Assembly: GCF_003605575.1 (NCBI RefSeq) | Contig: NZ_QKNY01000013.1 | Coordinates: 124,001-188,000, forward strand | Origin: Halonotius aquaticus | GTDB lineage: Archaea; Halobacteriota; Halobacteria; Halobacteriales; Haloferacaceae | Reading direction: 5' to 3' | Length of the DNA: 64,000 nucleotides | Shown here: piece after piece, positions 1 to 64,000 of the stretch | Position numbering within the stretch: the first letter of the stretch is position 1 | Layout of the letters: the number at the start of each line of letters is the position of its first letter | The notes under the pieces: model-generated | Told to the model about the DNA's origin: nothing | What the model saw: only the letters and a program-made list of their open reading frames with translations | Database searches by the model: none | Program-made: the position numbers and the translations under genes

Positions 1-206
1 GTCAATGAGAGGCCGATCCCAGCCAGCCCGATGAGTAGCCCGATCACCAACCCGTCCCAGACAAAGCCGCCGAACCGCGCGGCGGTGAGGCCGCCGCCGA
101 GCAGTTTCCCGAAGAGGTCACCGACCAACAGCATGGCGGCGACCGCTACGACCACGAGCCCGGGTTGGTCGCGCAGTAGTTGTTGACCGCGTGCGTATAG
201 CTCCAT
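1..206 (-). CDS. Branched-chain amino acid ABC permease-like (LivH type), N-terminal fragment
   Basis: The reading frame begins at an ATG at 206 and runs off the left edge, leaving about 68 residues. It starts with a short amphipathic stretch (MELYARGQQLLRDQPG), then a hydrophobic helix, then a second helix ending in GLAGIGLSLT. This resembles the first membrane segments of haloarchaeal LivH-type permeases of branched-chain amino acid ABC transporters, which pass substrate through the cytoplasmic membrane. The assignment rests on the N-terminus only; another multi-pass permease is possible. A TATA-like element sits about 27 nt upstream, consistent with a leaderless transcript. Confidence 0.5.
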   Translation of the reverse strand, partial: MELYARGQQLLRDQPGLVVVAVAAMLLVGDLFGKLLGGGLTAARFGGFVWDGLVIGLLIGLAGIGLSL

Positions 207-230
207 TCGTTCGCACGGAGAACAGGAGTG

Positions 231-240
231 CTGATAAAAG
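231..240 (-). promoter_or_regulatory. TATA-like element for the left-edge permease gene
   Basis: Read on the minus strand the bases are CTTTTATCAG, centred about 28 nt before the ATG at 206. That is the usual archaeal TATA to start distance for a leaderless mRNA. Assigned by position and composition only. Confidence 0.4.
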
Positions 241-310
241 AATCTTCCCACCATCTGTACGGTGACCGTCAACTTGCTGCGGTGGTGCTCCGGCCGGTCG
301 ACCCCAAGAG

Positions 311-320
311 ACTTTTTATG
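311..320 (+). promoter_or_regulatory. TATA-like element for the squalene synthase-like gene
   Basis: The run actttttatg lies about 30 nt before the ATG at 348 and is AT-rich against a GC-rich background, as expected for a haloarchaeal core promoter. The resulting transcript would have little or no leader. Confidence 0.45.
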
Positions 321-347
321 CCCCGCACCCTACGGATGGATACTTGA

Positions 348-1427
348 ATGACGGATCACGAATCCCGTCCTCCCGGCGTCGATCCCGAAGCCGACCTCGC
401 GTGGTGCCACGAGGCGGTACAAGGGGTCTCCCGAACGTTCGCGCTGACGATCGACGCGTTGGACGAGCCCATGTCGACACACATCTGCCTGGGGTATCTC
501 TTCTGTCGTGTCGCCGACACGATCGAGGACGCAAACCACATTCCACCTGGCCCACAGGCCGACCTCCTCCGCACCTACGATGCGGCGATCGACCCCGAGA
601 CCGACACCGATATCGACACGTTCCGCTCGGCCGTCGATGAGTGGCTGCCGCCCCGCGAGGAGCAGTCAGATGACTGGATTGTCGTTGACGAAGCACCTCG
701 CATCGCCGCCGCCTTCGAGGAACTCCCCGATGATGTTCAAGAGGCGATCATCCCGCCGGTACGCGAATTGATCGACGGGATGGCGATGTTCGTCGAGCGA
801 CATGCCGACAGCGGTGGGCTCCGGATCGACGACGGCGAGGAACTCGAAGAGTACTGCTACTACGCCGCCGGCACCGTCGGGACGCTCATCACGAACCTGT
901 TGACCCGCGGTGAGATCGCCGCCGACCGCCGCCAGCAACTGTACGACACGGCCGTCGACTTCGGCCTGCTGTTGCAGTTGGTCAATATCTCGAAGGATGT
1001 CTACGACGATTACACCGAGGAGAACAACGTCTATCTGCCGGCCGAATGGCTCGCCGAGGAAGGCGTCGACCAGGATGCCGTCGTCGACCCTGACAACCGC
1101 GAAGAGGCGGCGACCGTCGTCAGCCGCACCGTCAGCCACGCCCGGTCGTTCCTTGATGATGCCGAACGCTACCTGCAGGCGATGCCGCTGCGACACGGTA
1201 ACACCATGGCGGCGTGGGGTGTGCCATTCCTGCTTGCGGTTGGGACGCTTCGTGAGCTTCGAAGCCGCCCGGAGGATGCCCTCACTGACCGCGGTGTGAA
1301 GATCTCCAGACAGGAGGTCGGCGCGGTGATGACCGCGATGCACGGCGAGGGTGGCGACTCCCTACGTGAGCTTCGCGAGCTGATCGCTGCCCAGCCGTAC
1401 CATACCGCGGTCTCCAACGCCGACTAG
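348..1427 (+). CDS. Squalene/phytoene synthase family protein, squalene synthase-like
   Basis: A 359-residue all-helical trans-isoprenyl diphosphate synthase of the head-to-head (squalene/phytoene synthase) class. The first Asp-rich motif is DTIED at residues 57-61, following SRTFALTIDALD and the conserved ICLGYLFCRV helix. The second is DVYDD at about 217-221 in LVNISKDVYDD, followed by NVYLP. Both motifs bind Mg-diphosphate. The SRTFAL...LGYLFCRVADTIED arrangement looks more like farnesyl-diphosphate farnesyltransferase (squalene synthase) than haloarchaeal phytoene synthase, so squalene formation from two farnesyl-PP is the better guess; phytoene synthesis is the alternative. A prenyl-diphosphate synthase gene lies 530 nt downstream on the same strand, fitting an isoprenoid neighbourhood. 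Confidence 0.8.
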   Translation: MTDHESRPPGVDPEADLAWCHEAVQGVSRTFALTIDALDEPMSTHICLGYLFCRVADTIEDANHIPPGPQADLLRTYDAAIDPETDTDIDTFRSAVDEWLPPREEQSDDWIVVDEAPRIAAAFEELPDDVQEAIIPPVRELIDGMAMFVERHADSGGLRIDDGEELEEYCYYAAGTVGTLITNLLTRGEIAADRRQQLYDTAVDFGLLLQLVNISKDVYDDYTEENNVYLPAEWLAEEGVDQDAVVDPDNREEAATVVSRTVSHARSFLDDAERYLQAMPLRHGNTMAAWGVPFLLAVGTLRELRSRPEDALTDRGVKISRQEVGAVMTAMHGEGGDSLRELRELIAAQPYHTAVSNAD

Positions 1428-1470
1428 TCCAAATCCACGCGCTTTTGTCGATGCTCCCGGAACGTCAGGT

Positions 1471-1668
1471 ATGAGTTTCGAGAAAGACGATACCGTGGTG
1501 CTGGACGACAAACACAGCGACTACGACGGCGAGACGGGGACGATCACCCAGGTCATCGAGAACATGTTTGGCGATGCAACCTACACGATCAGCTTCGAGG
1601 ACGGCCAGGAAACGGGTGTCCCCGAGGATGATCTGGCGGCCGCCGACGCTGAGGCTGACGACGCCTGA
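1471..1668 (+). CDS. Small acidic SH3/KOW-like protein, unknown function
   Basis: A 65-residue acidic protein with a predicted beta-barrel pattern: DDTVVLDDKHSDYDGETGTI, then YTISFEDGQ and GVPEDDL. The order of short strands with a Gly-Thr-Ile turn resembles KOW/SH3-like domains. The tail AAADAEADDA is low-complexity acid. It lies 43 nt downstream of the squalene synthase-like gene and may be cotranscribed. The function is not known. The reading frame has typical haloarchaeal codon use and an ATG start. Confidence 0.65.
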   Translation: MSFEKDDTVVLDDKHSDYDGETGTITQVIENMFGDATYTISFEDGQETGVPEDDLAAADAEADDA

Positions 1669-1959
1669 AGCCACGGAGTTTTTAGTACCACACGCACAAC
1701 AGATCGATACCACCGAACCGGCAACGCTGGCTCGGTCGTTCGGCACAATGTTGGCCGCGGCGACACGGTGCGTCCGGCCGTCGGGTTAGCCCACGCGGTA
1801 TAACTATGGATAACCAAGTCCTCTCAATTGACGGGCACGAGACGATCACTCGGTGGATGACATCTGTCTGTGCAGAGCCCGTTGATCAGCGGGGGTGTTC
1901 CGAACGCGGCCGAGCGCGCCACTGCAGTGCCACTGGGAACGAATCTAACTGGTGACCTA

Positions 1960-3006
1960 ATGACCTCAAACACGACTGAATCACGGGTATTGGCGGCGAT
2001 CGACGAGCGGCGCAGCCGCATCAACCAGGCCATCGACGAGGAACTCCCGCTGAAAACGCCGGAACGGCTGTATGAGGCCTCCCGATACCTCCTGAAAGCC
2101 GGCGGAAAGCGACTTCGACCGACGGTCACGCTGTTGGCCGGTGAAGCCCTTGCCGATGTCGAGCCAGCCAGCCGAGACTATCGAGCATTTCCGACGCTGG
2201 CCGGTGCTGAGATCGATCTGATGCGGGCAGCGGTGTCGCTGGAGGTCATCCAGTCGTTTACGCTGATCCACGACGATATCATGGATGACGACGACCTCCG
2301 GCGGGGCGTGCCCGCGGTGCACAACGAGTACGATACCTCGACGGCGATCCTTGCCGGCGACACGCTGTACTCCTCGGCCTTCGAGATCATGGCCGACACC
2401 GGCGGCGACCCGGCTAACGCGTTGGCAGCGATGCGGTTGCTCTCCTCGACCTGTACGAAGATCTGTGAGGGTCAGGCCCTCGATATCGCCTTCGAAACCC
2501 GAAACGACCTGCTGCCGGAGGAGTATCTGGAGATGGTCGAACACAAAACGGCCGTCCTCTATGGGGCCTCCGCAGCTGTTCCGGCCGAGCTTCTGGGCGC
2601 CGACGATGAGGTGGTTGAGGCGATGTACCAGTACGGAATCGAGTCCGGACAGGCCTTCCAGATCCAAGACGACGTGTTGGATCTCACCGTGCCAAGCGAG
2701 AAGCTGGGCAAACAGCGCGGCTCGGATCTCGTCGAGGACAAAGAGACGCTGATCACGTTGCATGCCCGCCAGCAGGGCGTCGATGTCGACAATCTCCTCG
2801 ATACCGACAGCGTCGACGCAGTCACCGAGGCTGAGATCGATGAGGCGGTCGCCGAGCTTGAGGCCGCTGGCAGCATCGATCACGCCCGCGAGAAAGCCAC
2901 CGAGCTCACTGAGCGCAGCAAGAATCGGCTCTCGGTACTTCCCGACAACGACGCCCGTGGGCTGTTAGAAGATATCGCCGACTATCTGATCGACCGCGGC
3001 TACTGA
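1960..3006 (+). CDS. idsA: Geranylgeranyl/geranylfarnesyl diphosphate synthase (IdsA type)
   Basis: A 348-residue polyprenyl synthetase that condenses isopentenyl-PP with allylic diphosphates to make the C20/C25 chains of archaeal ether lipids. The first Asp-rich motif, HDDIMDDDDLRRG, starts near residue 104. The second, QDDVLD, is near 236-241 and is followed by GKQRGSDLVEDK, which binds the diphosphate. KAGGKRLRP near 47-55 is the N-terminal IPP-binding patch. The ATG at 1960 was chosen because the conserved sequence begins there; the frame is open back to 1870 but that stretch is not family-like. The gene converges on the GINS gene, leaving 113 nt between stops. Confidence 0.88.
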   Translation: MTSNTTESRVLAAIDERRSRINQAIDEELPLKTPERLYEASRYLLKAGGKRLRPTVTLLAGEALADVEPASRDYRAFPTLAGAEIDLMRAAVSLEVIQSFTLIHDDIMDDDDLRRGVPAVHNEYDTSTAILAGDTLYSSAFEIMADTGGDPANALAAMRLLSSTCTKICEGQALDIAFETRNDLLPEEYLEMVEHKTAVLYGASAAVPAELLGADDEVVEAMYQYGIESGQAFQIQDDVLDLTVPSEKLGKQRGSDLVEDKETLITLHARQQGVDVDNLLDTDSVDAVTEAEIDEAVAELEAAGSIDHAREKATELTERSKNRLSVLPDNDARGLLEDIADYLIDRGY

Positions 3007-3119
3007 GACGCTGTTTGTGCTGCGTACGAGGGAATTCGACCCGGCCTACCGAGTCAGTAATTGACGACGTTGCTCCTCCTGCGTTGGCTGAGAACGGTGG
3101 CAGTACTACTGTGTCAGCG

Positions 3120-4427
3120 TTACTCAAGTTTCGTCGCGGCGTCCTGTTGGAGCAGTACCTCGGCGTTGGTGGTGGGCAGCGTTACGACATCCTCCGCTTG
3201 CAGCGTGTATTCGCGTTCGTCGACCCCGAAGATCGTCCCGACATCGTCGGTGATCCGCACCACTGTCCGCGGCGTTGTATCGGCGGCTGCAGCGACCGGT
3301 TCGGTCGTCGCGTCGGGTTCCTGTTGGGTCGATTGCTGGGTCGCTGATTCATTGGCCGTCGACTTAGTCGCGGGTTCCGGTTCTGCCATTGCGGCTGTGG
3401 CTGTCGTTCCCGTTGGATTCGATTCAGTCGGAGCCGATTCGGTCGACGGTGATTCGGGTACCGCCGCCTCGGTCGCTGCCGACTCGCCGTCTGGGGTCGC
3501 CATCCCCGTGCCGGTTGTCGTGTCTGATTCGGGTGGTGCCGTCGATCCGGTCGTCGGCTCGGTTGACTCGGGCTGCGGTGCTTGCGATGGCGACGCACCC
3601 GATTCAGAGTTGCCCGGCGACGAGGGCGTTGGCTGTGTCGGTGGTGTGTCGCTGGACTGTGCAGACCCCACTGTGCTCCCGCCGTCAGGCGTCGGGACAC
3701 CGTCGTCGCCATCGGTGGTGTCGGTCGGCGTTGTGTCGCCGAGAGCGGCATCGCTGCCACCCTCGTACTCGGTGTCGCTGGCAGGCTCTCCGGCCGGTGG
3801 TTGCTCTGTTTCTCCCGACTCAGCTTCGGCCGCCCCGCCCATCGCGTTGGCCAAGACATCGTCGGCCTCGGCGTCGGCTTCCGGTGGCGTCGGTGGCGAC
3901 CCCCCATCGTGGGGGTCTGCGCCGCCGATCGTGGTCGGGTCATCGGTTGCTGTCGCCGGTGATTCCGTTGGTGGTATCGACTCGGTCGGTGTGGATACCG
4001 GCGAGTCGGTGGTGTCGGTCGCTTTCGTCTCAGTGGTTTGTTCGCCGGCCAGCACATCGAGAACGGACGCCTTGTTCCGTTTGATTCGGTCGACGAGGTC
4101 GTCGAACAGTTCCTGTTCTTCGATCGTCATCCCCTCCTCGCTGGCGGACATATCGGCGGCCGCAAACGAGGCGAGCTTGACGACCTTGCCGACGCGTCGC
4201 TCATAGAGGGCTTCGGCGACCTCTTCGGCGGTATCGAGTTTATCCGAGAGCTGCCGTACCTCATCATCGCTGAAGGGGTTGTCGACCTGTTCGGCGCGGC
4301 GGTCGCGCTCGGCGCGCAGATCCTGAATGTAGGCTGCGACATCCTGATAAAACGAGTCCCGCAGCTGTTGGAGGCTGTCTTTCCGCCGTTCTTTGGACTG
4401 TACGGAGCGGAGTTCGTCGAGATTCAT
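3120..4427 (-). CDS. DNA replication factor GINS subunit (Gins51/Sld5-like) with long acidic linker
   Basis: A 435-residue GINS subunit, part of the CMG helicase that activates MCM at replication forks. Residues 1 to about 145 form the helical A-domain (opens MNLDELRSVQ; contains NPFSDDEVRQLSDKLDTAEE and ASEEGMTIEEQELFDDLVDR). Residues of about 385-435 form the small beta B-domain (RTVVRITDDVGTIFGVDERE then YTLQAEDVVTLP). Between them lies about 240 residues of low-complexity Thr/Pro/Ser/Glu/Asp sequence, predicted to be disordered. The ATG overlaps the priS stop in ATGA, so the two are translationally coupled. GINS beside the primase small subunit is a common archaeal gene order and supports the call. 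Confidence 0.85.
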   Translation of the reverse strand: MNLDELRSVQSKERRKDSLQQLRDSFYQDVAAYIQDLRAERDRRAEQVDNPFSDDEVRQLSDKLDTAEEVAEALYERRVGKVVKLASFAAADMSASEEGMTIEEQELFDDLVDRIKRNKASVLDVLAGEQTTETKATDTTDSPVSTPTESIPPTESPATATDDPTTIGGADPHDGGSPPTPPEADAEADDVLANAMGGAAEAESGETEQPPAGEPASDTEYEGGSDAALGDTTPTDTTDGDDGVPTPDGGSTVGSAQSSDTPPTQPTPSSPGNSESGASPSQAPQPESTEPTTGSTAPPESDTTTGTGMATPDGESAATEAAVPESPSTESAPTESNPTGTTATAAMAEPEPATKSTANESATQQSTQQEPDATTEPVAAAADTTPRTVVRITDDVGTIFGVDEREYTLQAEDVVTLPTTNAEVLLQQDAATKLE

Positions 4428-5584
4428 GCTGGGGCCTTGGCTGCGTCGCCGCGCGTCATCAGGAAGACGGCGATTGATTCCGGTACTGAATGCACACCGG
4501 GGTTCAACTTAATCGTGTCGCCACCGAGGGCCACTTCCGTGGGTTCCTCGACCTCGATCGCAATGTCTTGGGTGGTGAACCGCTCGGGTACCGCATCGAC
4601 CAACGGCTCGAAGCTGTCGAGATTCTCGCGGTCGATCGGCGTGACGACCAGCCCGCTGCCGCCGTGCAGCGACCCCGGCAGTCGGATCAGGCGGTGGGTA
4701 TCGGTCGTCACCGGCTCGTCGATCGGTGCGGCGTGTTCGTCGACGACGCGGTCGGCCAAGGCGTCGGCTAACAGCCGAATCCCCGGTCCGCCGGCCTCCA
4801 TGTTGCCGCGCTCGATCGCCTGTGGGTTGGCCGCCAGCGCGCCGAGGATCGTCTCTGCCCGTCCCTCGCCGATCCCGTCAAAGCTGGTGAGTCGGTCGAG
4901 GGCGTCGGTCTCTGGGAGTTCCCGGAGCTCCGTTGTCAACGATCGCAGTTCGTCGTGGACGCGCCGCCCCCACCCACCTTCGGTGCGGAGCAACCGCTGT
5001 GTCGCGCCGCCCGTCGAGGCGACGCGGATGAGCCCATCGGTGTCGAGGTCGCGCCCGCGAACGTAGTCGACAATCTCTCCGCGTGCGTCGCTATCCAGCG
5101 ACTGGATCGAGTCGGTACGCACATGGACGTGATAGCCGCGACCACCCGAGAAGACGATCCGAAGACCGGTGAATCCAAAGTCGGCTTCGAGAAAGGAGAG
5201 CAGTCGTTGGAGGGCGTCCTTGCAGGCCGCCAGCATCTCCTTGTAGCTCGTTTCGGCCGGGTCGACGCGTGGGAGGTGATCGGCGTCGAGGTCGAAGATG
5301 AGATCCGCGCCGCGCCACCCCTTTGCGCCCATCGTGCTCGCCCCCGGATCGTCGTAGCGCGCCGCCGAGAAGTAGACGTGTCGCGGTGCGGTGCGGGTCA
5401 GAAACTCGCCGATGTCGCCGAGATCCAACTGTGACTGGTGGCGTACCATCGTCGTTCCCGACCCCGGTGTCCACGGGATATGCCCCCACTCGCGTTCGTT
5501 GGCCGCCGGCGGCAGCGGTGTCTCCGCCGCCCGGTAGTAGTCGGCAAACCGGCCGCGGAGATACTCCCGTGTGCGTTCGTCCAT
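4424..5584 (-). CDS. priS: DNA primase small (catalytic) subunit PriS
   Basis: A 386-residue archaeo-eukaryotic primase catalytic subunit, which makes RNA/DNA primers with PriL. The metal-binding motif DLDAD is at residues 98-102 in GADLIFDLDADHL. The nucleotide-binding motif SGGRGYH is at about 146-152. RLIRLPGSLHGGSGL near 290 is the conserved third motif region. The length and the opening (MDERTREYLRGRFADYY) match haloarchaeal PriS, so the ATG at 5584 is secure. It is the first gene of a two-gene operon with the GINS subunit; no priL is in this window. Confidence 0.93.
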   Translation of the reverse strand: MDERTREYLRGRFADYYRAAETPLPPAANEREWGHIPWTPGSGTTMVRHQSQLDLGDIGEFLTRTAPRHVYFSAARYDDPGASTMGAKGWRGADLIFDLDADHLPRVDPAETSYKEMLAACKDALQRLLSFLEADFGFTGLRIVFSGGRGYHVHVRTDSIQSLDSDARGEIVDYVRGRDLDTDGLIRVASTGGATQRLLRTEGGWGRRVHDELRSLTTELRELPETDALDRLTSFDGIGEGRAETILGALAANPQAIERGNMEAGGPGIRLLADALADRVVDEHAAPIDEPVTTDTHRLIRLPGSLHGGSGLVVTPIDRENLDSFEPLVDAVPERFTTQDIAIEVEEPTEVALGGDTIKLNPGVHSVPESIAVFLMTRGDAAKAPA

Positions 5585-5747
5585 GCTGTCCGGCGGTAGT
5601 CAGGGCCGCCTCATAGACGTTGTCGTTTCCGGGTTGTTTCGCGGGCTGAAACAGGGGCGTGGGTGTTATGTGTCGCTCGCCGACAACGAACACGCGAGGA
5701 GACATGCTTATCCGGTCGCCGCCGGAAGAAACAGTAAACAGATTTAG

Positions 5748-8237
5748 ATGGAGTACCAGTGGCTGATCGATCGGGTTGATTCGATTATCGTCAACCGATC
5801 AAAGACGGTCATCCTTGCGTTTCTGCTGGTGACCGTGCTGTTTGTCGGTGGGCTTGGGTCGATTACGACCGAAAGCGGCCAAGAGCAGTTCATCGAGGAT
5901 CTGCCCTCCTTCCAGGCGGTCGAGGATATCAACGAGGATTTCAGCGCGTCGTTCAGCGAGGTGACAACGAGTACGACGCTCGTCCAAGCGTCGACAAACG
6001 TCCTCTCGAAGGGCGCGCTGACGGACATGTTGGCGACGCGAGAACGAATTATCAACACCAACTCACTTCGGGTTGAATCAGTGTCGACACCGGCCGTGAC
6101 CGTCGCCGAGACGCTGAACCCGAATGCGACGACGCCTGCGGCACACCTGCGGGCGGTCGAACGTGCGACGCCGACACAGATCGATGCGGCTGTTCGGGAA
6201 GCCGCTGCCGACGATGCTGGCTTTACCTCCAGTCTGAGCGACGATTTCAACCGCCAGTCGGCGTCGGCAACGTCGAGTCGAGGGAGCGTCAGTCACCTCG
6301 CTGGCCCCGGTGAGGGTTCCGGCGGCGGCCCCGGTGGCGGCTCGGAGTACCCCCCGAACAAAGTCGATCGTATCAAAAGCGTCGTGACTGACGACGCCTC
6401 GAATATCTGGGTACAGGGTACACCCCCGGATACGACTGGGACGACCACGAGCGTCGTGTTGCCGGCTGCACTACTGTTGATTATCGTGTTTCTGGCGGTC
6501 GCCTACCGCGATCCGGTTGATATCGGTATCGGGCTGTTGGCGATCATCATGACGCTGCTGTGGACGTTCGGTTTTATCGGCTATGTCGGCATCCCCTTTG
6601 CTGTCCTGTTGATCGCGGTGCCGCCGATCCTCATCGCGATCGGCATCGATTTCGGGATTCACTCGATCAACCGCTACCGTGAGGAGCGGGTGACCGGACT
6701 TGGCATCTCGGAATCGATGATGCGAACGACCGATCAGATGTCGGTCGCCTTTGCCATCGTCGTCGGCACCTCCGCGATCGGCTTTCTCTCAAACGTCGTC
6801 AGCGCGTTTCCCCCGACACAGGATTTCGGAATCGTCGCTGCCGTTGGGATCATCTTCACCTTCCTCATTTTCGGCGTGTTTGTTCCCGCACTGAAGGTGA
6901 CCGTCGACCGCGCCCGCCAGCGGTATCCGATCCCGACGTTTGCCACCACGCCGCTTGGCTCCGAGCGATCACTGCTCGGCCGGCTGTTGTCGGTCGGTGT
7001 CATCGTCTCAAAACGCGGGCCACTGGTCTTTCTGCTGTTGATTCTGGTTGCGACCGCGGCTGGTGGCGTGTATGCGACCGGCGTCGATACGGGCTTTAGC
7101 CCGGATGATTTCCAGCCCGCCGAGGAAACCCCCGAGTACCTCCAGTATCTCCCCGAATCGATTCGGCCGCCCGAGGAGTTTGAGTACGTCCGCATCAACA
7201 ACTATCTCGACCGCAACTACCAGCAGGATAGTCAGGTGCTGATGTACGTTGAGGGGCCGATGACGCGGGATTCCGCGCTTGAGGAGATCTATCGTGCCAG
7301 TCAGTCGCCACCGGAGACGTTTCGCGAGGAGCGCCGGCAGGCCGAAGCTCGAAGCATTATCACGGTTATCGAGGATCGCGCCGAGCGTGACCCTGAGTTC
7401 CGCGCACTCGTCAATCGGAACGACCGCAACGACAACGGTATCCCTGACGACAATCTGCCGCAGATCTACGACGCCCTATCAACCGACGACAGCGATCTCA
7501 GCGGCTTCCTCGGCGAGGATCGCCGGAGCGCGCAGGTGATCTACACCGTTGACGGCGACGCCGAAGACGACGTGGTCACCGATGACGCGTACGCAGTCGC
7601 CGATCGGTTCCGGACGACCGCCCAGCCGACCGGCAGCGTCATCATCTTTGATGAGGCCCTCTCGCTGGTGCTTGAGTCAGTCATCCAGAGCCTCATCCTC
7701 ACGCTCGTGGGTGCATCTGGCTTTCTCGTGTTCGCATACTGGGTGATCGAGGGGCGGCCATCGCTGGGGCTGGTGAATATCGTCCCGATCTTCGTCACCG
7801 TCGTCGCGCTTGTCGCCTCGATGCGGGCCGTTGGGCTGGCGTTCAACGCAATCAACGGGACGATTCTGGCGATCGCCGTCGGGATCGGCATCGACTACGC
7901 GGTACACGTCGTCCACCGGTTTGCCGACGAGTACCACGAGCAACCACTGTATCCCGCCCTCCAACGGACGGTTGTCGGTACTGGCGGCGCGCTCACCGGG
8001 AGTATGCTCACCACCGTCTTCGGGATCGGTGTGTTGGTGCTCGCGCTCAACCCTGCTCTCGGCGCGTTCGGCATCCTGATCTCGCTGAGCGTGCTGTATG
8101 CGTTCCTGTCGTCGATTCTCGTGTTGCCGTCGACGATCGTCGTCTGGGCCCGACTTACCGAAAGTGAGGGGGTTCGGCTCCCGGTGATCGAGGCGATCAC
8201 CGGCACCGACACCGCTGAGTCGACAACGACTGACTGA
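5748..8237 (+). CDS. RND-superfamily exporter (MMPL/SSD type)
   Basis: An 829-residue transporter with the two-fold RND layout. One membrane helix is near residue 20-40, then a large extracytoplasmic domain, five helices at about 225-390, another helix near 430, a second outer domain at about 460-640, and five more helices at about 645-815. Each half carries the conserved pair of Gly-rich helices (AIGIDFGIHSINRYREE near 300; VGIGIDYAVHVVHRF near 705), typical of proton-driven RND pumps. A Gly-rich flexible stretch occurs near 185-200. It acts in the cytoplasmic membrane. The substrate is unknown; haloarchaeal members are often guessed to move lipids or hydrophobic drugs. It is single in its transcription unit. 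Confidence 0.85.
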   Translation: MEYQWLIDRVDSIIVNRSKTVILAFLLVTVLFVGGLGSITTESGQEQFIEDLPSFQAVEDINEDFSASFSEVTTSTTLVQASTNVLSKGALTDMLATRERIINTNSLRVESVSTPAVTVAETLNPNATTPAAHLRAVERATPTQIDAAVREAAADDAGFTSSLSDDFNRQSASATSSRGSVSHLAGPGEGSGGGPGGGSEYPPNKVDRIKSVVTDDASNIWVQGTPPDTTGTTTSVVLPAALLLIIVFLAVAYRDPVDIGIGLLAIIMTLLWTFGFIGYVGIPFAVLLIAVPPILIAIGIDFGIHSINRYREERVTGLGISESMMRTTDQMSVAFAIVVGTSAIGFLSNVVSAFPPTQDFGIVAAVGIIFTFLIFGVFVPALKVTVDRARQRYPIPTFATTPLGSERSLLGRLLSVGVIVSKRGPLVFLLLILVATAAGGVYATGVDTGFSPDDFQPAEETPEYLQYLPESIRPPEEFEYVRINNYLDRNYQQDSQVLMYVEGPMTRDSALEEIYRASQSPPETFREERRQAEARSIITVIEDRAERDPEFRALVNRNDRNDNGIPDDNLPQIYDALSTDDSDLSGFLGEDRRSAQVIYTVDGDAEDDVVTDDAYAVADRFRTTAQPTGSVIIFDEALSLVLESVIQSLILTLVGASGFLVFAYWVIEGRPSLGLVNIVPIFVTVVALVASMRAVGLAFNAINGTILAIAVGIGIDYAVHVVHRFADEYHEQPLYPALQRTVVGTGGALTGSMLTTVFGIGVLVLALNPALGAFGILISLSVLYAFLSSILVLPSTIVVWARLTESEGVRLPVIEAITGTDTAESTTTD

Positions 8238-8291
8238 CCGTCGCGGCCGCCGGAGCGTAAGACTAACTTCCCCTGCTTGCCATTTCACGAC

Positions 8292-8606
8292 ATGGACTGG
8301 CCACACGATCCCGACGGCGAGCAGGGTAGCGAAGGCCGCCGCGTTTACGGCCACGCCGTGATCGCAAAGAAGGTCGACGAGGAGGACGATTTCCCACTCG
8401 ATGTCGAGTCGTTCGTCTCCGAGTACGGTGACGATCCCATCCGGATCGACCACGAGACTGTCGTGCCGCTCCGGGACATCTTCGAGCACGTCGAGGCAAC
8501 GGAGTTTGACGACATTATGACGATGCACAAGAAGGTCGGCACCGCGATGCGGGACAACGATCTCTGGTTTTACGAAGGCGCCGATCAGTTCACCCGCACG
8601 CGGTGA
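8292..8606 (+). CDS. DUF5785 family small protein
   Basis: A 104-residue soluble acidic protein starting MDWPHDPDGEQGSEG. The body reads VYGHAVIAKKVDEEDDFPL, then a conserved-looking stretch IRIDHETVVPLRDIFEHVEA, and ends FYEGADQFTRTR. I recognise this as the haloarchaeal DUF5785 family, whose function is unknown. The ATG at 8292 is preferred over an earlier in-frame codon at 8277 because the family starts at MDWPHD. It lies 54 nt downstream of the exporter gene. Confidence 0.75.
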   Translation: MDWPHDPDGEQGSEGRRVYGHAVIAKKVDEEDDFPLDVESFVSEYGDDPIRIDHETVVPLRDIFEHVEATEFDDIMTMHKKVGTAMRDNDLWFYEGADQFTRTR

Positions 8607-8679
8607 GCGATCGCTCCCCGCTCCGCTGGCTGAGCTATGACGGCCAACACTCTTGACTGTCCTTCACGTATCAGCCCAT

Positions 8680-8684
8680 GGAGG
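8680..8684 (+). promoter_or_regulatory. Shine-Dalgarno site fixing the GTG start of the GNAT gene
   Basis: GGAGG is spaced 6 nt from the GTG at 8691. This is a strong match to the haloarchaeal anti-SD and favours the GTG over the in-frame ATG at 8637. Confidence 0.6.
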
Positions 8685-8690
8685 CGTCCT

Positions 8691-9188
8691 GTGAGTACTG
8701 ACGACGCAGTTACTATCGAACTCGCCACAGTCGACGACATCGATGCGATCGCTGACTGTTGGGTCGCATTGGCGGCCGATCAACAACAGCATGGTTCACG
8801 ACTGCAGGCCGAGCCAAACCGAACGTCGGCGACCGAGACGATCGCCCGCCACGTCGTCACCGATGGTGTCTATGTCGCCCGCGAGGACGGCGTCCGGGGG
8901 TTCGTCATATTCCATGTCGATGCCGGCACCTACAGCCAAACCGAGCCGACCGGGACGATCACGACGCTCTATGTTCGGCCAGCGGATCGAAACGAAGGGA
9001 TCGGAACCCAACTGTTGGCGGCCGCCGAGCGGGCGTTGGCCGATCGCAGTGTGGCGACAGTCTCACTTGAGGTGTTGACCGCAAACGAGGCCGCCAGAGA
9101 ATTTTATGATCGTCGTGGCTACGATCCCCATCGGATCGAGCTGCGAAAACGGATCGAAAACGATACACACTCAAAGGATGACCCGTAA
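8691..9188 (+). CDS. GNAT family N-acetyltransferase
   Basis: A 165-residue GNAT-fold protein that would transfer an acetyl group from acetyl-CoA to an amine; the substrate is unknown. The acetyl-CoA pyrophosphate loop is seen in ITTLYVRPADRNEGIGTQLL (beta4 then RNEGIG). The C-terminal ANEAAREFYDRRGY is the typical helix plus Tyr of motif B. The GTG start is chosen from the GGAGG six bases upstream; the 18 extra residues from the ATG at 8637 (rich in Pro, Arg and Cys) do not look like the family. tRNA-Thr follows 11 nt after the stop. Confidence 0.8.
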   Translation: MSTDDAVTIELATVDDIDAIADCWVALAADQQQHGSRLQAEPNRTSATETIARHVVTDGVYVAREDGVRGFVIFHVDAGTYSQTEPTGTITTLYVRPADRNEGIGTQLLAAAERALADRSVATVSLEVLTANEAAREFYDRRGYDPHRIELRKRIENDTHSKDDP

Positions 9189-9199
9189 CTACCGACTGC

Positions 9200-9273
9200 G
9201 CTAGGAGAGCATGGGCGGTTCATGCACTCGACTTGTAATCGAGACTTCCGGGGTTCAAATCCCTGTCCTAGCT
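9200..9273 (+). tRNA. tRNA-Thr (anticodon UGU)
   Basis: A full cloverleaf is visible. Acceptor GCTAGGA pairs with TCCTAGC, the D-stem is GCAT/ATGC, and the anticodon arm is CTCGA-CTTGTAA-TCGAG with TGT at positions 34-36. The T arm is CGGGG-TTCAAAT-CCCTG (one G-T pair), and the discriminator is T. No intron and no encoded CCA. The last few bases overlap the 3' end of the convergent gene that ends at 9268. Confidence 0.95.
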
Positions 9274-10191
9274 TTCCGTTTCTGTCCGTTCGTGGCCTGA
9301 GAGTTCCCCAAACAGCCCAACAACGTGTTCGTGCATTGCCGTCGATAGGCCGTCAACCCATGGTTCTGCGACGCCCGCACGGCCATCGACGCAGCCGGCG
9401 GCACAACAGGCTGCCAGTAGTTCCCGTTCGGTCGATGGATCGTGCAGCCGCGCTTGGCCGGTCAAGTGTTCAAGCGCGGCAACGATCCCATACGCACCCC
9501 AGTTTGAGACGCCGGCGACGACAAGGTGATCGACGGCGGTGGTGGCGGCAATCTGCTCGCCGTGCTCGAGTTTAGCTTCGACGGTCGACCGAATCCGACC
9601 CATCCCGATCTCATTGCCGCCGTCGCCGACCGCGATCGTTGGGATCTCTCGCTCACGCGCCAGCGCAAACAGTGGATCCATCTGCGCGACGTGGGCTGTG
9701 ATGTCGGTTCCTGTCATGCTTCGATAGGTGCGGTCGGCCGTCTCCCCCGGTCGTTCGATAGCGATGACAGCCCCCGGCTCGTAGCGATCGAGGAGTGCTT
9801 CGCTGGTCGCTGTCGTCGTTGCATCCGGTGGTATCGGCTCGAACGGCAGGGTCGCAAGCCCACACACCTCAGCAGCTGCGTCGATCGGTGCCTCTACCCG
9901 TGGCTCGGCGACGATCACCGGCTGGGCACCGAGTGCCTGGAGCGCGCGCGCCAGCACAACCGTCCCTGGCGGGCCGTCAGTTTCCGGCTGCCAATCCGGT
10001 GGAATCGGGAACCCCGTCGTCAGCAACACAGCGTTGCCCGCAGTTGCCACCTCTTGGAGCGTTCGTGCGGCGGCTTCGACCGGCGGTGTGTCGTAGGTCG
10101 CGGTAGCGTGTAACGCTCCGATGCCACGCTCGCCGGGGTCAAACCGAAGGAGGTCATCGAGTGCCGCAAACATAGTCGACATCGGGGCCAC
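9268..10191 (-). CDS. D-glutamate cyclase-like (DUF4392) protein
   Basis: A 307-residue soluble protein with the hallmark GDGGNEIGMG at about residues 189-198, the active-site motif of the DUF4392/D-glutamate cyclase family (dehydration of D-glutamate to 5-oxo-D-proline). Earlier family stretches are VLLTTGFPIPP near 56 and GPPGTVVLARALQALG near 73. The role in haloarchaea is not established; the assignment is by motif. The start could be the ATG at 10191 or the one at 10179 (MSTMFAALDD). The stop codon lies inside the acceptor stem of tRNA-Thr on the other strand. Confidence 0.78.
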   Translation of the reverse strand: MAPMSTMFAALDDLLRFDPGERGIGALHATATYDTPPVEAAARTLQEVATAGNAVLLTTGFPIPPDWQPETDGPPGTVVLARALQALGAQPVIVAEPRVEAPIDAAAEVCGLATLPFEPIPPDATTTATSEALLDRYEPGAVIAIERPGETADRTYRSMTGTDITAHVAQMDPLFALAREREIPTIAVGDGGNEIGMGRIRSTVEAKLEHGEQIAATTAVDHLVVAGVSNWGAYGIVAALEHLTGQARLHDPSTERELLAACCAAGCVDGRAGVAEPWVDGLSTAMHEHVVGLFGELSGHERTETES

Positions 10192-10218
10192 AGCGTGCTA
10201 AACGTAGCGGCGTCGGTG

Positions 10219-12936
10219 TCAGTTCGACGCGCTGGCGGCAGCGAGGCTGTCATCGCTGTCTGGCTCGTCGTCGCGTTTCCGCCGGTTCCGCACGACGAGG
10301 GCGGCGAAGATCCCAAAGCCGACCGTGCGGAGTGTCAGATCCAACAGCAACGCATTCACCGAGATGCTCACCCCGACCAGCCCCAGCAGATCGAAGACAC
10401 TCTCGGAGATGAGCCGTGGGGCCATCAACAGCAGCGAACTGAGCGCGAACCCAGTCCGGGCGGCCGCATCAACGCGGGTGTAGAGCGTCCCGATCACGGT
10501 TGCCCCGAGGGCGATCACTCCCAGGAAGACGCCGATTACGGGTACTAGGATCTCCGGCACCGAGTAGGACAGCTCGGCCAGATCGTTGAGGCCGACAACG
10601 CGGTACTGATCGCGGATCGGCAACTCGGCGGCGTTGGCTTTCTTTCGCAGCAGGACGATCCCCGGGGCGAGCACGAACGCGAAGGGGACAACCGCCTTGT
10701 TCAACGACAGCGAGAACGCCTTGACGCCGGTCTCGAAGGGATCGGATTTGGCGACGCCGCTGGCCGCGTAGGCCGCCACCGCCACCGGCGGCGTGATGTC
10801 GGCGATCACGCCAAAGTACAGGATGAAGAGGTGGGCCGCCAACAGTGGAATCCCGAACTCGACGAGCGGACTCGCCAACATCGAGATGAGGATGATGTAG
10901 GTCACGGTTGTCGGCATCCCCATCCCGAGGATGATGCTGGCGACAGCAGTCACGAGCAGCATGACGACGATGGAGCCACCCGACAGCGCGAGCAACAGGG
11001 AGGTGAGGTTCGGCCCGAGCCCGGAGACGCTGATGACACCGGGGATGATGCCGGCGGCGGCGACTGCGATGACGACCGGCACCGCGGTGCGGGCTCCCTC
11101 GTCCATTGATTTGACGATGAACGCACCGAGGCGGGCCGGCTGGGTGTCGAGATCACGCCCGGTCTTCTCCGAGAGCATCGTCGTCGTTTCGGTGACCTTC
11201 GGATTAAGATTGAGCAGCGACGCATCGAGATCCGGCTTCGAGATCAGTGTGATCGCCCCCGCGATCATCATATACCAACCGAGCCGCGAGCCGACAATCC
11301 CTGCGGCCTCACCGAGTGGAATGCCCGCGGTGGCCCCTCCGAGTAGTCCGGTAACCGGCACACCGGCGAGCGTGAAACTCGCCAACTCAGCGGCGACGAC
11401 AGCGATGAGGACGCCGAGGAGTCGCCCACGTGTCTCTTTGCTGTACGCTGAGACGAGGGCGACCAACGCGACGAGCGCAACCAATGTGAACCACGCTGAC
11501 CGAGAGACCGACAGCCGTTCGATGATAAGGTAGTACAACAGCAGGCCGATCGGCACGAGGTAAAACCAGCCTCGTTTGAGGTGTTCGCCCATCGACACAG
11601 TCTCTTCTTCAAGCCCGCCGATGCCCTCCTGAACAGCTTTGAGGTGAACCATCACCCAGACGCCGAAGAAGAAAACGATCGCTGGGATCGTCGCGAGGAT
11701 GATGATATCCGCAAACGGTGTTGCGGTGTACTGCACCATCAGGAACGCGGCCGCGCCCATCACCGGCGGGAGGATCTGCCCACCCGAGGAGGCTGAGGCC
11801 TCAACAGCCCCGGAGAACTCCGGGGAGTATCCTGATCGCTTCATCAAGGGGATCGTGAACGCGCCGGTCGTCACGGTGTTGGCGATCGATGACCCCGAGA
11901 TTGTCCCCATGAAGCCACTGGCAAGAATACTCGCCTTCGCCGGGCCACCTTTGCGTTGGCCGGTCGCAGCGTAGGCAAGATCAATGAACCACTGACCCGC
12001 ACCGCTCATTTCGAGGAACGAGCCAAAGAGAATGAAGATGTAGATAAAGCTCACCGAGACGGTCACCGGGATTCCGAAGACGCCGTTTTCAGTGTTATAC
12101 CACAGATTTTGAATGATATCTGGCCACGTTAGCTCCGGGATCGCCAGCAGGCCAAGGAACGGCGTGTTGCCGCTGATGAGGTAGCCCCACCGCGCGTAGA
12201 CGATAAAACTCGCCACGATCAACATGAGCGGCAGGCCGAGTGTTCGCCGGGTCGCCTCCAAGACGAGCAGGATACCGATCACGCCGAGGGCCATCGCATA
12301 GGAGTATTCGCTGACAAAGGGAACACCGCCGAAAAGCGGCTGGAGGAACGTGTAGATCGCCGTCACCGGCCGCCCGGAGTCGATCCCGAAGACCCGCATA
12401 TTCTGGATCTCGGCAAACTCCGTCAGGAAGTAAAACGCTGACAACACTGCCCCGATAATACAGGCAATGTCGAAGGCGGTGACCCGTTCCATCTCGGGGT
12501 CGACGAAGGCCCACCGGAAGCCACGCCGCAGGGCGGCTGCCGCCCGCGTGAGTGGATTCTGTTCGCCGACAGCGTCGGATAGTGCGGGGACAATCCGGCC
12601 GAGGTTGCGGACGACGATCCCATCGCCGGTGCTTGATGGAAACAGCAGGAAGGTGATGACGAGCGCGAAGGCGACGTGGACGGCATTCGCCTGTAGCAAC
12701 TGCAGGGAGACCTGAAAGTTTTCAACGAACGGCAGCGGGACGACGAAGGTGAAACTCCGTGCAGCAAGGAACAGTTGGAACAGCGAAAACAGGATCCCGA
12801 TGGCTGCGACGGCAACGGCGGCGATACCTTGTAACGATCGCCGCCGTTCGATCTCGTCGATCAGCTCGTCGGCCTCCGCTTGTGAGAGTTCCTGCTCCGA
12901 TTCGTCGCCGCCGTCGGCGGGTGTGGATGTGCTCAT
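10219..12936 (-). CDS. TRAP transporter fused permease (4TM/12TM type)
   Basis: A 905-residue membrane protein fusing the small DctQ-like and large DctM-like TRAP permease subunits. It opens with an acidic cytoplasmic stretch and a helix (EADELIDEIERR), then about four helices to residue 250, then the long DctM core with ASGFMGTISGSSIANTV near 345 and GMGMPTTVTYIIL near 670, where Na+ and substrate gating residues reside in the family. It works with a TAXI-type binding protein to import an organic acid or amino acid with Na+. The ATG overlaps the stop of the DUF1850 gene (ATGA), placing it third in a three-gene operon. Confidence 0.9.
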   Translation of the reverse strand: MSTSTPADGGDESEQELSQAEADELIDEIERRRSLQGIAAVAVAAIGILFSLFQLFLAARSFTFVVPLPFVENFQVSLQLLQANAVHVAFALVITFLLFPSSTGDGIVVRNLGRIVPALSDAVGEQNPLTRAAAALRRGFRWAFVDPEMERVTAFDIACIIGAVLSAFYFLTEFAEIQNMRVFGIDSGRPVTAIYTFLQPLFGGVPFVSEYSYAMALGVIGILLVLEATRRTLGLPLMLIVASFIVYARWGYLISGNTPFLGLLAIPELTWPDIIQNLWYNTENGVFGIPVTVSVSFIYIFILFGSFLEMSGAGQWFIDLAYAATGQRKGGPAKASILASGFMGTISGSSIANTVTTGAFTIPLMKRSGYSPEFSGAVEASASSGGQILPPVMGAAAFLMVQYTATPFADIIILATIPAIVFFFGVWVMVHLKAVQEGIGGLEEETVSMGEHLKRGWFYLVPIGLLLYYLIIERLSVSRSAWFTLVALVALVALVSAYSKETRGRLLGVLIAVVAAELASFTLAGVPVTGLLGGATAGIPLGEAAGIVGSRLGWYMMIAGAITLISKPDLDASLLNLNPKVTETTTMLSEKTGRDLDTQPARLGAFIVKSMDEGARTAVPVVIAVAAAGIIPGVISVSGLGPNLTSLLLALSGGSIVVMLLVTAVASIILGMGMPTTVTYIILISMLASPLVEFGIPLLAAHLFILYFGVIADITPPVAVAAYAASGVAKSDPFETGVKAFSLSLNKAVVPFAFVLAPGIVLLRKKANAAELPIRDQYRVVGLNDLAELSYSVPEILVPVIGVFLGVIALGATVIGTLYTRVDAAARTGFALSSLLLMAPRLISESVFDLLGLVGVSISVNALLLDLTLRTVGFGIFAALVVRNRRKRDDEPDSDDSLAAASASN

Positions 12937-13493
12937 AGGATGCGCTCGATGAGAGATCGTCGTTCGATGTGGAGACGGACGTCCCGGGCGTCGCTTACGG
13001 CAACGAGGTCATGTCGTGTGCCATCGATTATCAATGTATGGTTGGCGACGCGGCCAGGTGACACCAACAACTCCTCAAGTTCTGTGATCGGTTCCTCGGG
13101 GGCGTACACAAGCGTCCCGTTGACGTTCGTGACGTTAACACGGGCGGGCAACCCCCAGCCGTAGGATTCGAACTCCATGCGGGTGTTGACCAGCGTCGTT
13201 CCCTCGACGTGATACCGGTCGTAGACGCGGGATTTCTCGACGCTATGGGTGTATTCGAGGGCCACGATGCTCTCGTTGTCGACCGGCTCTGAGAGGTACT
13301 GCTCGCCGGTGTGGATATCCTCGACGATCAGGACACGCTCGGCTGGCAGCGTCCCGACAAGTCCGGCCCCGAGCACCGCGGCTACGAGGACAGCGAGGAG
13401 CCACCATCGCCCGGAAACGCCCTGACGCAGTGCTGTGAATCGTTTGGTAACCACTCTAGCGTTGTCACATGGGTTCCGTCGTCTTTCGAGCAC
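12933..13493 (-). CDS. DUF1850 domain protein of the TRAP operon
   Basis: A protein of up to 186 residues with one hydrophobic segment (WWLLAVLVAAVLGAGLVGTL) near the N-terminus and a compact extracytoplasmic domain. The DUF1850 signature is VALEYTHSVEKSRVYDRYHV followed by FESYGWGLPA. DUF1850 genes recur with TAXI-type TRAP transporters, as here, but their exact role is unknown. The longest frame starts at a GTG at 13493; a GTG at 13454 (giving VVTKRFTALRQG) is an equally plausible start since it puts a basic patch directly before the helix. The stop overlaps the permease start. Confidence 0.75.
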   Translation of the reverse strand: MLERRRNPCDNARVVTKRFTALRQGVSGRWWLLAVLVAAVLGAGLVGTLPAERVLIVEDIHTGEQYLSEPVDNESIVALEYTHSVEKSRVYDRYHVEGTTLVNTRMEFESYGWGLPARVNVTNVNGTLVYAPEEPITELEELLVSPGRVANHTLIIDGTRHDLVAVSDARDVRLHIERRSLIERIL

Positions 13494-13594
13494 CGCTATC
13501 GATAGTCAGTTGCCCGTCGACAGCGATGCTCGGTCGATCAGTCGCGGCGACAGCAGTCGACCGCAGCGGCGGCGTCGCCACCGCAGGAGTGCGC

Positions 13595-14593
13595 TTAGGC
13601 GTCGAAGTACGCTGCCGCGCCGTCGTTGAGCTCGATCGACATGCCATCTTGGGCGCTGTCGACCGTGATGAAGTCAGTCTTGATCGTCAGCTCATCGAGG
13701 TTGTCGAAGATGGCCGCGGTGACCGTCTCGACAGTGTCGGCGTCGACGCCGCTGTGGGTGGCGATCATCGCCTGGACGGCGACAGTTTCGACATCCTCCT
13801 CGACGCCGCTGTAGGTTCCACCGGGGATGGTGTCGTCGGCAAACCACGAGGCGTCGGATTTGACGGTCTCTCGAACCTCGCCGTCGATGGGAACGATCTG
13901 GACATCGTTGGTGTTAGCGAGATCCTCGATCGCGCCGACCGGCCAGCCGCCGACGACGAACGCCGCGTCGATGTCGCCGTTGGCGAGCTGTTCGGAGGCC
14001 TGCGAGAAGCCGGCGTTCTGCTCGTTGTAGTCGCTGATGCCCGCGGATTCGAGAATCTGGTTGGCGTTAACCTGTGTCCCCGAGCCGAGGTCACCGGTGT
14101 TGATCGTCGCGCCGCTGAGGTCGTCGATCGTCGAGATGTCGTTGCCGGCCAGCGTGACGAGCGTGATCGTTTCCGGATACAGCGTGGCGACACCCTGCAG
14201 TGACTCGATCGGACTCCGCTCGAAGGCATCGATCCCGGTGCCGTTTTTCGCAAAGGAGGCGATGTCGTTTTGAATGAGTGCGAAGTCCGCTGAGCCATCC
14301 GAGAGGCTGCCGACGTTCTCAACGCTGGCACCCGTCGACTGGACGTTCAGCGAGAAGTCCGTGTTGGCTTCAACGATCGTCTTGATCTCGTTAGACAGCG
14401 GGAAATACGTCCCACCGGTGCCGCCGGCGTGCCAGCTCAGCCGGTTGGCGGTGCCGCCGCCATCGCCACCGTCTTCCTCGCTGCCGTCGCCGCTATCGCC
14501 GCCGTCGCCGTTGCCTGCACAGCCGGCTAAGGCCGCGACACTTGCGATACCAGTCGTTGCAATGAACCGCCGTCGTGTTTGATCTGTTGGCAT
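13595..14593 (-). CDS. TAXI family TRAP transporter solute-binding lipoprotein
   Basis: A 332-residue extracytoplasmic binding protein. The N-terminus TRRRFIATTGIASVAALAGC is a Tat signal with a lipobox Cys, so the protein is folded before export and lipid-anchored outside. A Gly/Asp/Glu linker follows, then the TAXI domain (SWHAGGTGGTYFPLSNEI, then VQSTGASVENV and DLGSGTQVNANQIL). TAXI proteins deliver small carboxylates such as glutamate-like solutes to TRAP permeases; the ligand here is unknown. The ATG at 14593 is chosen since the twin-Arg follows six residues later. It is the first gene of the operon with DUF1850 and the fused permease. Confidence 0.9.
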   Translation of the reverse strand: MPTDQTRRRFIATTGIASVAALAGCAGNGDGGDSGDGSEEDGGDGGGTANRLSWHAGGTGGTYFPLSNEIKTIVEANTDFSLNVQSTGASVENVGSLSDGSADFALIQNDIASFAKNGTGIDAFERSPIESLQGVATLYPETITLVTLAGNDISTIDDLSGATINTGDLGSGTQVNANQILESAGISDYNEQNAGFSQASEQLANGDIDAAFVVGGWPVGAIEDLANTNDVQIVPIDGEVRETVKSDASWFADDTIPGGTYSGVEEDVETVAVQAMIATHSGVDADTVETVTAAIFDNLDELTIKTDFITVDSAQDGMSIELNDGAAAYFDA

Positions 14594-14618
14594 ACGAATG
14601 TCTATATTTATCATGGAC

Positions 14619-14627
14619 ATATAAATA
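14619..14627 (-). promoter_or_regulatory. TATA element of the TAXI-TRAP operon
   Basis: The AT-only run atataaata lies about 26-34 nt before the ATG at 14593 and belongs to a longer AT-rich stretch (14600-14655). It is partly mirrored by tatattta at 14603-14610, forming an AT-rich dyad around the likely transcription start. Confidence 0.5.
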
Positions 14628-14793
14628 TCACCCAAAAGTCCGGCAAAACGATATATTGGACTCGTACAACGCGTTCATATGTTCACCCGCGCCGGAACGT
14701 GTGACGATGGTATCAGGGGCGATGCTCCCAGCAGCCGACGCTGCGTCGGCGTGAACCGATGTCTTTGAGCCCTCCGCCCGAGACAACGCATCT

Positions 14794-15204
14794 ATGTCGA
14801 TGCCCCCAACCTGCCCCTCGGGCTGGCTTGTCAGCACTTCCCAGCCAACACACCTCAGCCTACTGTACCGTCCGGATGGCCGCTCACTGCTTGTTCGGCC
14901 GACCGAGCCTACACCCGTCTCAGCCGACCCCGAAGCCGTTGAGGCGTGGACGGTGAAGGGACTGGCCGGCTACGGGCCGCGCTATCCGATCTTTGCTGAG
15001 GCTGTCACCCGAGACGAGGCCGTCGCCACCGCGGAGTCAGTGATGGCCACGATCGCCGACGGCGACGAGCCAACGCCGGTTCGGGTCAGCGATCAGGGTG
15101 CCGGCACCGAAGCTGCGGCCACCGACGCCAACGCGACTGCTGACGCGACCGACGATCAAGCTGCCCTTACTGCCTTCGCCGACGAATCTGATGACGCGGG
15201 CTGA
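14794..15204 (+). CDS. Hypothetical haloarchaeal protein
   Basis: A 136-residue protein of unknown function. The first two thirds look folded (LLYRPDGRSLLVRPTEPTPV, then VEAWTVKGLAGYGPRYP and a helix AVTRDEAVATAESVMATIAD). The last 45 residues are low-complexity Ala/Thr/Asp. No motif was recognised. The start could be the ATG at 14794 or 14800. A Tat lipoprotein gene follows 66 nt downstream on the same strand, so the two may be cotranscribed. Confidence 0.55.
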   Translation: MSMPPTCPSGWLVSTSQPTHLSLLYRPDGRSLLVRPTEPTPVSADPEAVEAWTVKGLAGYGPRYPIFAEAVTRDEAVATAESVMATIADGDEPTPVRVSDQGAGTEAAATDANATADATDDQAALTAFADESDDAG

Positions 15205-15270
15205 GCGACCGTGTTTCAGCCTCGGAAACACGCCCACAGACCTATATCGGTGGCGACGCGTCCGTCGGCC

Positions 15271-16242
15271 ATGCCCTCCCTGTCCAGACGTAAGCTGTTG
15301 GCCGGCTGTGCGGCCGGACTGACCGCCGGCCTGGCTGGCTGTGCCGATCCCGATGCGGTGATGTATGTTGAATCGGTACCCGCCGCCACCGACATCGCAA
15401 CGCAGGCGACGACAGCACCGGACAGCCGTGATGCTGAGACAGCCGAGTTGGTCGCTGAAACCGTCGCCGGCGGCACGAACCGCACCAGCCGGAACGACCG
15501 CGGGAACCCACCGTATCAACCCAATCGGCCGGTTCGATACAACGGCACGGTCTACGATCTCAACTGGGACGCCACCGGCAGACAACAACAGCGCACCGAG
15601 TATCTCCTCTCGGTGACCATCCACGACGCTGACAGCGACTATGCCCCCGAGATCAGCTTCGACGAACTGCCAGCTGTCGATCAGGAACGGCTGACCCCGC
15701 TTCCGCGCGTTATCGGCCAGATCGAAGAGGCAAACGAAACCCCCGGCCTCCCGGAGCCCTTCGAGCGGCAGGCGTGGTATCCACCGGCTGACCGCGAGGC
15801 GTCAGCGTTGGTGCCCGAGCCAGCGTACGACACCATCGAGGTCAACGGCTACCCAGTGACGGTGACGGTCGAACCGGTCACCGTCCAGCTTGACGTCTTT
15901 GCCTACACCGCGACCGAACGGGCGTCGTCGCTGGCGGCGTTCGGCCGGGAGCTTCGATCGGCCCACCGGTTTCCGTTGATCCGGCTCAGCGATGCTGAAC
16001 GTGAGTTTTTCGAGATGGTCATCGAGGAGGGCTCCTTCTACAAGGGTGGCTTTGACGACGTGGAGGACGGTGTCTTCGAGGGTGTCGCCGAGCAGTTCGT
16101 GCGCCAGCCGGCGCTGTTTACCCAGTATGACTCGGAAGCCGAGTGGCTCACGCGCTACGATGGCACCGACTACTGGGTGACGATCGATTTCGTCCGGATG
16201 TCCGAGTTCGCTGACCGGATTCAACCCGTCGAGGAACTGTAG
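15271..16242 (+). CDS. Tat-exported putative lipoprotein, unknown function
   Basis: A 323-residue protein opening MPSLSRRKLLAGCAAGLTAG with a lipobox ending LAGC. It is therefore probably exported by Tat and lipid-anchored. The mature part is acidic and rich in aromatic residues, with stretches RYNGTVYDLNWDATGRQQQR, VNGYPVTVTVEPVTVQLDVF and a C-terminal LTRYDGTDYWVTIDFVRM. No enzymatic motif was recognised. The ATG at 15271 was chosen over an earlier frame extension because the twin-Arg signal starts there. It stands alone between a hypothetical gene upstream and a convergent membrane gene. Confidence 0.68.
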   Translation: MPSLSRRKLLAGCAAGLTAGLAGCADPDAVMYVESVPAATDIATQATTAPDSRDAETAELVAETVAGGTNRTSRNDRGNPPYQPNRPVRYNGTVYDLNWDATGRQQQRTEYLLSVTIHDADSDYAPEISFDELPAVDQERLTPLPRVIGQIEEANETPGLPEPFERQAWYPPADREASALVPEPAYDTIEVNGYPVTVTVEPVTVQLDVFAYTATERASSLAAFGRELRSAHRFPLIRLSDAEREFFEMVIEEGSFYKGGFDDVEDGVFEGVAEQFVRQPALFTQYDSEAEWLTRYDGTDYWVTIDFVRMSEFADRIQPVEEL

Positions 16243-16287
16243 GCCGCGCTGGCTGTAGTCGGTGTGTGGTTCAGCAACGCACCCGAG

Positions 16288-17406
16288 TTACTCGGTGGTA
16301 GCTGTCTCGTCGTCAGCGGTGGTTTCGTCGTCGTCGCCAACCTGAGGTTTGGTGGCTGGTTCGTCGCCACCAGCATTGCTATCGGCCGTGTCGTCGCCAG
16401 CGTTGCTGTTGTCGGCTCCGTCGTCAGGTTCGGTTTCAACGACGGCTGTGCCCGCACTGTTTCCCTCGGTTGTGTCGCTTCCGCCGGTTAGGTCGTCGGT
16501 GATCATCGCCAATGACGGCTCCACGTCACTAAGGAGCAACAGCGCGTAGTACCGCAGGTAGCTCCGGACGGGAGCCCGTATCAGTGATACCACATACCGG
16601 TAGCCAAGATAGCCGGCGATGACCCCAGCCGCTACAACCGGTTCAAGTGCGGGAACGCTCTCGGTGACAAGGACGCCACCGCCGACCAACAGCAAGCCAC
16701 CGATGGTCATCGCGAAGAAGCTCAGTATGAACAGCGCGATGCCGACCACCGTACTGATCACGACGGCAACGAGCAGAAATACGGCCACGGCCGTCCAGTG
16801 GCCGCTGATCGCGCGGGTGAACCGCCGCCACGCGCCGAGTGGGCCGCGATGTTCGTACTGCATGATCGGCACGACAAAGGCGTTGGTCAGCGTACTGGTG
16901 ACGAGCCAGCCGACGGCCGCCACGGCTGCGGTCACTCCGATGAAGAGGATATCGCTGTCGGTCAGCTCTCCGGCTGCTGGCGGCTGCGTGATCCCAACAG
17001 TTGCGGCGACCACCGCCGCGACGACTGCGATTGCACCGAGGATGAGAGCCGCACGAAACGCCATCAGCCAGCCGGCCCGCCGGAGATTTGCTCTGACGTA
17101 TGATCGTACCGGGAGCCGCCCGGAGCGCAGCGAGGCAACAAAGACAAAATCGGCAACGGCGGCCACGTATCCGACGACACCGACAAGCAGGAGTGCGATA
17201 GCTAGTGGGCCAGTGGTTTGTTGCCAATTGACTGATTCCACTGGCTGTTCAGGGGTAAGGACACCGAGCGTGTTCATCCCGACCCCCGCACCGATCGAAA
17301 ACAGGAGCACGACGACACCGAGTGTGAGCCACCCGCTGATGCCGAGGGCCGCGAGGTATCGCTTTGTGGTGCCACCAGCCGCTTGGAGGCGGTCAGTTGT
17401 CGCCAT
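16288..17406 (-). CDS. DUF7544-like multi-pass membrane protein
   Basis: A 372-residue integral membrane protein with about six hydrophobic segments between residues 20 and 290, followed by a disordered acidic Asp/Thr/Asn tail of about 65 residues. The stretch QYEHRGPLGAWRRFTRAISG between helices, and VVSLIRAPVRSYLRYYALLL near the end, resemble haloarchaeal DUF7544 proteins. The function is unknown. The ATG at 17406 (MATTDRLQAAGG) is preferred because the upstream 41 in-frame residues are low-complexity. About 264 nt before the next gene hold no convincing coding sequence. Confidence 0.65.
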   Translation of the reverse strand: MATTDRLQAAGGTTKRYLAALGISGWLTLGVVVLLFSIGAGVGMNTLGVLTPEQPVESVNWQQTTGPLAIALLLVGVVGYVAAVADFVFVASLRSGRLPVRSYVRANLRRAGWLMAFRAALILGAIAVVAAVVAATVGITQPPAAGELTDSDILFIGVTAAVAAVGWLVTSTLTNAFVVPIMQYEHRGPLGAWRRFTRAISGHWTAVAVFLLVAVVISTVVGIALFILSFFAMTIGGLLLVGGGVLVTESVPALEPVVAAGVIAGYLGYRYVVSLIRAPVRSYLRYYALLLLSDVEPSLAMITDDLTGGSDTTEGNSAGTAVVETEPDDGADNSNAGDDTADSNAGGDEPATKPQVGDDDETTADDETATTE

Positions 17407-17670
17407 CGCTGGCCTCCGGTCGGGCGTCACGGTAGTCGGGTGTTGACCCTGCGTCGTTGTGGATGGTTGCTTTCTGTGAATCGTTACGATCGACCATCGT
17501 CCGTCGATGGGAGATTGCCTTGCAGTCACCGGTGGCGACTAGGCTGTCGCAGCCGGTCTGTCGTGGAGGGCAGCGTCGTTGCACGAGTGACCCTGCGTAG
17601 ACAATCCAGATAAACCGCGATGGCGGATTTCACAGCGCGAAGCCACTGCCAAATTACACGCCGCCGTCGC

Positions 17671-18303
17671 TCATGCTCGGCGGAACCATACGACGAGTGC
17701 GGCCACAACAAGGCCGCCAACAAAAAACACCAGTCCAGGTTCAAGCACCTCGATAATGAGCCACTGGAGCGTTGGGTCGGTACTTGCTTCGGCGGCCGCT
17801 TCCATCGCCGCATCCTCGGTGGCTGTCATCGTCGTGGCCTCGCGGGCCTGCGGGCGCACCGCGAACTCACGCGCAACGAGCCACTGCACGAGGAGACTCG
17901 CCACACCCAACACGGCCAATCCGCCGACGACGTGGTGCAGCGATTCTTTGATCGCTGGTAGTCGATCCGCGTCGCCAACGAAAACCAGCGGATCGCTGGC
18001 AGGCGCGAAGACGGTCATCTCGTTGCCTTTCCCGGAGTAGACTGTCTCGACCGGTTCGACGAGACCGGCGTCTTGGAGTGTCTCCAGGTGATACTGGACG
18101 TTTTGGATCGAGGTGTCGACGCTTTCGGCGAGTTCGGAGGTGGTCTGTGGCTCGGTAAACAGGGCCCGGTAAACACGGCGACGTGTGGTCGGCGACAACG
18201 CTGACAGCACCTCATCGGCACCCTCGTCTTCCATCTCCATGATGCGAGGCTGCTGGGTCGGCGCACTCGATCGTTGTTGGAGCCGCTCGATGAAATCGGC
18301 CAT
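17671..18303 (-). CDS. Winged-helix transcriptional regulator with two membrane helices
   Basis: A 210-residue protein. Residues of about 30-95 form an ArsR-like winged helix (LSPTTRRRVYRALFTEPQTT, then ELAESVDTSIQNVQYHLETL and GLVEPVETVYSGKGNEMTVF). The C-terminal half carries two hydrophobic helices (VVGGLAVLGVASLLVQWLV near 124-142 and VFFVGGLVVAALVVWF near 191-206) separated by an Ala/Glu/Thr stretch. A membrane-anchored DNA-binding regulator is a recurrent haloarchaeal design; the target genes and signal are unknown. It is transcribed singly and the upstream amphi-Trp gene is 75 nt away on the same strand. Confidence 0.75.
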   Translation of the reverse strand: MADFIERLQQRSSAPTQQPRIMEMEDEGADEVLSALSPTTRRRVYRALFTEPQTTSELAESVDTSIQNVQYHLETLQDAGLVEPVETVYSGKGNEMTVFAPASDPLVFVGDADRLPAIKESLHHVVGGLAVLGVASLLVQWLVAREFAVRPQAREATTMTATEDAAMEAAAEASTDPTLQWLIIEVLEPGLVFFVGGLVVAALVVWFRRA

Positions 18304-18378
18304 CGTGGCGTGGCTTCACAGCCGAACTATTTGCGTGTGTTCCAGACTCAAATCAGGATTGTAGTGCTGATAGCCGGC

Positions 18379-18666
18379 TCACTCGATCCGCAACTCGCTG
18401 TCGGAGCTCTCGCTTCCGCTGTCGGCCTCGTCCCACTCAAGTTCAAATTCGACGCTCAACTCGGTCATGTTCCCCGCCGGTCCTTCTCGCTCGGCTTTGA
18501 CCTCGAAAGTTGGCCGTGCCGGCGGATCCATCGTGGTCGACTCCGAACCGGAACTGAGCGTGATCGCCTCGCCGGCTGCGAGTTTGTCGGCGACATCGTG
18601 GAGGTATGTTGCGATCTCCTCGCGGCTGTACTGCTGTTCCGAACTGAAGAGCACTTCTTCTGGCAT
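18379..18666 (-). CDS. Amphi-Trp domain protein
   Basis: A 95-residue acidic protein beginning MPEEVLFSSEQQYSREEIA and continuing YLHDVADKLAAGEAITL. This N-terminal pattern matches the amphi-Trp domain family of haloarchaea. The middle strand pair ARPTFEVKAEREG and LSVEFELEWDE is followed by a short Ser/Asp/Glu tail. The molecular role is unknown. The ATG at 18666 is preferred because the domain starts there; a longer frame to 18747 is not family-like. Confidence 0.75.
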   Translation of the reverse strand: MPEEVLFSSEQQYSREEIATYLHDVADKLAAGEAITLSSGSESTTMDPPARPTFEVKAEREGPAGNMTELSVEFELEWDEADSGSESSDSELRIE

Positions 18667-18753
18667 ACAGTACCCTTCGCTAGGAGAGGTTATAAACACA
18701 CCTGTCAACTGCCCCGGATACAGATATCCTGTGATAGCAGCCCGCAATCTCCC

Positions 18754-19617
18754 TTATTGGTCGCCCATCGCCTCGCTGGCGATGTTACGTCCGCGTGAGT
18801 TGAGCGTCACCTCCCGTCGTTCTCGTACCTTATCGACGATATCGAGTTCGATCAGCTTTTCAAAGGTTTCCTCAACCGTCTCGACATCTTGGTCGATGAA
18901 CTCCGGGATGCTAAACGGTGACACACCCGAATACAATGCCATCAGCACCTCTTCCTCGGCGGGCGCAAGATCAACGTTTGTTTCGCTGCGTCGCTCACCC
19001 TCTTTGAGAAACGCCTGCGCGAAGATGCAGGTTCGTGCTGTGCCGGTGAAATGCGTTTCGACGTTCGTCGTCCCCTCTACGTGTGAGACCTCGATGACTG
19101 TTCGCTTCCCGCCGTCGACGGTTCGCTGTTCGGTGTCGATCTCGCTGATCTCATCGAGCTCCAACTCGACGAGCGTGCCACTCTTTAACGTGACCAGCAG
19201 CGATTCGGGTTCGACAGCGAGGCGAGCCTTCTCCCAGGGGCTGTCTTGGACGACGCCGCCCTCGACAGCCGGATGTTTGGCCTTGATCACCATCTCCCCG
19301 AGCATCGCGGTAAAAAAGGCGGTCTTGAACGCCTCGTGGTCGTTGGGGGCGATGATGATCACGTCGTCGCCGACCTTGACGCTCAGATAGTTCGACAGCG
19401 CGGCGATCGACTGGGTGGCGTCTTCTCGTCCCGAGAGCCCCGTGACATCCGAGAGTCTGATCGTGCGTTTGCCATCGTTGCCCGCGAGAATGAGCCGTTT
19501 GTTCGACAGCAGGATCCGGCCGTTCTCCCAAGAGATATTGTTGAGCTTGCGGCCGTCTTTGACCGCGATCGTGAACCGGCCCGTGGCATCGGCTATCTGG
19601 TACTCCTCGTCAGCCAT
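18754..19617 (-). CDS. CheF-like taxis protein
   Basis: A 287-residue protein resembling archaeal CheF, the adaptor that links phospho-CheY to the archaellum motor. Two beta-rich repeats are seen: residues of about 10-110 (GRILLSNKRLILAGNDGKRT then IRLSDVTGL) and about 125-215 (LAVEPESLLVTLKSGTLVEL then GGKRTVIEVSHVEG). A C-terminal winged-helix-like region follows (LAPAEEEVLMALYSGVSPF, EETFEKLIELDIVDKVRERR). No archaellum or che gene is adjacent, though a CheY/CheB-type receiver gene begins at the right edge 44 kb away. A paralogue with a different regulatory role cannot be excluded. Confidence 0.72.
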   Translation of the reverse strand: MADEEYQIADATGRFTIAVKDGRKLNNISWENGRILLSNKRLILAGNDGKRTIRLSDVTGLSGREDATQSIAALSNYLSVKVGDDVIIIAPNDHEAFKTAFFTAMLGEMVIKAKHPAVEGGVVQDSPWEKARLAVEPESLLVTLKSGTLVELELDEISEIDTEQRTVDGGKRTVIEVSHVEGTTNVETHFTGTARTCIFAQAFLKEGERRSETNVDLAPAEEEVLMALYSGVSPFSIPEFIDQDVETVEETFEKLIELDIVDKVRERREVTLNSRGRNIASEAMGDQ

Positions 19618-19739
19618 AGCCCGCGCTCACTCCCGATGGCCTGCCAGCCCTGCCCATAGCGATCTGTACGGGCGGACGTGTCTTAGCCGTGTCGCCATCG
19701 TGCCGGCGACGCTGGTTCGATGGGCGTGCAGTGACTCGA

Positions 19740-19904
19740 TCAGGCCGGCAGCGTCGTGATGTCGCCGACCCTCGCAAAGGCATAGCCGCAGTCCTCACAG
19801 GCCCACTTTGTTTTCTCACCGAGATGCAGCGTCGTACTCGCCGTGCGGTAAAACGTCTGTTCGGTCTCACACTCCGGACAGTACTGTTCGATTTCGAGGC
19901 TCAT
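19740..19904 (-). CDS. 54-residue zinc-ribbon microprotein
   Basis: A short minus-strand frame of 54 residues: it opens MSLEIEQYCPECETEQTFY, continues with RTASTTLHLGEKTKW, and has a second Cys pair in ACEDCGYAF before DITTLPA. Two CxxC knuckles 27 residues apart make a rubredoxin-like zinc ribbon, so it probably binds one Zn ion. It resembles the small haloarchaeal zinc-ribbon proteins whose function is unknown (possibly nucleic-acid or protein binding). ATG start; the stop is at 19740-19742. It lies between cheF and a divergent glycosyltransferase. Confidence 0.75.
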   Translation of the reverse strand: MSLEIEQYCPECETEQTFYRTASTTLHLGEKTKWACEDCGYAFARVGDITTLPA

Positions 19905-20033
19905 ACGGTACAGTTTGGCCTGCCGACTGTTAAGATATCGGTCATCCGACGGCCACGATCATCGACTGGTGTCCCTCGCGAACGGATCGCCCTATGGCCA
20001 ACCCCTAAGTGGTGGTGGGTGGACTGGACTGAT

Positions 20034-21080
20034 ATGGCTCCGAGCGTACTCACACTGGGCTGGGGATTCCCACCGAACGTGACCGGCGGTCTCGACACCT
20101 ACGTCGCTGAAGTGTTCCATGCCTTCGAGCGGAAGGGCATCGAGCAGAAACTGCTACTTCCCGCGGAGTACGCCCCTGACGACGACGACAACATCTACAG
20201 CGTCGACACCGGCGACGGCGATATCATCTCCCGGGTCGGCCGCATGGGCGACAAGTTCGTTGAACTCGCCGACACAGTCGATATCGCCCACACCAACGAC
20301 TGGTTCGGGTATGGGCCGGGACTGCGCGCTAAACGCGAAACCGACGCCACGTGGGTGTCGTCGTTCCACTCGCTGTCGCCGGATCGCAATATCAACCCAC
20401 CGGAGCGTGAGGTCGAAACCGAACAGCGCGTCGCCGACCAATCCGACGTGTTGATCTCGGTCAGCGACATCGTCCGCCAAGACGTCTTAGAGCTCTACGG
20501 CGCGGACTCCCATGTCGTCCACAACGGGTTTACGTCGGTCGAACCCAGCGGCGTCGACATCAAGAGTGAACTCGGGATCGACGGCCCCATGCTGTTTTTC
20601 GTCGGTCGCCACACCGACCAGAAGGGGATCACCCACCTGCTGTATGCGATGCGAAAGCTGGGTGAGACCGACGCGACGCTCGTGCTTGGGGGCTCCGGCC
20701 ATCAGACCGAACACCTCAAGATGTTCACCGAGCTGCTCGGCATCGACGACCGCGTTCAGTTTGCGGGCTACATCCCTGAGGAAGAACTCGGTGACTACTA
20801 CGAAGCCGCCGACGTGTTCATCTCGCCGTCCCGTGCCGAGCCGTTCGGCCTAACGATCACCGAGGCGCTGGCGGCTGGCTCACAGGTTGTCGCCACCCCA
20901 AGCGGTGTCCGCGAAACGCTGCCCGATGGCTGTCTGGTTGAGGTGACGACACACTCCGATTCGATTGCCGAGGGTATCAAGGAAGCACTGGCCCGAGAAA
21001 GGCCCCCGGAGTACGAGCCGCGAACGTGGGACGAGGTTGCCGACGACCTGCTTGCGGTCTACAGCGACGCCTTGGAGTAA
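20034..21080 (+). CDS. GT4 family glycosyltransferase
   Basis: A 348-residue GT-B fold glycosyltransferase. The N-terminal acceptor domain starts MAPSVLTLGWGFPPNVTGGL, with the Gly-Gly loop typical of glycogen-synthase-like enzymes. The C-terminal nucleotide-sugar domain has FFVGRHTDQKGITHLLYAM, GYIPEEELGDYYEAADVF and the EX7E motif in SRAEPFGLTITEALAAG. It would transfer a sugar from a nucleotide donor; the acceptor is unknown. The ATG at 20034 is chosen because the conserved domain begins there. It is divergent from the zinc-ribbon gene and convergent with the following gene. Confidence 0.87.
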   Translation: MAPSVLTLGWGFPPNVTGGLDTYVAEVFHAFERKGIEQKLLLPAEYAPDDDDNIYSVDTGDGDIISRVGRMGDKFVELADTVDIAHTNDWFGYGPGLRAKRETDATWVSSFHSLSPDRNINPPEREVETEQRVADQSDVLISVSDIVRQDVLELYGADSHVVHNGFTSVEPSGVDIKSELGIDGPMLFFVGRHTDQKGITHLLYAMRKLGETDATLVLGGSGHQTEHLKMFTELLGIDDRVQFAGYIPEEELGDYYEAADVFISPSRAEPFGLTITEALAAGSQVVATPSGVRETLPDGCLVEVTTHSDSIAEGIKEALARERPPEYEPRTWDEVADDLLAVYSDALE

Positions 21081-21090
21081 CCGATCCACA

Positions 21091-21109
21091 GCACCCTGGT
21101 TTGTGGTGC
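21091..21109 (+). terminator. Possible terminator hairpin after the glycosyltransferase
   Basis: gcacc and ggtgc form a 5-bp stem with a 9-nt loop, extended weakly by CCAC/GTGG, and followed by a pyrimidine-rich run (gtttgtctctctatctctct). It sits in the 70-nt gap between convergent genes. Haloarchaeal terminators are poorly defined, so this is weak. Confidence 0.25.
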
Positions 21110-21150
21110 CGTTTGTCTCTCTATCTCTCTTCAAAATACGCAGTGAACCG

Positions 21151-21528
21151 TTAGACCTCGGTGCGACGGACAACGGTGATCTCACATGCCGGCTCGGGAT
21201 GCGTGATCTTGAAGCCGGTTCTGGTCTCGGTTACCCCACGCGTGCTTGTCTCCTCTTCTTCCTCGCTTGGTTGGTACGGGCTGTCGGCGTCGGCTGGCTG
21301 GTAGGGGCTGTCGGCTTCGTAGGGGCTATCGCTCGGTTGATACGGGCTGTCGGGGTCGCCGGCTGGCTTTTCGTCCATATCCTCCGGCGGGAAGTAGATG
21401 CGTTCGCCACCGTCCGACTGGACGATAAAAGCGACCTCTGTCTCGCCGGTCACATCGATAATCGTCTGGCCGTCTTCGATGCGGGTGGTGTACTCCACGG
21501 TCGGCAGTTCGGCTGCGGCTTCGCTCAT
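21151..21528 (-). CDS. Hypothetical protein with DSPYQP repeats
   Basis: A 125-residue acidic protein. An N-terminal beta-rich part (VEYTTRIEDGQTIIDVTGET then VAFIVQSDGGERIYFPPED) and a C-terminal stretch (TRTGFKITHPEPACEITVVR) flank a repeat zone. The zone has four copies of DSPYQP or DSPYEA spaced 7-11 residues apart, ending in a Glu run. No function is recognised. The short Asp-Ser-Pro-Tyr repeats may be a flexible binding or modification segment. ATG start at 21528. Confidence 0.6.
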   Translation of the reverse strand: MSEAAAELPTVEYTTRIEDGQTIIDVTGETEVAFIVQSDGGERIYFPPEDMDEKPAGDPDSPYQPSDSPYEADSPYQPADADSPYQPSEEEEETSTRGVTETRTGFKITHPEPACEITVVRRTEV

Positions 21529-21591
21529 ATCTCTCTGTGGTGAGGGAAGCCACTTAGCAGTTCCCCGGGTCGGCTGTCGGCGCGCCAATAG

Positions 21592-21598
21592 TTTTTAT
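21592..21598 (+). promoter_or_regulatory. TATA element of the rpa operon
   Basis: The T-rich run in gtttttatcc is centred about 28 nt before the ATG at 21623, giving a near-leaderless rpa mRNA. Confidence 0.5.
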
Positions 21599-21622
21599 CC
21601 CGGGCCGCCGAATCTCCGTGTG

Positions 21623-22900
21623 ATGGACGTAGACACACCTGCCGAAGAGCTTGCCTCCGCTCTCGGCGTTGACAAACAGGAGGTCAAAGAGGATCTGGAA
21701 TCGCTGCTGCAGTACAGTGTCCCGCTGGAGGAAGCCAAACAGAGCATCCGGCGGAAACACGGTGGCGGCGAGGGTGGTGGCGACGCTGCCCAGCCGGAAT
21801 CGGTCGCGCTCAACGAGATCGCTCCCGGTCAAAACAACGTCACCGTCAGCGTCCGCGTGTTGACCGTCGGCACTCGGACAATCCAGTATCAAGGCGAAGA
21901 ACAGACGATCCACGAGGGTCGCTTCGGCGACGAAACCGGGACGATCTCCTACACCGCCTGGCAGGATTTCGGCTTCGAGGCCGGCGACTCGCTGATCGTC
22001 GGCAACGCCGGTGTCCGCGAGTGGGAGGGCAACCCTGAACTCAACCTCGGCTCGTCAACGTCGGTCGCGATGGCCGAGGAGCCAGTCGAGACGGCTGCCG
22101 AGATCGGCGGCGACAGCGACCTGATCGAGCTCTCGCCGGGCGACCGCGGCCGAAACATCGAAGTGCAGATCCAGGAGGTCGAAACCCGCACTATCGACGG
22201 GCGCAACGGCGAAACCGAGATCCTCTCGGGCGTTGTTGCCGACGAGACAGCGAGACTTCCGTTTACCGACTGGGATCCACATCCCGAGATCGACGCCGGT
22301 GCCAGTTGCCGGATCGAGGACGTGTACGTCCGAGAGTACCGCGGCTCGCCGTCGATCAACGTTTCCGAGTTTTCGACGGTGACACCACTCGCGGAGTCGG
22401 TGGCTGTCACCGACGACGCGCCGCAACTCTCGCTTGCTGAAGCTGTCGACAGCGGCGGGCTCTTCGATGTCGAGGTCGTCGCTAACGTCTTGGAGGTGCG
22501 TGACGGATCCGGACTGATCGAACGCTGTCCGGAGTGTGGCCGGGCGATCCAAAATGACCAGTGTCGGGTGCACGGCACCGTCGACGGCGAGGATGACCTC
22601 CGGATCAAGGCAATCCTCGATGACGGCACCGCGACCGTGACCGCGATCATCGGCTCGGAGCTGACCGAGAAGATCTATGGCGGCGACGTGACTGACGCCA
22701 AGGAGGCCGCCCGCGACGCGATGGACAAGGAGGTTGTCGCCGAGACGATCCGCGAGGAACTGGTTGGTGATAGCTACCGCGTCCGTGGCAGCCTCTCGAT
22801 CGATGAGTACGGCGCGAATCTCACGGTTGAGGACTTCGCGGCTGACGACACTGATCCGGCTGCGCGTGCCAAAGCCGTCCTCGCGGAGGTGCACGGATGA
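21623..22900 (+). CDS. rpa1: Replication protein A / single-stranded DNA-binding protein
   Basis: A 425-residue RPA that coats single-stranded DNA in replication and repair. After an N-terminal helical region (MDVDTPAEELASALGVDKQE, SLLQYSVPLEEAKQSIRRKH) come OB folds at about 60-150 (IAPGQNNVTVSVRVLTVGTR...GETGTISYTAW-like) and about 170-270. A third, at about 290-400, holds a zinc motif CPECGRAIQNDQCRVHG. A Gly-rich linker is at about 48-55. The stop overlaps the start of the RPA-associated protein (ATGA). The operon rpa - rpap - phosphoesterase is the haloarchaeal rpa1/rpap1/rpe arrangement. Confidence 0.88.
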   Translation: MDVDTPAEELASALGVDKQEVKEDLESLLQYSVPLEEAKQSIRRKHGGGEGGGDAAQPESVALNEIAPGQNNVTVSVRVLTVGTRTIQYQGEEQTIHEGRFGDETGTISYTAWQDFGFEAGDSLIVGNAGVREWEGNPELNLGSSTSVAMAEEPVETAAEIGGDSDLIELSPGDRGRNIEVQIQEVETRTIDGRNGETEILSGVVADETARLPFTDWDPHPEIDAGASCRIEDVYVREYRGSPSINVSEFSTVTPLAESVAVTDDAPQLSLAEAVDSGGLFDVEVVANVLEVRDGSGLIERCPECGRAIQNDQCRVHGTVDGEDDLRIKAILDDGTATVTAIIGSELTEKIYGGDVTDAKEAARDAMDKEVVAETIREELVGDSYRVRGSLSIDEYGANLTVEDFAADDTDPAARAKAVLAEVHG

Positions 22901-24759
22901 GCGCAAACACCGACGACACAAGCGACGCCGACGACACCACCGGCGGCGACTCAGGGCCGGGCACCCGGGAGGTTGCCTACCGGCTGTTTGCGACCGAGTT
23001 CGATGACGCCACCCTCTCGTATTCCGAAAGCGACGAGGAACGCGCCCCCAACTACGTCGTCACACCGACCGGCCTGCGGGTCAATCGGCTCTTTGCCGTC
23101 GGTGTGCTGACCGAAGTTGAGCGGCTGAATACTGACACGCTTCGGGGCCGAATCGTCGATCCGACAGGTGCGTTTGTCACCTACGCCGGCCAGTATCAAC
23201 CCGAAGCGCAAGCCTTCCTCGATGGCGCGGACGCACCGTCGTTTGTGTCGATCACCGGCAAGGCACGCACCTTCGAACCCGACGACTCTGATCAGATCTT
23301 CACCTCGGTGCGTCCCGAGAGCCTCAGCGAGGTGACCGCCGACACCCGTGATCGCTGGACGGTCTCAGCCGCCGAGGCAACGCTTGATCGGGTTGCGGTC
23401 TTTGCAGCAGCCCTCGACGCAGGGCGTACCGGCGATGCGTTAGAGGCGGCGTTGGCGGACGCCGGCGTCGACGCGTCGCTGGCGGCTGGCATCCCCCGCG
23501 CCATCGATCACTACGGGACGACGACCGCCTATCTCGAAGCGATCCGGCAATGTGCTGTCGACGCCCTCGAAGTCGTGGCCGACGAGCGCGACGAGGTGCG
23601 TCCGGTCGATGTCGCACCCGGTGCGGGCGGCGAAGCAACACTCGGCTCGCTGCCTGCTGTCGACATCGATCTCGCTGGTGTGGCCAGCGAGTCAGCACCG
23701 ACGTCCGAAGGGTCGAATCCGGCGACAGCCGGGGCGTCGTCAGCGGCGACTGATTCGGCGAGCGGGTCGGCTGACTCGTCCGCCCAAACGACAAGCGCAA
23801 CGACCGAGTCGTCCGACTCGACGTCGGGTGTGACACCCGAGTCATCCGAATCACCGGCAAGTCAGACGACCGAATCGCCTGACACAACAGCGACCACGGA
23901 CGCTGAAGCTGACTCCGCAGGTGCGAATACACCTGCGTCAGCGACGTCATCGACACCGACCGAGACCCCTGACGATTCGACCCCAACCGCCGCGAGCGAC
24001 GAGTCGCCACTCGCCACAAGCGACGACCCGTCGACGCCCGACACAGCGACCGAGTCGACCGCAGCCGAGCCGTCGACGACGACGGAGACGGAGTCATCAA
24101 CGGAACCTGACACCGCCCAGTCGGTAACTGCGGACACTGCCACGGAGCCACCAGCGAGCAGCGAGTCGGATCAGCCCGACGATACCGCCGACGACGCAGC
24201 CGACGACCCAGAGATGTACCAACTCGATGAGGAGCGTGCCGAGGAGTTGGAATCCGAGTTCGGCGCGGACTTTTCGAGCGGCAACGAGGTTGATCCGGCC
24301 GGTGAGGCCGACATCGATGTCCCCGACGCCGACGAACTCGCGGCCGAAGCCGAAGCAGCCGACGAACCCACAGCCGATACCGAGCCGACACCAACAGCAT
24401 CGACTGAGGACACTGACACGCTCGGCTCCTTCGAGGATACTGTCGAGCGCGACGACAGCGACGACAAGAGTGACGACGACAGCGACGACGCGACAGCCGA
24501 TGCCGCGGCATCGACTGACGAGCCCCCCGAATCGGATGCATCGACAGCCGACAGCGATGCAGATGTTGATATCGAAGATGCGGCCGTCGATCTGATGAGC
24601 GACCTCGATGACGGCGATGGCGCCAACCGCGAGGCCGTCGTCGCCGCGGTCGTCGACGAGCACGGTGTCGAAGTCGGGGCCGTCGAGGACGCCATCGACG
24701 ACGCGCTGATGGGTGGTCGGTGTTACGAACCTGACGACGGCACGCTCAAACCGATCTGA
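22897..24759 (+). CDS. rpap1: RPA-associated protein with long disordered linker
   Basis: A 620-residue protein of the COG3390-type RPA-associated family, known in Haloferax as a partner of RPA in DNA repair. The N-terminal OB-like region spans about residues 25-160 (REVAYRLFATEFDDATLSYS, RGRIVDPTGAFVTYAGQYQP, TDTRDRWTV-like) and is followed by a helical part to about 240. About 270 residues of Ser/Thr/Glu/Asp/Pro low complexity follow. The C-terminus (about 555-620, DLMSDLDDGDGANREAVV then GRCYEPDDGTLKPI) looks like a winged helix. The start overlaps the rpa stop; the stop overlaps the next start (TGATG). Confidence 0.85.
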   Translation: MSANTDDTSDADDTTGGDSGPGTREVAYRLFATEFDDATLSYSESDEERAPNYVVTPTGLRVNRLFAVGVLTEVERLNTDTLRGRIVDPTGAFVTYAGQYQPEAQAFLDGADAPSFVSITGKARTFEPDDSDQIFTSVRPESLSEVTADTRDRWTVSAAEATLDRVAVFAAALDAGRTGDALEAALADAGVDASLAAGIPRAIDHYGTTTAYLEAIRQCAVDALEVVADERDEVRPVDVAPGAGGEATLGSLPAVDIDLAGVASESAPTSEGSNPATAGASSAATDSASGSADSSAQTTSATTESSDSTSGVTPESSESPASQTTESPDTTATTDAEADSAGANTPASATSSTPTETPDDSTPTAASDESPLATSDDPSTPDTATESTAAEPSTTTETESSTEPDTAQSVTADTATEPPASSESDQPDDTADDAADDPEMYQLDEERAEELESEFGADFSSGNEVDPAGEADIDVPDADELAAEAEAADEPTADTEPTPTASTEDTDTLGSFEDTVERDDSDDKSDDDSDDATADAAASTDEPPESDASTADSDADVDIEDAAVDLMSDLDDGDGANREAVVAAVVDEHGVEVGAVEDAIDDALMGGRCYEPDDGTLKPI

Positions 24760-25562
24760 TGGCGCGGCCACCCAGCCGACTCGTCGAACCGATCCCCGGC
24801 GAACCCGCGGCGACTGCTTCGCTTGGCGACGAGCGAGTTCTCCTTATCGCCGACTACCACGCCGGCATCGAGGATGGCCTCCGCTACGAGCGCGGCGTCG
24901 AACTGCCGAACAACGCCGCCAAGCGTCGCCAGCGAGTCCTCGCGTTATTGGCCGACACTGACGCCGACCGGCTGATCGTGCTGGGCGATCTCGGCCATCG
25001 AATCGGTGGGGCCGAGGGCGTCGAACGCGAGGAACTCGACGCGCTCTATGAGGCAGTCGTTGTTGACCGTGACGGTGCGATCACGATCGCACCAGGGAAT
25101 CATGACGGCGAGATCGAGGCGCTGTTCGGCGATCGCGAGGGCGTGACGATTCTGCCGGCCAGTGGCGGCGTGCTCGGTGAGCCGCCGGCAACGCTGGGCG
25201 TTGTGCATGGGCACACGTGGCCAGATCCTGCGTTACTGTCGGCGACGACAATCTGTATGGGCCACGAACATCCACAGGTCAAATTAGCGGACAGCGTCGG
25301 CGGCTACCGCGTCGAGCAGGCGTGGCTCCGTGGCCGCGTTGATCCCGCAGCACTGGTAGACCGAGACGACAGCGACCCACCAGATCACGCTGGTGATTCG
25401 CCGGAACTGGTTGTGTTTCCAGCGTTCAACGAGCGCTCCGGTGGGACGTGGGTCAACGTTGAGGAACAGGGCTTTCTCGCGCCGTTTCTCCCCGCGGCGA
25501 TTCCGGACGCCGAGTGTTACCTCTTGGACGGAACGCGACTGGGTGCTTATCGGAGCGTGTGA
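24759..25562 (+). CDS. rpe: RPA-operon metallophosphoesterase
   Basis: A 267-residue calcineurin-like phosphoesterase. All metal motifs are present: DYHAGIEDG near 29, GDLGHRIGG near 71, GNHDGE near 111, VHGHTW near 149 and GHEHPQ near 168. It would hydrolyse phosphodiesters with two metals; DNA ends or nucleotides are plausible substrates given its position in the RPA operon, but this is inferred. The ATG overlaps the stop of the RPA-associated gene by one base, so it is cotranslated. Confidence 0.85.
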   Translation: MARPPSRLVEPIPGEPAATASLGDERVLLIADYHAGIEDGLRYERGVELPNNAAKRRQRVLALLADTDADRLIVLGDLGHRIGGAEGVEREELDALYEAVVVDRDGAITIAPGNHDGEIEALFGDREGVTILPASGGVLGEPPATLGVVHGHTWPDPALLSATTICMGHEHPQVKLADSVGGYRVEQAWLRGRVDPAALVDRDDSDPPDHAGDSPELVVFPAFNERSGGTWVNVEEQGFLAPFLPAAIPDAECYLLDGTRLGAYRSV

Positions 25563-25617
25563 ATCGCCGGCCGGGGCAAGCAGTGGGCTTAATCACTTCG
25601 CGGCCCTGTATTCGGTA

Positions 25618-28536
25618 ATGAGTTCTTCGGGGTCGCAGGCGGGTGCAGACGCCTTTCGACACCTCGGCGACACCGTCAGGTCGGCGCTCTCCGACCGCGG
25701 CTTTTCGCAGCCGACCGAGCCACAGCGACGCGCGATCCCGCCGCTGGCCGCCGGCGACAACGCACTCGTCCTCGCGCCGACCGGCACCGGCAAAACCGAG
25801 ACGGCGATGTTGCCCGTTTTCGATTCGCTCGTCGCTCACAGAGCAGCACACGGGTCGACCGACGGATTTGCCGCGCTGTATATCACCCCGTTGCGCGCGC
25901 TGAACCGTGATATGCGGGAGCGACTCGACTGGTGGGGCGAGACGCTGGATTTGGAGATTGACGTGCGGCACGGCGATACAACCGACTACCAGCGACAACA
26001 GCAGGCCGACGACCCGCCGGATGTGTTGGTGACGACGCCAGAGACGTTGCAGGCGATGTTGACAGGGTCGAAACTCCGGGACGCATTGGGTGATGTGCGG
26101 CACGTCATCATCGACGAGGTGCACGAACTCGCGGCCTCAAAACGCGGCGCGCAGTTGACCGTCGGCCTCGAACGCCTCCAACTGCTGTCGGGTGGCTTCC
26201 AGCGGATCGGCCTCTCGGCGACGGTCGGCGATCCCGAAGCTGTCGGACGCTTTCTGACCGGCAAGCGCGAGACTGACAAGCCGCCAGCCGTCGAGACTGC
26301 TCTCGACAGCGAGCCACCGTCAGGTGTGGATCGAAGCTTTGAGATCGTCAGCGTCGATGTCGGCAGCCGTGTTGCGTTCACCGTCACGCGCCCCGAGATC
26401 ACACCCGAAGACGAACGATTGGCTGGCGAGTTGGCGACGACCGAGGAGATGGCGAGCCACGTCCGGACGATCCGCGACGCCGTCGCTGACAACGAATCGA
26501 CACTGGTGTTCGTCAACACTCGACAGACCGCCGAGGCGCTTGGCTCACGACTCAAGAAGCTCGATGTCTCGCTGGAAGTCCACCACGGCTCGCTGGCCCG
26601 AGACGTGCGGATCGATGTTGAGGATCGGTTCAAAAACGGCGACCTCGCTGGTCTCGTCTGTACGTCCTCGATGGAACTCGGCATCGACGTGGGCCGCGTC
26701 GATCACGTCGTCCAGTACGGAAGTCCACGGGAAGTCGCCCGACTGCTCCAGCGGGTCGGCCGCGCCGGCCATCGCCACGATCAGGTCTCACAGGGCACGG
26801 TGATCACCACCGACCCCGATGACACGGTCGAATCGCTCGTTATTGCCCGCCGAGCGAGTGAGGGGCTGGTCGAATCGACGGCGATCCATCACGGCAGCCT
26901 CGATGTTCTCGCCAACCAGCTCGTCGGGTTGCTGATGGATTTCGACGACGTGAGCGCGCGAGCCGCCTATGAGATCTGTCGGCGCGCCGCACCCTTCCAT
27001 GAGCTTGCCGAAGAGCGGTTCCGCGCTGTCGTCCGCGAACTCCACAGTAACCGTCTTTGCTGGCTCGATGAGGACGCCGACCGGCTGGAAACCGCCGGCG
27101 GGACGTGGCAGTATTTCTACCAGAACCTCTCGATGATCCCCGACGAGGAGAGCTACGAGGTCTACGATATGTCCTCCCGAACGCAGATCGGCACCCTTGA
27201 TGAGCGATTCGTCGTCAACTTCGCCGCGCCCGGTGAGACGTTCATCCAGCGCGGGGAGATGTGGCGGATCAACGATATCGACGAGGATGAAGCCCGCGTC
27301 AATGTCGCCCCGATCGCTGATCCCGGCGGTGAGGTGCCCTCGTGGGTTGGCCAGGAGATCCCCGTCCCCGCGGCCGTCGCAAATGAGGGCGGCGAGATCC
27401 GCGAGATCGCCGGCGAGCAGTTCGCCCGCGGCGCAGAAACCGACGCCGTCGCCCGCGATCTCGCACCCCGATATCCGGCTGACAACCCGACAATCGAAAG
27501 CGCACTCGACCCCATCGAGCGACAGATCGAGAGCGACCACCCGATCCCGACGGCGTCACGGCTCATCCTTGAGGCACAAGCCAGTACGGTGCGGCTCAAC
27601 AGCCCTTTCGGCCACGAGATCAACGAAACGCTGGGTCGGTTGTTGGCGGCATTGGTCGGCCAGCGCACCGGCTCGTCGGTCGGGATGAGTGTTGATCCGT
27701 ATCGGATCGAATTCGAGGTACCATCCGGCGTCGGCCTCTCGGCGTTCCGCGACGTGTTGCTGTCGACCGATCCTGCCCACCTCGAATCGCATCTCGAACT
27801 CGCGCTGAAGGGCTCGGAGACGCTGAAATTCACTGTCACGCAGGTCGCCGCGAAGTTCGGCTCGCTGAAACGGTATCAGGGTCGCGGCCGCTTTGGCGGC
27901 GACCGACTGCTGGAGGCACTGGAGGATACGCCGGTCTACGAGGAGGCCCTCCGGGAGGTGTTTCATCGTGATCTCGCCGTCGACGATGCTGCCGATGTGC
28001 TCCGGCAGTTACAGGCTGGTGAGATCGATCTTGAACTCGTCGGCGAGGCGACACCGCTAGGGGGTTCGGGATCGACGCATGGCCAGGAACTGTTGGTGCC
28101 CGAAAACGCCGACGCCAGCGTCATCGAGACGCTGCAAAAACGGCTGCGGAACGATCGGATTCTGCTGTGTTGTTGTCACTGCACGGAGTGGGAGCACACA
28201 ACGAAGGTACGGCGCGTCCGCGAGCAACCCGAGTGCCCGGAGTGTGGCTCAACGCGGATCGCCGCGTTGAATCCGTGGGCTGAGGAGGTTGTGACGGCGG
28301 TACGGGCCGAACAGAAAGACAGCGAGCAGGAGCGGCAAACCAAGCGGGCCTACCGGGCGGCCAACCTCGTCCAGAGCCACGGCAAGCAGGCCGTCATCGC
28401 GCTGGCTGCTCGCGGCGTCGGCCCGGATACGGCCGCGCGGATCATCAATAACTTCCGTGAGGACGAGGCAGATTTCTACCGGGACATTCTCGCCGAAGAA
28501 CGACAGTACGCCCGGACGCAGTCATTTTGGGACTAG
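25618..28536 (+). CDS. lhr: Lhr-type superfamily 2 DNA helicase
   Basis: A 972-residue ATP-dependent helicase of the Lhr family, which translocates on single-stranded DNA and is linked to repair. Motif I APTGTGKT is at residues 53-60, motif II DEVH at 166-169, and SATVG near 202 is motif III. The second RecA domain carries FVNTRQTAEALGSRL, HHGSLARDVR and QRVGRAGHR (motif VI). A winged helix and the long Lhr C-terminal region follow, then a Cys-rich zinc site (LLCCCHCTEWEH ... CPECGS). The ATG at 25618 is used because the conserved sequence starts there. It follows the phosphoesterase by 55 nt and may share its transcript. Confidence 0.9.
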   Translation: MSSSGSQAGADAFRHLGDTVRSALSDRGFSQPTEPQRRAIPPLAAGDNALVLAPTGTGKTETAMLPVFDSLVAHRAAHGSTDGFAALYITPLRALNRDMRERLDWWGETLDLEIDVRHGDTTDYQRQQQADDPPDVLVTTPETLQAMLTGSKLRDALGDVRHVIIDEVHELAASKRGAQLTVGLERLQLLSGGFQRIGLSATVGDPEAVGRFLTGKRETDKPPAVETALDSEPPSGVDRSFEIVSVDVGSRVAFTVTRPEITPEDERLAGELATTEEMASHVRTIRDAVADNESTLVFVNTRQTAEALGSRLKKLDVSLEVHHGSLARDVRIDVEDRFKNGDLAGLVCTSSMELGIDVGRVDHVVQYGSPREVARLLQRVGRAGHRHDQVSQGTVITTDPDDTVESLVIARRASEGLVESTAIHHGSLDVLANQLVGLLMDFDDVSARAAYEICRRAAPFHELAEERFRAVVRELHSNRLCWLDEDADRLETAGGTWQYFYQNLSMIPDEESYEVYDMSSRTQIGTLDERFVVNFAAPGETFIQRGEMWRINDIDEDEARVNVAPIADPGGEVPSWVGQEIPVPAAVANEGGEIREIAGEQFARGAETDAVARDLAPRYPADNPTIESALDPIERQIESDHPIPTASRLILEAQASTVRLNSPFGHEINETLGRLLAALVGQRTGSSVGMSVDPYRIEFEVPSGVGLSAFRDVLLSTDPAHLESHLELALKGSETLKFTVTQVAAKFGSLKRYQGRGRFGGDRLLEALEDTPVYEEALREVFHRDLAVDDAADVLRQLQAGEIDLELVGEATPLGGSGSTHGQELLVPENADASVIETLQKRLRNDRILLCCCHCTEWEHTTKVRRVREQPECPECGSTRIAALNPWAEEVVTAVRAEQKDSEQERQTKRAYRAANLVQSHGKQAVIALAARGVGPDTAARIINNFREDEADFYRDILAEERQYARTQSFWD

Positions 28537-28640
28537 CTTCGGTGGCGTGTCCGTATCCGGCGATTCGGCGATGGCTGTCACAGCGTCGTTGGCACAAAAG
28601 TAGTGTGGAGAGCCAGTGATCAGCGGTGTGTCTGGGCGGT

Positions 28641-29048
28641 TTAGCTATTTGAATACAGATAGAGCGAACAGCCGATGAGAATCGACTCCGCGGATTTTGC
28701 GGTTATCGCCCACTGAGCGATGGAGCCGTTTCTGTAGAGTAGCGAGTCTATCGTCCAGCCGTGTACCATGAACATTGCCACAATCGAAGCTAATGCATAG
28801 AGTGCAGCTACAATAAACAGTTCTTTGCGCCAGTATTTCGAGAGATACAGAACTGTTCCGCCAACGAATCCGATCCCGTTGAGTGCAAACAACACCCCGC
28901 CGGTAGTACCTGCCGTTGCGAGTGCCCCCGGAATGAGGTACAGATGCAGGATACCAGTCGTAAGTGCAGTCAGGACGGCAAGATACCCTGCGGAATTCGC
29001 TGGTGTACTGAATGCCTGTGCGTCTGTGGCTGTCGTTGTTTCAGCCAT
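28641..29048 (-). CDS. Small four-helix membrane protein, DUF7475-like
   Basis: A 135-residue membrane protein with about four helices: AVLTALTTGILHLYLIPGAL near 24-43, VLFALNGIGFVGGTVLYLS near 52-70, IVAALYALASIVAMFMVHGW near 78-97, and AESILIGCSLYLY at the end. The LTTGILHLYL...GIGFVGG pattern resembles haloarchaeal DUF7475 proteins of unknown function. The gene and its upstream region are visibly richer in A+T than their neighbours. An inverted repeat lies upstream, and a FilR1-like regulator gene is next on the same strand. Confidence 0.65.
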   Translation of the reverse strand: MAETTTATDAQAFSTPANSAGYLAVLTALTTGILHLYLIPGALATAGTTGGVLFALNGIGFVGGTVLYLSKYWRKELFIVAALYALASIVAMFMVHGWTIDSLLYRNGSIAQWAITAKSAESILIGCSLYLYSNS

Positions 29049-29104
29049 GCCTCGGAGATACTATGTTCGAATAATAAAACCCATAGAAATTTGGAGAAAA
29101 AAGT

Positions 29105-29139
29105 TTTCCACCCGGTTATTAGTTTTATTGTGGTGGAAA
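29105..29139. promoter_or_regulatory. Inverted repeat in AT-rich promoter region
   Basis: TTTCCACC at 29105-29112 and GGTGGAAA at 29132-29139 are perfect inverted copies with 19 nt between. They lie just upstream of a TATA-like stretch (minus strand TTTATTATTC near 29068-29079) that serves the gene starting at 29048. A regulator operator is likely by position. Confidence 0.45.
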
Positions 29140-29233
29140 TGATTTTATCCATATGAAATTTGATGTTTCCCCCGGGGTCGGTGCCGTAGGCAACGACACG
29201 CGAACGCAATGAGTGGAAAACCGACGAAACGGG

Positions 29234-30016
29234 TCACGGCCGATCCAGATACGACTCCACAGGTTCCGCATCCTCCCAGAGCGATTCGTAGAGATCCGAG
29301 GCCCAGCGGATCGCGGAGTCAGTCTCAGCGACGAGCATCGACGCAACCGGTGACTCGGCCATCGGACGAAGCGCCAGCATCAGCGACGACTCACTGACCG
29401 TGAATCCGAACTGCACATTCCGCACTCTGCACTGTGCTGCATCGATCTGCCGAATTCCGTCGCGGGTTCCCGTCCCGGAGTCCGCTCGTACTGTGTCGAT
29501 CACACTCGGCGAGAACAGCAGCCGAGAATCGGGATGATCCGGAAACGCGTTCCGATACTCCGGGACATGGATCGGCATGGCAGTCCGGCAGCTTTCTGCC
29601 TGCTCAAGCAGGTCGACAGCGACTCTGGCATGGGCTCGAACGTCGGGGGGTTCGGATCGAACAATCTCGTACTCCCCCAGTTCAGGCAGTCGACGGAGAA
29701 ACTCACGGGGAAGATGATCGGTTCGGTGCGTCTCCCAGTAGTCCTGGTCGTGGGTGATCGTCTGAACGGTGGATTTTCGATGGTCGATAAGATCGACCAC
29801 CAGCCGCCCGTGTCCGGTGAGCCGCCAGCCAGCTTCGCCATCAAACACCACACCCTGCCGTTCCAGATCTGCGAGTGCGGTATACACTGCCGACGTGCTC
29901 GCATCGAGGTGGTCGATGAGCTCATCCGTCGGCTGCGGGGTTGCGGCAAGTCGCTGCACAATATCAACCCGAACTGACGACGAGATGACGAACGCATACA
30001 CCGAGTCCCCGTGCAT
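29234..30016 (-). CDS. FilR1-like winged-helix transcriptional regulator
   Basis: A 260-residue haloarchaeal regulator with an N-terminal winged helix (VFVISS-like opening, RVDIVQRLAATPQPTDELID, then LDASTSAVYTALADLERQGV) and a C-terminal ligand-type domain (FilR1/DUF1724 architecture, about residues 95-250) with REFLRRLPELGEYEIVRSEP and a Usp-like ending MLALRPMAESPVASMLVAET. It probably represses or activates neighbouring genes; the AT-rich 185 nt downstream, with an inverted repeat, is a candidate target. ATG start at 30016. Confidence 0.75.
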   Translation of the reverse strand: MHGDSVYAFVISSSVRVDIVQRLAATPQPTDELIDHLDASTSAVYTALADLERQGVVFDGEAGWRLTGHGRLVVDLIDHRKSTVQTITHDQDYWETHRTDHLPREFLRRLPELGEYEIVRSEPPDVRAHARVAVDLLEQAESCRTAMPIHVPEYRNAFPDHPDSRLLFSPSVIDTVRADSGTGTRDGIRQIDAAQCRVRNVQFGFTVSESSLMLALRPMAESPVASMLVAETDSAIRWASDLYESLWEDAEPVESYLDRP

Positions 30017-30073
30017 TGCTATCTAATCGCTCAGTTCACGGGGTGATAATAACCGGGGGTCGATGGTCTATCT

Positions 30074-30226
30074 GTGATCGAAACGGGTGGTGTCACCCTC
30101 GATACCGCCCGAATCAGCACCACGGGTCGGGAAGCAGCGGCGGATGTTGCCTGCGATCGTCTCACTGCGGAACGACAGAACGCCCCCGGCACAGTCGGAT
30201 TGGGACTAGCCCAGAAGTCTTATTGA
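30074..30226 (+). CDS. Possible 50-residue ORF upstream of trkH
   Basis: A GTG-initiated frame encoding about 50 residues, starting VIETGGVTLDTARISTTGRE and ending VGLGLAQKSY. Composition is protein-like but the third-position GC is weaker than in neighbouring genes and there is no clear ribosome site. It could be a small protein, a gene remnant or chance. The rest of the 30017-30268 interval shows nothing convincing. Confidence 0.2.
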   Translation: MIETGGVTLDTARISTTGREAAADVACDRLTAERQNAPGTVGLGLAQKSY

Positions 30227-30268
30227 GTCAACGGCCAGTCCATCGACAACGACGATGGTGGGCATCTG

Positions 30269-31807
30269 ATGACGTTTTATCTCGACTGGCGGGCCAGTGT
30301 AAGCCTCCTTGGCACGGTTGTGAAATACCTCGCGTTGACGATGCTGGTACCGTTGACTGTCGCGGTCGTCTACGGCGACGATATCTGGGTGTTTGCGGCC
30401 TCGCTGGTGATCGCGCTGGTGGTCGGTGTCGCCCTCGAACGGCTCGACGATGAGCCAGATATCGGCCCGACCGAAGCCCTGCTGTTGGTGTCACTCGCGT
30501 GGTTCGGTGCGGCAGCCGTCGGTGCAATTCCGTACATACTGGCCGGCTACGGAACCGAGTCAACGCTTGCCTACCCGATCAACGCCCTGTTTGAGGCGAT
30601 GAGTGGGTTCACAACGACCGGCGCGACCGTCCTTGGTAGTATTAGCGTTGAGGATCACTCGCATGCGATTATGCTGTGGCGACAACTGACGCAGTGGCTC
30701 GGTGGGATGGGGATCATCGTACTCATGATCGCGATTCTCCCGGAGTTGGCAGTCAACGGCGCGGAGTTGATGCAGTCGGAGGCCCCCGGCCCCGAGTTGC
30801 AGAAGCTGACACCGCGGATCGCCGAAACCGCCCGCGCACTGTGGCTCATCTACTTCGGCTTTACAATCCTCCTGATTGTCATCCTCTATGGGCTCCATCT
30901 TACCGGGATGGCTCCGAAGATGAATCTCTACAACGCCATCGCCCACGGCTTTTCGACACTGCCGACCGGCGGCTTCTCGACGAAAGCCGACAGCATCGCA
31001 GCGTTCAGCGGCATCGTCCAGTGGGTATTCATCCCCTTCATGGTGATCGCCGGGGTCAACTTTGCGCTGTTCTGGCAGGTACTCCACGGGGAGTGGCGCG
31101 CCCTCGTCGACAACCCGGAGTTCCGCACCTACGCCGGCGCAATCGCCGTGTTGATCGCTGTTCTGTCGTTTGTCCTCGTTCGCGGGGCAGCCCCCCCGCT
31201 GGAAATCGGTGGTGTAACGACCGGGCTCACCGAAAACACGATCCGCCAGGCGGCCTTCCAGATCGGCTCGTTGATGAACTCAACCGGGTATGCGACCGCT
31301 GACTTCGCACAGTGGGATCCCCACGCACAACTCGTGCTCGTCTTTGCGATGTTCATCGGCGGGTCGGCGGGCTCAACGGGTGGCGGCATCAAGGTTATTC
31401 GCTGGCTGGTCGTCATCAAATCACTCCGGCGAGAGCTGTACACGACGCTCCATCCGAGCGCGGTGGAGCCGGTGCGTCTTGGTGGCCGCATCGTCGACGA
31501 AGACGCGATCCGTGGCATCGTCGTCTTCACCATGCTCTACATTTTGTTGTTCTTCATTGCGGCCCTCTTTTTGAGCCTTGATTCCGCGCGGATCGGCTAC
31601 GAGCTGTCGGTGTTAGAAGCACTGAGCGCGTCGCTGGCGACACTCGGCAACATCGGCCCAGGGTTCGGCTCGCTGGGGCCGTTCGGAAGCTATCTCGACT
31701 TCTCACCGATCTCGAAGTCTGTCATGATCTTCCTGATGTGGATCGGCCGGCTGGAGATCGTCCCTGTCCTCGCGCTGTTCGTCGGTGGACTTGAGGATCG
31801 GGACTGA
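30269..31807 (+). CDS. trkH: TrkH family K+ uptake channel subunit
   Basis: A 512-residue potassium transporter. The four pore-loop repeats of the Trk/Ktr family are visible: SGFTTTGATV near 112-121, STLPTGGFSTK near 230, MNSTGYATADF near 337, and ATLGNIGPGFGS near 455. Ten or more helices surround them. It imports K+, the main compatible solute of haloarchaea, normally gated by a cytoplasmic TrkA (RCK) protein. No trkA is adjacent in the window. It stands upstream of a cluster of universal-stress-fused transporters. Confidence 0.9.
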   Translation: MTFYLDWRASVSLLGTVVKYLALTMLVPLTVAVVYGDDIWVFAASLVIALVVGVALERLDDEPDIGPTEALLLVSLAWFGAAAVGAIPYILAGYGTESTLAYPINALFEAMSGFTTTGATVLGSISVEDHSHAIMLWRQLTQWLGGMGIIVLMIAILPELAVNGAELMQSEAPGPELQKLTPRIAETARALWLIYFGFTILLIVILYGLHLTGMAPKMNLYNAIAHGFSTLPTGGFSTKADSIAAFSGIVQWVFIPFMVIAGVNFALFWQVLHGEWRALVDNPEFRTYAGAIAVLIAVLSFVLVRGAAPPLEIGGVTTGLTENTIRQAAFQIGSLMNSTGYATADFAQWDPHAQLVLVFAMFIGGSAGSTGGGIKVIRWLVVIKSLRRELYTTLHPSAVEPVRLGGRIVDEDAIRGIVVFTMLYILLFFIAALFLSLDSARIGYELSVLEALSASLATLGNIGPGFGSLGPFGSYLDFSPISKSVMIFLMWIGRLEIVPVLALFVGGLEDRD

Positions 31808-31855
31808 CTGCTTTCGGCTGGCCAGCAACGAGCAACGGAAACACGAGGCTTGTCG

Positions 31856-31930
31856 CCCGAACAGCCGTCAATGAGCGTTACCCGAATAGCGATCAACGAG
31901 CGTTACCCGAACAGCCGTTCGATGATCGAC
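31856..31930. repeat. Three-copy 25-bp tandem repeat over the 3' end of the APC-Usp gene
   Basis: Copies start at 31856, 31881 and 31906, each beginning cccgaacagc or cccgaatagc. Copies 1 and 2 end in gagcgtta; copy 3 is only the first half. The third copy is the last codons of the permease gene, and the stop TAA lies in copy 2, so the repeat is a duplication of the gene's terminal segment. Confidence 0.8.
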
Positions 31931-34134
31931 CGTTTCTGCGGGCGTTCAGCCAACAGGACAGTGCTGTCGACATCATTGAGTACCTCGAAGGCCAGCGAGC
32001 CACGCATCAACCGCGAGAGCAGGCCTTCGCGTGTCGCGCCGATGATGACCATCGAGCGGTTCTCGGCGTGGCGGGCGATGGAATCCTCGACATCGCCAGA
32101 GGTGTCGACGATCCGGTCGGCGTCGTCGAGGCTGTGATCTGCAGCCCACGTCGAGAGGAACTCCTCACCCTCGGCTTGTTCGGTGTCGTCGTCGACGACG
32201 TACAGCAGCGATACGTCTTTGGCGTTGTCAAGCAGCACCTCGGCGACCTCCGCGCTGAGATCGGAGCTGTAGCCACCCGCCGTCGGCAGCAACACGTCCG
32301 AGGGATCGAAGCCACGATCTTTCATCACGAGGAAATCACACGGGAGACTGCTTGTCAACTCATCCAGCGGGCTCTCGACGCGACCAGCCGACAGTGGCGT
32401 ATCGCCGGCCCAGCCCATCACGACCAGATCGGCGTTGTTTGTCTCGGCAGCGTCGAAGACCTCCTCGAAGGAGCGATGCGAGACGATCGTTTTCGTCTCG
32501 ATATCGGCATCAAACGTCTTGGCGTCTTCGCGTGCTGCGTCTAGGAGTTTCTGTGATTCGGAATCGATCCGCTCGATGTGGTCGGAGCCGGCATACAGCG
32601 GGGTCTGATCGGGAACCTGAACGATATGTGTCGCCAATACGCTGCCGCCCTTGGCTTTCGCTATGAGACTCGCTAACTCGATGAGGTCGCGTTCGGTGCG
32701 CGGGTTCGACAGCGGCACCATCACCCGATACTCGCCGCCATCAGGTTTGACCGAACTCGCCGCCGACACTGCCGCATCGGGCATCTCCTCGGAGCGCGAG
32801 AGGATATACTCCGAGAGCACACCCTCTCGCGTCGTCCGCGAGCGGGCATACAGCATGTACCACGCCAACGCCAGAGCGACGAACAGCCCACACAGCGCGA
32901 TGACAAACGGCTCGATAAAGGCGATCAGCGCGAACGACAACACTGCCCCAAGAATCGGCGTAATCGGGTACAACGGCACGGTAAATTCTGGGTCGTACTC
33001 GGCAGGATCACCCTCACGGAAGACGATCAACGAGAGATTGAGCAGCCCGTAGACGACCAGATGGAGGACGCTGCCCGCCGTTGCCAGCAGTTCGAGGTTG
33101 CCGACGACGATGAACAGCAGGATCAACACGCCGGTCAGCGCAATCGATTTGTACGGCGTGCCGAACCGTTCGTGCACCTCATTGAGCGACGGCGAGACGA
33201 TCTTATCGCGGCCCATCGCGAAGTTGATCCGCGAGGACGCAAGGATCGACGCGTTCGCCGACGACGCCGTCGCAAGTAGGCCGCCGAACAGCAGGGCGGC
33301 CGCACCGATCGGCCCGATCAGTATCCGGGCGACCTCGACGACGGCGGTGTCGTTGCCGGCGACGACCTCGTTGGGGACGGCCGCCAGCACGGCCAACAGG
33401 ACGAGCGCGTAGATTGCGGTGACGATGACGACGCTACCGATGATCGCAATCGGGAGATTACGGCCCGGATCCTGAATCTCCTCGGCGACGGAGGTAATCT
33501 GGACAAAGCCGAGATAGGAGACGAAGATGATGCCAGTCAGCGGCAACAACGGCGTGAGGCCTTTGGGCGCGAACGGCCGGAGGGTCTGAATATCGGCGTT
33601 TAAGAGCCCAAATAGCGTGAATACCGTGAGAATGCCGAGCAGGATGAAGACGATGATATTCTGCAGTTTGCCGGTTTCCTTCGCACCGACGTAGTTGACC
33701 GTCACGAAAAACGCGGCGCCGAGCAGCGCGACGATCTTCGCGCCCGACAACGACAACGGGCCGAGAGCCAGTCCCGGAACACTGACGAAGGCGTTGACGT
33801 ACTCGCCGAGCCCAAACATGTAGAACGCCGAGGCAAAGGTGAGGCCGATCCAGTTCCCCCAGCCGGCGACCGAGCCGAACAGCGGCCCGAGTCCGCGGTT
33901 GACATAGAAGTACGCGCCGCCGGAGCGCGGCATCGCGGTGCCGAGTTCGCTGGCCGACAGCGCAGTGAAGATGGCGATAGTGCCGCCGAGGATGAACGCC
34001 CCGGCCGACAGCGGCCCCGCCATCTCGACGGCCGTGCCCGGCAGCACAAAGATGCCAGCGCCGATCATCGTCCCGATGCCGATCGTGAGCGCCGACGTGA
34101 GCGTCAGATCCTTCGCGAGTTCGTCCTCACTCAT
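31903..34134 (-). CDS. Amino acid permease (APC) fused to two universal stress domains
   Basis: A 743-residue fusion. Residues of about 10-435 form an APC superfamily transporter with about 12 helices; the substrate-backbone motif GIGTMIGAGIFVLPG is near 18-32. Then come two UspA domains, about 470-610 (RVMVPLSNPRTERDLIELAS) and about 615-735 (VLLPTAGGYSSDLSAEVAEV, IIGATREGLLSRLMRGS). Usp domains bind ATP or similar nucleotides in many members, so transport may be controlled by energy state; this is inferred. The ATG at 34134 follows the Shine-Dalgarno site at 34138-34146. The same tandem Usp ending occurs on the FNT protein 0.6 kb upstream. Confidence 0.88.
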   Translation of the reverse strand: MSEDELAKDLTLTSALTIGIGTMIGAGIFVLPGTAVEMAGPLSAGAFILGGTIAIFTALSASELGTAMPRSGGAYFYVNRGLGPLFGSVAGWGNWIGLTFASAFYMFGLGEYVNAFVSVPGLALGPLSLSGAKIVALLGAAFFVTVNYVGAKETGKLQNIIVFILLGILTVFTLFGLLNADIQTLRPFAPKGLTPLLPLTGIIFVSYLGFVQITSVAEEIQDPGRNLPIAIIGSVVIVTAIYALVLLAVLAAVPNEVVAGNDTAVVEVARILIGPIGAAALLFGGLLATASSANASILASSRINFAMGRDKIVSPSLNEVHERFGTPYKSIALTGVLILLFIVVGNLELLATAGSVLHLVVYGLLNLSLIVFREGDPAEYDPEFTVPLYPITPILGAVLSFALIAFIEPFVIALCGLFVALALAWYMLYARSRTTREGVLSEYILSRSEEMPDAAVSAASSVKPDGGEYRVMVPLSNPRTERDLIELASLIAKAKGGSVLATHIVQVPDQTPLYAGSDHIERIDSESQKLLDAAREDAKTFDADIETKTIVSHRSFEEVFDAAETNNADLVVMGWAGDTPLSAGRVESPLDELTSSLPCDFLVMKDRGFDPSDVLLPTAGGYSSDLSAEVAEVLLDNAKDVSLLYVVDDDTEQAEGEEFLSTWAADHSLDDADRIVDTSGDVEDSIARHAENRSMVIIGATREGLLSRLMRGSLAFEVLNDVDSTVLLAERPQKRSIIERLFG

Positions 34135-34137
34135 CGG

Positions 34138-34146
34138 GATCACCTC
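34138..34146 (-). promoter_or_regulatory. Shine-Dalgarno site of the APC-Usp gene
   Basis: Minus-strand GAGGTGATC is a near-perfect anti-SD match ending 3 nt before ATG 34134. The in-frame GTG at 34143 lies inside this site and is therefore rejected as the start. Confidence 0.6.
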
Positions 34147-34329
34147 GATCGCAGTGGGGTTGGTGGGAGATAGCGTGGCGACGATCTGACACGATCGATA
34201 CAGGCGAGGTACCGGGTAAACGACGATTCAGCATACCGGAGTGGTCGCGGCCACCGGTCTTAATCGGTTCGGCTGCAGATTGCCAGGTTCTGACACAATC
34301 CTTATGCAACCGCCCTCGGTGGTGTTCGT

Positions 34330-34761
34330 ATGGACAACTCAGCAGACACCACACCCAAGATGCTGTCACATGTCCTCCTCCCTGTCGCCACGGAGGCTGA
34401 CGCCGAACACACCGCCAGCGCGCTTGCGCCGTACGCTCCCGACCGAGTGACTGTTCTCCATGTCGTCGAGAAAGGCGGCGGTTCCCCCGACAAAACACCG
34501 GTCGAACAGTCCGAGGGGATCGCCGAAGCCGCTGTCGAGGCCGTTCGAGAGGAGTTCCCTGATGCAGAGCTACACACGGCCTACAGTCGGGACGTGGTCG
34601 ATGCGATCTTCGAGGTCGCCACCGAGATCGACGCCAGCGCGATCGCCTACCGCTCTCGTGGCGGCAACCGACTCGTGCAGTTCCTCTCGGGTGATCTCTC
34701 GGTCAAACTTGTCACCCACGCCGACCGCCCCGTCATCGCACTCCCCCGAGGCGACGACTGA
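34330..34761 (+). CDS. UspA family universal stress protein
   Basis: A 143-residue single-domain UspA. The first strand is [20 protein letters not shown] and the C-terminus [20 protein letters not shown] then [15 protein letters not shown] keeps the Usp fold. The usual G2xG9xG(S/T) ATP loop is only partly kept ([16 protein letters not shown]). It lies between two transporters carrying fused Usp domains on the other strand. ATG start at 34330. Confidence 0.83.
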
Positions 34762-34768
34762 CGATCGC

Positions 34769-36664
34769 TCACTCGTTCGGGCCCACAATCGAGTCGTCAC
34801 CGCCGGTCTTCGCGTTGTGGCTGCCCGGGGTGATCTCTGACTGGCTTTTATCCCGCTGTCCGCCACCGAACAGCCGCGTCAGTAGTGACCGCGAGGAGGG
34901 GCGTTCGGCCAACAGCACCGAGCACTCTACCTCGTTGACAACATCGAGATGGAGGGAGTCGCTTGCGAGCCGGGAGAGCAGGCCGCGTTCGGTCGCGCCG
35001 ATGGCGACGAGTGTCGCGGTGTCGGCCGCCCGCTTGATCGCCGCCTCGATATCGCCGCCGGTGTCGACGATCTGCTCGGCATCATCGAGGCCGTGTTCGG
35101 CGGCCCAGCTGTCGAGGAACGCCTCGCCGGCAGCCGTTTCGCTCGGATCGTCAACGACGTGGAGCAGCGTCACTGACGCCCCGACCGCCGACTGGAGCGC
35201 GGCGGCGATCTCCGCACTCAGCCCTGAGTCGGGGCCGCCGGCCGTCGGAATGAGAATCTCAGATGGGTCGAGGCCGCGATCCTTGAAGATCGCAAAGTCA
35301 CAGGGGAGCTGATTGGTGATTTCATCCAACGGCCGCTCAGCACGGGCCGCGTGCCAGAGCTGATCGTCGCCCCACTCCATGGCGACCAGCTCCGGTTGGG
35401 TTCGGCGCGCCATATCGAAGATCTCCTCGAAGGCGTGATGACTCGCCAGCGAGGTGACGGTGATGTCGACATCGCACTTCTCGCCGAGCGCGTAGATATC
35501 CTGCATCCGCTTGCTGGATTCAGCCTCGATCCGTTCGACGTTGCCACCGCTGACCAACGAGAGCTGTTCGGGGGCCTGAATGATATGGACAACGTGGACG
35601 GTGGCGTTCTCTTGTTGGCTGGCGACCCGGGCGGCAAGTTCGACGAGTTCTGTGTCGGTTCGCGGGTTCGTGATCGGCACCATCACCCGGTAGCGATCCT
35701 CGCCGACCAGCGTCGCCTCAACCGAATCGAGGATCGGGACGTACGATCGCCCGGCGAATCGACCGAACGCCCACTCGGGGAGCGTGAGCCGGCGACTCAG
35801 CCCCTCGAAGCGGGCGTTTTCCAGCCGTCGTTCGCTCGTCTGGAAGTAGTTGACGACGGTGACCAACACAACGCCGCCAAGCGTGTTCCCAAGTAAGACC
35901 GGGAGCACGAACTCGGTGAGGCCCGGCAGGAGAGCCAGCCGACCGAGCAAGACGAGATAGATGACCTCGGTAAAGGAGACGACAACGTGGAACAGATTCC
36001 CCAGTGGGATCGCCAGAAACGCGATGTAGACGACGAGCAGCCGGGAGACCGTATCGGTTGCCGAAAAGATAACCCAAACGACGCCGGCGACGATCAGTCC
36101 GGCGAACACCGCTTTGAAAAACAGCGACCACCAGCCGGTTTCGAAGGCGCCCTTTTCGGCCAGCTCGATGGCTTTCGTCGTCGTTTTTGCATCGAAGACG
36201 CCGCCGTAGGCCAAGGCGACCGCACCGATTGCGCCGCCGGTGAAGTTGCCTGTCAGCACGATCAACCAATGGCGCAACAGCGTCGGAATGCTGGCCAATC
36301 GCTCGATAGTCAGCGCGACCGGCGGCAGCGTGTTTTCGGTGTATAGCTGGTAGCCACCGACGATAATGTAGATGAAGCCAAGCGGGTACAGCATGACGCC
36401 AACGACGGGGTTGTCGCTGGCCGCCGACAGCGACGCATACAGCAGAAACGTGATCGTGATCGCAAAGCCGGCGGCGACCGCACTGAAAAACAGCTCCCGA
36501 ACGCCGGAGGTGATCTCCTCGTCGGCGGCGGCGACCACCCGCTGAAACACTTCGTCGGCCGAAAACCGGTCGCGGAGGACTTCGCCGACCGCGGGCGCGC
36601 CGCTGCGGGATCGCTCGACAGCCTCCCGGACAGAATCCTCGGGATCGGAGGACGAATCGCTCAT
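34769..36664 (-). CDS. Formate/nitrite-type channel (FNT, YfdC-like) fused to two universal stress domains
   Basis: A 631-residue fusion. Residues of about 30-290 are a six-helix FNT channel: helix starts EEITSGVRELFFSAVAAGFA, the half-helix loop GNFTGGAIGAVALAYGG near 140, LGNLFHVVVSFTEV near 225 with a central His, and LGNTLGGVVLVTVVNYF near 260. FNT proteins pass small monovalent anions. Two UspA domains follow, about 325-470 and 480-600, closely similar to those on the APC protein downstream (VEATLVGEDRYRVMVPITNP, GATERGLLSRLASDSLHLDV). A disordered tail ends the protein. The anion is unknown. Confidence 0.87.
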   Translation of the reverse strand: MSDSSSDPEDSVREAVERSRSGAPAVGEVLRDRFSADEVFQRVVAAADEEITSGVRELFFSAVAAGFAITITFLLYASLSAASDNPVVGVMLYPLGFIYIIVGGYQLYTENTLPPVALTIERLASIPTLLRHWLIVLTGNFTGGAIGAVALAYGGVFDAKTTTKAIELAEKGAFETGWWSLFFKAVFAGLIVAGVVWVIFSATDTVSRLLVVYIAFLAIPLGNLFHVVVSFTEVIYLVLLGRLALLPGLTEFVLPVLLGNTLGGVVLVTVVNYFQTSERRLENARFEGLSRRLTLPEWAFGRFAGRSYVPILDSVEATLVGEDRYRVMVPITNPRTDTELVELAARVASQQENATVHVVHIIQAPEQLSLVSGGNVERIEAESSKRMQDIYALGEKCDVDITVTSLASHHAFEEIFDMARRTQPELVAMEWGDDQLWHAARAERPLDEITNQLPCDFAIFKDRGLDPSEILIPTAGGPDSGLSAEIAAALQSAVGASVTLLHVVDDPSETAAGEAFLDSWAAEHGLDDAEQIVDTGGDIEAAIKRAADTATLVAIGATERGLLSRLASDSLHLDVVNEVECSVLLAERPSSRSLLTRLFGGGQRDKSQSEITPGSHNAKTGGDDSIVGPNE

Positions 36665-36738
36665 TATGACTTCGAATCAGTGCGGTTCCTAAGAGGTGAC
36701 GTTTCGCGTAGCCGCCGACCCCGCAAGGCTGGGGACGA

Positions 36739-37386
36739 CTACTCTGGCGCGCCCGAAAGGATCGCGGGGCCGCTGGAGGCACCGATCCGCTCGGCTCCCG
36801 CCTCGATCATCGCCATCGCCGTCTCGTAGTCGCCGATCCCGCCGCTGGCCTTGACCGGCAGGTACTCCGCCATGAGTTCGACATCCGCGACGGTCGCCCC
36901 GCTCGGTTCGCTGTCGGCGAAGCCGGTCGACGTTTTCACCATGTCGGCGTCGGCGTCGACGGCGGCCTCACAGGCGCGGTGTTTTTTCTCGTCGGTAAGC
37001 AGGCCGGCTTCGATGATGACCTTCACCGGGATCGGCACCGAGGCGACGACCGCGCCGAGTTCGTCGGCAACGGCGTCGTCCTCGCCGGCTTTGAGGCGGC
37101 CAACATTGAGTACCACGTCGAGTTCGTCGGCGCCAGCTTTCCAGGCGACTGAGCCGGCTTCACGTTTGATCTCGGGGTCGGCTTGGCCGTGCGGGAAGCC
37201 GATGACGGTGGCGATGGTGAGCTCATCCCCGGCGTCGCTGGCGACGCTATCGACATAACAGGGCGGAATACAGACGTTCATGCCAGCCTCGGTGGCCTCG
37301 TCGACGACGCGTGCAACGTCGTTGGCCGTCGTCGTCGGCCCGAGGACAGTGTGGTCGATCTTCGCTGCAAGGTCGGCGCGCTTCAT
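36739..37386 (-). CDS. deoC: Deoxyribose-phosphate aldolase
   Basis: A 215-residue class I aldolase (TIM barrel) that splits 2-deoxyribose-5-phosphate into glyceraldehyde-3-phosphate and acetaldehyde. The Schiff-base Lys is in MVKTSTGF near 154-161. [12 protein letters not shown] and [15 protein letters not shown] carry the other active-site residues. KIDHTVLGP near 9 is the family opening, so the ATG at 37386 is used rather than the longer frame. It is divergent from the DUF63 gene. Confidence 0.93.
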
Positions 37387-37487
37387 ACGCCCCGGAGACC
37401 ACCCATCGGCAAAAAGCTCCCCACCGGTGGGCAACACGCAATGCCGGCGACCACAACCCTTTCTACCGACTCACCGAAACCGGGGGT

Positions 37488-38306
37488 ATGGTGTTGCTTC
37501 CGGCCGGCTTCAGCCTCCCGCCGCTGCCCTACGCCCTCGCGTTGCTCGCTGGTGGAGCCGCCGTCGCCGTCGGATTTGCCCGGCGACGGCCACCGGTGAC
37601 GGCTCGTCACATCCTCTCGCTGACGCCGTGGATGGCTCTCGGCTCGACGCTGCACGTCCTCTACGGGATCGATGGCCTGCCGGCGATCGTCGCCCCGTTC
37701 GGCGGGACGGCCGCTGTGTATCTGACGACCGCGATCCTGGCCGGGGCGGGCTGGCTCGCTGTCGACGCCGTTCGCCCGACGCGGGTTCCCCCGGTGCTCG
37801 CTGGTGGGGGGCTCGCCGCGCTGGTTGCGACAGTCGCCGTCGCCTTGCGCGCCGGGCTGGCTCGCGGGACGCTTGCGCCGGCGTGGCCGGCCGCTGGCGT
37901 GTTGCTGACGGTCGTGTTGACCGCCGCCGGCTGGCTGGTACTCCGGCGGCTCCGGCCGGCGGCAACGGCGACAACCGGTGCGGTCGGGTTGCTTGCGCTC
38001 TTCGGCCACACGCTGGATGGTGTCTCGACGGCCATCGGCGTCGACGTGTTGGGATTCGGCGAGCGCACGCCGCTGTCGCAGGTGATTCTTGAAGCGGCTG
38101 CGGCTCTGCCGACCGCCGAGACGATCGGCGTTGGCTGGCTGTTCGTCCTTGTGAAGATCGGTGTTGCCAGCGGTGTCGTCGTGCTCTTTCGGGAGTATGT
38201 TGACGCCGAGCCGACAGAGGGATACGCGTTGTTGGGCTTTGTCGCCGCCGTCGGGCTCGGCCCGGGCGTCCACAATCTGCTGTTGTTCACCGTCGTTGGC
38301 GGTTGA
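37488..38306 (+). CDS. DUF63 family membrane protein
   Basis: A 272-residue protein with about seven or eight hydrophobic segments. The pattern RHILSLTPWMALGSTLHVLY near 40-59 and LFGHTLDGVSTAIGVDVLGF near 165-184 are the conserved DUF63 stretches of archaeal membrane proteins; the second holds His-Asp residues set in a helix. The function is unknown. The ATG at 37488 is the first that begins the family-like sequence. It is single-copy here, and it converges on the hybrid kinase gene. Confidence 0.82.
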   Translation: MVLLPAGFSLPPLPYALALLAGGAAVAVGFARRRPPVTARHILSLTPWMALGSTLHVLYGIDGLPAIVAPFGGTAAVYLTTAILAGAGWLAVDAVRPTRVPPVLAGGGLAALVATVAVALRAGLARGTLAPAWPAAGVLLTVVLTAAGWLVLRRLRPAATATTGAVGLLALFGHTLDGVSTAIGVDVLGFGERTPLSQVILEAAAALPTAETIGVGWLFVLVKIGVASGVVVLFREYVDAEPTEGYALLGFVAAVGLGPGVHNLLLFTVVGG

Positions 38307-38328
38307 TCCCGGGTAGGACTGCGACACG

Positions 38329-39381
38329 TCAGTCGTCGATCCGCACGCCGGTAAACTCGAAGCGCGCGCCGCCGTCCTCGCTGTCGGCGATGGCGACATC
38401 CCAGCCGTGGGCGGCGGCGATCTCCTCGACGATATTGAGCCCGAAGCCTGTCCCATCTGGATTGGTCGTGTAGCCGGCCTCGAAGATCTCATCGCGGTTG
38501 TCGGGGTCGATCCCCGGGCCGTCGTCGGCGACATAGAAGCCATCGGAAAGCGCGCCGATGGTGATCGCCACGTCGTCGCCGACGTGTTCGATGCTGTTGC
38601 GCAACAGATTTTCTAAGAGCTGCTGGAGGCGGCCTTCATCGGCGTGGACGACCAGTCCGTCGGCGACCGATAGCGCCGCGCCGGCGGTTTCGACGTTCGC
38701 CCAGCAGTTGGCGGCCAGAACCTCAAGATCGACCGGTTCCGTTTCTTCGACGGCTTGGCCCTCCCGAGCAAGCGTAAGCACGTCGTCGATGATCGCCTCC
38801 ATCCGGTCGAGATTTTTGGCGACGATCGGCGCGTGTTCGTCGTCGTCGATCAGTTCAATCCGGCCCTGGGCGACGCCGAGCGGATTCCGGAGGTCGTGGC
38901 TGACGACGTGGGCAAACCGTTCGAGGCGGTCGTTCTGTCGGCGAAGCTTCTGCGCTTGGCGGTGGCGTTCCAGCGCATACCGGATCGTCCGATGGAGCAC
39001 ATCGCCGTCGACATCGTCCTTCACGAGATAGTCTTGGGCTCCACGTTCGATCGCTTCCACGGCGGTCGCGTCATCCTTCAATCCGGTGAGCACGATCACC
39101 GGCAACGGCGACAGCGCGTCGGCGTCGTCGACGGCTTCGAGATACCGCTCTAAGGTATCCAGCCCCGTACTCTCTGGAAGCCCCAGATCAAGCAAGACCA
39201 GCTCAAACTCGGCGGATTTGAGTGCCTCGATCCCGGCGTCGAGCGATTCGACGTGTGTCACCGTCGCCGGCGGGAAGGTGCCACCGCCATCGGTGGTCAG
39301 GTGGTGTTCGAACAGCGTCGCATCCCCAGGGTTATCCTCGATGAGGAGAATCCGAAGCGTGTCGCTGACGCCGATCGACAT
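38329..39381 (-). CDS. Hybrid response regulator / histidine kinase
   Basis: A 350-residue protein. A receiver domain (about 8-130) has the phospho-acceptor Asp65 in ELVLLDLGLPES and Lys in the DYLVKDD loop. It is followed by a HisKA domain with His162 in HVVSHDLRNPLG, and an HATPase (ENLLRNSIEH near 257, DDGPGIDP, FGLNIVEEI). REC-to-HK order means it is probably controlled by phosphotransfer and then signals onward. The start is 2 nt from the stop of the upstream response regulator gene, so they are one transcript, divergent from the stressosome-like genes. Confidence 0.87.
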   Translation of the reverse strand: MSIGVSDTLRILLIEDNPGDATLFEHHLTTDGGGTFPPATVTHVESLDAGIEALKSAEFELVLLDLGLPESTGLDTLERYLEAVDDADALSPLPVIVLTGLKDDATAVEAIERGAQDYLVKDDVDGDVLHRTIRYALERHRQAQKLRRQNDRLERFAHVVSHDLRNPLGVAQGRIELIDDDEHAPIVAKNLDRMEAIIDDVLTLAREGQAVEETEPVDLEVLAANCWANVETAGAALSVADGLVVHADEGRLQQLLENLLRNSIEHVGDDVAITIGALSDGFYVADDGPGIDPDNRDEIFEAGYTTNPDGTGFGLNIVEEIAAAHGWDVAIADSEDGGARFEFTGVRIDD

Positions 39382-39382
39382 C

Positions 39383-39853
39383 TTATTTCTCCGGGAACTT
39401 CACGACCTGGAACCAGAAGTTCTCAAGCCGATTAACGATCTCGACGAAGCCGTCGAAATCGACGGGTTTGGTTAGATACGCGTTGGCGTTGAGCTCGTAG
39501 GATCTGACGATATCCTCCTCGGATTCCGAGCTTGTCAGCACGACAACCGGAATCCGGCGCAGTTCGTCGTCAGCGCGGAGCTCTTCGAGCACTTCCTGGC
39601 CGTCCTTTCGGGGCATATTGAGATCCAACAGAATCAGATCCGGGCGGGGGGCATCCTCGTACTCGCCGTCCTGACGCAGAAATTCCAACGCGTCGACGCC
39701 GTCTGTCGTCACATGCAGGTTGTTGGCGAGCTTCCCCTGTTCGAGTGCCTTGCGTGTCAACATGACATCTCCGGGGTTATCTTCGGCCAACAGAATCTCG
39801 ACTGGTTTATCGATATTCACGCCATGCCACCCTGGGTGCGCGTCGCTCGACAT
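39383..39853 (-). CDS. Single-domain response regulator (Rcp1-like)
   Basis: A 156-residue receiver. Residues of about 17-150 have the acidic pair in [10 protein letters not shown], phospho-acceptor Asp77 in [13 protein letters not shown], and conserved Lys129 in [10 protein letters not shown]. It has no DNA-binding output, so it relays phosphate or binds a partner, as in cyanobacterial Rcp1. The start may be the ATG at 39853 or a GTG at 39820 (MNIDKPVEI). It is the first gene of a two-gene operon with the hybrid kinase. Confidence 0.85.
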
Positions 39854-39995
39854 GTCCGTTGCATTGTGCGTGCTACGCGACCGACTGGTTTAGAAGTATG
39901 TGTTGGGCCGCCGCGGCCTGCAGCATTGTCGACGGCGATCACAACTGACAGCACAGACCCCCAACCACTAATGGTACTGCTGCTAATATGACCGT

Positions 39996-40763
39996 ATGGA
40001 CGACGACCTCATTGCGACGGGCCTCGACGAGCTGGAAGATATCTTCTATATTTTCACCCCGGAGGGCGATTTTGTGGAGTGGAACGAACAGTTGCCAGCG
40101 GTCTCAGGGTATGCCGGCGAGGAGCTGGACTCGATGGAGCCAACCGAGCTGTTTTCAGGCGGGGATCAAGACGCCATCGAGGACGCTGTCGACACCGTCA
40201 TTGATCGCGGGATCCGGACGGCTGTGCAGGCGAATCTCGAAACGAAGGGCGGCCGCGAGATCGCCTACGAGCTGTCGATGTCGCCGCTGGAACCCGACGA
40301 TGAGTTGGAGGCTATCGTCGGTATCGGCCGGGATATCACCGACCGGCTGGAGCAGGAACGCCGGCTGCAGGATATGGCCCAGGAGATCCAGGAACTCTCC
40401 ATGCCGGTCGTCGAGATCTGGGATGGGGTGATCCTCACGACGGTCGTCGGTTCGCTGGATACGCAAAAGGCCGAGCTGCTGACCGAGGATCTGCTTGATC
40501 AGATCGTCTCGACGGAGGCCGCCATCGCGCTGATCGACATCACCGAGGTCGCCGCCCTCGATACCGCGACCGCCCAACACCTGATTGATACGATCAACGC
40601 TGTCAATCTCCTCGGCGCGAATGTCGTGATCACGGGGATCAGCCCGGAGATCGCCCAGACGCTGGTCCAACTCGGCGTCCGGCTCGACGATGTCGAAACC
40701 CAGTCGTCGCTGATGGAAGGCCTCCGGGTCGCCCTCGCCTGGCAGGGGGTCGAGTTCGAATGA
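39996..40763 (+). CDS. RsbR-like stressosome protein (PAS-STAS)
   Basis: A 255-residue protein with an N-terminal PAS domain (about 8-120, DIFYIFTPEGDFVEWNEQL ... IVGIGRDITDR), a helical linker (QERRLQDMAQEIQELSMPVV) and a C-terminal STAS domain (about 138-250). The STAS domain matches bacterial RsbR: Thr190 in VAALDTATA aligns with the phosphorylated Thr171 of Bacillus RsbR, and Thr222 in SPEIAQTLVQLG with Thr205. RsbR oligomers build the stressosome core and sense through the N-terminal domain; here a PAS replaces the usual globin-like sensor. First gene of a tightly overlapping four-gene operon; ATGA overlap with the next. Confidence 0.88.
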   Translation: MDDDLIATGLDELEDIFYIFTPEGDFVEWNEQLPAVSGYAGEELDSMEPTELFSGGDQDAIEDAVDTVIDRGIRTAVQANLETKGGREIAYELSMSPLEPDDELEAIVGIGRDITDRLEQERRLQDMAQEIQELSMPVVEIWDGVILTTVVGSLDTQKAELLTEDLLDQIVSTEAAIALIDITEVAALDTATAQHLIDTINAVNLLGANVVITGISPEIAQTLVQLGVRLDDVETQSSLMEGLRVALAWQGVEFE

Positions 40764-41206
40764 CCGCGACCGACAGTGCCGCCGTAACCGAGGTCTTCGA
40801 TGTGTTAATCGCGACGTTCCCCGGTCGCCCAACCGATCAGGCCGTTGATGAGCTCCGACAAGACGTGTTGGATCGGATGGAGACGGCCGATCCCCGTGGT
40901 GTCGTCCTCGACATCTCGGCTGTGACGACGCTGGATTCGTTTTTCGCTCGGGTGATCTCAGAGACCGCCAGCATGGTCGAACTGATGGGCGGTGCGGCCA
41001 TCGTCGTCGGCATGCGCCCGAGTGTGGCGATCACCGCGGCCGAACTCGGCTTTGGACTTGAGTCCGTCGAGACCGCCCGCAGCACCGACCACGCGCTGTC
41101 GATGCTGGGCATCAGCGTTGAGGCGACCGACGACGACACGAGTGACCCAGACGACGGCGTTATCGACCGATCCAGCCCTACGTCGTCGCCCGGAGGCAGG
41201 CAATGA
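40760..41206 (+). CDS. RsbS-like stressosome STAS protein
   Basis: A 148-residue STAS protein. Ser60 in TTLDSFFARVISETASMVEL aligns with the phosphorylated Ser59 of Bacillus RsbS (IDSF); the following GGAAIVVGMRPSVAITAAEL matches the RsbS core closely. RsbS caps RsbR in the stressosome and holds RsbT until phosphorylated. A short acidic C-terminal tail is extra. The start overlaps the RsbR-like stop and the stop overlaps the RsbT-like start, each in ATGA, so production is coupled. Confidence 0.88.
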   Translation: MTATDSAAVTEVFDVLIATFPGRPTDQAVDELRQDVLDRMETADPRGVVLDISAVTTLDSFFARVISETASMVELMGGAAIVVGMRPSVAITAAELGFGLESVETARSTDHALSMLGISVEATDDDTSDPDDGVIDRSSPTSSPGGRQ

Positions 41207-41649
41207 GTGAACGGGCGGATGCTGCCGACGCCATCGACACCGAGGCGACGGTGCTCCGCTCGGGAACAATCCGCGTGCGGTCGGAAGACGACATTTTGCG
41301 GGCCAGACAGGAGGCCCGAGAGATTGCCGAGGAGATCGAGTTTTCGACAACCGATGTGACCCGGATCGTCACCGGCGTTTCAGAGCTCACGCGTAACATG
41401 CACCTTTACGCCGAGGACGGCATCATGGAATGGCGTGAGATCGAGGCCGGCCGGGACAGCGGGCTCGAACTCGTTTTTGACGATAACGGCCCCGGGATCG
41501 ACGACATCGAGGGAGTACTGCGAGCCGAACACTCGACGTCAGGCGGGATGGGACGCGGCATCCAGGGCACAAAAAAGCTCATGGATGCCTTCGAGATCGT
41601 CTCAACCCCTGACGACGGCACGACGATCACGGTTCGGAAGTGGCGATAA
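41203..41649 (+). CDS. RsbT-like anti-sigma/switch kinase
   Basis: A 148-residue GHKL-type ATPase/Ser-Thr kinase. The N-box Asn65 lies in VSELTRNMHLYA, DDNGPGIDD near 93-101 is the G1 box, and STSGGMGRGIQG at 111-122 is the G2 loop. These match Bacillus RsbT closely. In bacteria RsbT phosphorylates RsbR and RsbS, is then released and activates a downstream partner such as RsbU. The N-terminal 15 residues are extra. Stop TAA overlaps the ATG of the next gene (taATG). Confidence 0.88.
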   Translation: MSERADAADAIDTEATVLRSGTIRVRSEDDILRARQEAREIAEEIEFSTTDVTRIVTGVSELTRNMHLYAEDGIMEWREIEAGRDSGLELVFDDNGPGIDDIEGVLRAEHSTSGGMGRGIQGTKKLMDAFEIVSTPDDGTTITVRKWR

Positions 41650-42689
41650 TGTCCGAGCCGACACGCGAACAAACGGAGCGACACGAGATCACCCAAGACG
41701 GCGACGACATCCTCGTCAAACAGGCCGCCGAATCAATGGCTGCGGCCATCGGCTTCGAGGAGTCGGCGGCCGCCGAGATCGGCATCGTCGCCGTCGAACT
41801 CGCCTCGAACGTGCTCAAACACGCCGACAGCGGTGAGGTCGCACTCAGCCATCTCACTGACGGCGACCGTGAGGGGGTTCGGATCGAGTCCTTCGATGTC
41901 GGCCCTGGCATCGCCAATGTGGATGCAGCCTTCGAGGATGGCGCGTCAACAGCCGGCAGCCTGGGCGGCGGGTTAGGGGCGGTCAACCGACTCATGCACC
42001 GGCTGACCGTCACCGCCCCCGGCGAGCCGGATTTCGGAACCAAGGTCGTCGCTGATCGCTGGAAGCGAAAGCCAGCGTCGGCGACGCGCCCCTGCCCGCT
42101 TTCGTTTGGTGCCGCGTCACGACCCGCGGCCAACGAGACGGTCAACGGCGACAGCTTCGTCATCAAACGGTGGGACGAGCAGGCGCTCGTCGGCGTGATC
42201 GACGGGCTCGGCCACGGGGCCGACGCCCACGAGGCGTCTATGGCGGCGACAGAGTACGTCGAAACGCACTACGACAGCCGGATGGAAGCGATCTTTGACG
42301 GCACCGAACGCGCCTGTCGCGGCACCCGTGGTGTCGTCATGGCACTGGCTCGCTTCGACTGGGACGCCGAGACGGTGACGTTTGCCACGGTTGGCAACAT
42401 CAACTACAAACTCACCGACGACACCGATCTCACCGTTGTCCCACGCCGTGGCGTCGTCGGGAGCAACGGCCCCGATCCGAAGGTTACACACAGCGAGTGG
42501 CGGCCGGGCGATCGGCTGGTGTTGTTTTCTGACGGCGTCGACTCTCACTGGGAGCTGCCACCGGCCCGATCGATGGCAGATGAGTCGGCGACGGTTACGG
42601 CCCGACGGCTGCTTGATCAGCACAGCAAACCGCACGACGACGCGACCGTGCTGGTGGTCAGCGAGCAGGTTGCCGATCACTCTGACTGA
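41649..42689 (+). CDS. ATPase-PP2C phosphatase fusion (RsbT/W-like plus RsbX/SpoIIE-like)
   Basis: A 346-residue fusion. The first half (about 12-135) is a second HATPase with the N-box in VELASNVLKHAD (Asn54) and DVGPGIANV; the G2 loop is SLGGGLGAVNRLM. The second half (about 150-340) is a PP2C of the SpoIIE/RsbX type: metal residues in GDSFVI near 167, VIDGLGHGADAHEAS near 183, LFSDGVDSH near 291 and DDATVLVVSE near 330. RsbX dephosphorylates RsbR/RsbS and resets the stressosome. The ATG at 41649 shares a base with the RsbT-like stop. Confidence 0.86.
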   Translation: MSEPTREQTERHEITQDGDDILVKQAAESMAAAIGFEESAAAEIGIVAVELASNVLKHADSGEVALSHLTDGDREGVRIESFDVGPGIANVDAAFEDGASTAGSLGGGLGAVNRLMHRLTVTAPGEPDFGTKVVADRWKRKPASATRPCPLSFGAASRPAANETVNGDSFVIKRWDEQALVGVIDGLGHGADAHEASMAATEYVETHYDSRMEAIFDGTERACRGTRGVVMALARFDWDAETVTFATVGNINYKLTDDTDLTVVPRRGVVGSNGPDPKVTHSEWRPGDRLVLFSDGVDSHWELPPARSMADESATVTARRLLDQHSKPHDDATVLVVSEQVADHSD

Positions 42690-42728
42690 TCTCACACGCC
42701 AGCACCGCTGGCCGACCGCGGCCCCACA

Positions 42729-42735
42729 GTTTATG
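42729..42735 (+). promoter_or_regulatory. TATA element before the LOV histidine kinase gene
   Basis: The bases gtttatg lie about 27-33 nt upstream of the ATG at 42762. They imply a separate promoter for the kinase, although the gap to the stressosome-like genes is only 72 nt. Confidence 0.4.
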
Positions 42736-42761
42736 CTCGTGGTCGGCGTACCTCATTGTCA

Positions 42762-45053
42762 ATGGCTCAGCTTATCCCGTCGCTCTGCGACGATCTCGGG
42801 GTCGGGATATCGGTACATGATCCCGACACCGGCGTGATTCACAGCGTCAACGAACGGGTCGAAGCGCTGACCGGGCACCCGGCCGCGGAGCTGCGCGGTA
42901 CCACGATGGAGGCATACTCGGCCGCCGATGCGACGGCGACGTCGGATGCGTTCCACCAACAGATTCAGGCGACAACCGACGGGGAGCCCCAACAGTTTGC
43001 ATGGGCGGTTGCGACCCCGAGCGGCCAGGTGTCACAGCTTCGTGTTCGGCTCTCGACGACCACGCTCGATGGCGAGCCGTATGTGCTGGCCGAATTCCAG
43101 GATATCACCCCCGAGCAGGATCGGATCAATCAGCTCAAAACCCAGGAGTCGGTGCTACGACGCTTTCACGAACTGGCCTCGCAATCGGCACCGTTCGAGG
43201 AACGGATGGCGTCGCTGCTGGAGTTCGGTCGCACGGTCATGGGTGTCGAGCAGGGATTTCTGACCAGTATCGACGGCGACACCCAACGGATCACGATCGG
43301 TGTTGGCCCCAACGACCAGCTCCAAGACGGTGCGACCGCGCCGTTTGCGGAATCCTACTGCCGGTATACGGTCGAGCCCGACCGCGACCAGCCGATGACG
43401 GTCGTCAATGCTGCCGAGGATGGCTGGGAGAACGACCCCGCCTACGATCGGTTTGGGCTGGGCTGTTATGCGGGCTCGAAGCTTGTCGTCGATGGCGAAA
43501 CGGTCGGGACGCTCTGTTTTGCTGACCGCGACCCCACGGACACACCGTTTACTGAACTGCAAGAAACGTTCATCGAACTGCTCAGTGAGTGGGCGAGCAC
43601 CGAACTCGAACGCGCCGACCGCGAACAGGAGTTGCGACGAAAGGATCGCGCGATCGAGGCTGCCCCGGTCGGCATTACGATCACCAATCCCGAGCAAAGC
43701 GATAATCCGCTGATCTACGTCAACGACCGCTACGAGGAGATGACGGGGTACAGTGAAGCCGACGCGCTGGGCCGCAACTGTCGGTTTCTACAGGGCGATG
43801 CAACCCGCGAGGAGCCGGTCGCCGAGATGCGTCAGGCTATCGACAACGCCGAGTCGGTAACTGTCGAACTTCGGAACTACCAACAGGACGGCCAGCAGTT
43901 CTGGAACCGGGTTTCGATCGCACCTGTGACCGACGACGAGGGGGTGCTGACGAACTTCGTCGGGTTCCAACAGGACATCACCGAGGACAAACAGCAACAA
44001 CTGGAACTCGAACGCACAAGCGAACTTCTCGAACAGACCCAACAGGTGGCCAACATCGGCGGTTGGGAGTATGACCTGCGCTCGGAGACGCTCCAGTGGA
44101 CCGATGAGGTCTATCATATCCACGGGAAGCCAGAGACGTATGATCCGACCGTGGGGGCGGCGATCGAGCAGTTCCACCCGGATGACAGGGAATCACTCCG
44201 CTCGGCGTTTGCGGAGCTCACAACCGACGGCACGCCGTTCGATCTTGAGGTGCGGATCCTGCGAGACGACGGCACGATGCGGTGGGTTCGCACCCGAGGC
44301 ACCCCGCGGTACGACGGCGACGAACTCGTGGCCGTGGCCGGAACGCAACAGGACATCACCGAGCGCAAGGAGTTCGAGGAGGAGCTCAAACGCTCAAACG
44401 AGCGGTTACAGGAGTTTGCGTACATTCTCTCCCATGATCTCCAGGAGCCACTGCGGATGGTATCGAGTTACGTCTGTCTGCTGGAGGAAGAACTCGAAGA
44501 GCAGCTTGATGACGAAACCAGGCAGTATATCGATTTCGCCGTCGACGGGGCCGAGCGAATGCGTGGGATGATCGACGGACTTCTCCTCTACTCCCGGGTT
44601 GAAACTGAAGGCAGCGAACACACCGAAACCGATGTCAACACCGTCCTTTCGGCTGTCGAGGCGGATCTCGAACTCAAACTTGCGGAGACGGACTCGGAAC
44701 TCCACGTCGACAGCCTCCCGACGATCGAGGCCGATGAGGATCAGTTGGTGCAACTGTTTGAGAATCTGATTAAAAATGCGATCGAACATGGCGGCGAGGA
44801 GACAACGGTCAGCGTGACCAGCACGTCGGTTCCCGAAGGAGTTCAGTTCGCTGTCAGCGACGACGGCCCCGGCATTCCAGCCGACCAGCAGGATGAGATC
44901 TTCGGCCTCTTTGATAAGGGCGGCGACAGCGATGGCACGGGGATCGGGTTGGCGATCTGTGAGCGGATCGTCGCCCGCCACGACGGCGAGATCAGCGTCG
45001 AGTCGACGCCCGGCGAGGGAGCCACGTTCTACGTCACGCTACCCGACAGCTAA
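42762..45053 (+). CDS. LOV-domain sensor histidine kinase
   Basis: A 763-residue soluble kinase. Order: PAS (about 10-118), GAF (about 135-285), a LOV domain (about 295-410), PAS (about 430-535), HisKA with His558 in YILSHDLQEPLRM, and HATPase (about 655-763; NLIKNAIEHGG, DDGPGIPADQ, GTGIGLAIC). The LOV core has the canonical GRNCRFLQGD with Cys340, and downstream ELRNYQQDG and FWNRVSIAPV, the residues that bind flavin and form the photo-adduct. This predicts a blue-light-sensing kinase, as in bacterial LOV kinases. The cognate regulator is not identified; two receiver genes lie 3.4 kb away. The ATG at 42762 is preferred to a TTG at 42756. Confidence 0.9.
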   Translation: MAQLIPSLCDDLGVGISVHDPDTGVIHSVNERVEALTGHPAAELRGTTMEAYSAADATATSDAFHQQIQATTDGEPQQFAWAVATPSGQVSQLRVRLSTTTLDGEPYVLAEFQDITPEQDRINQLKTQESVLRRFHELASQSAPFEERMASLLEFGRTVMGVEQGFLTSIDGDTQRITIGVGPNDQLQDGATAPFAESYCRYTVEPDRDQPMTVVNAAEDGWENDPAYDRFGLGCYAGSKLVVDGETVGTLCFADRDPTDTPFTELQETFIELLSEWASTELERADREQELRRKDRAIEAAPVGITITNPEQSDNPLIYVNDRYEEMTGYSEADALGRNCRFLQGDATREEPVAEMRQAIDNAESVTVELRNYQQDGQQFWNRVSIAPVTDDEGVLTNFVGFQQDITEDKQQQLELERTSELLEQTQQVANIGGWEYDLRSETLQWTDEVYHIHGKPETYDPTVGAAIEQFHPDDRESLRSAFAELTTDGTPFDLEVRILRDDGTMRWVRTRGTPRYDGDELVAVAGTQQDITERKEFEEELKRSNERLQEFAYILSHDLQEPLRMVSSYVCLLEEELEEQLDDETRQYIDFAVDGAERMRGMIDGLLLYSRVETEGSEHTETDVNTVLSAVEADLELKLAETDSELHVDSLPTIEADEDQLVQLFENLIKNAIEHGGEETTVSVTSTSVPEGVQFAVSDDGPGIPADQQDEIFGLFDKGGDSDGTGIGLAICERIVARHDGEISVESTPGEGATFYVTLPDS

Positions 45054-45131
45054 TCGTTGCTGTAGGGTGTTGGGTCGGCTCTTGCATGCCGTCTGACGTG
45101 CTTATTTACGGATCGACATGGTGTGTCAGGT

Positions 45132-45644
45132 ATGGAATCGCTCACGAGTGGCCTCACGATCGGCGGGCTGGCCCCGCTGTGGTTTCTGGCGATCGGCATC
45201 GCTGCCGGCGTCGTGGCTGCACTCGTGATGGATTGGCCGATGAGTCGCCAGCCTGAGGGCTTTACGCCGGCGTATATCGCTGCCGGCGTCCTGACCCGAA
45301 CGCCGCCAACCGATGTTCGGTTTCGGACGGCAATGTTCGCCCACCATCTCGCTGGCGGGCTGGCCGGCCTGTTGTACGCGCTTGTCGCCCTCGTTGTTGA
45401 CCGACTGACGCCGACGCTGCCGCCGACCGTTGGCGTCGGCCTGCCCGCGCATCTGGTCGGCGTGATCGTCGTTGTCGGCTTCATCTACGCCTTTTTTGCC
45501 CACCTCGTTCTCCCGCGAGCCGGTGGTCGCCCCTACGAGGAACAAGCAACGGCGGTTCGCGGCCAGTGGCTCCGCTCAGCCCTTGTCTATGGGCTGACGG
45601 TGCTGGTGGTCGTGCCGGCGGTCGTGGTGTCGGTGAGTCCCTGA
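45132..45644 (+). CDS. Hypothetical membrane protein, about four helices
   Basis: A 170-residue membrane protein. Hydrophobic segments: LWFLAIGIAAGVVAALVMDW near 16, LAGGLAGLLYALVALVV near 72, LVGVIVVVGFIYAFFAHLVL near 107 and ALVYGLTVLVVVPAVVVSV at the end. Between helix 1 and 2 lies a conserved-looking MSRQPEGFTPAYIAAGVLTR. The function is unknown. The ATG at 45132 is used rather than a GTG at 45123. Confidence 0.6.
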   Translation: MESLTSGLTIGGLAPLWFLAIGIAAGVVAALVMDWPMSRQPEGFTPAYIAAGVLTRTPPTDVRFRTAMFAHHLAGGLAGLLYALVALVVDRLTPTLPPTVGVGLPAHLVGVIVVVGFIYAFFAHLVLPRAGGRPYEEQATAVRGQWLRSALVYGLTVLVVVPAVVVSVSP

Positions 45645-45650
45645 GATGCG

Positions 45651-46601
45651 TTAGACGACGCGGTTTTCAAAGTCGGTCTCGCCGTTGCGGTATCGGTCGA
45701 TGTTGTCGGCGAGAATCTCGGCGGTGCGCTCGTAGTACCGCGGCGTGTGGCCGGCGTTGTGTGGCGTGATCGAGACGGTGTTGAACCCCCACAGCGGATG
45801 GTCTTCCGGTAGCGGCTCGGGATCGGTCACATCGAGTGCCGCGCCGGCGATCCGGTTGGCCTGCAGCGCGCTCACGAGGTCATCGGTGTCGACGACGCCA
45901 CCGCGGGCGATGTTGACGAGGAACGCTTCGGTCGGCAGCGTCAACAGCGCCTCGCTGTCGATCAGCCCACGGGTCGTCTCTGTCAGCGGGCAGGCCAAGA
46001 CGAGATAGTCGGTGCGAGCAAGGGCCGTATGCAGCTCGTCGAAGCCGAATACCTCGTCAGTTGGGCCTCCCTTCTCGGGGGTGTAGCGAACACCGAGGGT
46101 TTCGACGCCGAAGGGATCGAGTCGGTCGACGACTGCTGAGCCGATCGCCCCAAGGCCGACAACTGTCACCGTACTGCCCTGTAGTTCGCGGGCGGGATAC
46201 GACTGCCAGGTACGTTGCTCCTGTTGTCGTCGCGCTCGCGGGAAGCCACGCACGTGACTCAAAATCGCGCCGATGACGTACTCCGCGATATTCGGCCCAT
46301 GAACCCCGGAGGCGTTTGTCACCGCGACATCGTTGGCCTCGAAGGTATCCAAGGGGAGGTGGTCGACGCCCGCGTAGACACCGGCGAAGAGATCGAGATT
46401 CTCGGCGGTCTCGATCAGCTCCGCATCGAGGTCGTAGCCGGTGACGATCGGTGCCGACGCCACAAGCTCGCGTTCCGCAGCCGGCGTGTCTGCGACGGCG
46501 ATGTCGATCTCCGGGAGTTCATCCCGCAACGCTGTCGCGTAGTCGTTCGCCGACAGCCCGTGAATCTTCTGTCGCAACACGGCGATTGTTGGGGAGCCCA
46601 T
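45651..46601 (-). CDS. D-2-hydroxyacid dehydrogenase family oxidoreductase
   Basis: A 316-residue NAD(P)-dependent dehydrogenase. The Rossmann motif is VTVVGLGAIGSAVVDRLDPF near 142. The catalytic Arg lies in VNIARGGVVDTDDL, the Glu in DVTDPEPLPEDHPLW, and the His in SITPHNAGHTPRYYE. It interconverts a 2-hydroxyacid and 2-ketoacid; the substrate is not predictable here. The ATG at 46601 (MGSPTIAVLRQKIHG) is the first start with family-like sequence; the upstream frame (about 95 residues) is Arg/Asp/Thr-rich and dubious. Confidence 0.88.
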   Translation of the reverse strand: MGSPTIAVLRQKIHGLSANDYATALRDELPEIDIAVADTPAAERELVASAPIVTGYDLDAELIETAENLDLFAGVYAGVDHLPLDTFEANDVAVTNASGVHGPNIAEYVIGAILSHVRGFPRARRQQEQRTWQSYPARELQGSTVTVVGLGAIGSAVVDRLDPFGVETLGVRYTPEKGGPTDEVFGFDELHTALARTDYLVLACPLTETTRGLIDSEALLTLPTEAFLVNIARGGVVDTDDLVSALQANRIAGAALDVTDPEPLPEDHPLWGFNTVSITPHNAGHTPRYYERTAEILADNIDRYRNGETDFENRVV

Positions 46602-46715
46602 ACCGGCGGTTCGGCTGTCTGCCACATTAAAATATGCCTCTCGCTGCTGGGCAGTTCCACACCCACACGTCTCGTCAGCCGACACACATATTCTGTTGTG
46701 CGTGCAACGATCGCT

Positions 46716-47081
46716 ATGGTCGCGCTCCACCGTGACGACCGTGGGCAGTCTCGGCTTGGGGTCATCATCGTCGCCGTCCTTCTCTGTGGCAGTATTCCGG
46801 CCGCGCTGTGGGTGATCGGCGGCTGGCACGGCCTCGCTCTTGTCGCCGTCGGTGTCGCCGGTTGGGTGGGGCTTCGTCGGCTGCAATCATCGGCCACCGA
46901 CGAGACCGCTGACAGCAGTCCTTCGGCTGTCTGGAACCTGATTCCCTGTCGGCAGTATGCTGGTCGACACGCTGAGTCCGGTGGAGTAGCACGTGGTGAA
47001 CAAGAGGCCGCACTAGAGGAGATCAGCCAGCAAGCCGCCGAACAGTCGAACGCGCCAGCTCAGTCGGAGCGCAATCAGTAG
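46716..47081 (+). CDS. Small two-helix membrane protein, unknown function
   Basis: A 121-residue protein with two helices, LGVIIVAVLLCGSIPAALWV near 14 and LALVAVGVAGWVGLRRLQ near 40, followed by a soluble tail with SPSAVWNLIPCRQYAGRHAE and GEQEAALEEISQQAAEQ. Tails of this type, ending in an amphipathic helix, occur in small haloarchaeal membrane proteins. No function is known. ATG start. Confidence 0.55.
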   Translation: MVALHRDDRGQSRLGVIIVAVLLCGSIPAALWVIGGWHGLALVAVGVAGWVGLRRLQSSATDETADSSPSAVWNLIPCRQYAGRHAESGGVARGEQEAALEEISQQAAEQSNAPAQSERNQ

Positions 47082-47196
47082 CGGATCCGTCGACTGATAC
47101 CTGCCTGCAAGAGTGAGATCCTGAACTGTCCTCCTGGTACGGCTTGTTGGTGCCGCAAGTGGGACATCCAAGTGTCTCAAGCGAGTAGAGTATCTT

Positions 47197-47289
47197 ATGG
47201 ATGGGAGTGACCGATTCATGTTGTATGCAGTACTGTTGTTGGGACTGCTGATTGTCGCTGGCGCACTCCTCGTGCTCCTCGTTGACTGA
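47197..47289 (+). CDS. Possible 30-residue single-helix membrane peptide
   Basis: ATG 47197 (alternative ATG 47218) opens a frame of 30 (or 23) residues: MDGSDRFMLYAVLLLGLLIV followed by AGALLVLLVD. It is almost entirely one transmembrane helix. There is no strong ribosome site. The rest of 47082-47353 shows no convincing gene. Real small membrane proteins of this size exist in haloarchaea, but chance cannot be excluded. Confidence 0.25.
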   Translation: MDGSDRFMLYAVLLLGLLIVAGALLVLLVD

Positions 47290-47353
47290 GTGCTGCCGAT
47301 GGAGTACGTCGTGAGGTCTGCCATCGGTCGATATGTCCGTCCACAAAGCCGTC

Positions 47354-47932
47354 TCACGGCGATGACGTGTCAATAGCCGTCTCGACCGGCTCCTGAAACC
47401 CGACCCAGTTGCTGATCGTCCCTGTTTCGTCGGGGATCGGCGCGATAGCAACCCGGCTGTAAAATGGTGTGCCATCAGCGCGGTAGTTTTGCAACTCGGT
47501 AATCGCGGCTGTCCAGATCTCGGTTGCCTCTCGCAGCGTAGCGACCGGCTCGGCGGCCGTCTCGGGGCCTTGCAGACACCGGAGGTTCTCGCCCAGCACG
47601 TCTGCTTCGGCGTACCCGGTCAGCGACTCGAAGGCGTCGTTGGCGTACCACACCGGATTGTCCTCGTAGGCTGGACCGGTGATCACCATGCTGATCGGGG
47701 CGGTGTCCATCGCAGGCGTCGCCCACCCGATTGCCGTCTCGTCGCCACCGCCGTATGTTTCGGGCGCTGCGGCCGTTCGAATCTCACCAAGGGCCGCCGC
47801 CAGCGAGTCGGCAACGGCTGTCGATGGGATCGTCGGCCCGTCGTCGACATGCTGCCGAAGTAGAGCCCCAACGTCCGCTGATTCGGCCATACCAGCGGTT
47901 GGAGACCGAGCCATGTAGGCGTTGAGATCCAT
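47354..47932 (-). CDS. PAS/LOV-like domain protein with shifted cysteine
   Basis: A 192-residue protein with an N-terminal helical part (DVGALLRQHVDDGPTIPS, then AVADSLAAALGEIRTAA) and a single PAS domain (about 75-185, ISMVITGPAYEDNPVWYAND, FESLTGYAEADVLGENLRCL, then ELQNYRADGTPFYSRVAIAP). The LOV hallmark GXNCRFLQG reads GENLRCLQG here: the usual Cys position is Leu and a Cys (119) sits two residues on. Flavin-contact residues NYRADG and a polar residue in FYSRV are partly kept. No output domain is attached. The start is uncertain among ATGs at 47932, 47914 and 47890. Confidence 0.72.
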   Translation of the reverse strand: MDLNAYMARSPTAGMAESADVGALLRQHVDDGPTIPSTAVADSLAAALGEIRTAAAPETYGGGDETAIGWATPAMDTAPISMVITGPAYEDNPVWYANDAFESLTGYAEADVLGENLRCLQGPETAAEPVATLREATEIWTAAITELQNYRADGTPFYSRVAIAPIPDETGTISNWVGFQEPVETAIDTSSP

Positions 47933-48007
47933 CCTCGCGGCGGTGTCTTTTCGGAAAATAGCGGGCTGTTTCAGTGGGTTTAAGCCTCGATCAGGCCGGG
48001 TGACTGT

Positions 48008-49396
48008 ATGGAACGCGTAGATGTCGCCATCGTCGGTGGCGGCCCGGCTGGGGCGGCCGCAGCCCACGCTGCCGCCGGTGAGGCTGCCGAGGCGGTCGTC
48101 CTCGAAAAGGGCGTCCCCCGAGCCGACCGCGACTTTCTTGGCCCGGATTCGACGGACGCCGCCGGGATTCTCGACTACTGGGTTGATCTCATGGGGATTC
48201 ACCCCGATGAGTTTCCCGACGATGTCGTCTGCCAGGAACTCGACCGCGCGGAGTTTGTCGGCCCGACCGAGGCCTGCACGCTGACGAGCACCGGCATCGA
48301 CTCCTCATACGACCACTTCGGCTATACCTTCCAACGAGCCCGCTTTGATGACTGGCTTCGGGAACGGGCTGAAGCCGCCGGCGCGAGCTACCGGGTCGGC
48401 GTGCGGGTCAGAGCTGTCGAGAGTACCCTCGATGCCGCCGGCGACGAGCCTCGCCACCGGGTCGTGGTCGCCGACGGCGAGGACATCGGTGCCGATGTCG
48501 TGATCCTTGCCGACGGGCCACAACGAACCGTCACAAACCAGGTGCTCGACGACTATCTCCCCGCCGACACACCGGCCTCCGAGCGGTTGGCCGCCCCGAA
48601 AGCCAACCACATCGCCTACCAGGAGTACCGTCGAGTGCCCGACGCCGTCTTCGAGGAGCTCAAAACCGCGATCACCTTCTGGTGGGGGCATATGCCCGGC
48701 CACACTGCCTACCCGTGGGTGTTTCCGAACGACGACGGCGTCTGTCGGATCGGGCTAACGATGCCGATCGGGCTCGACATCGACGCGGTCGAAGATCGCG
48801 ACGCCTACCCGCTACTCGAAGCTAACGACGAGACGATCCCAAACGGGGCAACCTACATTCGCCGCCTACTCGAACTGGAGTGGGGCGACGAGTACGATAT
48901 CGAGGCGGACTTCCCGATCGTTGAGGATTGCGGCAAACGCGACGGCACCGAAACCTACAGCATCTCCTCGACACAGCCGATCGAATCACCAGTCGACGCC
49001 GGGATCGCCGTCGTCGGCGGGGCGATGGGAACTACCTCGGCCTTCCATGAGGGTGGCGACCACGTCGCCGTTCGAACTGGAAAGATCGCCGGCGAGTTGG
49101 CGGCGACCGGTGAGTTGGCGGCGTACAACGACCGCTGGCGATCGGCGATCGGCGACGAGTTGCTTCGGAATGTGACGTTTGCGGAGTTGTGTCGGGACTA
49201 CGGCCCGGACGACTGGGATCGCACGTTCAAATCGGTACGAGGGATGCTCACCGCCGAGGGTGTGAATCTCTTCGAGATGAACACGCTCCGCTCCGGGCTC
49301 TCAGGAGCGAAGATCCTCTATCAGTACAAAAAACAGAAACGCCGGCTGCGGAAGCAGGGATACACGCAGTTGACCGAGAACGACTACGTCTACTGA
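48008..49396 (+). CDS. Geranylgeranyl reductase family flavoprotein
   Basis: A 462-residue FAD-dependent oxidoreductase. The FAD motif is VAIVGGGPAGAAAAHAAAG at about 6-24, followed by VVLEKGVPRADRD. A second dinucleotide contact region is seen in GADVVILADGPQRTV near 158, and IAVVGGAMGTTSAFHEGG near 336 is the FAD/ribityl region of geranylgeranyl reductases. Such enzymes saturate the isoprenoid chains of ether lipids or quinones; a different substrate is possible, since several paralogues occur in haloarchaea. ATG start; stands alone. Confidence 0.85.
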   Translation: MERVDVAIVGGGPAGAAAAHAAAGEAAEAVVLEKGVPRADRDFLGPDSTDAAGILDYWVDLMGIHPDEFPDDVVCQELDRAEFVGPTEACTLTSTGIDSSYDHFGYTFQRARFDDWLRERAEAAGASYRVGVRVRAVESTLDAAGDEPRHRVVVADGEDIGADVVILADGPQRTVTNQVLDDYLPADTPASERLAAPKANHIAYQEYRRVPDAVFEELKTAITFWWGHMPGHTAYPWVFPNDDGVCRIGLTMPIGLDIDAVEDRDAYPLLEANDETIPNGATYIRRLLELEWGDEYDIEADFPIVEDCGKRDGTETYSISSTQPIESPVDAGIAVVGGAMGTTSAFHEGGDHVAVRTGKIAGELAATGELAAYNDRWRSAIGDELLRNVTFAELCRDYGPDDWDRTFKSVRGMLTAEGVNLFEMNTLRSGLSGAKILYQYKKQKRRLRKQGYTQLTENDYVY

Positions 49397-49472
49397 GCGA
49401 CGTGGCGACTACGGTCGCTACACGATGTGCTGTGACACGCGCTTGCGGGGACAACGTCGTCAAAAGATCCGA

Positions 49473-49658
49473 TTAGACTTTCGCGGCTTTCTTCCGGGTG
49501 ATGTAGCCGGCGACCCGGTTTCGGACACCCTTCGATTCGACGGTGGTGAGCTTGCTGACGTTTTCCTTGTTCGTCTCGAAATCCGTGTTGAACGCCTCCG
49601 GATAGTCCTCAAGCAGGGTGCGACCGAGCTGCTTGACGTACTTCGGTTTGATTGCCAT
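49473..49658 (-). CDS. rps17e: 30S ribosomal protein S17e
   Basis: A 61-residue ribosomal protein of the small subunit, archaeal/eukaryotic type. It starts MAIKPKYVKQLGRTLLEDYP and ends with NRVAGYITRKKAAKV, the conserved GYITR-basic tail. The ATG at 49658 is used because the longer frame adds residues not in the family. A TATA-like TTTTAGT lies about 25 nt upstream, indicating a leaderless mRNA. Confidence 0.95.
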   Translation of the reverse strand: MAIKPKYVKQLGRTLLEDYPEAFNTDFETNKENVSKLTTVESKGVRNRVAGYITRKKAAKV

Positions 49659-49712
49659 ACACGGGATTACCCGGAGCACCACTAAAACGATTCGTTCCGC
49701 GACAGTCGTCGT

Positions 49713-50351
49713 TCAGCCCTCATTACCGGTCAGCGACCGCCAGTCGGTCGCCTCACTCAGAGTCTCAAAGGCCGCCCGCTCCTGGGGCCCCCCGCATTTT
49801 TCAACTGTTTCCTCGAAGTATGCCAGTCGATCGAGCAGTGTTTCAGTGTCATAGCTCGGCACATCCAACCGCGAGGCGGCGACGGTCGCATCGATGACGG
49901 CCCCGAAACCGCGGTTGATCGTGTGTGGTCGTTCGGCGGCGACAGTCCCCGTGTCGGTTGGCCGAAGCTCCCACCGCTCCCACTCGGTGCCGCCATCTGT
50001 ACCGGTTGCGACGGATTCGGCTGCAACGTCGACCCATGCGTCGGCACTCGGCAATACGGGATGTTCTTCCTCTCGGATCGTCACCGCAGCATCGACGAAC
50101 GCTCGTGGGTCAGGGGAAAACTGGACGACACCACCGCCCTGCCGGTGAAAGTTGCGCTTCGTGCGGGTGTTGCCCCAGGTTGTCGCTTCGACCGGCTCGC
50201 CTGACTCGTCGGGGGCATGCAACCCAAGGGCAGCCATGTTCCAGCGGTCGTTCGGGCCGAGGGTGGCGACGATTGACTCGGTGACGCCGCGGAGCGCAAC
50301 CGGCCAATCGCTGGCGACGCTGTCGCTTGGATGCCCGCCGTCGCTGGTCAT
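49713..50351 (-). CDS. DUF447 family protein
   Basis: A 212-residue soluble protein with the DUF447 stretches VTESIVATLGPNDRWNMAAL near 24, TWGNTRTKRNFHRQG near 59 and INRGFGAVIDATVAASRLDV near 145. DUF447 proteins occur widely in methanogens and in bacteria with methanopterin-type C1 enzymes, which suggests cofactor biosynthesis, but the reaction is unknown. The start overlaps the stop of the CitG-like gene (ATGA); it is the last gene of a four-gene operon with cofD, the DUS-like and CitG-like genes. Confidence 0.82.
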   Translation of the reverse strand: MTSDGGHPSDSVASDWPVALRGVTESIVATLGPNDRWNMAALGLHAPDESGEPVEATTWGNTRTKRNFHRQGGGVVQFSPDPRAFVDAAVTIREEEHPVLPSADAWVDVAAESVATGTDGGTEWERWELRPTDTGTVAAERPHTINRGFGAVIDATVAASRLDVPSYDTETLLDRLAYFEETVEKCGGPQERAAFETLSEATDWRSLTGNEG

Positions 50352-51253
50352 ACAGACAGCCCACGTTCAAGCGCAATAAACAGCGCGGCGGCGGTCAGAT
50401 CCGCCGTGGTGCCGGGGTTGTAGCCGGCGTCGACGAACTCCGCGGCGAGTTCCTCGGCGGTCGTGAGGTCGCCGTCGGTATCGACGCGCTCGGCGACTGT
50501 GGCGGCCCGCTGGGAGACCTTGCGCGCGGTTGCCGCATCGTGTGTTGTCGCCACGAGCGTATCCGGCTGCGCAGCCAGCAAGTCGAGAAAAAGTCGCGCC
50601 GTGCGATCGCCGACCGGCCCACTGTCGGCCAGCAATTTGTCGGCTGCTGTGAACGCGCGATCGAAGCCGGTGACCCACTCGCGGGCGTTGCCATCAGGAA
50701 CCCCCTCGGCGGGATCGGCCGCAAGTTCCATAATCTCACCCAGTGATAGCTCTCGCTCTCGGAGCGTCGACGCGGCCGCAGCGCCCCGGCGCACGTCAAG
50801 TGCGTCAGCCTCCGGCGGCGGGTCGCCGACGGCGACATCGACATGCTCGAAGGCCCGATAGAACTGCACCGCGTCGTCGACGGTCGTTGCCGCAACGATC
50901 TCGCTAACGCCGGCCGGTGAGAGATCGTCGGTTGCCGCAGCCCGAACGAGTGGCACGAGCAACAGCAGGCAGCCAAACTGCGTGTTGCCGCCCTGTTGGG
51001 TTGCCATGCCGGCGACCGCCTCCTCGAAGGCGACGCCGACGGGATCGCCGGCTTCCGCCCGACGGAGCCCCTCGGCTGCGCCGACCGCGCCGGCCATGAA
51101 GTGCTCAAATCGGAGCTCATCGAGATCGCGGTGGCGGTCGACATTCCCCGGCTTTGGGGTGCCACTGACTTCGAGCAGCAGGGCGAGTTGTGCGTTTTCG
51201 GCTGGGGTTCGGTCTCGGTCGGTGCCGGCCGCCGGCTGAGTATCGTCGCTCAT
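50348..51253 (-). CDS. CitG-like triphosphoribosyl-dephospho-CoA synthase family
   Basis: A 301-residue helical protein. Family motifs are SGTPKPGNVDRHRDLDELRF near 30-49, QQGGNTQFGCLLLLVPLV near 92-109, and DAGYNPGTTADLTAAALF at the C-terminus. In citrate lyase operons CitG makes the prosthetic-group precursor from ATP and dephospho-CoA. No citrate lyase gene is in the window, and archaeal relatives stand beside DUF447 and other cofactor genes, so a different cofactor role is likely. ATGA overlaps link it to both neighbours. Confidence 0.82.
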   Translation of the reverse strand: MSDDTQPAAGTDRDRTPAENAQLALLLEVSGTPKPGNVDRHRDLDELRFEHFMAGAVGAAEGLRRAEAGDPVGVAFEEAVAGMATQQGGNTQFGCLLLLVPLVRAAATDDLSPAGVSEIVAATTVDDAVQFYRAFEHVDVAVGDPPPEADALDVRRGAAAASTLRERELSLGEIMELAADPAEGVPDGNAREWVTGFDRAFTAADKLLADSGPVGDRTARLFLDLLAAQPDTLVATTHDAATARKVSQRAATVAERVDTDGDLTTAEELAAEFVDAGYNPGTTADLTAAALFIALERGLSV

Positions 51254-52005
51254 GGGTTTGGCTCCGGGCTGTGCTGTGCAACGGCGTCGGCGACACGGCG
51301 CAATACCTGGCCGTCGGGATCGCGGCTCGGTCGCCCGACGCTGACGGCGTCGGCTCCGAAGCGACGATATTCGCGGACGCTGTCGGCGTCTCTGACCCCA
51401 TTGTTCGCGATCACGAACAACTCGGTCGCGTCGGCAACCGCACCGACGACGGGTTCGGTGTCCATCGCGTCGATATGGATCGCATCGCCACCGGCCGCCT
51501 CGATCGCTTCGGCGACCGCGACAAGATCAACGCCGTCGACGGCGGCTCTGACCTTGGCGCTGACAGCTGCCCCTTCCTCGGCGGCGACGGCGACGTAGTC
51601 GGCCAGCCGGCTGCTGTCGGCCAACAGGGACTCGCCACAGCCGACCGCACAGAGTTCCGCTTGGCGGCAGTGAGCATTGATCTCCAGGATCGCGTCGTAG
51701 TCGGCACAGATCGCTGCCGCCGCTCTGATGGGGTCGGCGGTCGTGGTTCTGACGTTGATGGCTGGCCGAATCGACGCGGTATCGGTGGCGACCGTCTGGA
51801 GTTGGGCGTCGATGAACGCCAGTGGATCAGCCGGGAGGAACTCCTCGCGATCGCGGGCGACAAGCTGGCGGGCGGCCTCGCGGGCGGGCTCATCAAGGGC
51901 GATCCCACCGAGAAACGCCGCGCCCGCGTGATCGGCGGCAGCCAGTGCCCACTCGGCGTCGGCCTCGCCGCTCAGGCTGGCCAGCGCAAGCGGTGGCTCA
52001 AACAC
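51250..52005 (-). CDS. tRNA-dihydrouridine synthase-like (TIM-barrel flavoprotein)
   Basis: A 251-residue TIM barrel related to tRNA-dihydrouridine synthases. Seen are [20 protein letters not shown] near 126, [20 protein letters not shown] near 165, [13 protein letters not shown], then [20 protein letters not shown] and [12 protein letters not shown], the phosphate-binding end of the barrel. A conserved Cys lies in the first of these. The GTG at 52005 ([13 protein letters not shown]) is the start; the in-frame upstream extension is Arg-rich noise. It overlaps the cofD stop by 8 nt. A role outside tRNA modification is possible in this operon. Confidence 0.72.
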
Positions 52006-52987
52006 GCGCCAACGCCTCCTGGATCGCCGCGAACACGCGCTCGCTGTCGGCGACCGTCTCGATCGCGGTGTCAGTGCGAACCACCGGACGATCCAACTCG
52101 GTCTCGTCGTCGGTATCAAGCACAAAGGCGTCGACAAACGGGTAGGCGTCGGCGACACCCTGTGTACTCGGTTCCCGGCCGGTCGCGGCCATGAGATCAG
52201 CCGCTGGCCCCGAAAAGACACGATCCTCGATAAACGGCGAGACAGCGACGACATCGGTCTCGTCAAGTGCGGCTTCGACGCCGTCGAGGGCGAGCATTGG
52301 GCCGATACTCGTCACCGGGTTTGAGGGACCGATCACGACCGGGTTGTCGAGGGCGTCAAGCACGTCGTCGGTTGGTTCAGCGTCGTCGGCTCCGCGGAAC
52401 TCCACATCGTTGACAGCAACGTCGCCGCGGTGGCCAACCCAGTATGCTTGGAAATGCATCAGTCCCGAGTCGGTGTGGATGAGCGACGCGACCGGATCGT
52501 CACTCATCGGGAGCAGTGTCACCTCGACACCGAAGGCGTCGGCGAGGATCGCGGTTGTCTCGGTGAGCGAGTGCCCCTCGTCCAGCAGGCTCGTTCGCGT
52601 GATGTGAACAGCTCGATCGCGGTCACCGATCGTCATGAACTCCGCAATCCCCGAAAAGCGTCGCCAGCGAGCGATTTCGCGACCGGTGGTCTGCTTGTCG
52701 TCGGGCAGAAATTGCGGCCCGTCGTCGAGGCCGGCGGCGTCGGCCAGTCGGTGGAGTTCCGCGGTTGTCTCGTGGCTGTCGCCGTCGATTCCCCACCAGC
52801 GGTCGGTATCGAGCATCCCGCCCTCGTGGAACAGCACCGTATCGAGATCCGGACAGACGAGCAGCCCGCCGAGCTCGACATCATCGCCGGTGTTGCCAAC
52901 GACGGTCAACTCGGCGGGATCGACGTGAGCTTTCGCGCCGGCCAGCAGCTTCGGCGTCCCCGTCCCGCCGGCGAGCAGCGTGCGCAT
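51998..52987 (-). CDS. cofD: 2-phospho-L-lactate transferase CofD
   Basis: A 329-residue enzyme of coenzyme F420 synthesis that joins the deazaflavin FO to a lactyl or enolpyruvyl phospho group. [17 protein letters not shown] is the opening nucleotide loop, followed by [20 protein letters not shown] near 38. [17 protein letters not shown] near 226 and the C-terminal [20 protein letters not shown] complete the CofD signature. The ATG at 52987 is chosen at the Rossmann start. It is the first gene of a four-gene operon, divergent from birA. Confidence 0.92.
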
Positions 52988-53054
52988 ACTTCCGGTTCGG
53001 CCCCTGTCCGTTTGTATCCGACGGCTCTTTGCCACCGCACACAAAGCCAGCCAC

Positions 53055-53999
53055 ATGAACGAGACGCGCCGAACACTGCTGTCGGCTTTCGCTACGGGGC
53101 CGGCAACGGGCCCGGAACTCGCCGCGGAGTTGGGCGTTTCGCGGGCCGCCGTCTGGAAACAGGTCGACGCGCTGCGCGAGGCCGGCTTCGAGATCGAAAG
53201 CACCCCGGACGGCTATGCCGTCACGAGCGTCCCGGCGTACGGCGCGGCCGCAATCGAGTATGAACTCGACGCACCCTATACGGTCGAGTACCACGACTCG
53301 ATCGGGAGCACGAACGATCGTGCCCGCGAGCTCGCGGTCGACGGCGACCGCGATATCGTCGTCGTTGCCGACGAACAAACTGGCGGTCGGGGGCGACTTG
53401 AGCGCTCATGGGACTCGCCGCCTGGCGGGATCTGGGCCTCGGCGGTGCTCGATCCGTCGTTGCCGGCCGCCCACGTCCCGCTGGTCACATTAGCCGCTGG
53501 CGTTGCTGTCGTCGATGCCTGCCGCGCCGTTGGCGTTGAGGCGACGCTCAAATGGCCCAACGACGTGCTCGTCGGCGACGACCCTGACAGCGACCGTGGC
53601 GGTCAGAAGCTCGCCGGCATTCTCACCGAGATGGAGGGGGAAGCCGACCGCGTTTCCTGGCTCCTCGTGGGGATTGGGCTCAACGCCAACATCGCACGCG
53701 AGGCGTTGCCGGACGGCGCGGCCAGCCTCCAGGAACAGGGCGGCGACGTTGATCGTCGGGCAGTGCTCCAGACGATCCTTGAATCGCTGTCGACGTTGGT
53801 AGCTGCCCCGGACACGATCATCGAGCAGTGGCGGGCCTACAGCAGCACGCTCGGCCGCGCGGTGCGTGTCGATACCGGCCGCGAGCAAATCGAGGGAAGG
53901 GCTGTCGACGTTCAGTTCCCCGGCGCGCTCGTCGTTGACACAGACAGCGGCGAAGAAGTCGTCCATGCCGGCGATTGTGAGCATCTCCGGCCGGTCTAA
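53055..53999 (+). CDS. birA: Biotin-[acetyl-CoA-carboxylase] ligase with DNA-binding domain
   Basis: A 314-residue bifunctional BirA. The N-terminal winged helix (about 1-60, [40 protein letters not shown]) makes it a likely biotin-responsive repressor. The ligase domain has [15 protein letters not shown], the biotinyl-AMP loop [18 protein letters not shown] near 112, KWPNDVLVG and [11 protein letters not shown]. It attaches biotin to acetyl/propionyl-CoA carboxylase carrier protein. The ATG at 53055 is chosen because the winged helix begins there. It is divergent from cofD. Confidence 0.92.
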
Positions 54000-54004
54000 T
54001 CAGT

Positions 54005-54205
54005 TCAGAGGTAGCCGAGATCGCTGAGTCGGTCTTCGAGTTCGGGGTGATCTGCGACGGCCTCTTTGAGCGTTGAGACCTCCACCTTGCTGGCTTCCAG
54101 TATCTGGAGTGCCGAGCGCAGTTTGTAGTGTACCTCTTGGTCGTCTGTCTCCTCGATCACCGATTCAAGCAGCGTCTGCACCGTCTCCAATGGATCCTCG
54201 CTCAT
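54005..54205 (-). CDS. Small acidic coiled-coil protein
   Basis: A 66-residue protein. MSEDPLETVQTLLESVIEET, then VHYKLRSALQILEASKVEVS and LKEAVADHPELEDRLSDLGY suggest two or three helices. The function is unknown; its size and pattern are common in haloarchaeal small proteins. It ends 5 nt past the birA stop and converges on it. ATG start. Confidence 0.62.
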   Translation of the reverse strand: MSEDPLETVQTLLESVIEETDDQEVHYKLRSALQILEASKVEVSTLKEAVADHPELEDRLSDLGYL

Positions 54206-54273
54206 GGTCTCTCTGGGGACTGGATTAGTATAATCGGTCTGCTTCCGGCTCTCTGGACTGCCACAGGTGAGCC

Positions 54274-54657
54274 TTACTCGCCGTGGCGATAGGTTTCGAT
54301 GATATCGTCGAGTACCATCGCCCGCGGGTCGGTCGCGGGATACTGCGTGTCGATCAGCTCGCGGGCGGTGTCGACCTCACCGCGGAGAGCAAACTGCCGG
54401 ACGCGGGCGGCGACCTGATAGAATTCGCCGTCACCCTCGCCTTCCGGCTCCTCGCGACCCAGAGCGTGGTCGGGAAAGACCTCATCGCGGACGTCCTCGA
54501 AATCCAGCATTTCGGGTTCGTAGTCGTCAATCTCGGAGAGGACGTACTCGACGGCAAACCGCTGGAACTCCGATTTGCTGGAAAACTGGTCGCCGGAGAC
54601 CAGCTCCTCGACCCGATCCATCACCGTCTCGGAGAACCTGACTGTGGATTTGACCAT
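54274..54657 (-). CDS. Ribbon-helix-helix (CopG-like) transcriptional regulator
   Basis: A 127-residue DNA-binding protein. The first 45 residues form the ribbon-helix-helix (VKSTVRFSETVMDRVEELVS, then QFSSKSEFQRFAVEYVLSEI), where the ribbon ST-VRFS reads the major groove. The remainder is acidic, with a C-terminal helical part (AARVRQFALRGEVDTARELI) that may mediate oligomer formation. Targets are unknown. ATG start. Confidence 0.8.
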   Translation of the reverse strand: MVKSTVRFSETVMDRVEELVSGDQFSSKSEFQRFAVEYVLSEIDDYEPEMLDFEDVRDEVFPDHALGREEPEGEGDGEFYQVAARVRQFALRGEVDTARELIDTQYPATDPRAMVLDDIIETYRHGE

Positions 54658-54767
54658 TTGTCTTCGGTGTTGGGTGGCAGCTACGTAAGCCTATCCCAGC
54701 GTCAGACGCCCGTCAGCCGCCGATGTGGCGGGATAGACTCCAAGCAGTTCAGGCGAGCAGCCGACGA

Positions 54768-55259
54768 TCAGTCCCGCCGATCGCGGACGATATCGAGGGC
54801 CTTCCCCGGTGCGCCGAGGGCGTTGAACCCGACGCCGACAAGCACAAACAGGGTATAGAGGCCGAGCGTCGATAGAAAGATGATCACCATGGCGAGGATC
54901 GCCAGCCAGTCATTCTGGAGCCAATAAAACGCCCCGAGGGTCATGACGGTGCCGTACAACAAGACCATATATGGTCCCCAGCCGCGGGCGTGGCCGCGGC
55001 GGCGCTTCCGGCGGATATAGCGTTCGAGGTCGGCTTTGAGGGCTGGCTTGTCGACGGTTCGATCCTCGATATCGGCCTCGAAGTCGTCGAACTCCGCGCG
55101 AAGCTCCGCAAGACGGGCGTCGAGATCGCTGATATCCGGGGCCCCCTCCGGCTCGACGTGACCGCCGTCGCTGGCGGTCGTTTCGTCGGCACCGGGGGTG
55201 TCGCCGCCACCTGCCCCATCGTCAGCGATCGACTCCTCGGCGGTTCGCTCAGGCGACAT
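54768..55259 (-). CDS. Membrane protein with acidic N-terminus and two helices
   Basis: A 163-residue protein. About 45 acidic residues come first, then a coiled-coil-like helix (ARLAELRAEFDDFEADIEDR, KADLERYIRRKRRRGHARGW), then two membrane helices (YMVLLYGTVMTLGAFYWLQ and LAILAMVIIFLSTLGLYTLF, with a third segment VLVGVGFNALGAPGKAL partly hydrophobic). The function is unknown. It sits upstream of the RHH regulator and downstream of the BrkB-like gene. Confidence 0.65.
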   Translation of the reverse strand: MSPERTAEESIADDGAGGGDTPGADETTASDGGHVEPEGAPDISDLDARLAELRAEFDDFEADIEDRTVDKPALKADLERYIRRKRRRGHARGWGPYMVLLYGTVMTLGAFYWLQNDWLAILAMVIIFLSTLGLYTLFVLVGVGFNALGAPGKALDIVRDRRD

Positions 55260-55331
55260 GTATCCGACACCTCGGTTGCCGGGGTGTTGTAACTGCCGAT
55301 CCGGAACCGCGATCGGCTGGTGGGTGCTGTC

Positions 55332-56135
55332 TCAGGTCGGTGTCGCCACGCTGTCGACGCCGGCCAGTACCGCGTTGATGATCGCACCCAGAATGACGAT
55401 ATTCGCTGCGAGATACAGCCACGTCACCAGCAACAGAATGCCGCCGATAACCCCATACGCCGTATACTGGGTTGCACTGGCGGCATAGAGCTGAAAGCCG
55501 GCCTGCAGCAGTGTCCAGCCCACAGCCGCAAAGAGTGTTCCCGGGAGGGCGTCTCGGATCGGTATCGGTGGATTCGGGAACTGCCGGTAGACCGGCACCA
55601 AGAGCAGCGTCAACACGGCAGGGAGGCCGAGGACGCCAACTACCCGACTGCCTGTGTCGAGCGGCAGTGCGGCCAACACGACCGCAAGCACGACCATGAT
55701 CCCGATGCCACCGCCGATCCCGATGAGAACCAAGCTCGCATCCCGGAGCTGGCCGCCGAGACTCGCGGTGTCGCCTTGGCCGTAAACGGTCAGAAAGGCG
55801 GTATCGAGCGCGCGAAAGACTTTGAGCGTACTCCAGGCGAGGACAGCGAGCCCAACGATGGTCGCGCTACCGGCTCCAGGCGCGTTCGCAATCGCTCCTG
55901 CGACGGCTTCCTGGCCGGCTGGTGTGAGAAATCCGCTGGTCAGGGTGACGAGCCGCTCGGCGACGCTCGCACCGCCGACGCCTGTCGCCACGACGAGCAA
56001 CAACAGGAGCGCGGGCAACAACGAGACAAAGGCGTAGTAGGCGACCGCGGCGGCCAGAAACGTGATCTCCCTGTCTCTGGCCGTCGCCACGACCGCTTTT
56101 GTTGTCGCCACGATAGTCCGGGTTCGCGAGTTCAC
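55332..56135 (-). CDS. YihY/BrkB family membrane protein
   Basis: A 267-residue six-helix membrane protein. The YihY/UPF0761 signature is AYYAFVSLLPALLLLLVVAT near 32, then LAWSTLKVFRALDTAFLTVY near 113 and the last helices LPAVLTLLLVPVYRQF and YTAYGVIGGILLLVTWLYLA. The cellular role is unclear despite the historical virulence-factor name. ATG start at 56135. A two-copy 36-bp repeat lies just upstream of the start. Confidence 0.87.
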   Translation of the reverse strand: MNSRTRTIVATTKAVVATARDREITFLAAAVAYYAFVSLLPALLLLLVVATGVGGASVAERLVTLTSGFLTPAGQEAVAGAIANAPGAGSATIVGLAVLAWSTLKVFRALDTAFLTVYGQGDTASLGGQLRDASLVLIGIGGGIGIMVVLAVVLAALPLDTGSRVVGVLGLPAVLTLLLVPVYRQFPNPPIPIRDALPGTLFAAVGWTLLQAGFQLYAASATQYTAYGVIGGILLLVTWLYLAANIVILGAIINAVLAGVDSVATPT

Positions 56136-56139
56136 GACC

Positions 56140-56211
56140 GTCCGTTATCGTGGATCGCCGAAAAGGGGTTGGTATGTCCGTTATCGCGGATCGCCGAAAA
56201 GAGGTTGGTGT
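56140..56211. repeat. Two-copy 36-bp direct repeat upstream of the BrkB-like gene
   Basis: Copies at 56140-56175 and 56176-56211 both read gtccgttatcg(t/c)ggatcgccg, then aaaag(g/a)ggttggt. They differ at only a few positions. They sit between the Trm1 stop at 56240 and the BrkB-like start at 56135, in the promoter zone of the latter. Confidence 0.8.
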
Positions 56212-56239
56212 GTTGACTCAGCGGGTGATCTCTCGCGGC

Positions 56240-57370
56240 TCAGTTGTCGGCGTCGGGAGCCGCCGCTTCCCGGATCTCTGTGACATCCGCGTCGGTTTTG
56301 AACGCTGTCCCGCTGTACTGGGCAGGGGTCGCCTCATAGCCCGCGGCGCGCAGGTCGTCGAGAAACTCGTCCATCGCGTTAGCCGGGACGCCCCACTGCT
56401 TGCAGAGGCGGTGTTGGTCGTAATGGGTCGGTGTATCGAGTTCGTCCGCGACCGTCGCCAGCAGTTTGTCAGCCTGTTTTCGTTCGCCCAATTCTGGGCT
56501 GAGTTGCTGGCGAACCAGTTCGGTAAACTCGCTGTCGGCGACCCCGCCGAGCCAGATCGGGCCGGCGGTGACGACGCGATTGCTCCCACAGTTCGGACAG
56601 GTCTCGGGCACCGACTCGGGATACCAGCCGAACTCGTGCTCGCGGGCGAGACAGTCCTCGCAGTGGTGGACAAACCCCAGCGATTCGAGCAGGTCGTCGG
56701 CACGGCTCGCGCTGTGGTCGAGTTCCAAATACGTGCGGGCGTAGTGGCGGCTGACATGGGAGCAGATCGGTTCGGCGGCTACATCGTAGCGGGCGGCCGT
56801 CCGAACTAACGCGGAGATGAGCGTTCGCAGCCCCATCTCAGGGTGGTAGTCGGTGTTGCGCGGCACCGCGCTGTACTTGCGTTTCCCGCTGTTGAGATGC
56901 GCGCCACAGATCGGTGCGGTGTCGGTCGCCGTCACACAGACCATATTGCGGGTTTGAGCGAAGGCAGCGTCAGCGAAGGGGATCGGTGTGCCGAAGGGAT
57001 CGAGATCAACGATATCAAACATCTCCTCATGCAGGAGGGCGTTGACATTGCGCTCAACGACCGCACCGTCGAGATCGTTGCGAGCGAGGTTTTGTCTGGC
57101 GAGGGCGACAGCCTTGCTGTCGGTGTCACAGCAGGTCACGTCGTACCCTTCGTTTGCGGCTCGCACGCCACGAATCCCGGAGGCAGCCATCCCATCGAGA
57201 TAGGTGGCAACACGGGGTTCCCGTTCCTGGTAGGCCCGCAGCACGGCGACCGTGATATCCCGATTGAGCTCCATTGTCGGGTTGAAGAACACGCCGTCGC
57301 CGCTGCCCTCCCGGGTGCCGTCTCGTGGCTGCTCGACGTCGATCTCGACGCCGCCCTCGCTGAGTTCCAT
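56240..57370 (-). CDS. trm1: tRNA (guanine26-N2)-dimethyltransferase Trm1
   Basis: A 376-residue SAM-dependent enzyme that dimethylates G26 in t[17 protein letters not shown] near 28 is the family opening; SAM motif I is [20 protein letters not shown] near 57; the catalytic motif is DLDPFGTP near 121. A zinc site near 230-265 reads [11 protein letters not shown] ... CPNCGS. The ATG at 57370 ([15 protein letters not shown]) is used; the longer frame is not family-like. It is divergent from the SWIM protein gene, with 71 nt between the starts. Confidence 0.92.
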
Positions 57371-57441
57371 AGCGACCGTGGGTACCGCCGCCGGAAAAAG
57401 GACACCGAACCTGATTAGGCCCGGTATCCTGTAAGCCCGCT

Positions 57442-57780
57442 GTGAGCGAGGTCGACGACTGGCGGGCGGCACTCGATGCGGCCGGTGAGCTACAGCCGGC
57501 GATCGTTACCGCCATCCTCTCGGCCCACGGCGACCGCGGCGGCAAAGCCATCGACGCGGTGGCTGAACAACGGGTGAAGCGGTACCGCGATTTCACCGTC
57601 GTCGTCGGCTACGAATCCGAATACGTGATCGAAGACGGCGGCTGCACCTGTAAGGACAGCCAGTACAATCTCGACGCGGATGAACAGTGCTGGCACGCCC
57701 TGGCCGTCGAGATCGCCGAGCGAATCGATGCGATTGATCACCACGATATGTGGTACTCTGACGTGCGAGACTTCATGTAG
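57442..57780 (+). CDS. SWIM zinc-finger protein
   Basis: A 112-residue protein starting at a GTG. The SWIM motif CxCxnCxH is [20 protein letters not shown] near 68-87; preceding residues ([20 protein letters not shown]) form its beta strands. SWIM domains bind Zn and often DNA or proteins. It matches the small archaeal SWIM proteins of unknown role. It is divergent from trm1. Confidence 0.8.
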
Positions 57781-57792
57781 GTCGCGGCGACT

Positions 57793-58464
57793 TCACCGCG
57801 GATCTGTCGTCAACACATAGCCAAACAGCGGCCCGAAGGCGGCGACCAACGCGGCGGCGACAAGCGGCTCAGATGGCCCTGCCGTGAGCCCGGCGACGAC
57901 AACCAAGCCGGCAGCCACGCCGAGGCCGCCGAGCAATGTGTTTCGGCGTCGCTGCTGTGTCGGCTGTACACCGCCGAGGTAAAACAGCCAGCCGGCGAGG
58001 AAGACCAACAGCGCGCTGGTCGCCGCCGGGCCGGTGGCGGCGACCGTTCCGATAGCAAGCAGCCCGGCTGCACCGAGCGTTGTTATGACAACGACAACAC
58101 GCGGCTTGAGACTCGCTGGTGGGGTGCCGTAGCTGCTGGCGTAGCCCGCAACCGGCAGAAAGACGACGAGTGCCAACAGCCAGCCGAACACAACCGTGTC
58201 GATGGTTGGTGGCTGTTGGCGAACGATCCCGCCCCAGACGACAAGTGATGCACCGCCGGCGATGATCGTGAGGAGTCGCGGCGGTAAGACGCCCGTCGGC
58301 GAGTCGCTGGTGCGTACCGCGTAGGCCCCGAAGGGGTACCAGCAGACAACGGTGGCGACGATCGCTGCGGCCGGATCACCAAGTGAAAAAAGGACGAATC
58401 CACCGATCCCGCCCCCGAGGATTCCCCCGGCGATCAGGGCCAACTCGGGCGCATACCGGTTCAT
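57793..58464 (-). CDS. Multi-pass membrane protein, unknown function
   Basis: A 223-residue membrane protein with about seven segments, for example LALIAGGILGGGIGGFVLFS near 8 and IVATVVCWYPFGAYAV near 36, ending LVAAFGPLFGYVLTTDPR. No charged motif was recognised. The ATG at 58464 (MNRYAPELALIAGG) is preferred over a longer frame. It converges on the SWIM gene with 12 nt between the stops. Confidence 0.62.
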   Translation of the reverse strand: MNRYAPELALIAGGILGGGIGGFVLFSLGDPAAAIVATVVCWYPFGAYAVRTSDSPTGVLPPRLLTIIAGGASLVVWGGIVRQQPPTIDTVVFGWLLALVVFLPVAGYASSYGTPPASLKPRVVVVITTLGAAGLLAIGTVAATGPAATSALLVFLAGWLFYLGGVQPTQQRRRNTLLGGLGVAAGLVVVAGLTAGPSEPLVAAALVAAFGPLFGYVLTTDPR

Positions 58465-58554
58465 ACAGCCACCTCGCGGTGGGTGCCAAAGAGTCACGCG
58501 GTTCTCGATCCCGGCAGCGGAAGCGTTTAGACGGGGGATTCGCTACGACGGTGT

Positions 58555-59103
58555 ATGGCGAACTGTCCACTGGCGGAGGACTGTCCGAGCTTCTCCGAGC
58601 GGATGCAAGGCATGGGGTGTCAACACTACGAGGAGAACCGCGGCGGCGCGGAGTGGTGCCAACACTACGGGATGCCGATCACCGAACTCAAACAGCAGCC
58701 GGTCACCCCCGGCGAGGAGGTTATCGTCGACATCGACGATATCCACGAAAGCGGGGCCGGCGTCGGCAGCACCGAGGATGGCTTTATCGTGTTTGTCGAT
58801 GGGTTGCTCCCACCGGCTCGCGCGAAGGTGCGGATCGATCGCGTCAAAGGCAGTCACGCCCGCGCAAAGAAGATCGTCGAACGGCTCCCACTGGAAGCCG
58901 ACGAGGAATCTGAGGAAGACGCCGATGCCGACTTGGACGATGAGGAGACCGACGATGCGGATACCGCCGCCGCCACCGGTGACGACGACGGCGATACCGA
59001 GGAATCAGCCGATGAGGAGGAAGACACGGACGACAGCGACGACAGTCCGGATCGGCCCGACCGCGACCGCCTCGGTAGCCGCGAGAACTTCTGGGGTGGC
59101 TGA
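58555..59103 (+). CDS. TRAM domain protein with N-terminal Cys cluster and acidic tail
   Basis: A 182-residue protein. The N-terminus has four spaced Cys (NCPLAEDCPSFSERMQGMGC then EWCQHYG) that may bind Zn. A TRAM RNA-binding domain follows at about 50-118 (VTPGEEVIVDIDDIHESGAG, VGSTEDGFIVFVDGLLPPAR). The last 60 residues are Asp/Glu-rich. TRAM proteins in archaea act as RNA chaperones or modify RNA. The combination of Cys cluster, TRAM and acidic tail is typical of haloarchaeal members. ATG start. Confidence 0.8.
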   Translation: MANCPLAEDCPSFSERMQGMGCQHYEENRGGAEWCQHYGMPITELKQQPVTPGEEVIVDIDDIHESGAGVGSTEDGFIVFVDGLLPPARAKVRIDRVKGSHARAKKIVERLPLEADEESEEDADADLDDEETDDADTAAATGDDDGDTEESADEEEDTDDSDDSPDRPDRDRLGSRENFWGG

Positions 59104-59178
59104 GGTCGGTCACCGAGCGATGCCGCCGTGGACAGCGAAGTCTGTAGCTTTTTGCAGTTCCCCGACAATACGTGAGCA

Positions 59179-59691
59179 ATGACCGACAGCGATGGCACGC
59201 CAACCGCAACGCCACCGGACGAGGACGGCGCGTCACTCGATGTGGCCGCACTCCTCGATCGGATCGGGTTCGATCCCGAGACCAATGTGTTGACCCAGCG
59301 GCAAGCCGAGGTACTCGCGCTCCGGGAACACGGCCTCCGCCAGCGGGATATCGCCGACCGACTCGGCACCTCCCGGGCCAACGTCTCAAACATCGAGAGC
59401 AGTGCGCGCGAAAATGTTCAGAAGGCGACCGAGACGGTCGGGTTTGCCGAAGCGTTGTCGGCACCGGTGCGCGTCGAAATCCCCGCCGAGACGGATCTCT
59501 ATGATGTGCCGAATCTGATCTTTGATGCGGCCGACGAGGCGAACGTGAAGGTTACCTACACCGCCCCCGATCTGATGAAACTGATCAGCGATGAGGCCTC
59601 CGCGGCGATCAAAGGCCGCAACGTCAGAACCAGGCTGTTCGTTAGTGTCACTTCGGAAGGCGCGATTCGCGTTCGACAGGCAACGCACTAG
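59179..59691 (+). CDS. Tfx family DNA-binding protein
   Basis: A 170-residue transcription factor. The helix-turn-helix near residues 38-78 reads NVLTQRQAEVLALREHGLRQ, then IADRLGTSRANVSNIESSAR, typical of Tfx. The C-terminal domain (FAEALSAPVRVEIPAETDLY, FDAADEANVKVTYTAPDLMK) is the Tfx ligand-like region. In Methanothermobacter Tfx binds near a molybdenum formylmethanofuran gene; the targets here are unknown. The stop overlaps that of the convergent gene by 3 nt. Confidence 0.87.
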   Translation: MTDSDGTPTATPPDEDGASLDVAALLDRIGFDPETNVLTQRQAEVLALREHGLRQRDIADRLGTSRANVSNIESSARENVQKATETVGFAEALSAPVRVEIPAETDLYDVPNLIFDAADEANVKVTYTAPDLMKLISDEASAAIKGRNVRTRLFVSVTSEGAIRVRQATH

Positions 59692-60008
59692 CTGTCGGTA
59701 TTTTGGTTTCCGTCGGCCTCCCAGGTTTCGATCCGGCCAGCTTCGATATCCTCGACACAGCCACGGCAATCGATGTGGTCGGCGTCGAAACAGGCAGGCC
59801 GGCCCTCGCTGTCGATCGTGGCGGCGCGCTTCACCGCGTGGCGGCGACACACGAGTTGCGCGCGGCCGGCATCGTCGGTCGGTAACGCCGCGGTCACGTC
59901 GTCGTCAGCCTCGGCTACTCCCTCGTCAAAGGCGGCGCGGGTGCGTTCGACGTTCCGGCCGGCTGCGCGGAGGTGCTCCCGCAGGAACGCTTCAAGCCGC
60001 TCGTCCAT
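59688..60008 (-). CDS. DUF7091 family protein
   Basis: A 106-residue acidic protein beginning MDERLEAFLREHLRAAGRNV. The C-terminus has RAQLVCRRHAVKRAATIDSE and a Cys/His-rich end PACFDADHIDCRGCVEDIEA then GRIETWE, which may bind Zn. This matches haloarchaeal DUF7091, of unknown function. The ATG at 60008 is used because the family starts there. It converges with the Tfx gene, overlapping by 4 nt. Confidence 0.75.
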   Translation of the reverse strand: MDERLEAFLREHLRAAGRNVERTRAAFDEGVAEADDDVTAALPTDDAGRAQLVCRRHAVKRAATIDSEGRPACFDADHIDCRGCVEDIEAGRIETWEADGNQNTDS

Positions 60009-60156
60009 AGCCGGCTTTCGACGGCAGTCGGTATAGGCTCGTTGCTGGTGGCGTTCCTTGGCTTGAGTCACCCCAGTGTCACTGAAAATGTCTGACGCGA
60101 TATCGTTCAATCCTGACGCTTGTTGTCGGATTTCACTTTCAGTTTGCTCCCCATAT

Positions 60157-60164
60157 CTTTTATA
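60157..60164 (+). promoter_or_regulatory. TATA element of the rpa3 operon
   Basis: ctttta followed by tac lies about 26 nt before ATG 60186 and about 62 nt before ATG 60222. Transcription would start near 60185. Confidence 0.5.
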
Positions 60165-60221
60165 CGATGCGGCACCAACCGACGTATGTCTCCCATTGAA
60201 AACACCGCGGAGGCAACCACT

Positions 60222-61151
60222 ATGACCGAATTGCGAACACACGCAGCCGAGATTGCGGAACAGTTCTCAGACCACGTCGACGTGACCGAAGACGAGGTCG
60301 AATCCAAGCTCCAACAGCTTGTCGAGGAGTACCAAGTCCCCCTTGATGAGGCCACGCGGAGCGTCAGAAACAGCTACCTCGAAGAGGCCGGTATCGAACG
60401 CGATGAGATCAGCCAGGGCGGCAGCGACCAGGTGCTGGTTAACGAGATCGACCAAGACGAGCAGTGGGTCGACCTCCGCGTCAAACTGGTCGACCTCTGG
60501 GATCCCCGCAGCGACTCCATCTCCCAGGTCGGTTTGCTGGGCGACGAATCGGGGACGATCAAGTTCGTCGCGTTCAAGACCTCCGAACTGGAGAAACTGG
60601 CGGAAGGCCAGAGTTACGAGCTCTCGAATGTCGTCACCGACGAGTACGAGGGCACCTATTCCGTCAAACTCAACCGCACGACGACGATCACCGAGATCGA
60701 CGAGGAAATCGAGGTCGGCGACAACAGCGAGACGATCGAGGGTGCGTTGGTCGACGTCCAGTCTGGCAGCGGGCTGATCAAACGTTGTCCCGAGGACGAC
60801 TGTACCCGCGTTCTCCAGAACGGCCGGTGTGCCGAACACGGTGAGGTCGACGGCGAGTTCGACCTCCGCATCAAAGCCGTGCTTGATGACGGCCAGACGG
60901 TACAAGACGTGATCTTCAACCGCGAGGCGACCGAGGAGCTAACCGGTATTGAGCTAGAGGAAGCCAAACAGCTTGCCAAGGATGCCCTCGATACGACGGT
61001 TGTTGCCGACGAGATGCGTGCCGATATCCTCGGCCGGTATTACACCGTCACGGGGCCGACACTCGGCCGCTACGTGCTCGCAAACGAGTTCGAACAACAC
61101 GACGGGCCAGCAGATGCCGAACGTGTCCTGATCAAAGCGAGGTCGATCTAA
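60222..61151 (+). CDS. rpa3: Replication protein A-type single-stranded DNA-binding protein (RPA3-like)
   Basis: A 309-residue ssDNA-binding protein with an N-terminal helical region (ELRTHAAEIAEQFSDHVDVT, QQLVEEYQVPLDEATRSVRN), then an OB fold at about 75-160 (WVDLRVKLVDLWDPRSDSIS, QVGLLGDESGTIKFVAFKTS). A second OB region with a zinc motif follows at about 180-250 (KRCPEDDCTRVLQNGRCAEH). A GGAGG at 60209-60213, 8 nt before the ATG at 60222, supports this start; an ATG at 60186 would fit a leaderless mRNA. It is followed 1 nt later by its RPA-associated partner. Confidence 0.88.
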   Translation: MTELRTHAAEIAEQFSDHVDVTEDEVESKLQQLVEEYQVPLDEATRSVRNSYLEEAGIERDEISQGGSDQVLVNEIDQDEQWVDLRVKLVDLWDPRSDSISQVGLLGDESGTIKFVAFKTSELEKLAEGQSYELSNVVTDEYEGTYSVKLNRTTTITEIDEEIEVGDNSETIEGALVDVQSGSGLIKRCPEDDCTRVLQNGRCAEHGEVDGEFDLRIKAVLDDGQTVQDVIFNREATEELTGIELEEAKQLAKDALDTTVVADEMRADILGRYYTVTGPTLGRYVLANEFEQHDGPADAERVLIKARSI

Positions 61152-61152
61152 G

Positions 61153-61851
61153 ATGAGCGAATCCGAATCCGAATCCGAGTCTGTCAGCCGCGAGGTCGCA
61201 CAGCGTGTGTTCGCCGCCGAGTTCAACGACGCCAGCTACACATTCAAGGAAAGCGACGACGACCGCGCGCCGGTGTATCTGCTGTTGCCGACCGGCGAGC
61301 GCGCCAACCGGATCTTCGTCGTCGGCACCCTCACCGAAACCGAGGATGTCGGCGAAGACAACGAGTACTGGCGCGGCCGGATCGTCGATCCGACGGGGAC
61401 GTTCTTCGTCTACGCCGGTCAGTATCAGCCCGACGCCGCAAGCGCGTTGCGGGAGCTTGAACCACCGGCTTACGTTGCGGTCGTCGGCAAGCCCCGCACC
61501 TACGAAACTGACGACGGCGATATCAACGTCTCCGTTCGTCCCGAGTCAATCACCGAGGTTGACGCCGCAACCCGGGATCAGTGGGTTGTCGAAACCGCCG
61601 ACCGAACACTCGACCGGATCGACGCCTTCGATGCGGCTGGCAACGAGTACGCCCGCATGGCGGGCGATGAGTACGGCGATGCTGTCGCAAAATACACTGA
61701 GACCGTCGTCGAAGGGCTGGAAAGTCTCGAAACAACGGATGAACTCGATGCGGATGTGGCTGCCGACAGCGACGGTGATACTGCGGATGCGACCGACGAT
61801 GACGCTGAGGGCGACGCCGTCGATACGGCTGACCCGAGCCCGCAACCGTAA
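61153..61851 (+). CDS. rpap3: RPA3-associated protein
   Basis: A 232-residue protein of the RPA-associated (COG3390) family, the partner of the upstream RPA. The OB-like domain spans about 12-150: REVAQRVFAAEFNDASYTFK, RGRIVDPTGTFFVYAGQYQP, RPESITEVDAATRDQWVVE. The following helical part and a short acidic tail complete it. Compared with the related protein at 22897 it lacks the long linker and C-terminal winged helix. It starts 1 nt after the rpa3 stop. A T5 run at 61878-61882 downstream could aid termination. Confidence 0.86.
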   Translation: MSESESESESVSREVAQRVFAAEFNDASYTFKESDDDRAPVYLLLPTGERANRIFVVGTLTETEDVGEDNEYWRGRIVDPTGTFFVYAGQYQPDAASALRELEPPAYVAVVGKPRTYETDDGDINVSVRPESITEVDAATRDQWVVETADRTLDRIDAFDAAGNEYARMAGDEYGDAVAKYTETVVEGLESLETTDELDADVAADSDGDTADATDDDAEGDAVDTADPSPQP

Positions 61852-61988
61852 CTGTCCTCGCAGCTGTTAGCGATCCGTTTTTACCGCCGTTTTATCGGAG
61901 ATTCCGCGTCGACACACCATGTTTGTGTCGCGTCTGACGAATCATTAAGTATTTGCGCCCGCCATATGTGGACAACTGAGCGCACACC

Positions 61989-62414
61989 ATGGGAAACAAA
62001 AACAAGACCATTTCCTTCCGTGTCAACGAGGATTCCTTCGAGAAACTGCGGGAGATCGCCGAACAGCGTGACATCTCGCTGTCGGCCGTCTTCCGGGAGT
62101 ACGTCGAAACCCTCGTCGCCCACGATGGCCAAGTCGAGGTCGTCCCCGAAGCGCGGATCGACGACGCCGACGACACCGATGCGTTCCCGCCGAAAGTTGA
62201 GGTACCGAAAAGCTTCGTCCGCGAACACGAACGGCTCGAACTTGAGGCCGACCACCTCCGCGAACAGCTCGAAGAGCACAAACAGTACGTGACGTATCTC
62301 CACGACCGGCTTGATGAGCAAACCGAAGACGAAGAGGAGGTCGTCCGGCTGGAAGATCTCGATTCAGAGGTCGACACGGGTGAGGAAGACGAACCGACCT
62401 TCCGACTCGGGTAA
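61989..62414 (+). CDS. Ribbon-helix-helix coiled-coil regulator
   Basis: A 141-residue protein. The RHH at about 4-45 reads NKTISFRVNEDSFEKLREIA then QRDISLSAVFREYVETLVAH. A coiled coil follows at about 78-118 (FVREHERLELEADHLREQLE, YVTYLHDRLDEQTEDEEEVV), probably for dimerisation, and then an acidic tail. It resembles haloarchaeal CopG-like regulators. The stop is 1 nt from that of the convergent gene. Confidence 0.75.
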   Translation: MGNKNKTISFRVNEDSFEKLREIAEQRDISLSAVFREYVETLVAHDGQVEVVPEARIDDADDTDAFPPKVEVPKSFVREHERLELEADHLREQLEEHKQYVTYLHDRLDEQTEDEEEVVRLEDLDSEVDTGEEDEPTFRLG

Positions 62415-62415
62415 G

Positions 62416-62868
62416 TTACCCTGTCAGATCTCGTTTTGCGGTGCGAATTGCTTCGCTCCGGCCTGTGTTCTCGATGTCGGCGAGTGCCTCGGCAGCCTCC
62501 AGTGTGCGGACTGACTGGTCGAGAAATGAGAGGATATCCCCTGAGTACGCATACAGCATGTAGTCGTCGCCCATTACATCGACGATGGCGTCGGGCCCGA
62601 ATCCCTGCGCGCGAAGCTCCAGCAGGTAGTCGATAAACTTCCGTTCGGCACAGCCACAGTAGGGATGAGACTCGCAGCTACAATCGAGGAAATCCTCCGA
62701 GAAATCGAGGACGCGATCACGAGTCGTGCTGTCGAGTTTGGCGAGACTATCGCCGGTAAACAGCATATCAAGCGTTGCCCCGGCAAACGCGCTTTTCGGG
62801 AAACTGGTGTCCAACTGCGAGGCGAGTTGGCGATGGTTTTTGACGTAGATCTTGTCCGTGATGGCCAC
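62416..62868 (-). CDS. DUF5814 family protein
   Basis: A 150-residue soluble protein starting MAITDKIYVKNHRQLASQLD. A Cys cluster DCSCESHPYCGCAERKFIDY near 61-80 is a likely zinc site, and the C-terminal half (QGFGPDAIVDVMGDDYMLYA, SFLDQSVRTLEAAEALAD) is helical. This is the haloarchaeal DUF5814 family, of unknown function. The ATG at 62868 is at the family start. It converges on the RHH gene. Confidence 0.78.
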   Translation of the reverse strand: MAITDKIYVKNHRQLASQLDTSFPKSAFAGATLDMLFTGDSLAKLDSTTRDRVLDFSEDFLDCSCESHPYCGCAERKFIDYLLELRAQGFGPDAIVDVMGDDYMLYAYSGDILSFLDQSVRTLEAAEALADIENTGRSEAIRTAKRDLTG

Positions 62869-62963
62869 AGCTACCTGCCCGTAACGGCGGCGACGACAAA
62901 AGCGTCGCGTTCGGCGGCCAGCGGTTGGATGGCAGGCGTTCCCGCGGAGTCCCCGAGTCGTAA

Positions 62964-62970
62964 CGTATAT
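62964..62970 (+). promoter_or_regulatory. TATA element of tRNA-His
   Basis: The run cgtatat lies about 30 nt upstream of the mature tRNA 5' end at 63000, the expected spacing for a tRNA transcribed close to its own end. Confidence 0.45.
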
Positions 62971-62999
62971 CTTCCCGAACGGAATACGATGGGATGCGT

Positions 63000-63073
63000 G
63001 TCCGGGGTAGGGTAGTGGACTATCCTTCAGCCTTGTGGAGGCTGAGACGCGGGTTCGATTCTCGCCCCTGGAC
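63000..63073 (+). tRNA. tRNA-His (anticodon GUG)
   Basis: An extra G at 63000 (G-1) pairs with the discriminator C at 63073, as expected for histidine tRNA. The acceptor TCCGGGG pairs with CCCTGGA (one G-T pair). The anticodon arm is CAGCC-TTGTGGA-GGCTG with GTG at positions 34-36. The T arm is GCGGG-TTCGATT-CTCGC. No intron. A 16-nt copy of its T arm/acceptor 3' end recurs at 63212-63227. Confidence 0.93.
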
Positions 63074-63227
63074 CTTTCTGTCTCCGAACTTCTCTCCTTG
63101 TGAGCGTGTGCTCCGTATGGAGCACCGCGAACAGAACGCTGTGAGGAGAACGTTCAACGAAAGAGAATCGAAGCAGGGAGTGGAGTGAACGATACCGAGC
63201 GGAACGAGCGAGGTTCGATTCTCGCCC
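63052..63227 (+). repeat. att-like direct repeat of the tRNA-His 3' end
   Basis: The 16 bases ggttcgattctcgccc occur at 63052-63067 inside the tRNA and again at 63212-63227. The 160-nt period and tRNA location match attachment sites of haloarchaeal integrative elements, but only about 140 nt now separate them, so this would be a scar after loss of most of an element. Confidence 0.6.
63108..63125 (+). other. Short hairpin downstream of tRNA-His
   Basis: GTGCTCC and GGAGCAC form a perfect 7-bp stem with the tetraloop gtat, 35 nt after the tRNA. It may be a processing or termination element, or part of the mobile-element scar. The surrounding 63074-63292 contains no convincing gene. Confidence 0.4.
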
Positions 63228-63292
63228 TTAGAATTTCCTGCTCTAATTTGTGATCCCAATAGCTTTGAGTCTGCTGTCGACATACTGATTCA

Positions 63293-63772
63293 ATGACGCC
63301 TCGCGGCCGCCGACTGCTCGCCGTCGCACTCCTCGTTGGGCTGTTGGCCGGCCTCTCAGTGTGGCATGGCACGCTTGTGCCAAATGCGTCAGACGGGCGA
63401 TATCCCGGCCCGGAGGCTATCGCAACTGATGGTGATGCCATCGTCGGTGACACGGTGACGGTGTGGGGAACTGTCGTTGCAACTGACCCTGTTGTGATCA
63501 AAAGCGGATCGCGTGGTGAAGCTATTCGATTTACCCTAACTGGCGAGCCAGTCGGTGACGCGTCAGTTGGGGCCGGAGCCGGTGTCCACGGGAAATTACA
63601 ATCCACAGATACGATCGCTGTGGAACGCGCTCTGTTTCAAGAGCCGTGGGAACTGCAGTATCTCTACGGTATTTCATTTATTGCCGGGTTGTGGGTACTC
63701 GGCCGATTTCTCCGTGACTGGCACCTTGACGGCTCGACGTTTTCGTTCCAGCTGCGATCGCACGAAGGCTGA
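63293..63772 (+). CDS. Small membrane-anchored beta-barrel-like protein, unknown function
   Basis: A 159-residue protein with an N-terminal helix (RRLLAVALLVGLLAGLSVWH), an extracytoplasmic part that looks beta-rich (VGDTVTVWGTVVATDPVVIK then VHGKLQSTDTIAVERALF, OB-like), and a C-terminal helix (YLYGISFIAGLWVLGRFL). The function is unknown. ATG start. Its base composition is somewhat more AT-rich than in neighbouring genes. Confidence 0.6.
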   Translation: MTPRGRRLLAVALLVGLLAGLSVWHGTLVPNASDGRYPGPEAIATDGDAIVGDTVTVWGTVVATDPVVIKSGSRGEAIRFTLTGEPVGDASVGAGAGVHGKLQSTDTIAVERALFQEPWELQYLYGISFIAGLWVLGRFLRDWHLDGSTFSFQLRSHEG

Positions 63773-63823
63773 GATGGACACCGAAACCAGTACTATCCAC
63801 TACCAAAATATGATGAGCAACCA

Positions 63824-63830
63824 TTATATA
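63824..63830 (+). promoter_or_regulatory. TATA element of the right-edge response regulator
   Basis: ttatata is centred about 25 nt before ATG 63852, predicting a leaderless transcript. Confidence 0.5.
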
Positions 63831-63851
63831 GTCGCCCAGTAACGTACCGCT

Positions 63852-64000
63852 ATGACCCAGCGGGCGATCGTCGTCGATGACTCCTCGTTTCAGCGAAATA
63901 TCGTCTCGAATACGATCGGGAACTGGTTTGATGTCGTCGGGACGGCGAAAAACGGGAAGGAAGCCATCGAGGTGTTTGAAGCGAAGCGCCCGGATGTCAT
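63852..64000 (+). CDS. CheY/CheB-type response regulator, N-terminal fragment
   Basis: About 49 residues before the right edge. MTQRAIVVDDSSFQRNIVSN carries the acidic Asp pair of a receiver domain, and TAKNGKEAIEVFEAKRPDV leads into the strand before the phospho-acceptor Asp. Haloarchaeal CheB begins in this way (VVVDDSxF-R), so a chemotaxis methylesterase, usually followed by cheA, is one reading; CheY is the other. The rest of the gene is outside the window. Confidence 0.72.
   Translation, partial: MTQRAIVVDDSSFQRNIVSNTIGNWFDVVGTAKNGKEAIEVFEAKRPDV

Follow-up and report, generated by a model that had tools for sequence, protein, structure and literature searches.

The genes considered here lie within a 64,000-nucleotide stretch of Halonotius aquaticus DNA, referred to as the window, where four overlapping genes on the forward strand span positions 39996 to 42689:

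39996..40763, + strand, rsbR: PAS-STAS sensor/scaffold subunit of 255 aa (Pfam PAS_4, E = 3e-13, and STAS, E = 2e-13; structure match 6qcm)
40760..41206, + strand, rsbS: STAS scaffold subunit of 148 aa (Pfam STAS, E = 7e-10; structure match 6jhk)
41203..41649, + strand, rsbT: GHKL serine/threonine kinase of 148 aa (Pfam HATPase_c_2, E = 8e-9)
41649..42689, + strand, rsbX-like: RsbT-like ATPase domain fused to a PP2C/SpoIIE phosphatase (Pfam HATPase_c_2, E = 9e-9, and SpoIIE, E = 2e-10), 346 aa from its ATG start or 349 aa from a GTG start at 41640

Adjacent reading frames overlap by 4 bp at the R/S and S/T junctions and by 1 bp at the T/X junction (TAATG). Coordinates and Pfam assignments agree with the original prediction of an R, S, T and ATPase-PP2C fusion cluster, and Pfam and NCBIfam together classify the products as PAS-STAS, STAS, GHKL ATPase and GHKL-SpoIIE proteins. 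Among solved structures, the best matches of RsbR and RsbS are all stressosome subunits (6qcm, 7b0u, 7o0i and 6jhk), with RsbR closest to the stressosome subunit RsbR 6qcm (E = 4e-25) and RsbS closest to the stressosome RsbS 6jhk (E = 4e-17), followed by 6qcm (E = 1e-15). RsbT gave weak structural matches only, to SpoIIAB (E = 0.05), and its family assignment is based on Pfam/NCBIfam and alignment. A single-sequence AlphaFold2 model of RsbS reached a pLDDT of 49 and was left unused. With rsbR, rsbS, rsbT and an RsbX-type phosphatase gene contiguous, the locus is almost certainly a complete RSTX stressosome module.

A closer look at the proteins shows the expected acceptor residues in place. 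RsbS Ser60, within LDSFF (codon 40937-40939), is equivalent to Bacillus RsbS Ser59, while RsbR Thr190, within LDTATAQ (codon 40563-40565), and Thr222, within EIAQT (codon 40659-40661), are equivalent to RsbR Thr171 and Thr205; the residue numbers in the original prediction were exact. Loss of these sites in relatives would have spoken against that prediction, and the alignment gave the opposite result, with all three positions phosphorylatable in each of 32 archaeal modules: the Thr222 position is invariably Thr, 26 modules have Thr and 6 have Ser at the Thr190 position, and the Ser60 position is Ser throughout (31 aligned, and L025 read by eye). The kinase keeps its N-box and G loops, as had been claimed, with ELTRN and DNGPGI intact in RsbT (aligned over 32 archaeal RsbT). 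In the X protein, the ATPase boxes are retained and the PP2C residues (GD, DGLGHG, DG and DD) are invariant in 17/17 archaeal X proteins compared. Judged from these sequences, the module is likely to work as a partner-switch.

Checks of the whole host genome (2.47 Mb, 98% complete) were run family by family. Its two STAS proteins and single SpoIIE phosphatase are all within the rsbRSTX operon. No sigma factor was detected (no Sigma70_r2 match), as anticipated for an archaeon, and the genome lacks the RsbU/RsbV/RsbW and sigma factor set of a SigB-type general stress response. Among named relatives, Halonotius roseus (G231; locus L085) is the closest, with 84% identity in RsbT. As for the sensor, the PAS domain of RsbR showed no diagnostic cofactor motif, and the redox or ligand input that had been proposed for it is a guess. 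The LOV motif GxNCRFLQ was looked for in the same domain and is absent, occurring instead in the kinase encoded downstream.

The archaeal stressosome is known in outline. rsbRSTX has been described in “even some archaeal species” (PMC9237108), and archaeal stressosomes are also mentioned elsewhere (PMC10014275, citing Pane-Farre et al. 2017; PMC8942246), so the occurrence itself is not the novelty that it had seemed; within the coverage of our literature search, which leaves subscription papers outside, no study of a haloarchaeal module was found. RsbT occurs in 28/393 genomes sampled from the phylum Halobacteriota (19/137 genera), in 11/392 Halobacteria genomes (8/86 genera) and in 3/5 Halonotius genomes. 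Plasmid-borne copies are found in Halobaculum halophilum and Halanaeroarchaeum sp., and one haloarchaeal genome carries two modules, L027 (G001:C3) and L028 (G001:C2), on two secondary contigs, one of 105 kb and one of 170 kb.

The gene-neighbourhood survey suggested in the original prediction found the order R-S-T in 32/32 archaeal loci examined, with a downstream signalling protein conserved past the point equivalent to 42689 in most related modules. Where X stands alone, the next archaeal gene usually encodes a histidine kinase, or a comparable signalling protein, that bears RsbU_N; this domain (PF08673) was matched on the downstream effectors of methanogen-type relatives at E-values of 1e-8 to 8e-19. 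Where X is fused to an ATPase domain, the next protein carries an ELEETNEGxVAL coiled coil (“ETN”) near its N-terminus, which matches no Pfam family and is apparently a motif hitherto undescribed. ETN is followed by a histidine kinase in L025 and L026, the sister modules of the one in the window, by a kinase together with a response regulator gene in L030 and L031, and by a short coiled-coil protein in L060, L061 and L068. This divides archaeal outputs into two classes that scarcely overlap, one pairing stand-alone RsbX with an RsbU_N-histidine kinase and the other pairing the ATPase-RsbX fusion with an ETN protein, a division that is a new finding. Among loci with X and a recognised adapter, 19 combine fusion X with ETN, 16 stand-alone X with RsbU_N, one fusion X with RsbU_N and none stand-alone X with ETN (nominal Fisher p = 2e-9, a value that ignores shared ancestry).

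The adapters also track RsbT across genomes. Full ETN matches occur in 7/11 RsbT-positive versus 0/381 RsbT-negative Halobacteria genomes, and in the phylum sample ETN occurs in 8/28 RsbT-positive versus 0/365 RsbT-negative genomes and RsbU_N in 16/28 versus 7/365, the two never together in one genome. Because ten of the counted loci went into the ETN profile, the weight of this evidence lies on the absence of ETN from RsbT-negative genomes and on loci outside the profile building (G250, G277, G412, G577, L086, L088, L103, L123, L127 and L144). The seven genomes with an RsbU_N protein and no RsbT match at E = 1e-6 (G406, G424, G459, G468, G501, G672 and G686) may have a divergent RsbT or use the domain in another way. 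In L027-L029, X has no ATPase part and the ETN motif is degraded (TTKGTLQL in both L027 and L029, and a similar sequence in L028), which suggests from sequence that the motif and the ATPase-X belong together.

Several ETN proteins have unusual architectures. Directly after the module in one haloarchaeal genus (g42) is an ETN-GAF-BAT-HTH_10 protein (L032:8687-11170, L033:8632-11109 and L034:8598-11063), a candidate for a direct link between a stressosome and a Bat-type transcription factor; dismissal of this 821-827 aa frame as a spurious ORF was rejected on the strength of its domains. Candidatus Anammoxibacter (L088:4470-9591) combines a protoglobin-STAS RsbR with an ETN-PAS-GGDEF-EAL output, whose domains point to c-di-GMP signalling. 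An RsbT-like domain is fused ahead of ETN in an archaeal kinase that also has PAS repeats (L059:8523-12284) and in Deinococcus (L072). Three tandem ETN copies are present in a Methylococcaceae protein (L103:2692-5118) that follows an R-S-T-(ATPase-X) module.

The window module is flanked by two-component genes on both sides:

42756..45053, + strand, candidate output: PAS-GAF-LOV-PAS histidine kinase (Pfam; TTG start at 42756, ATG at 42762)
39383..39853, - strand, receiver-only response regulator, divergent (Pfam Response_reg; synteny in L024, L177 and L178)
38329..39381, - strand, receiver-histidine kinase of the same flanking cluster (Pfam; synteny)

The kinase gene starts 67 bp past X, and its LOV signature is GRNCRFLQ (GRNCRFLQ/GRNCRFMQ across the window and H. 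roseus kinases). An ortholog (68%) likewise follows X in H. roseus. The window kinase carries neither an ETN nor an RsbU_N adapter, and both are absent from the entire genomes of the window strain (G000) and H. roseus. Of the three Halonotius modules, two retain the LOV kinase after X; in the third (G706), X is followed by the gene for an unrelated protein of 156 aa, and R is preceded by a related non-LOV kinase. A relative without rsbRSTX, G704, has at the same site (L178:9215-13158), between the same flanking genes, a receiver-kinase, receiver and kinase cluster that includes the counterpart of 38329..39853 and the non-LOV kinase seen in G706. Since G706 has no LOV kinase after X and a related kinase lies at the module-free site, the adjacency could reflect the history of the insertion site, and the case for the 42756-45053 kinase as an obligatory partner is weakened. 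The simplest history would be that the module came to lie inside an older two-component cluster, that the ETN protein was lost and that the module now has beside it, in two species, a LOV kinase akin to the local kinase. That this kinase is the output of the window module is a tentative assignment, which we place slightly below an even chance. A second LOV-like PAS stretch, 40% similar to the LOV part of this kinase, lies at 47384-47845 on the reverse strand of the window.

Bacillus RsbT binds to RsbU_N together with its linker; the coiled coil that becomes ordered in this way activates the output domain, and this kind of input is proposed to be swapped with histidine kinases and diguanylate cyclases (PMC12143880). 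Most downstream proteins of the bacterial modules surveyed in PMC9237108 are without RsbU_N. We propose that RsbR, with its PAS sensor, and RsbS build a core that would hold RsbT. Upon a signal, RsbT would phosphorylate RsbS Ser60 and RsbR Thr190 and Thr222 and be released, while the ATPase-RsbX phosphatase would strip the phosphates and reset the core. Released RsbT, the ATPase domain of X, or both, would then act on a signalling protein, a target proposed because the genome has no sigma factor. In most relatives, the effector is encoded directly downstream and would be reached via RsbU_N or the ETN coiled coil; by analogy with Bacillus, the latter would become ordered through RsbT or through the T-like domain that X carries. 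In Halonotius, where both adapters are missing, the likeliest target would be the LOV histidine kinase, which could feed a phosphorelay with light as a second input. The general proposal, that fusion-X stressosomes reach their outputs via an ETN docking element (~25-45 residues) on histidine kinases, a GGDEF-EAL enzyme and a Bat/HTH_10 factor, and that Halonotius represents a natural adapter loss with a light-sensing kinase instead, seems to us evenly poised. For the window, we lean towards the whole explanation, an acquired RSTX stressosome whose RsbT or X acts on a signalling protein, with the LOV kinase as the likeliest target.

The main competitor, possible though less probable, is a working stressosome whose output is an unlinked partner, such as a response regulator or Bat-type regulator elsewhere in the genome. 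The absence of either adapter anywhere in the window genome would fit such a partner, as would the G706 module without its downstream LOV kinase and the use of a Bat/HTH_10 output by one haloarchaeal genus, whereas the effector is the next gene in most other modules and the LOV kinase follows X in two of the three Halonotius modules. It is also conceivable, although unlikely, that the module is a recently acquired mobile block that has lost its effector and ceased to signal. The ETN effector is indeed gone in Halonotius, occurrence in the genus is patchy and relatives lie on plasmids; however, the four genes are intact and overlapping, the catalytic and phosphorylation sites are kept, and RsbR and RsbT are 82-89% identical between Halonotius species, with no stop and no frameshift. 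The acquired, signalling module remains the reading that we prefer.

How the module arrived was addressed with a concatenated RsbS+RsbT tree (61 rows, 264 columns), which is unrooted and carries a long-branch warning. Haloarchaeal modules form one clade (98/94), which joins Opitutaceae, Anammoxibacter and a proteobacterium at 100/100, while methanogen-type modules are scattered at several other positions among bacteria. That the haloarchaeal modules group with bacteria and separately from those of other archaea is a new finding, and the phylogeny that the original prediction had called for supports its view of acquisition as a unit from bacteria. Ancient archaeal inheritance with no bacterial transfer could draw on the presence of the module in many families of the phylum, but a single all-archaea clade was rejected by the AU test (p = 7.7e-6); given this and the position of the haloarchaeal clade, vertical inheritance within archaea was rejected and we consider an ancient origin very improbable. 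The module was probably taken over as a block, and the direction would be from bacteria to archaea because its distribution is sparse and partly plasmid-borne.

A key question for stressosomes beyond the Bacillales is the target of RsbT, and since archaea allow a sigma factor to be excluded, they provide a clean case. For many modules, bacterial as well as archaeal, the adapter classes offer a concrete answer that can be tested, and the output adapters are a more interesting result than the module itself. On present sequence evidence, module-bearing archaea appear to have wired the stressosome to histidine kinases or to an archaeal transcription factor, in place of a sigma factor. If the Bat/HTH_10 case is true, a bacterial signalling hub would directly feed an archaeal regulator, and if ETN docking is true, an archaeon would tie a bacterial stress hub straight to its own transcriptional control. 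Within the known archaeal stressosome, the haloarchaeal form described here, which has a fused X, no sigma factor and no recognised adapter, represents a new variant.

Compared to the Bacillus/Listeria stressosome, the window has homologues of RsbR, RsbS and RsbT with equivalent phosphorylation sites, but the RsbU-RsbV-RsbW-SigB cascade has no counterpart in its genome, and a PAS domain takes the place of the non-haem globin domain of RsbR. The PAS-STAS architecture is shared with the LOV-STAS photoreceptor YtvA, to which the window RsbR has a partial NCBIfam match. YtvA, however, has a LOV cysteine motif that this RsbR lacks, and the match scores 96.8 bits against a family cut-off of 250; a YtvA-type photoreceptor identity was rejected. 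As in the window, the minimal rsbRSTX module of Gram-negative bacteria, represented by Vibrio vulnificus (PMC9237108; PMC10014275), has these four functions in identical order, a locus free of sigma factors and adjoining two-component proteins, but in Vibrio its RsbR sensor is a haem globin and its RsbX stands alone, in contrast to the PAS sensor and ATPase-RsbX fusion found here. The output kinase of Vibrio sp. THAF64 has no ETN motif. The closest bacteria in the tree are Opitutaceae (L086) and Anammoxibacter (L088). While both keep an ETN output protein that is absent from the window genome, they share its R-S-T-(ATPase-X) gene order, and the Opitutaceae module combines a PAS-STAS RsbR with an ATPase-X fusion, as in the window.
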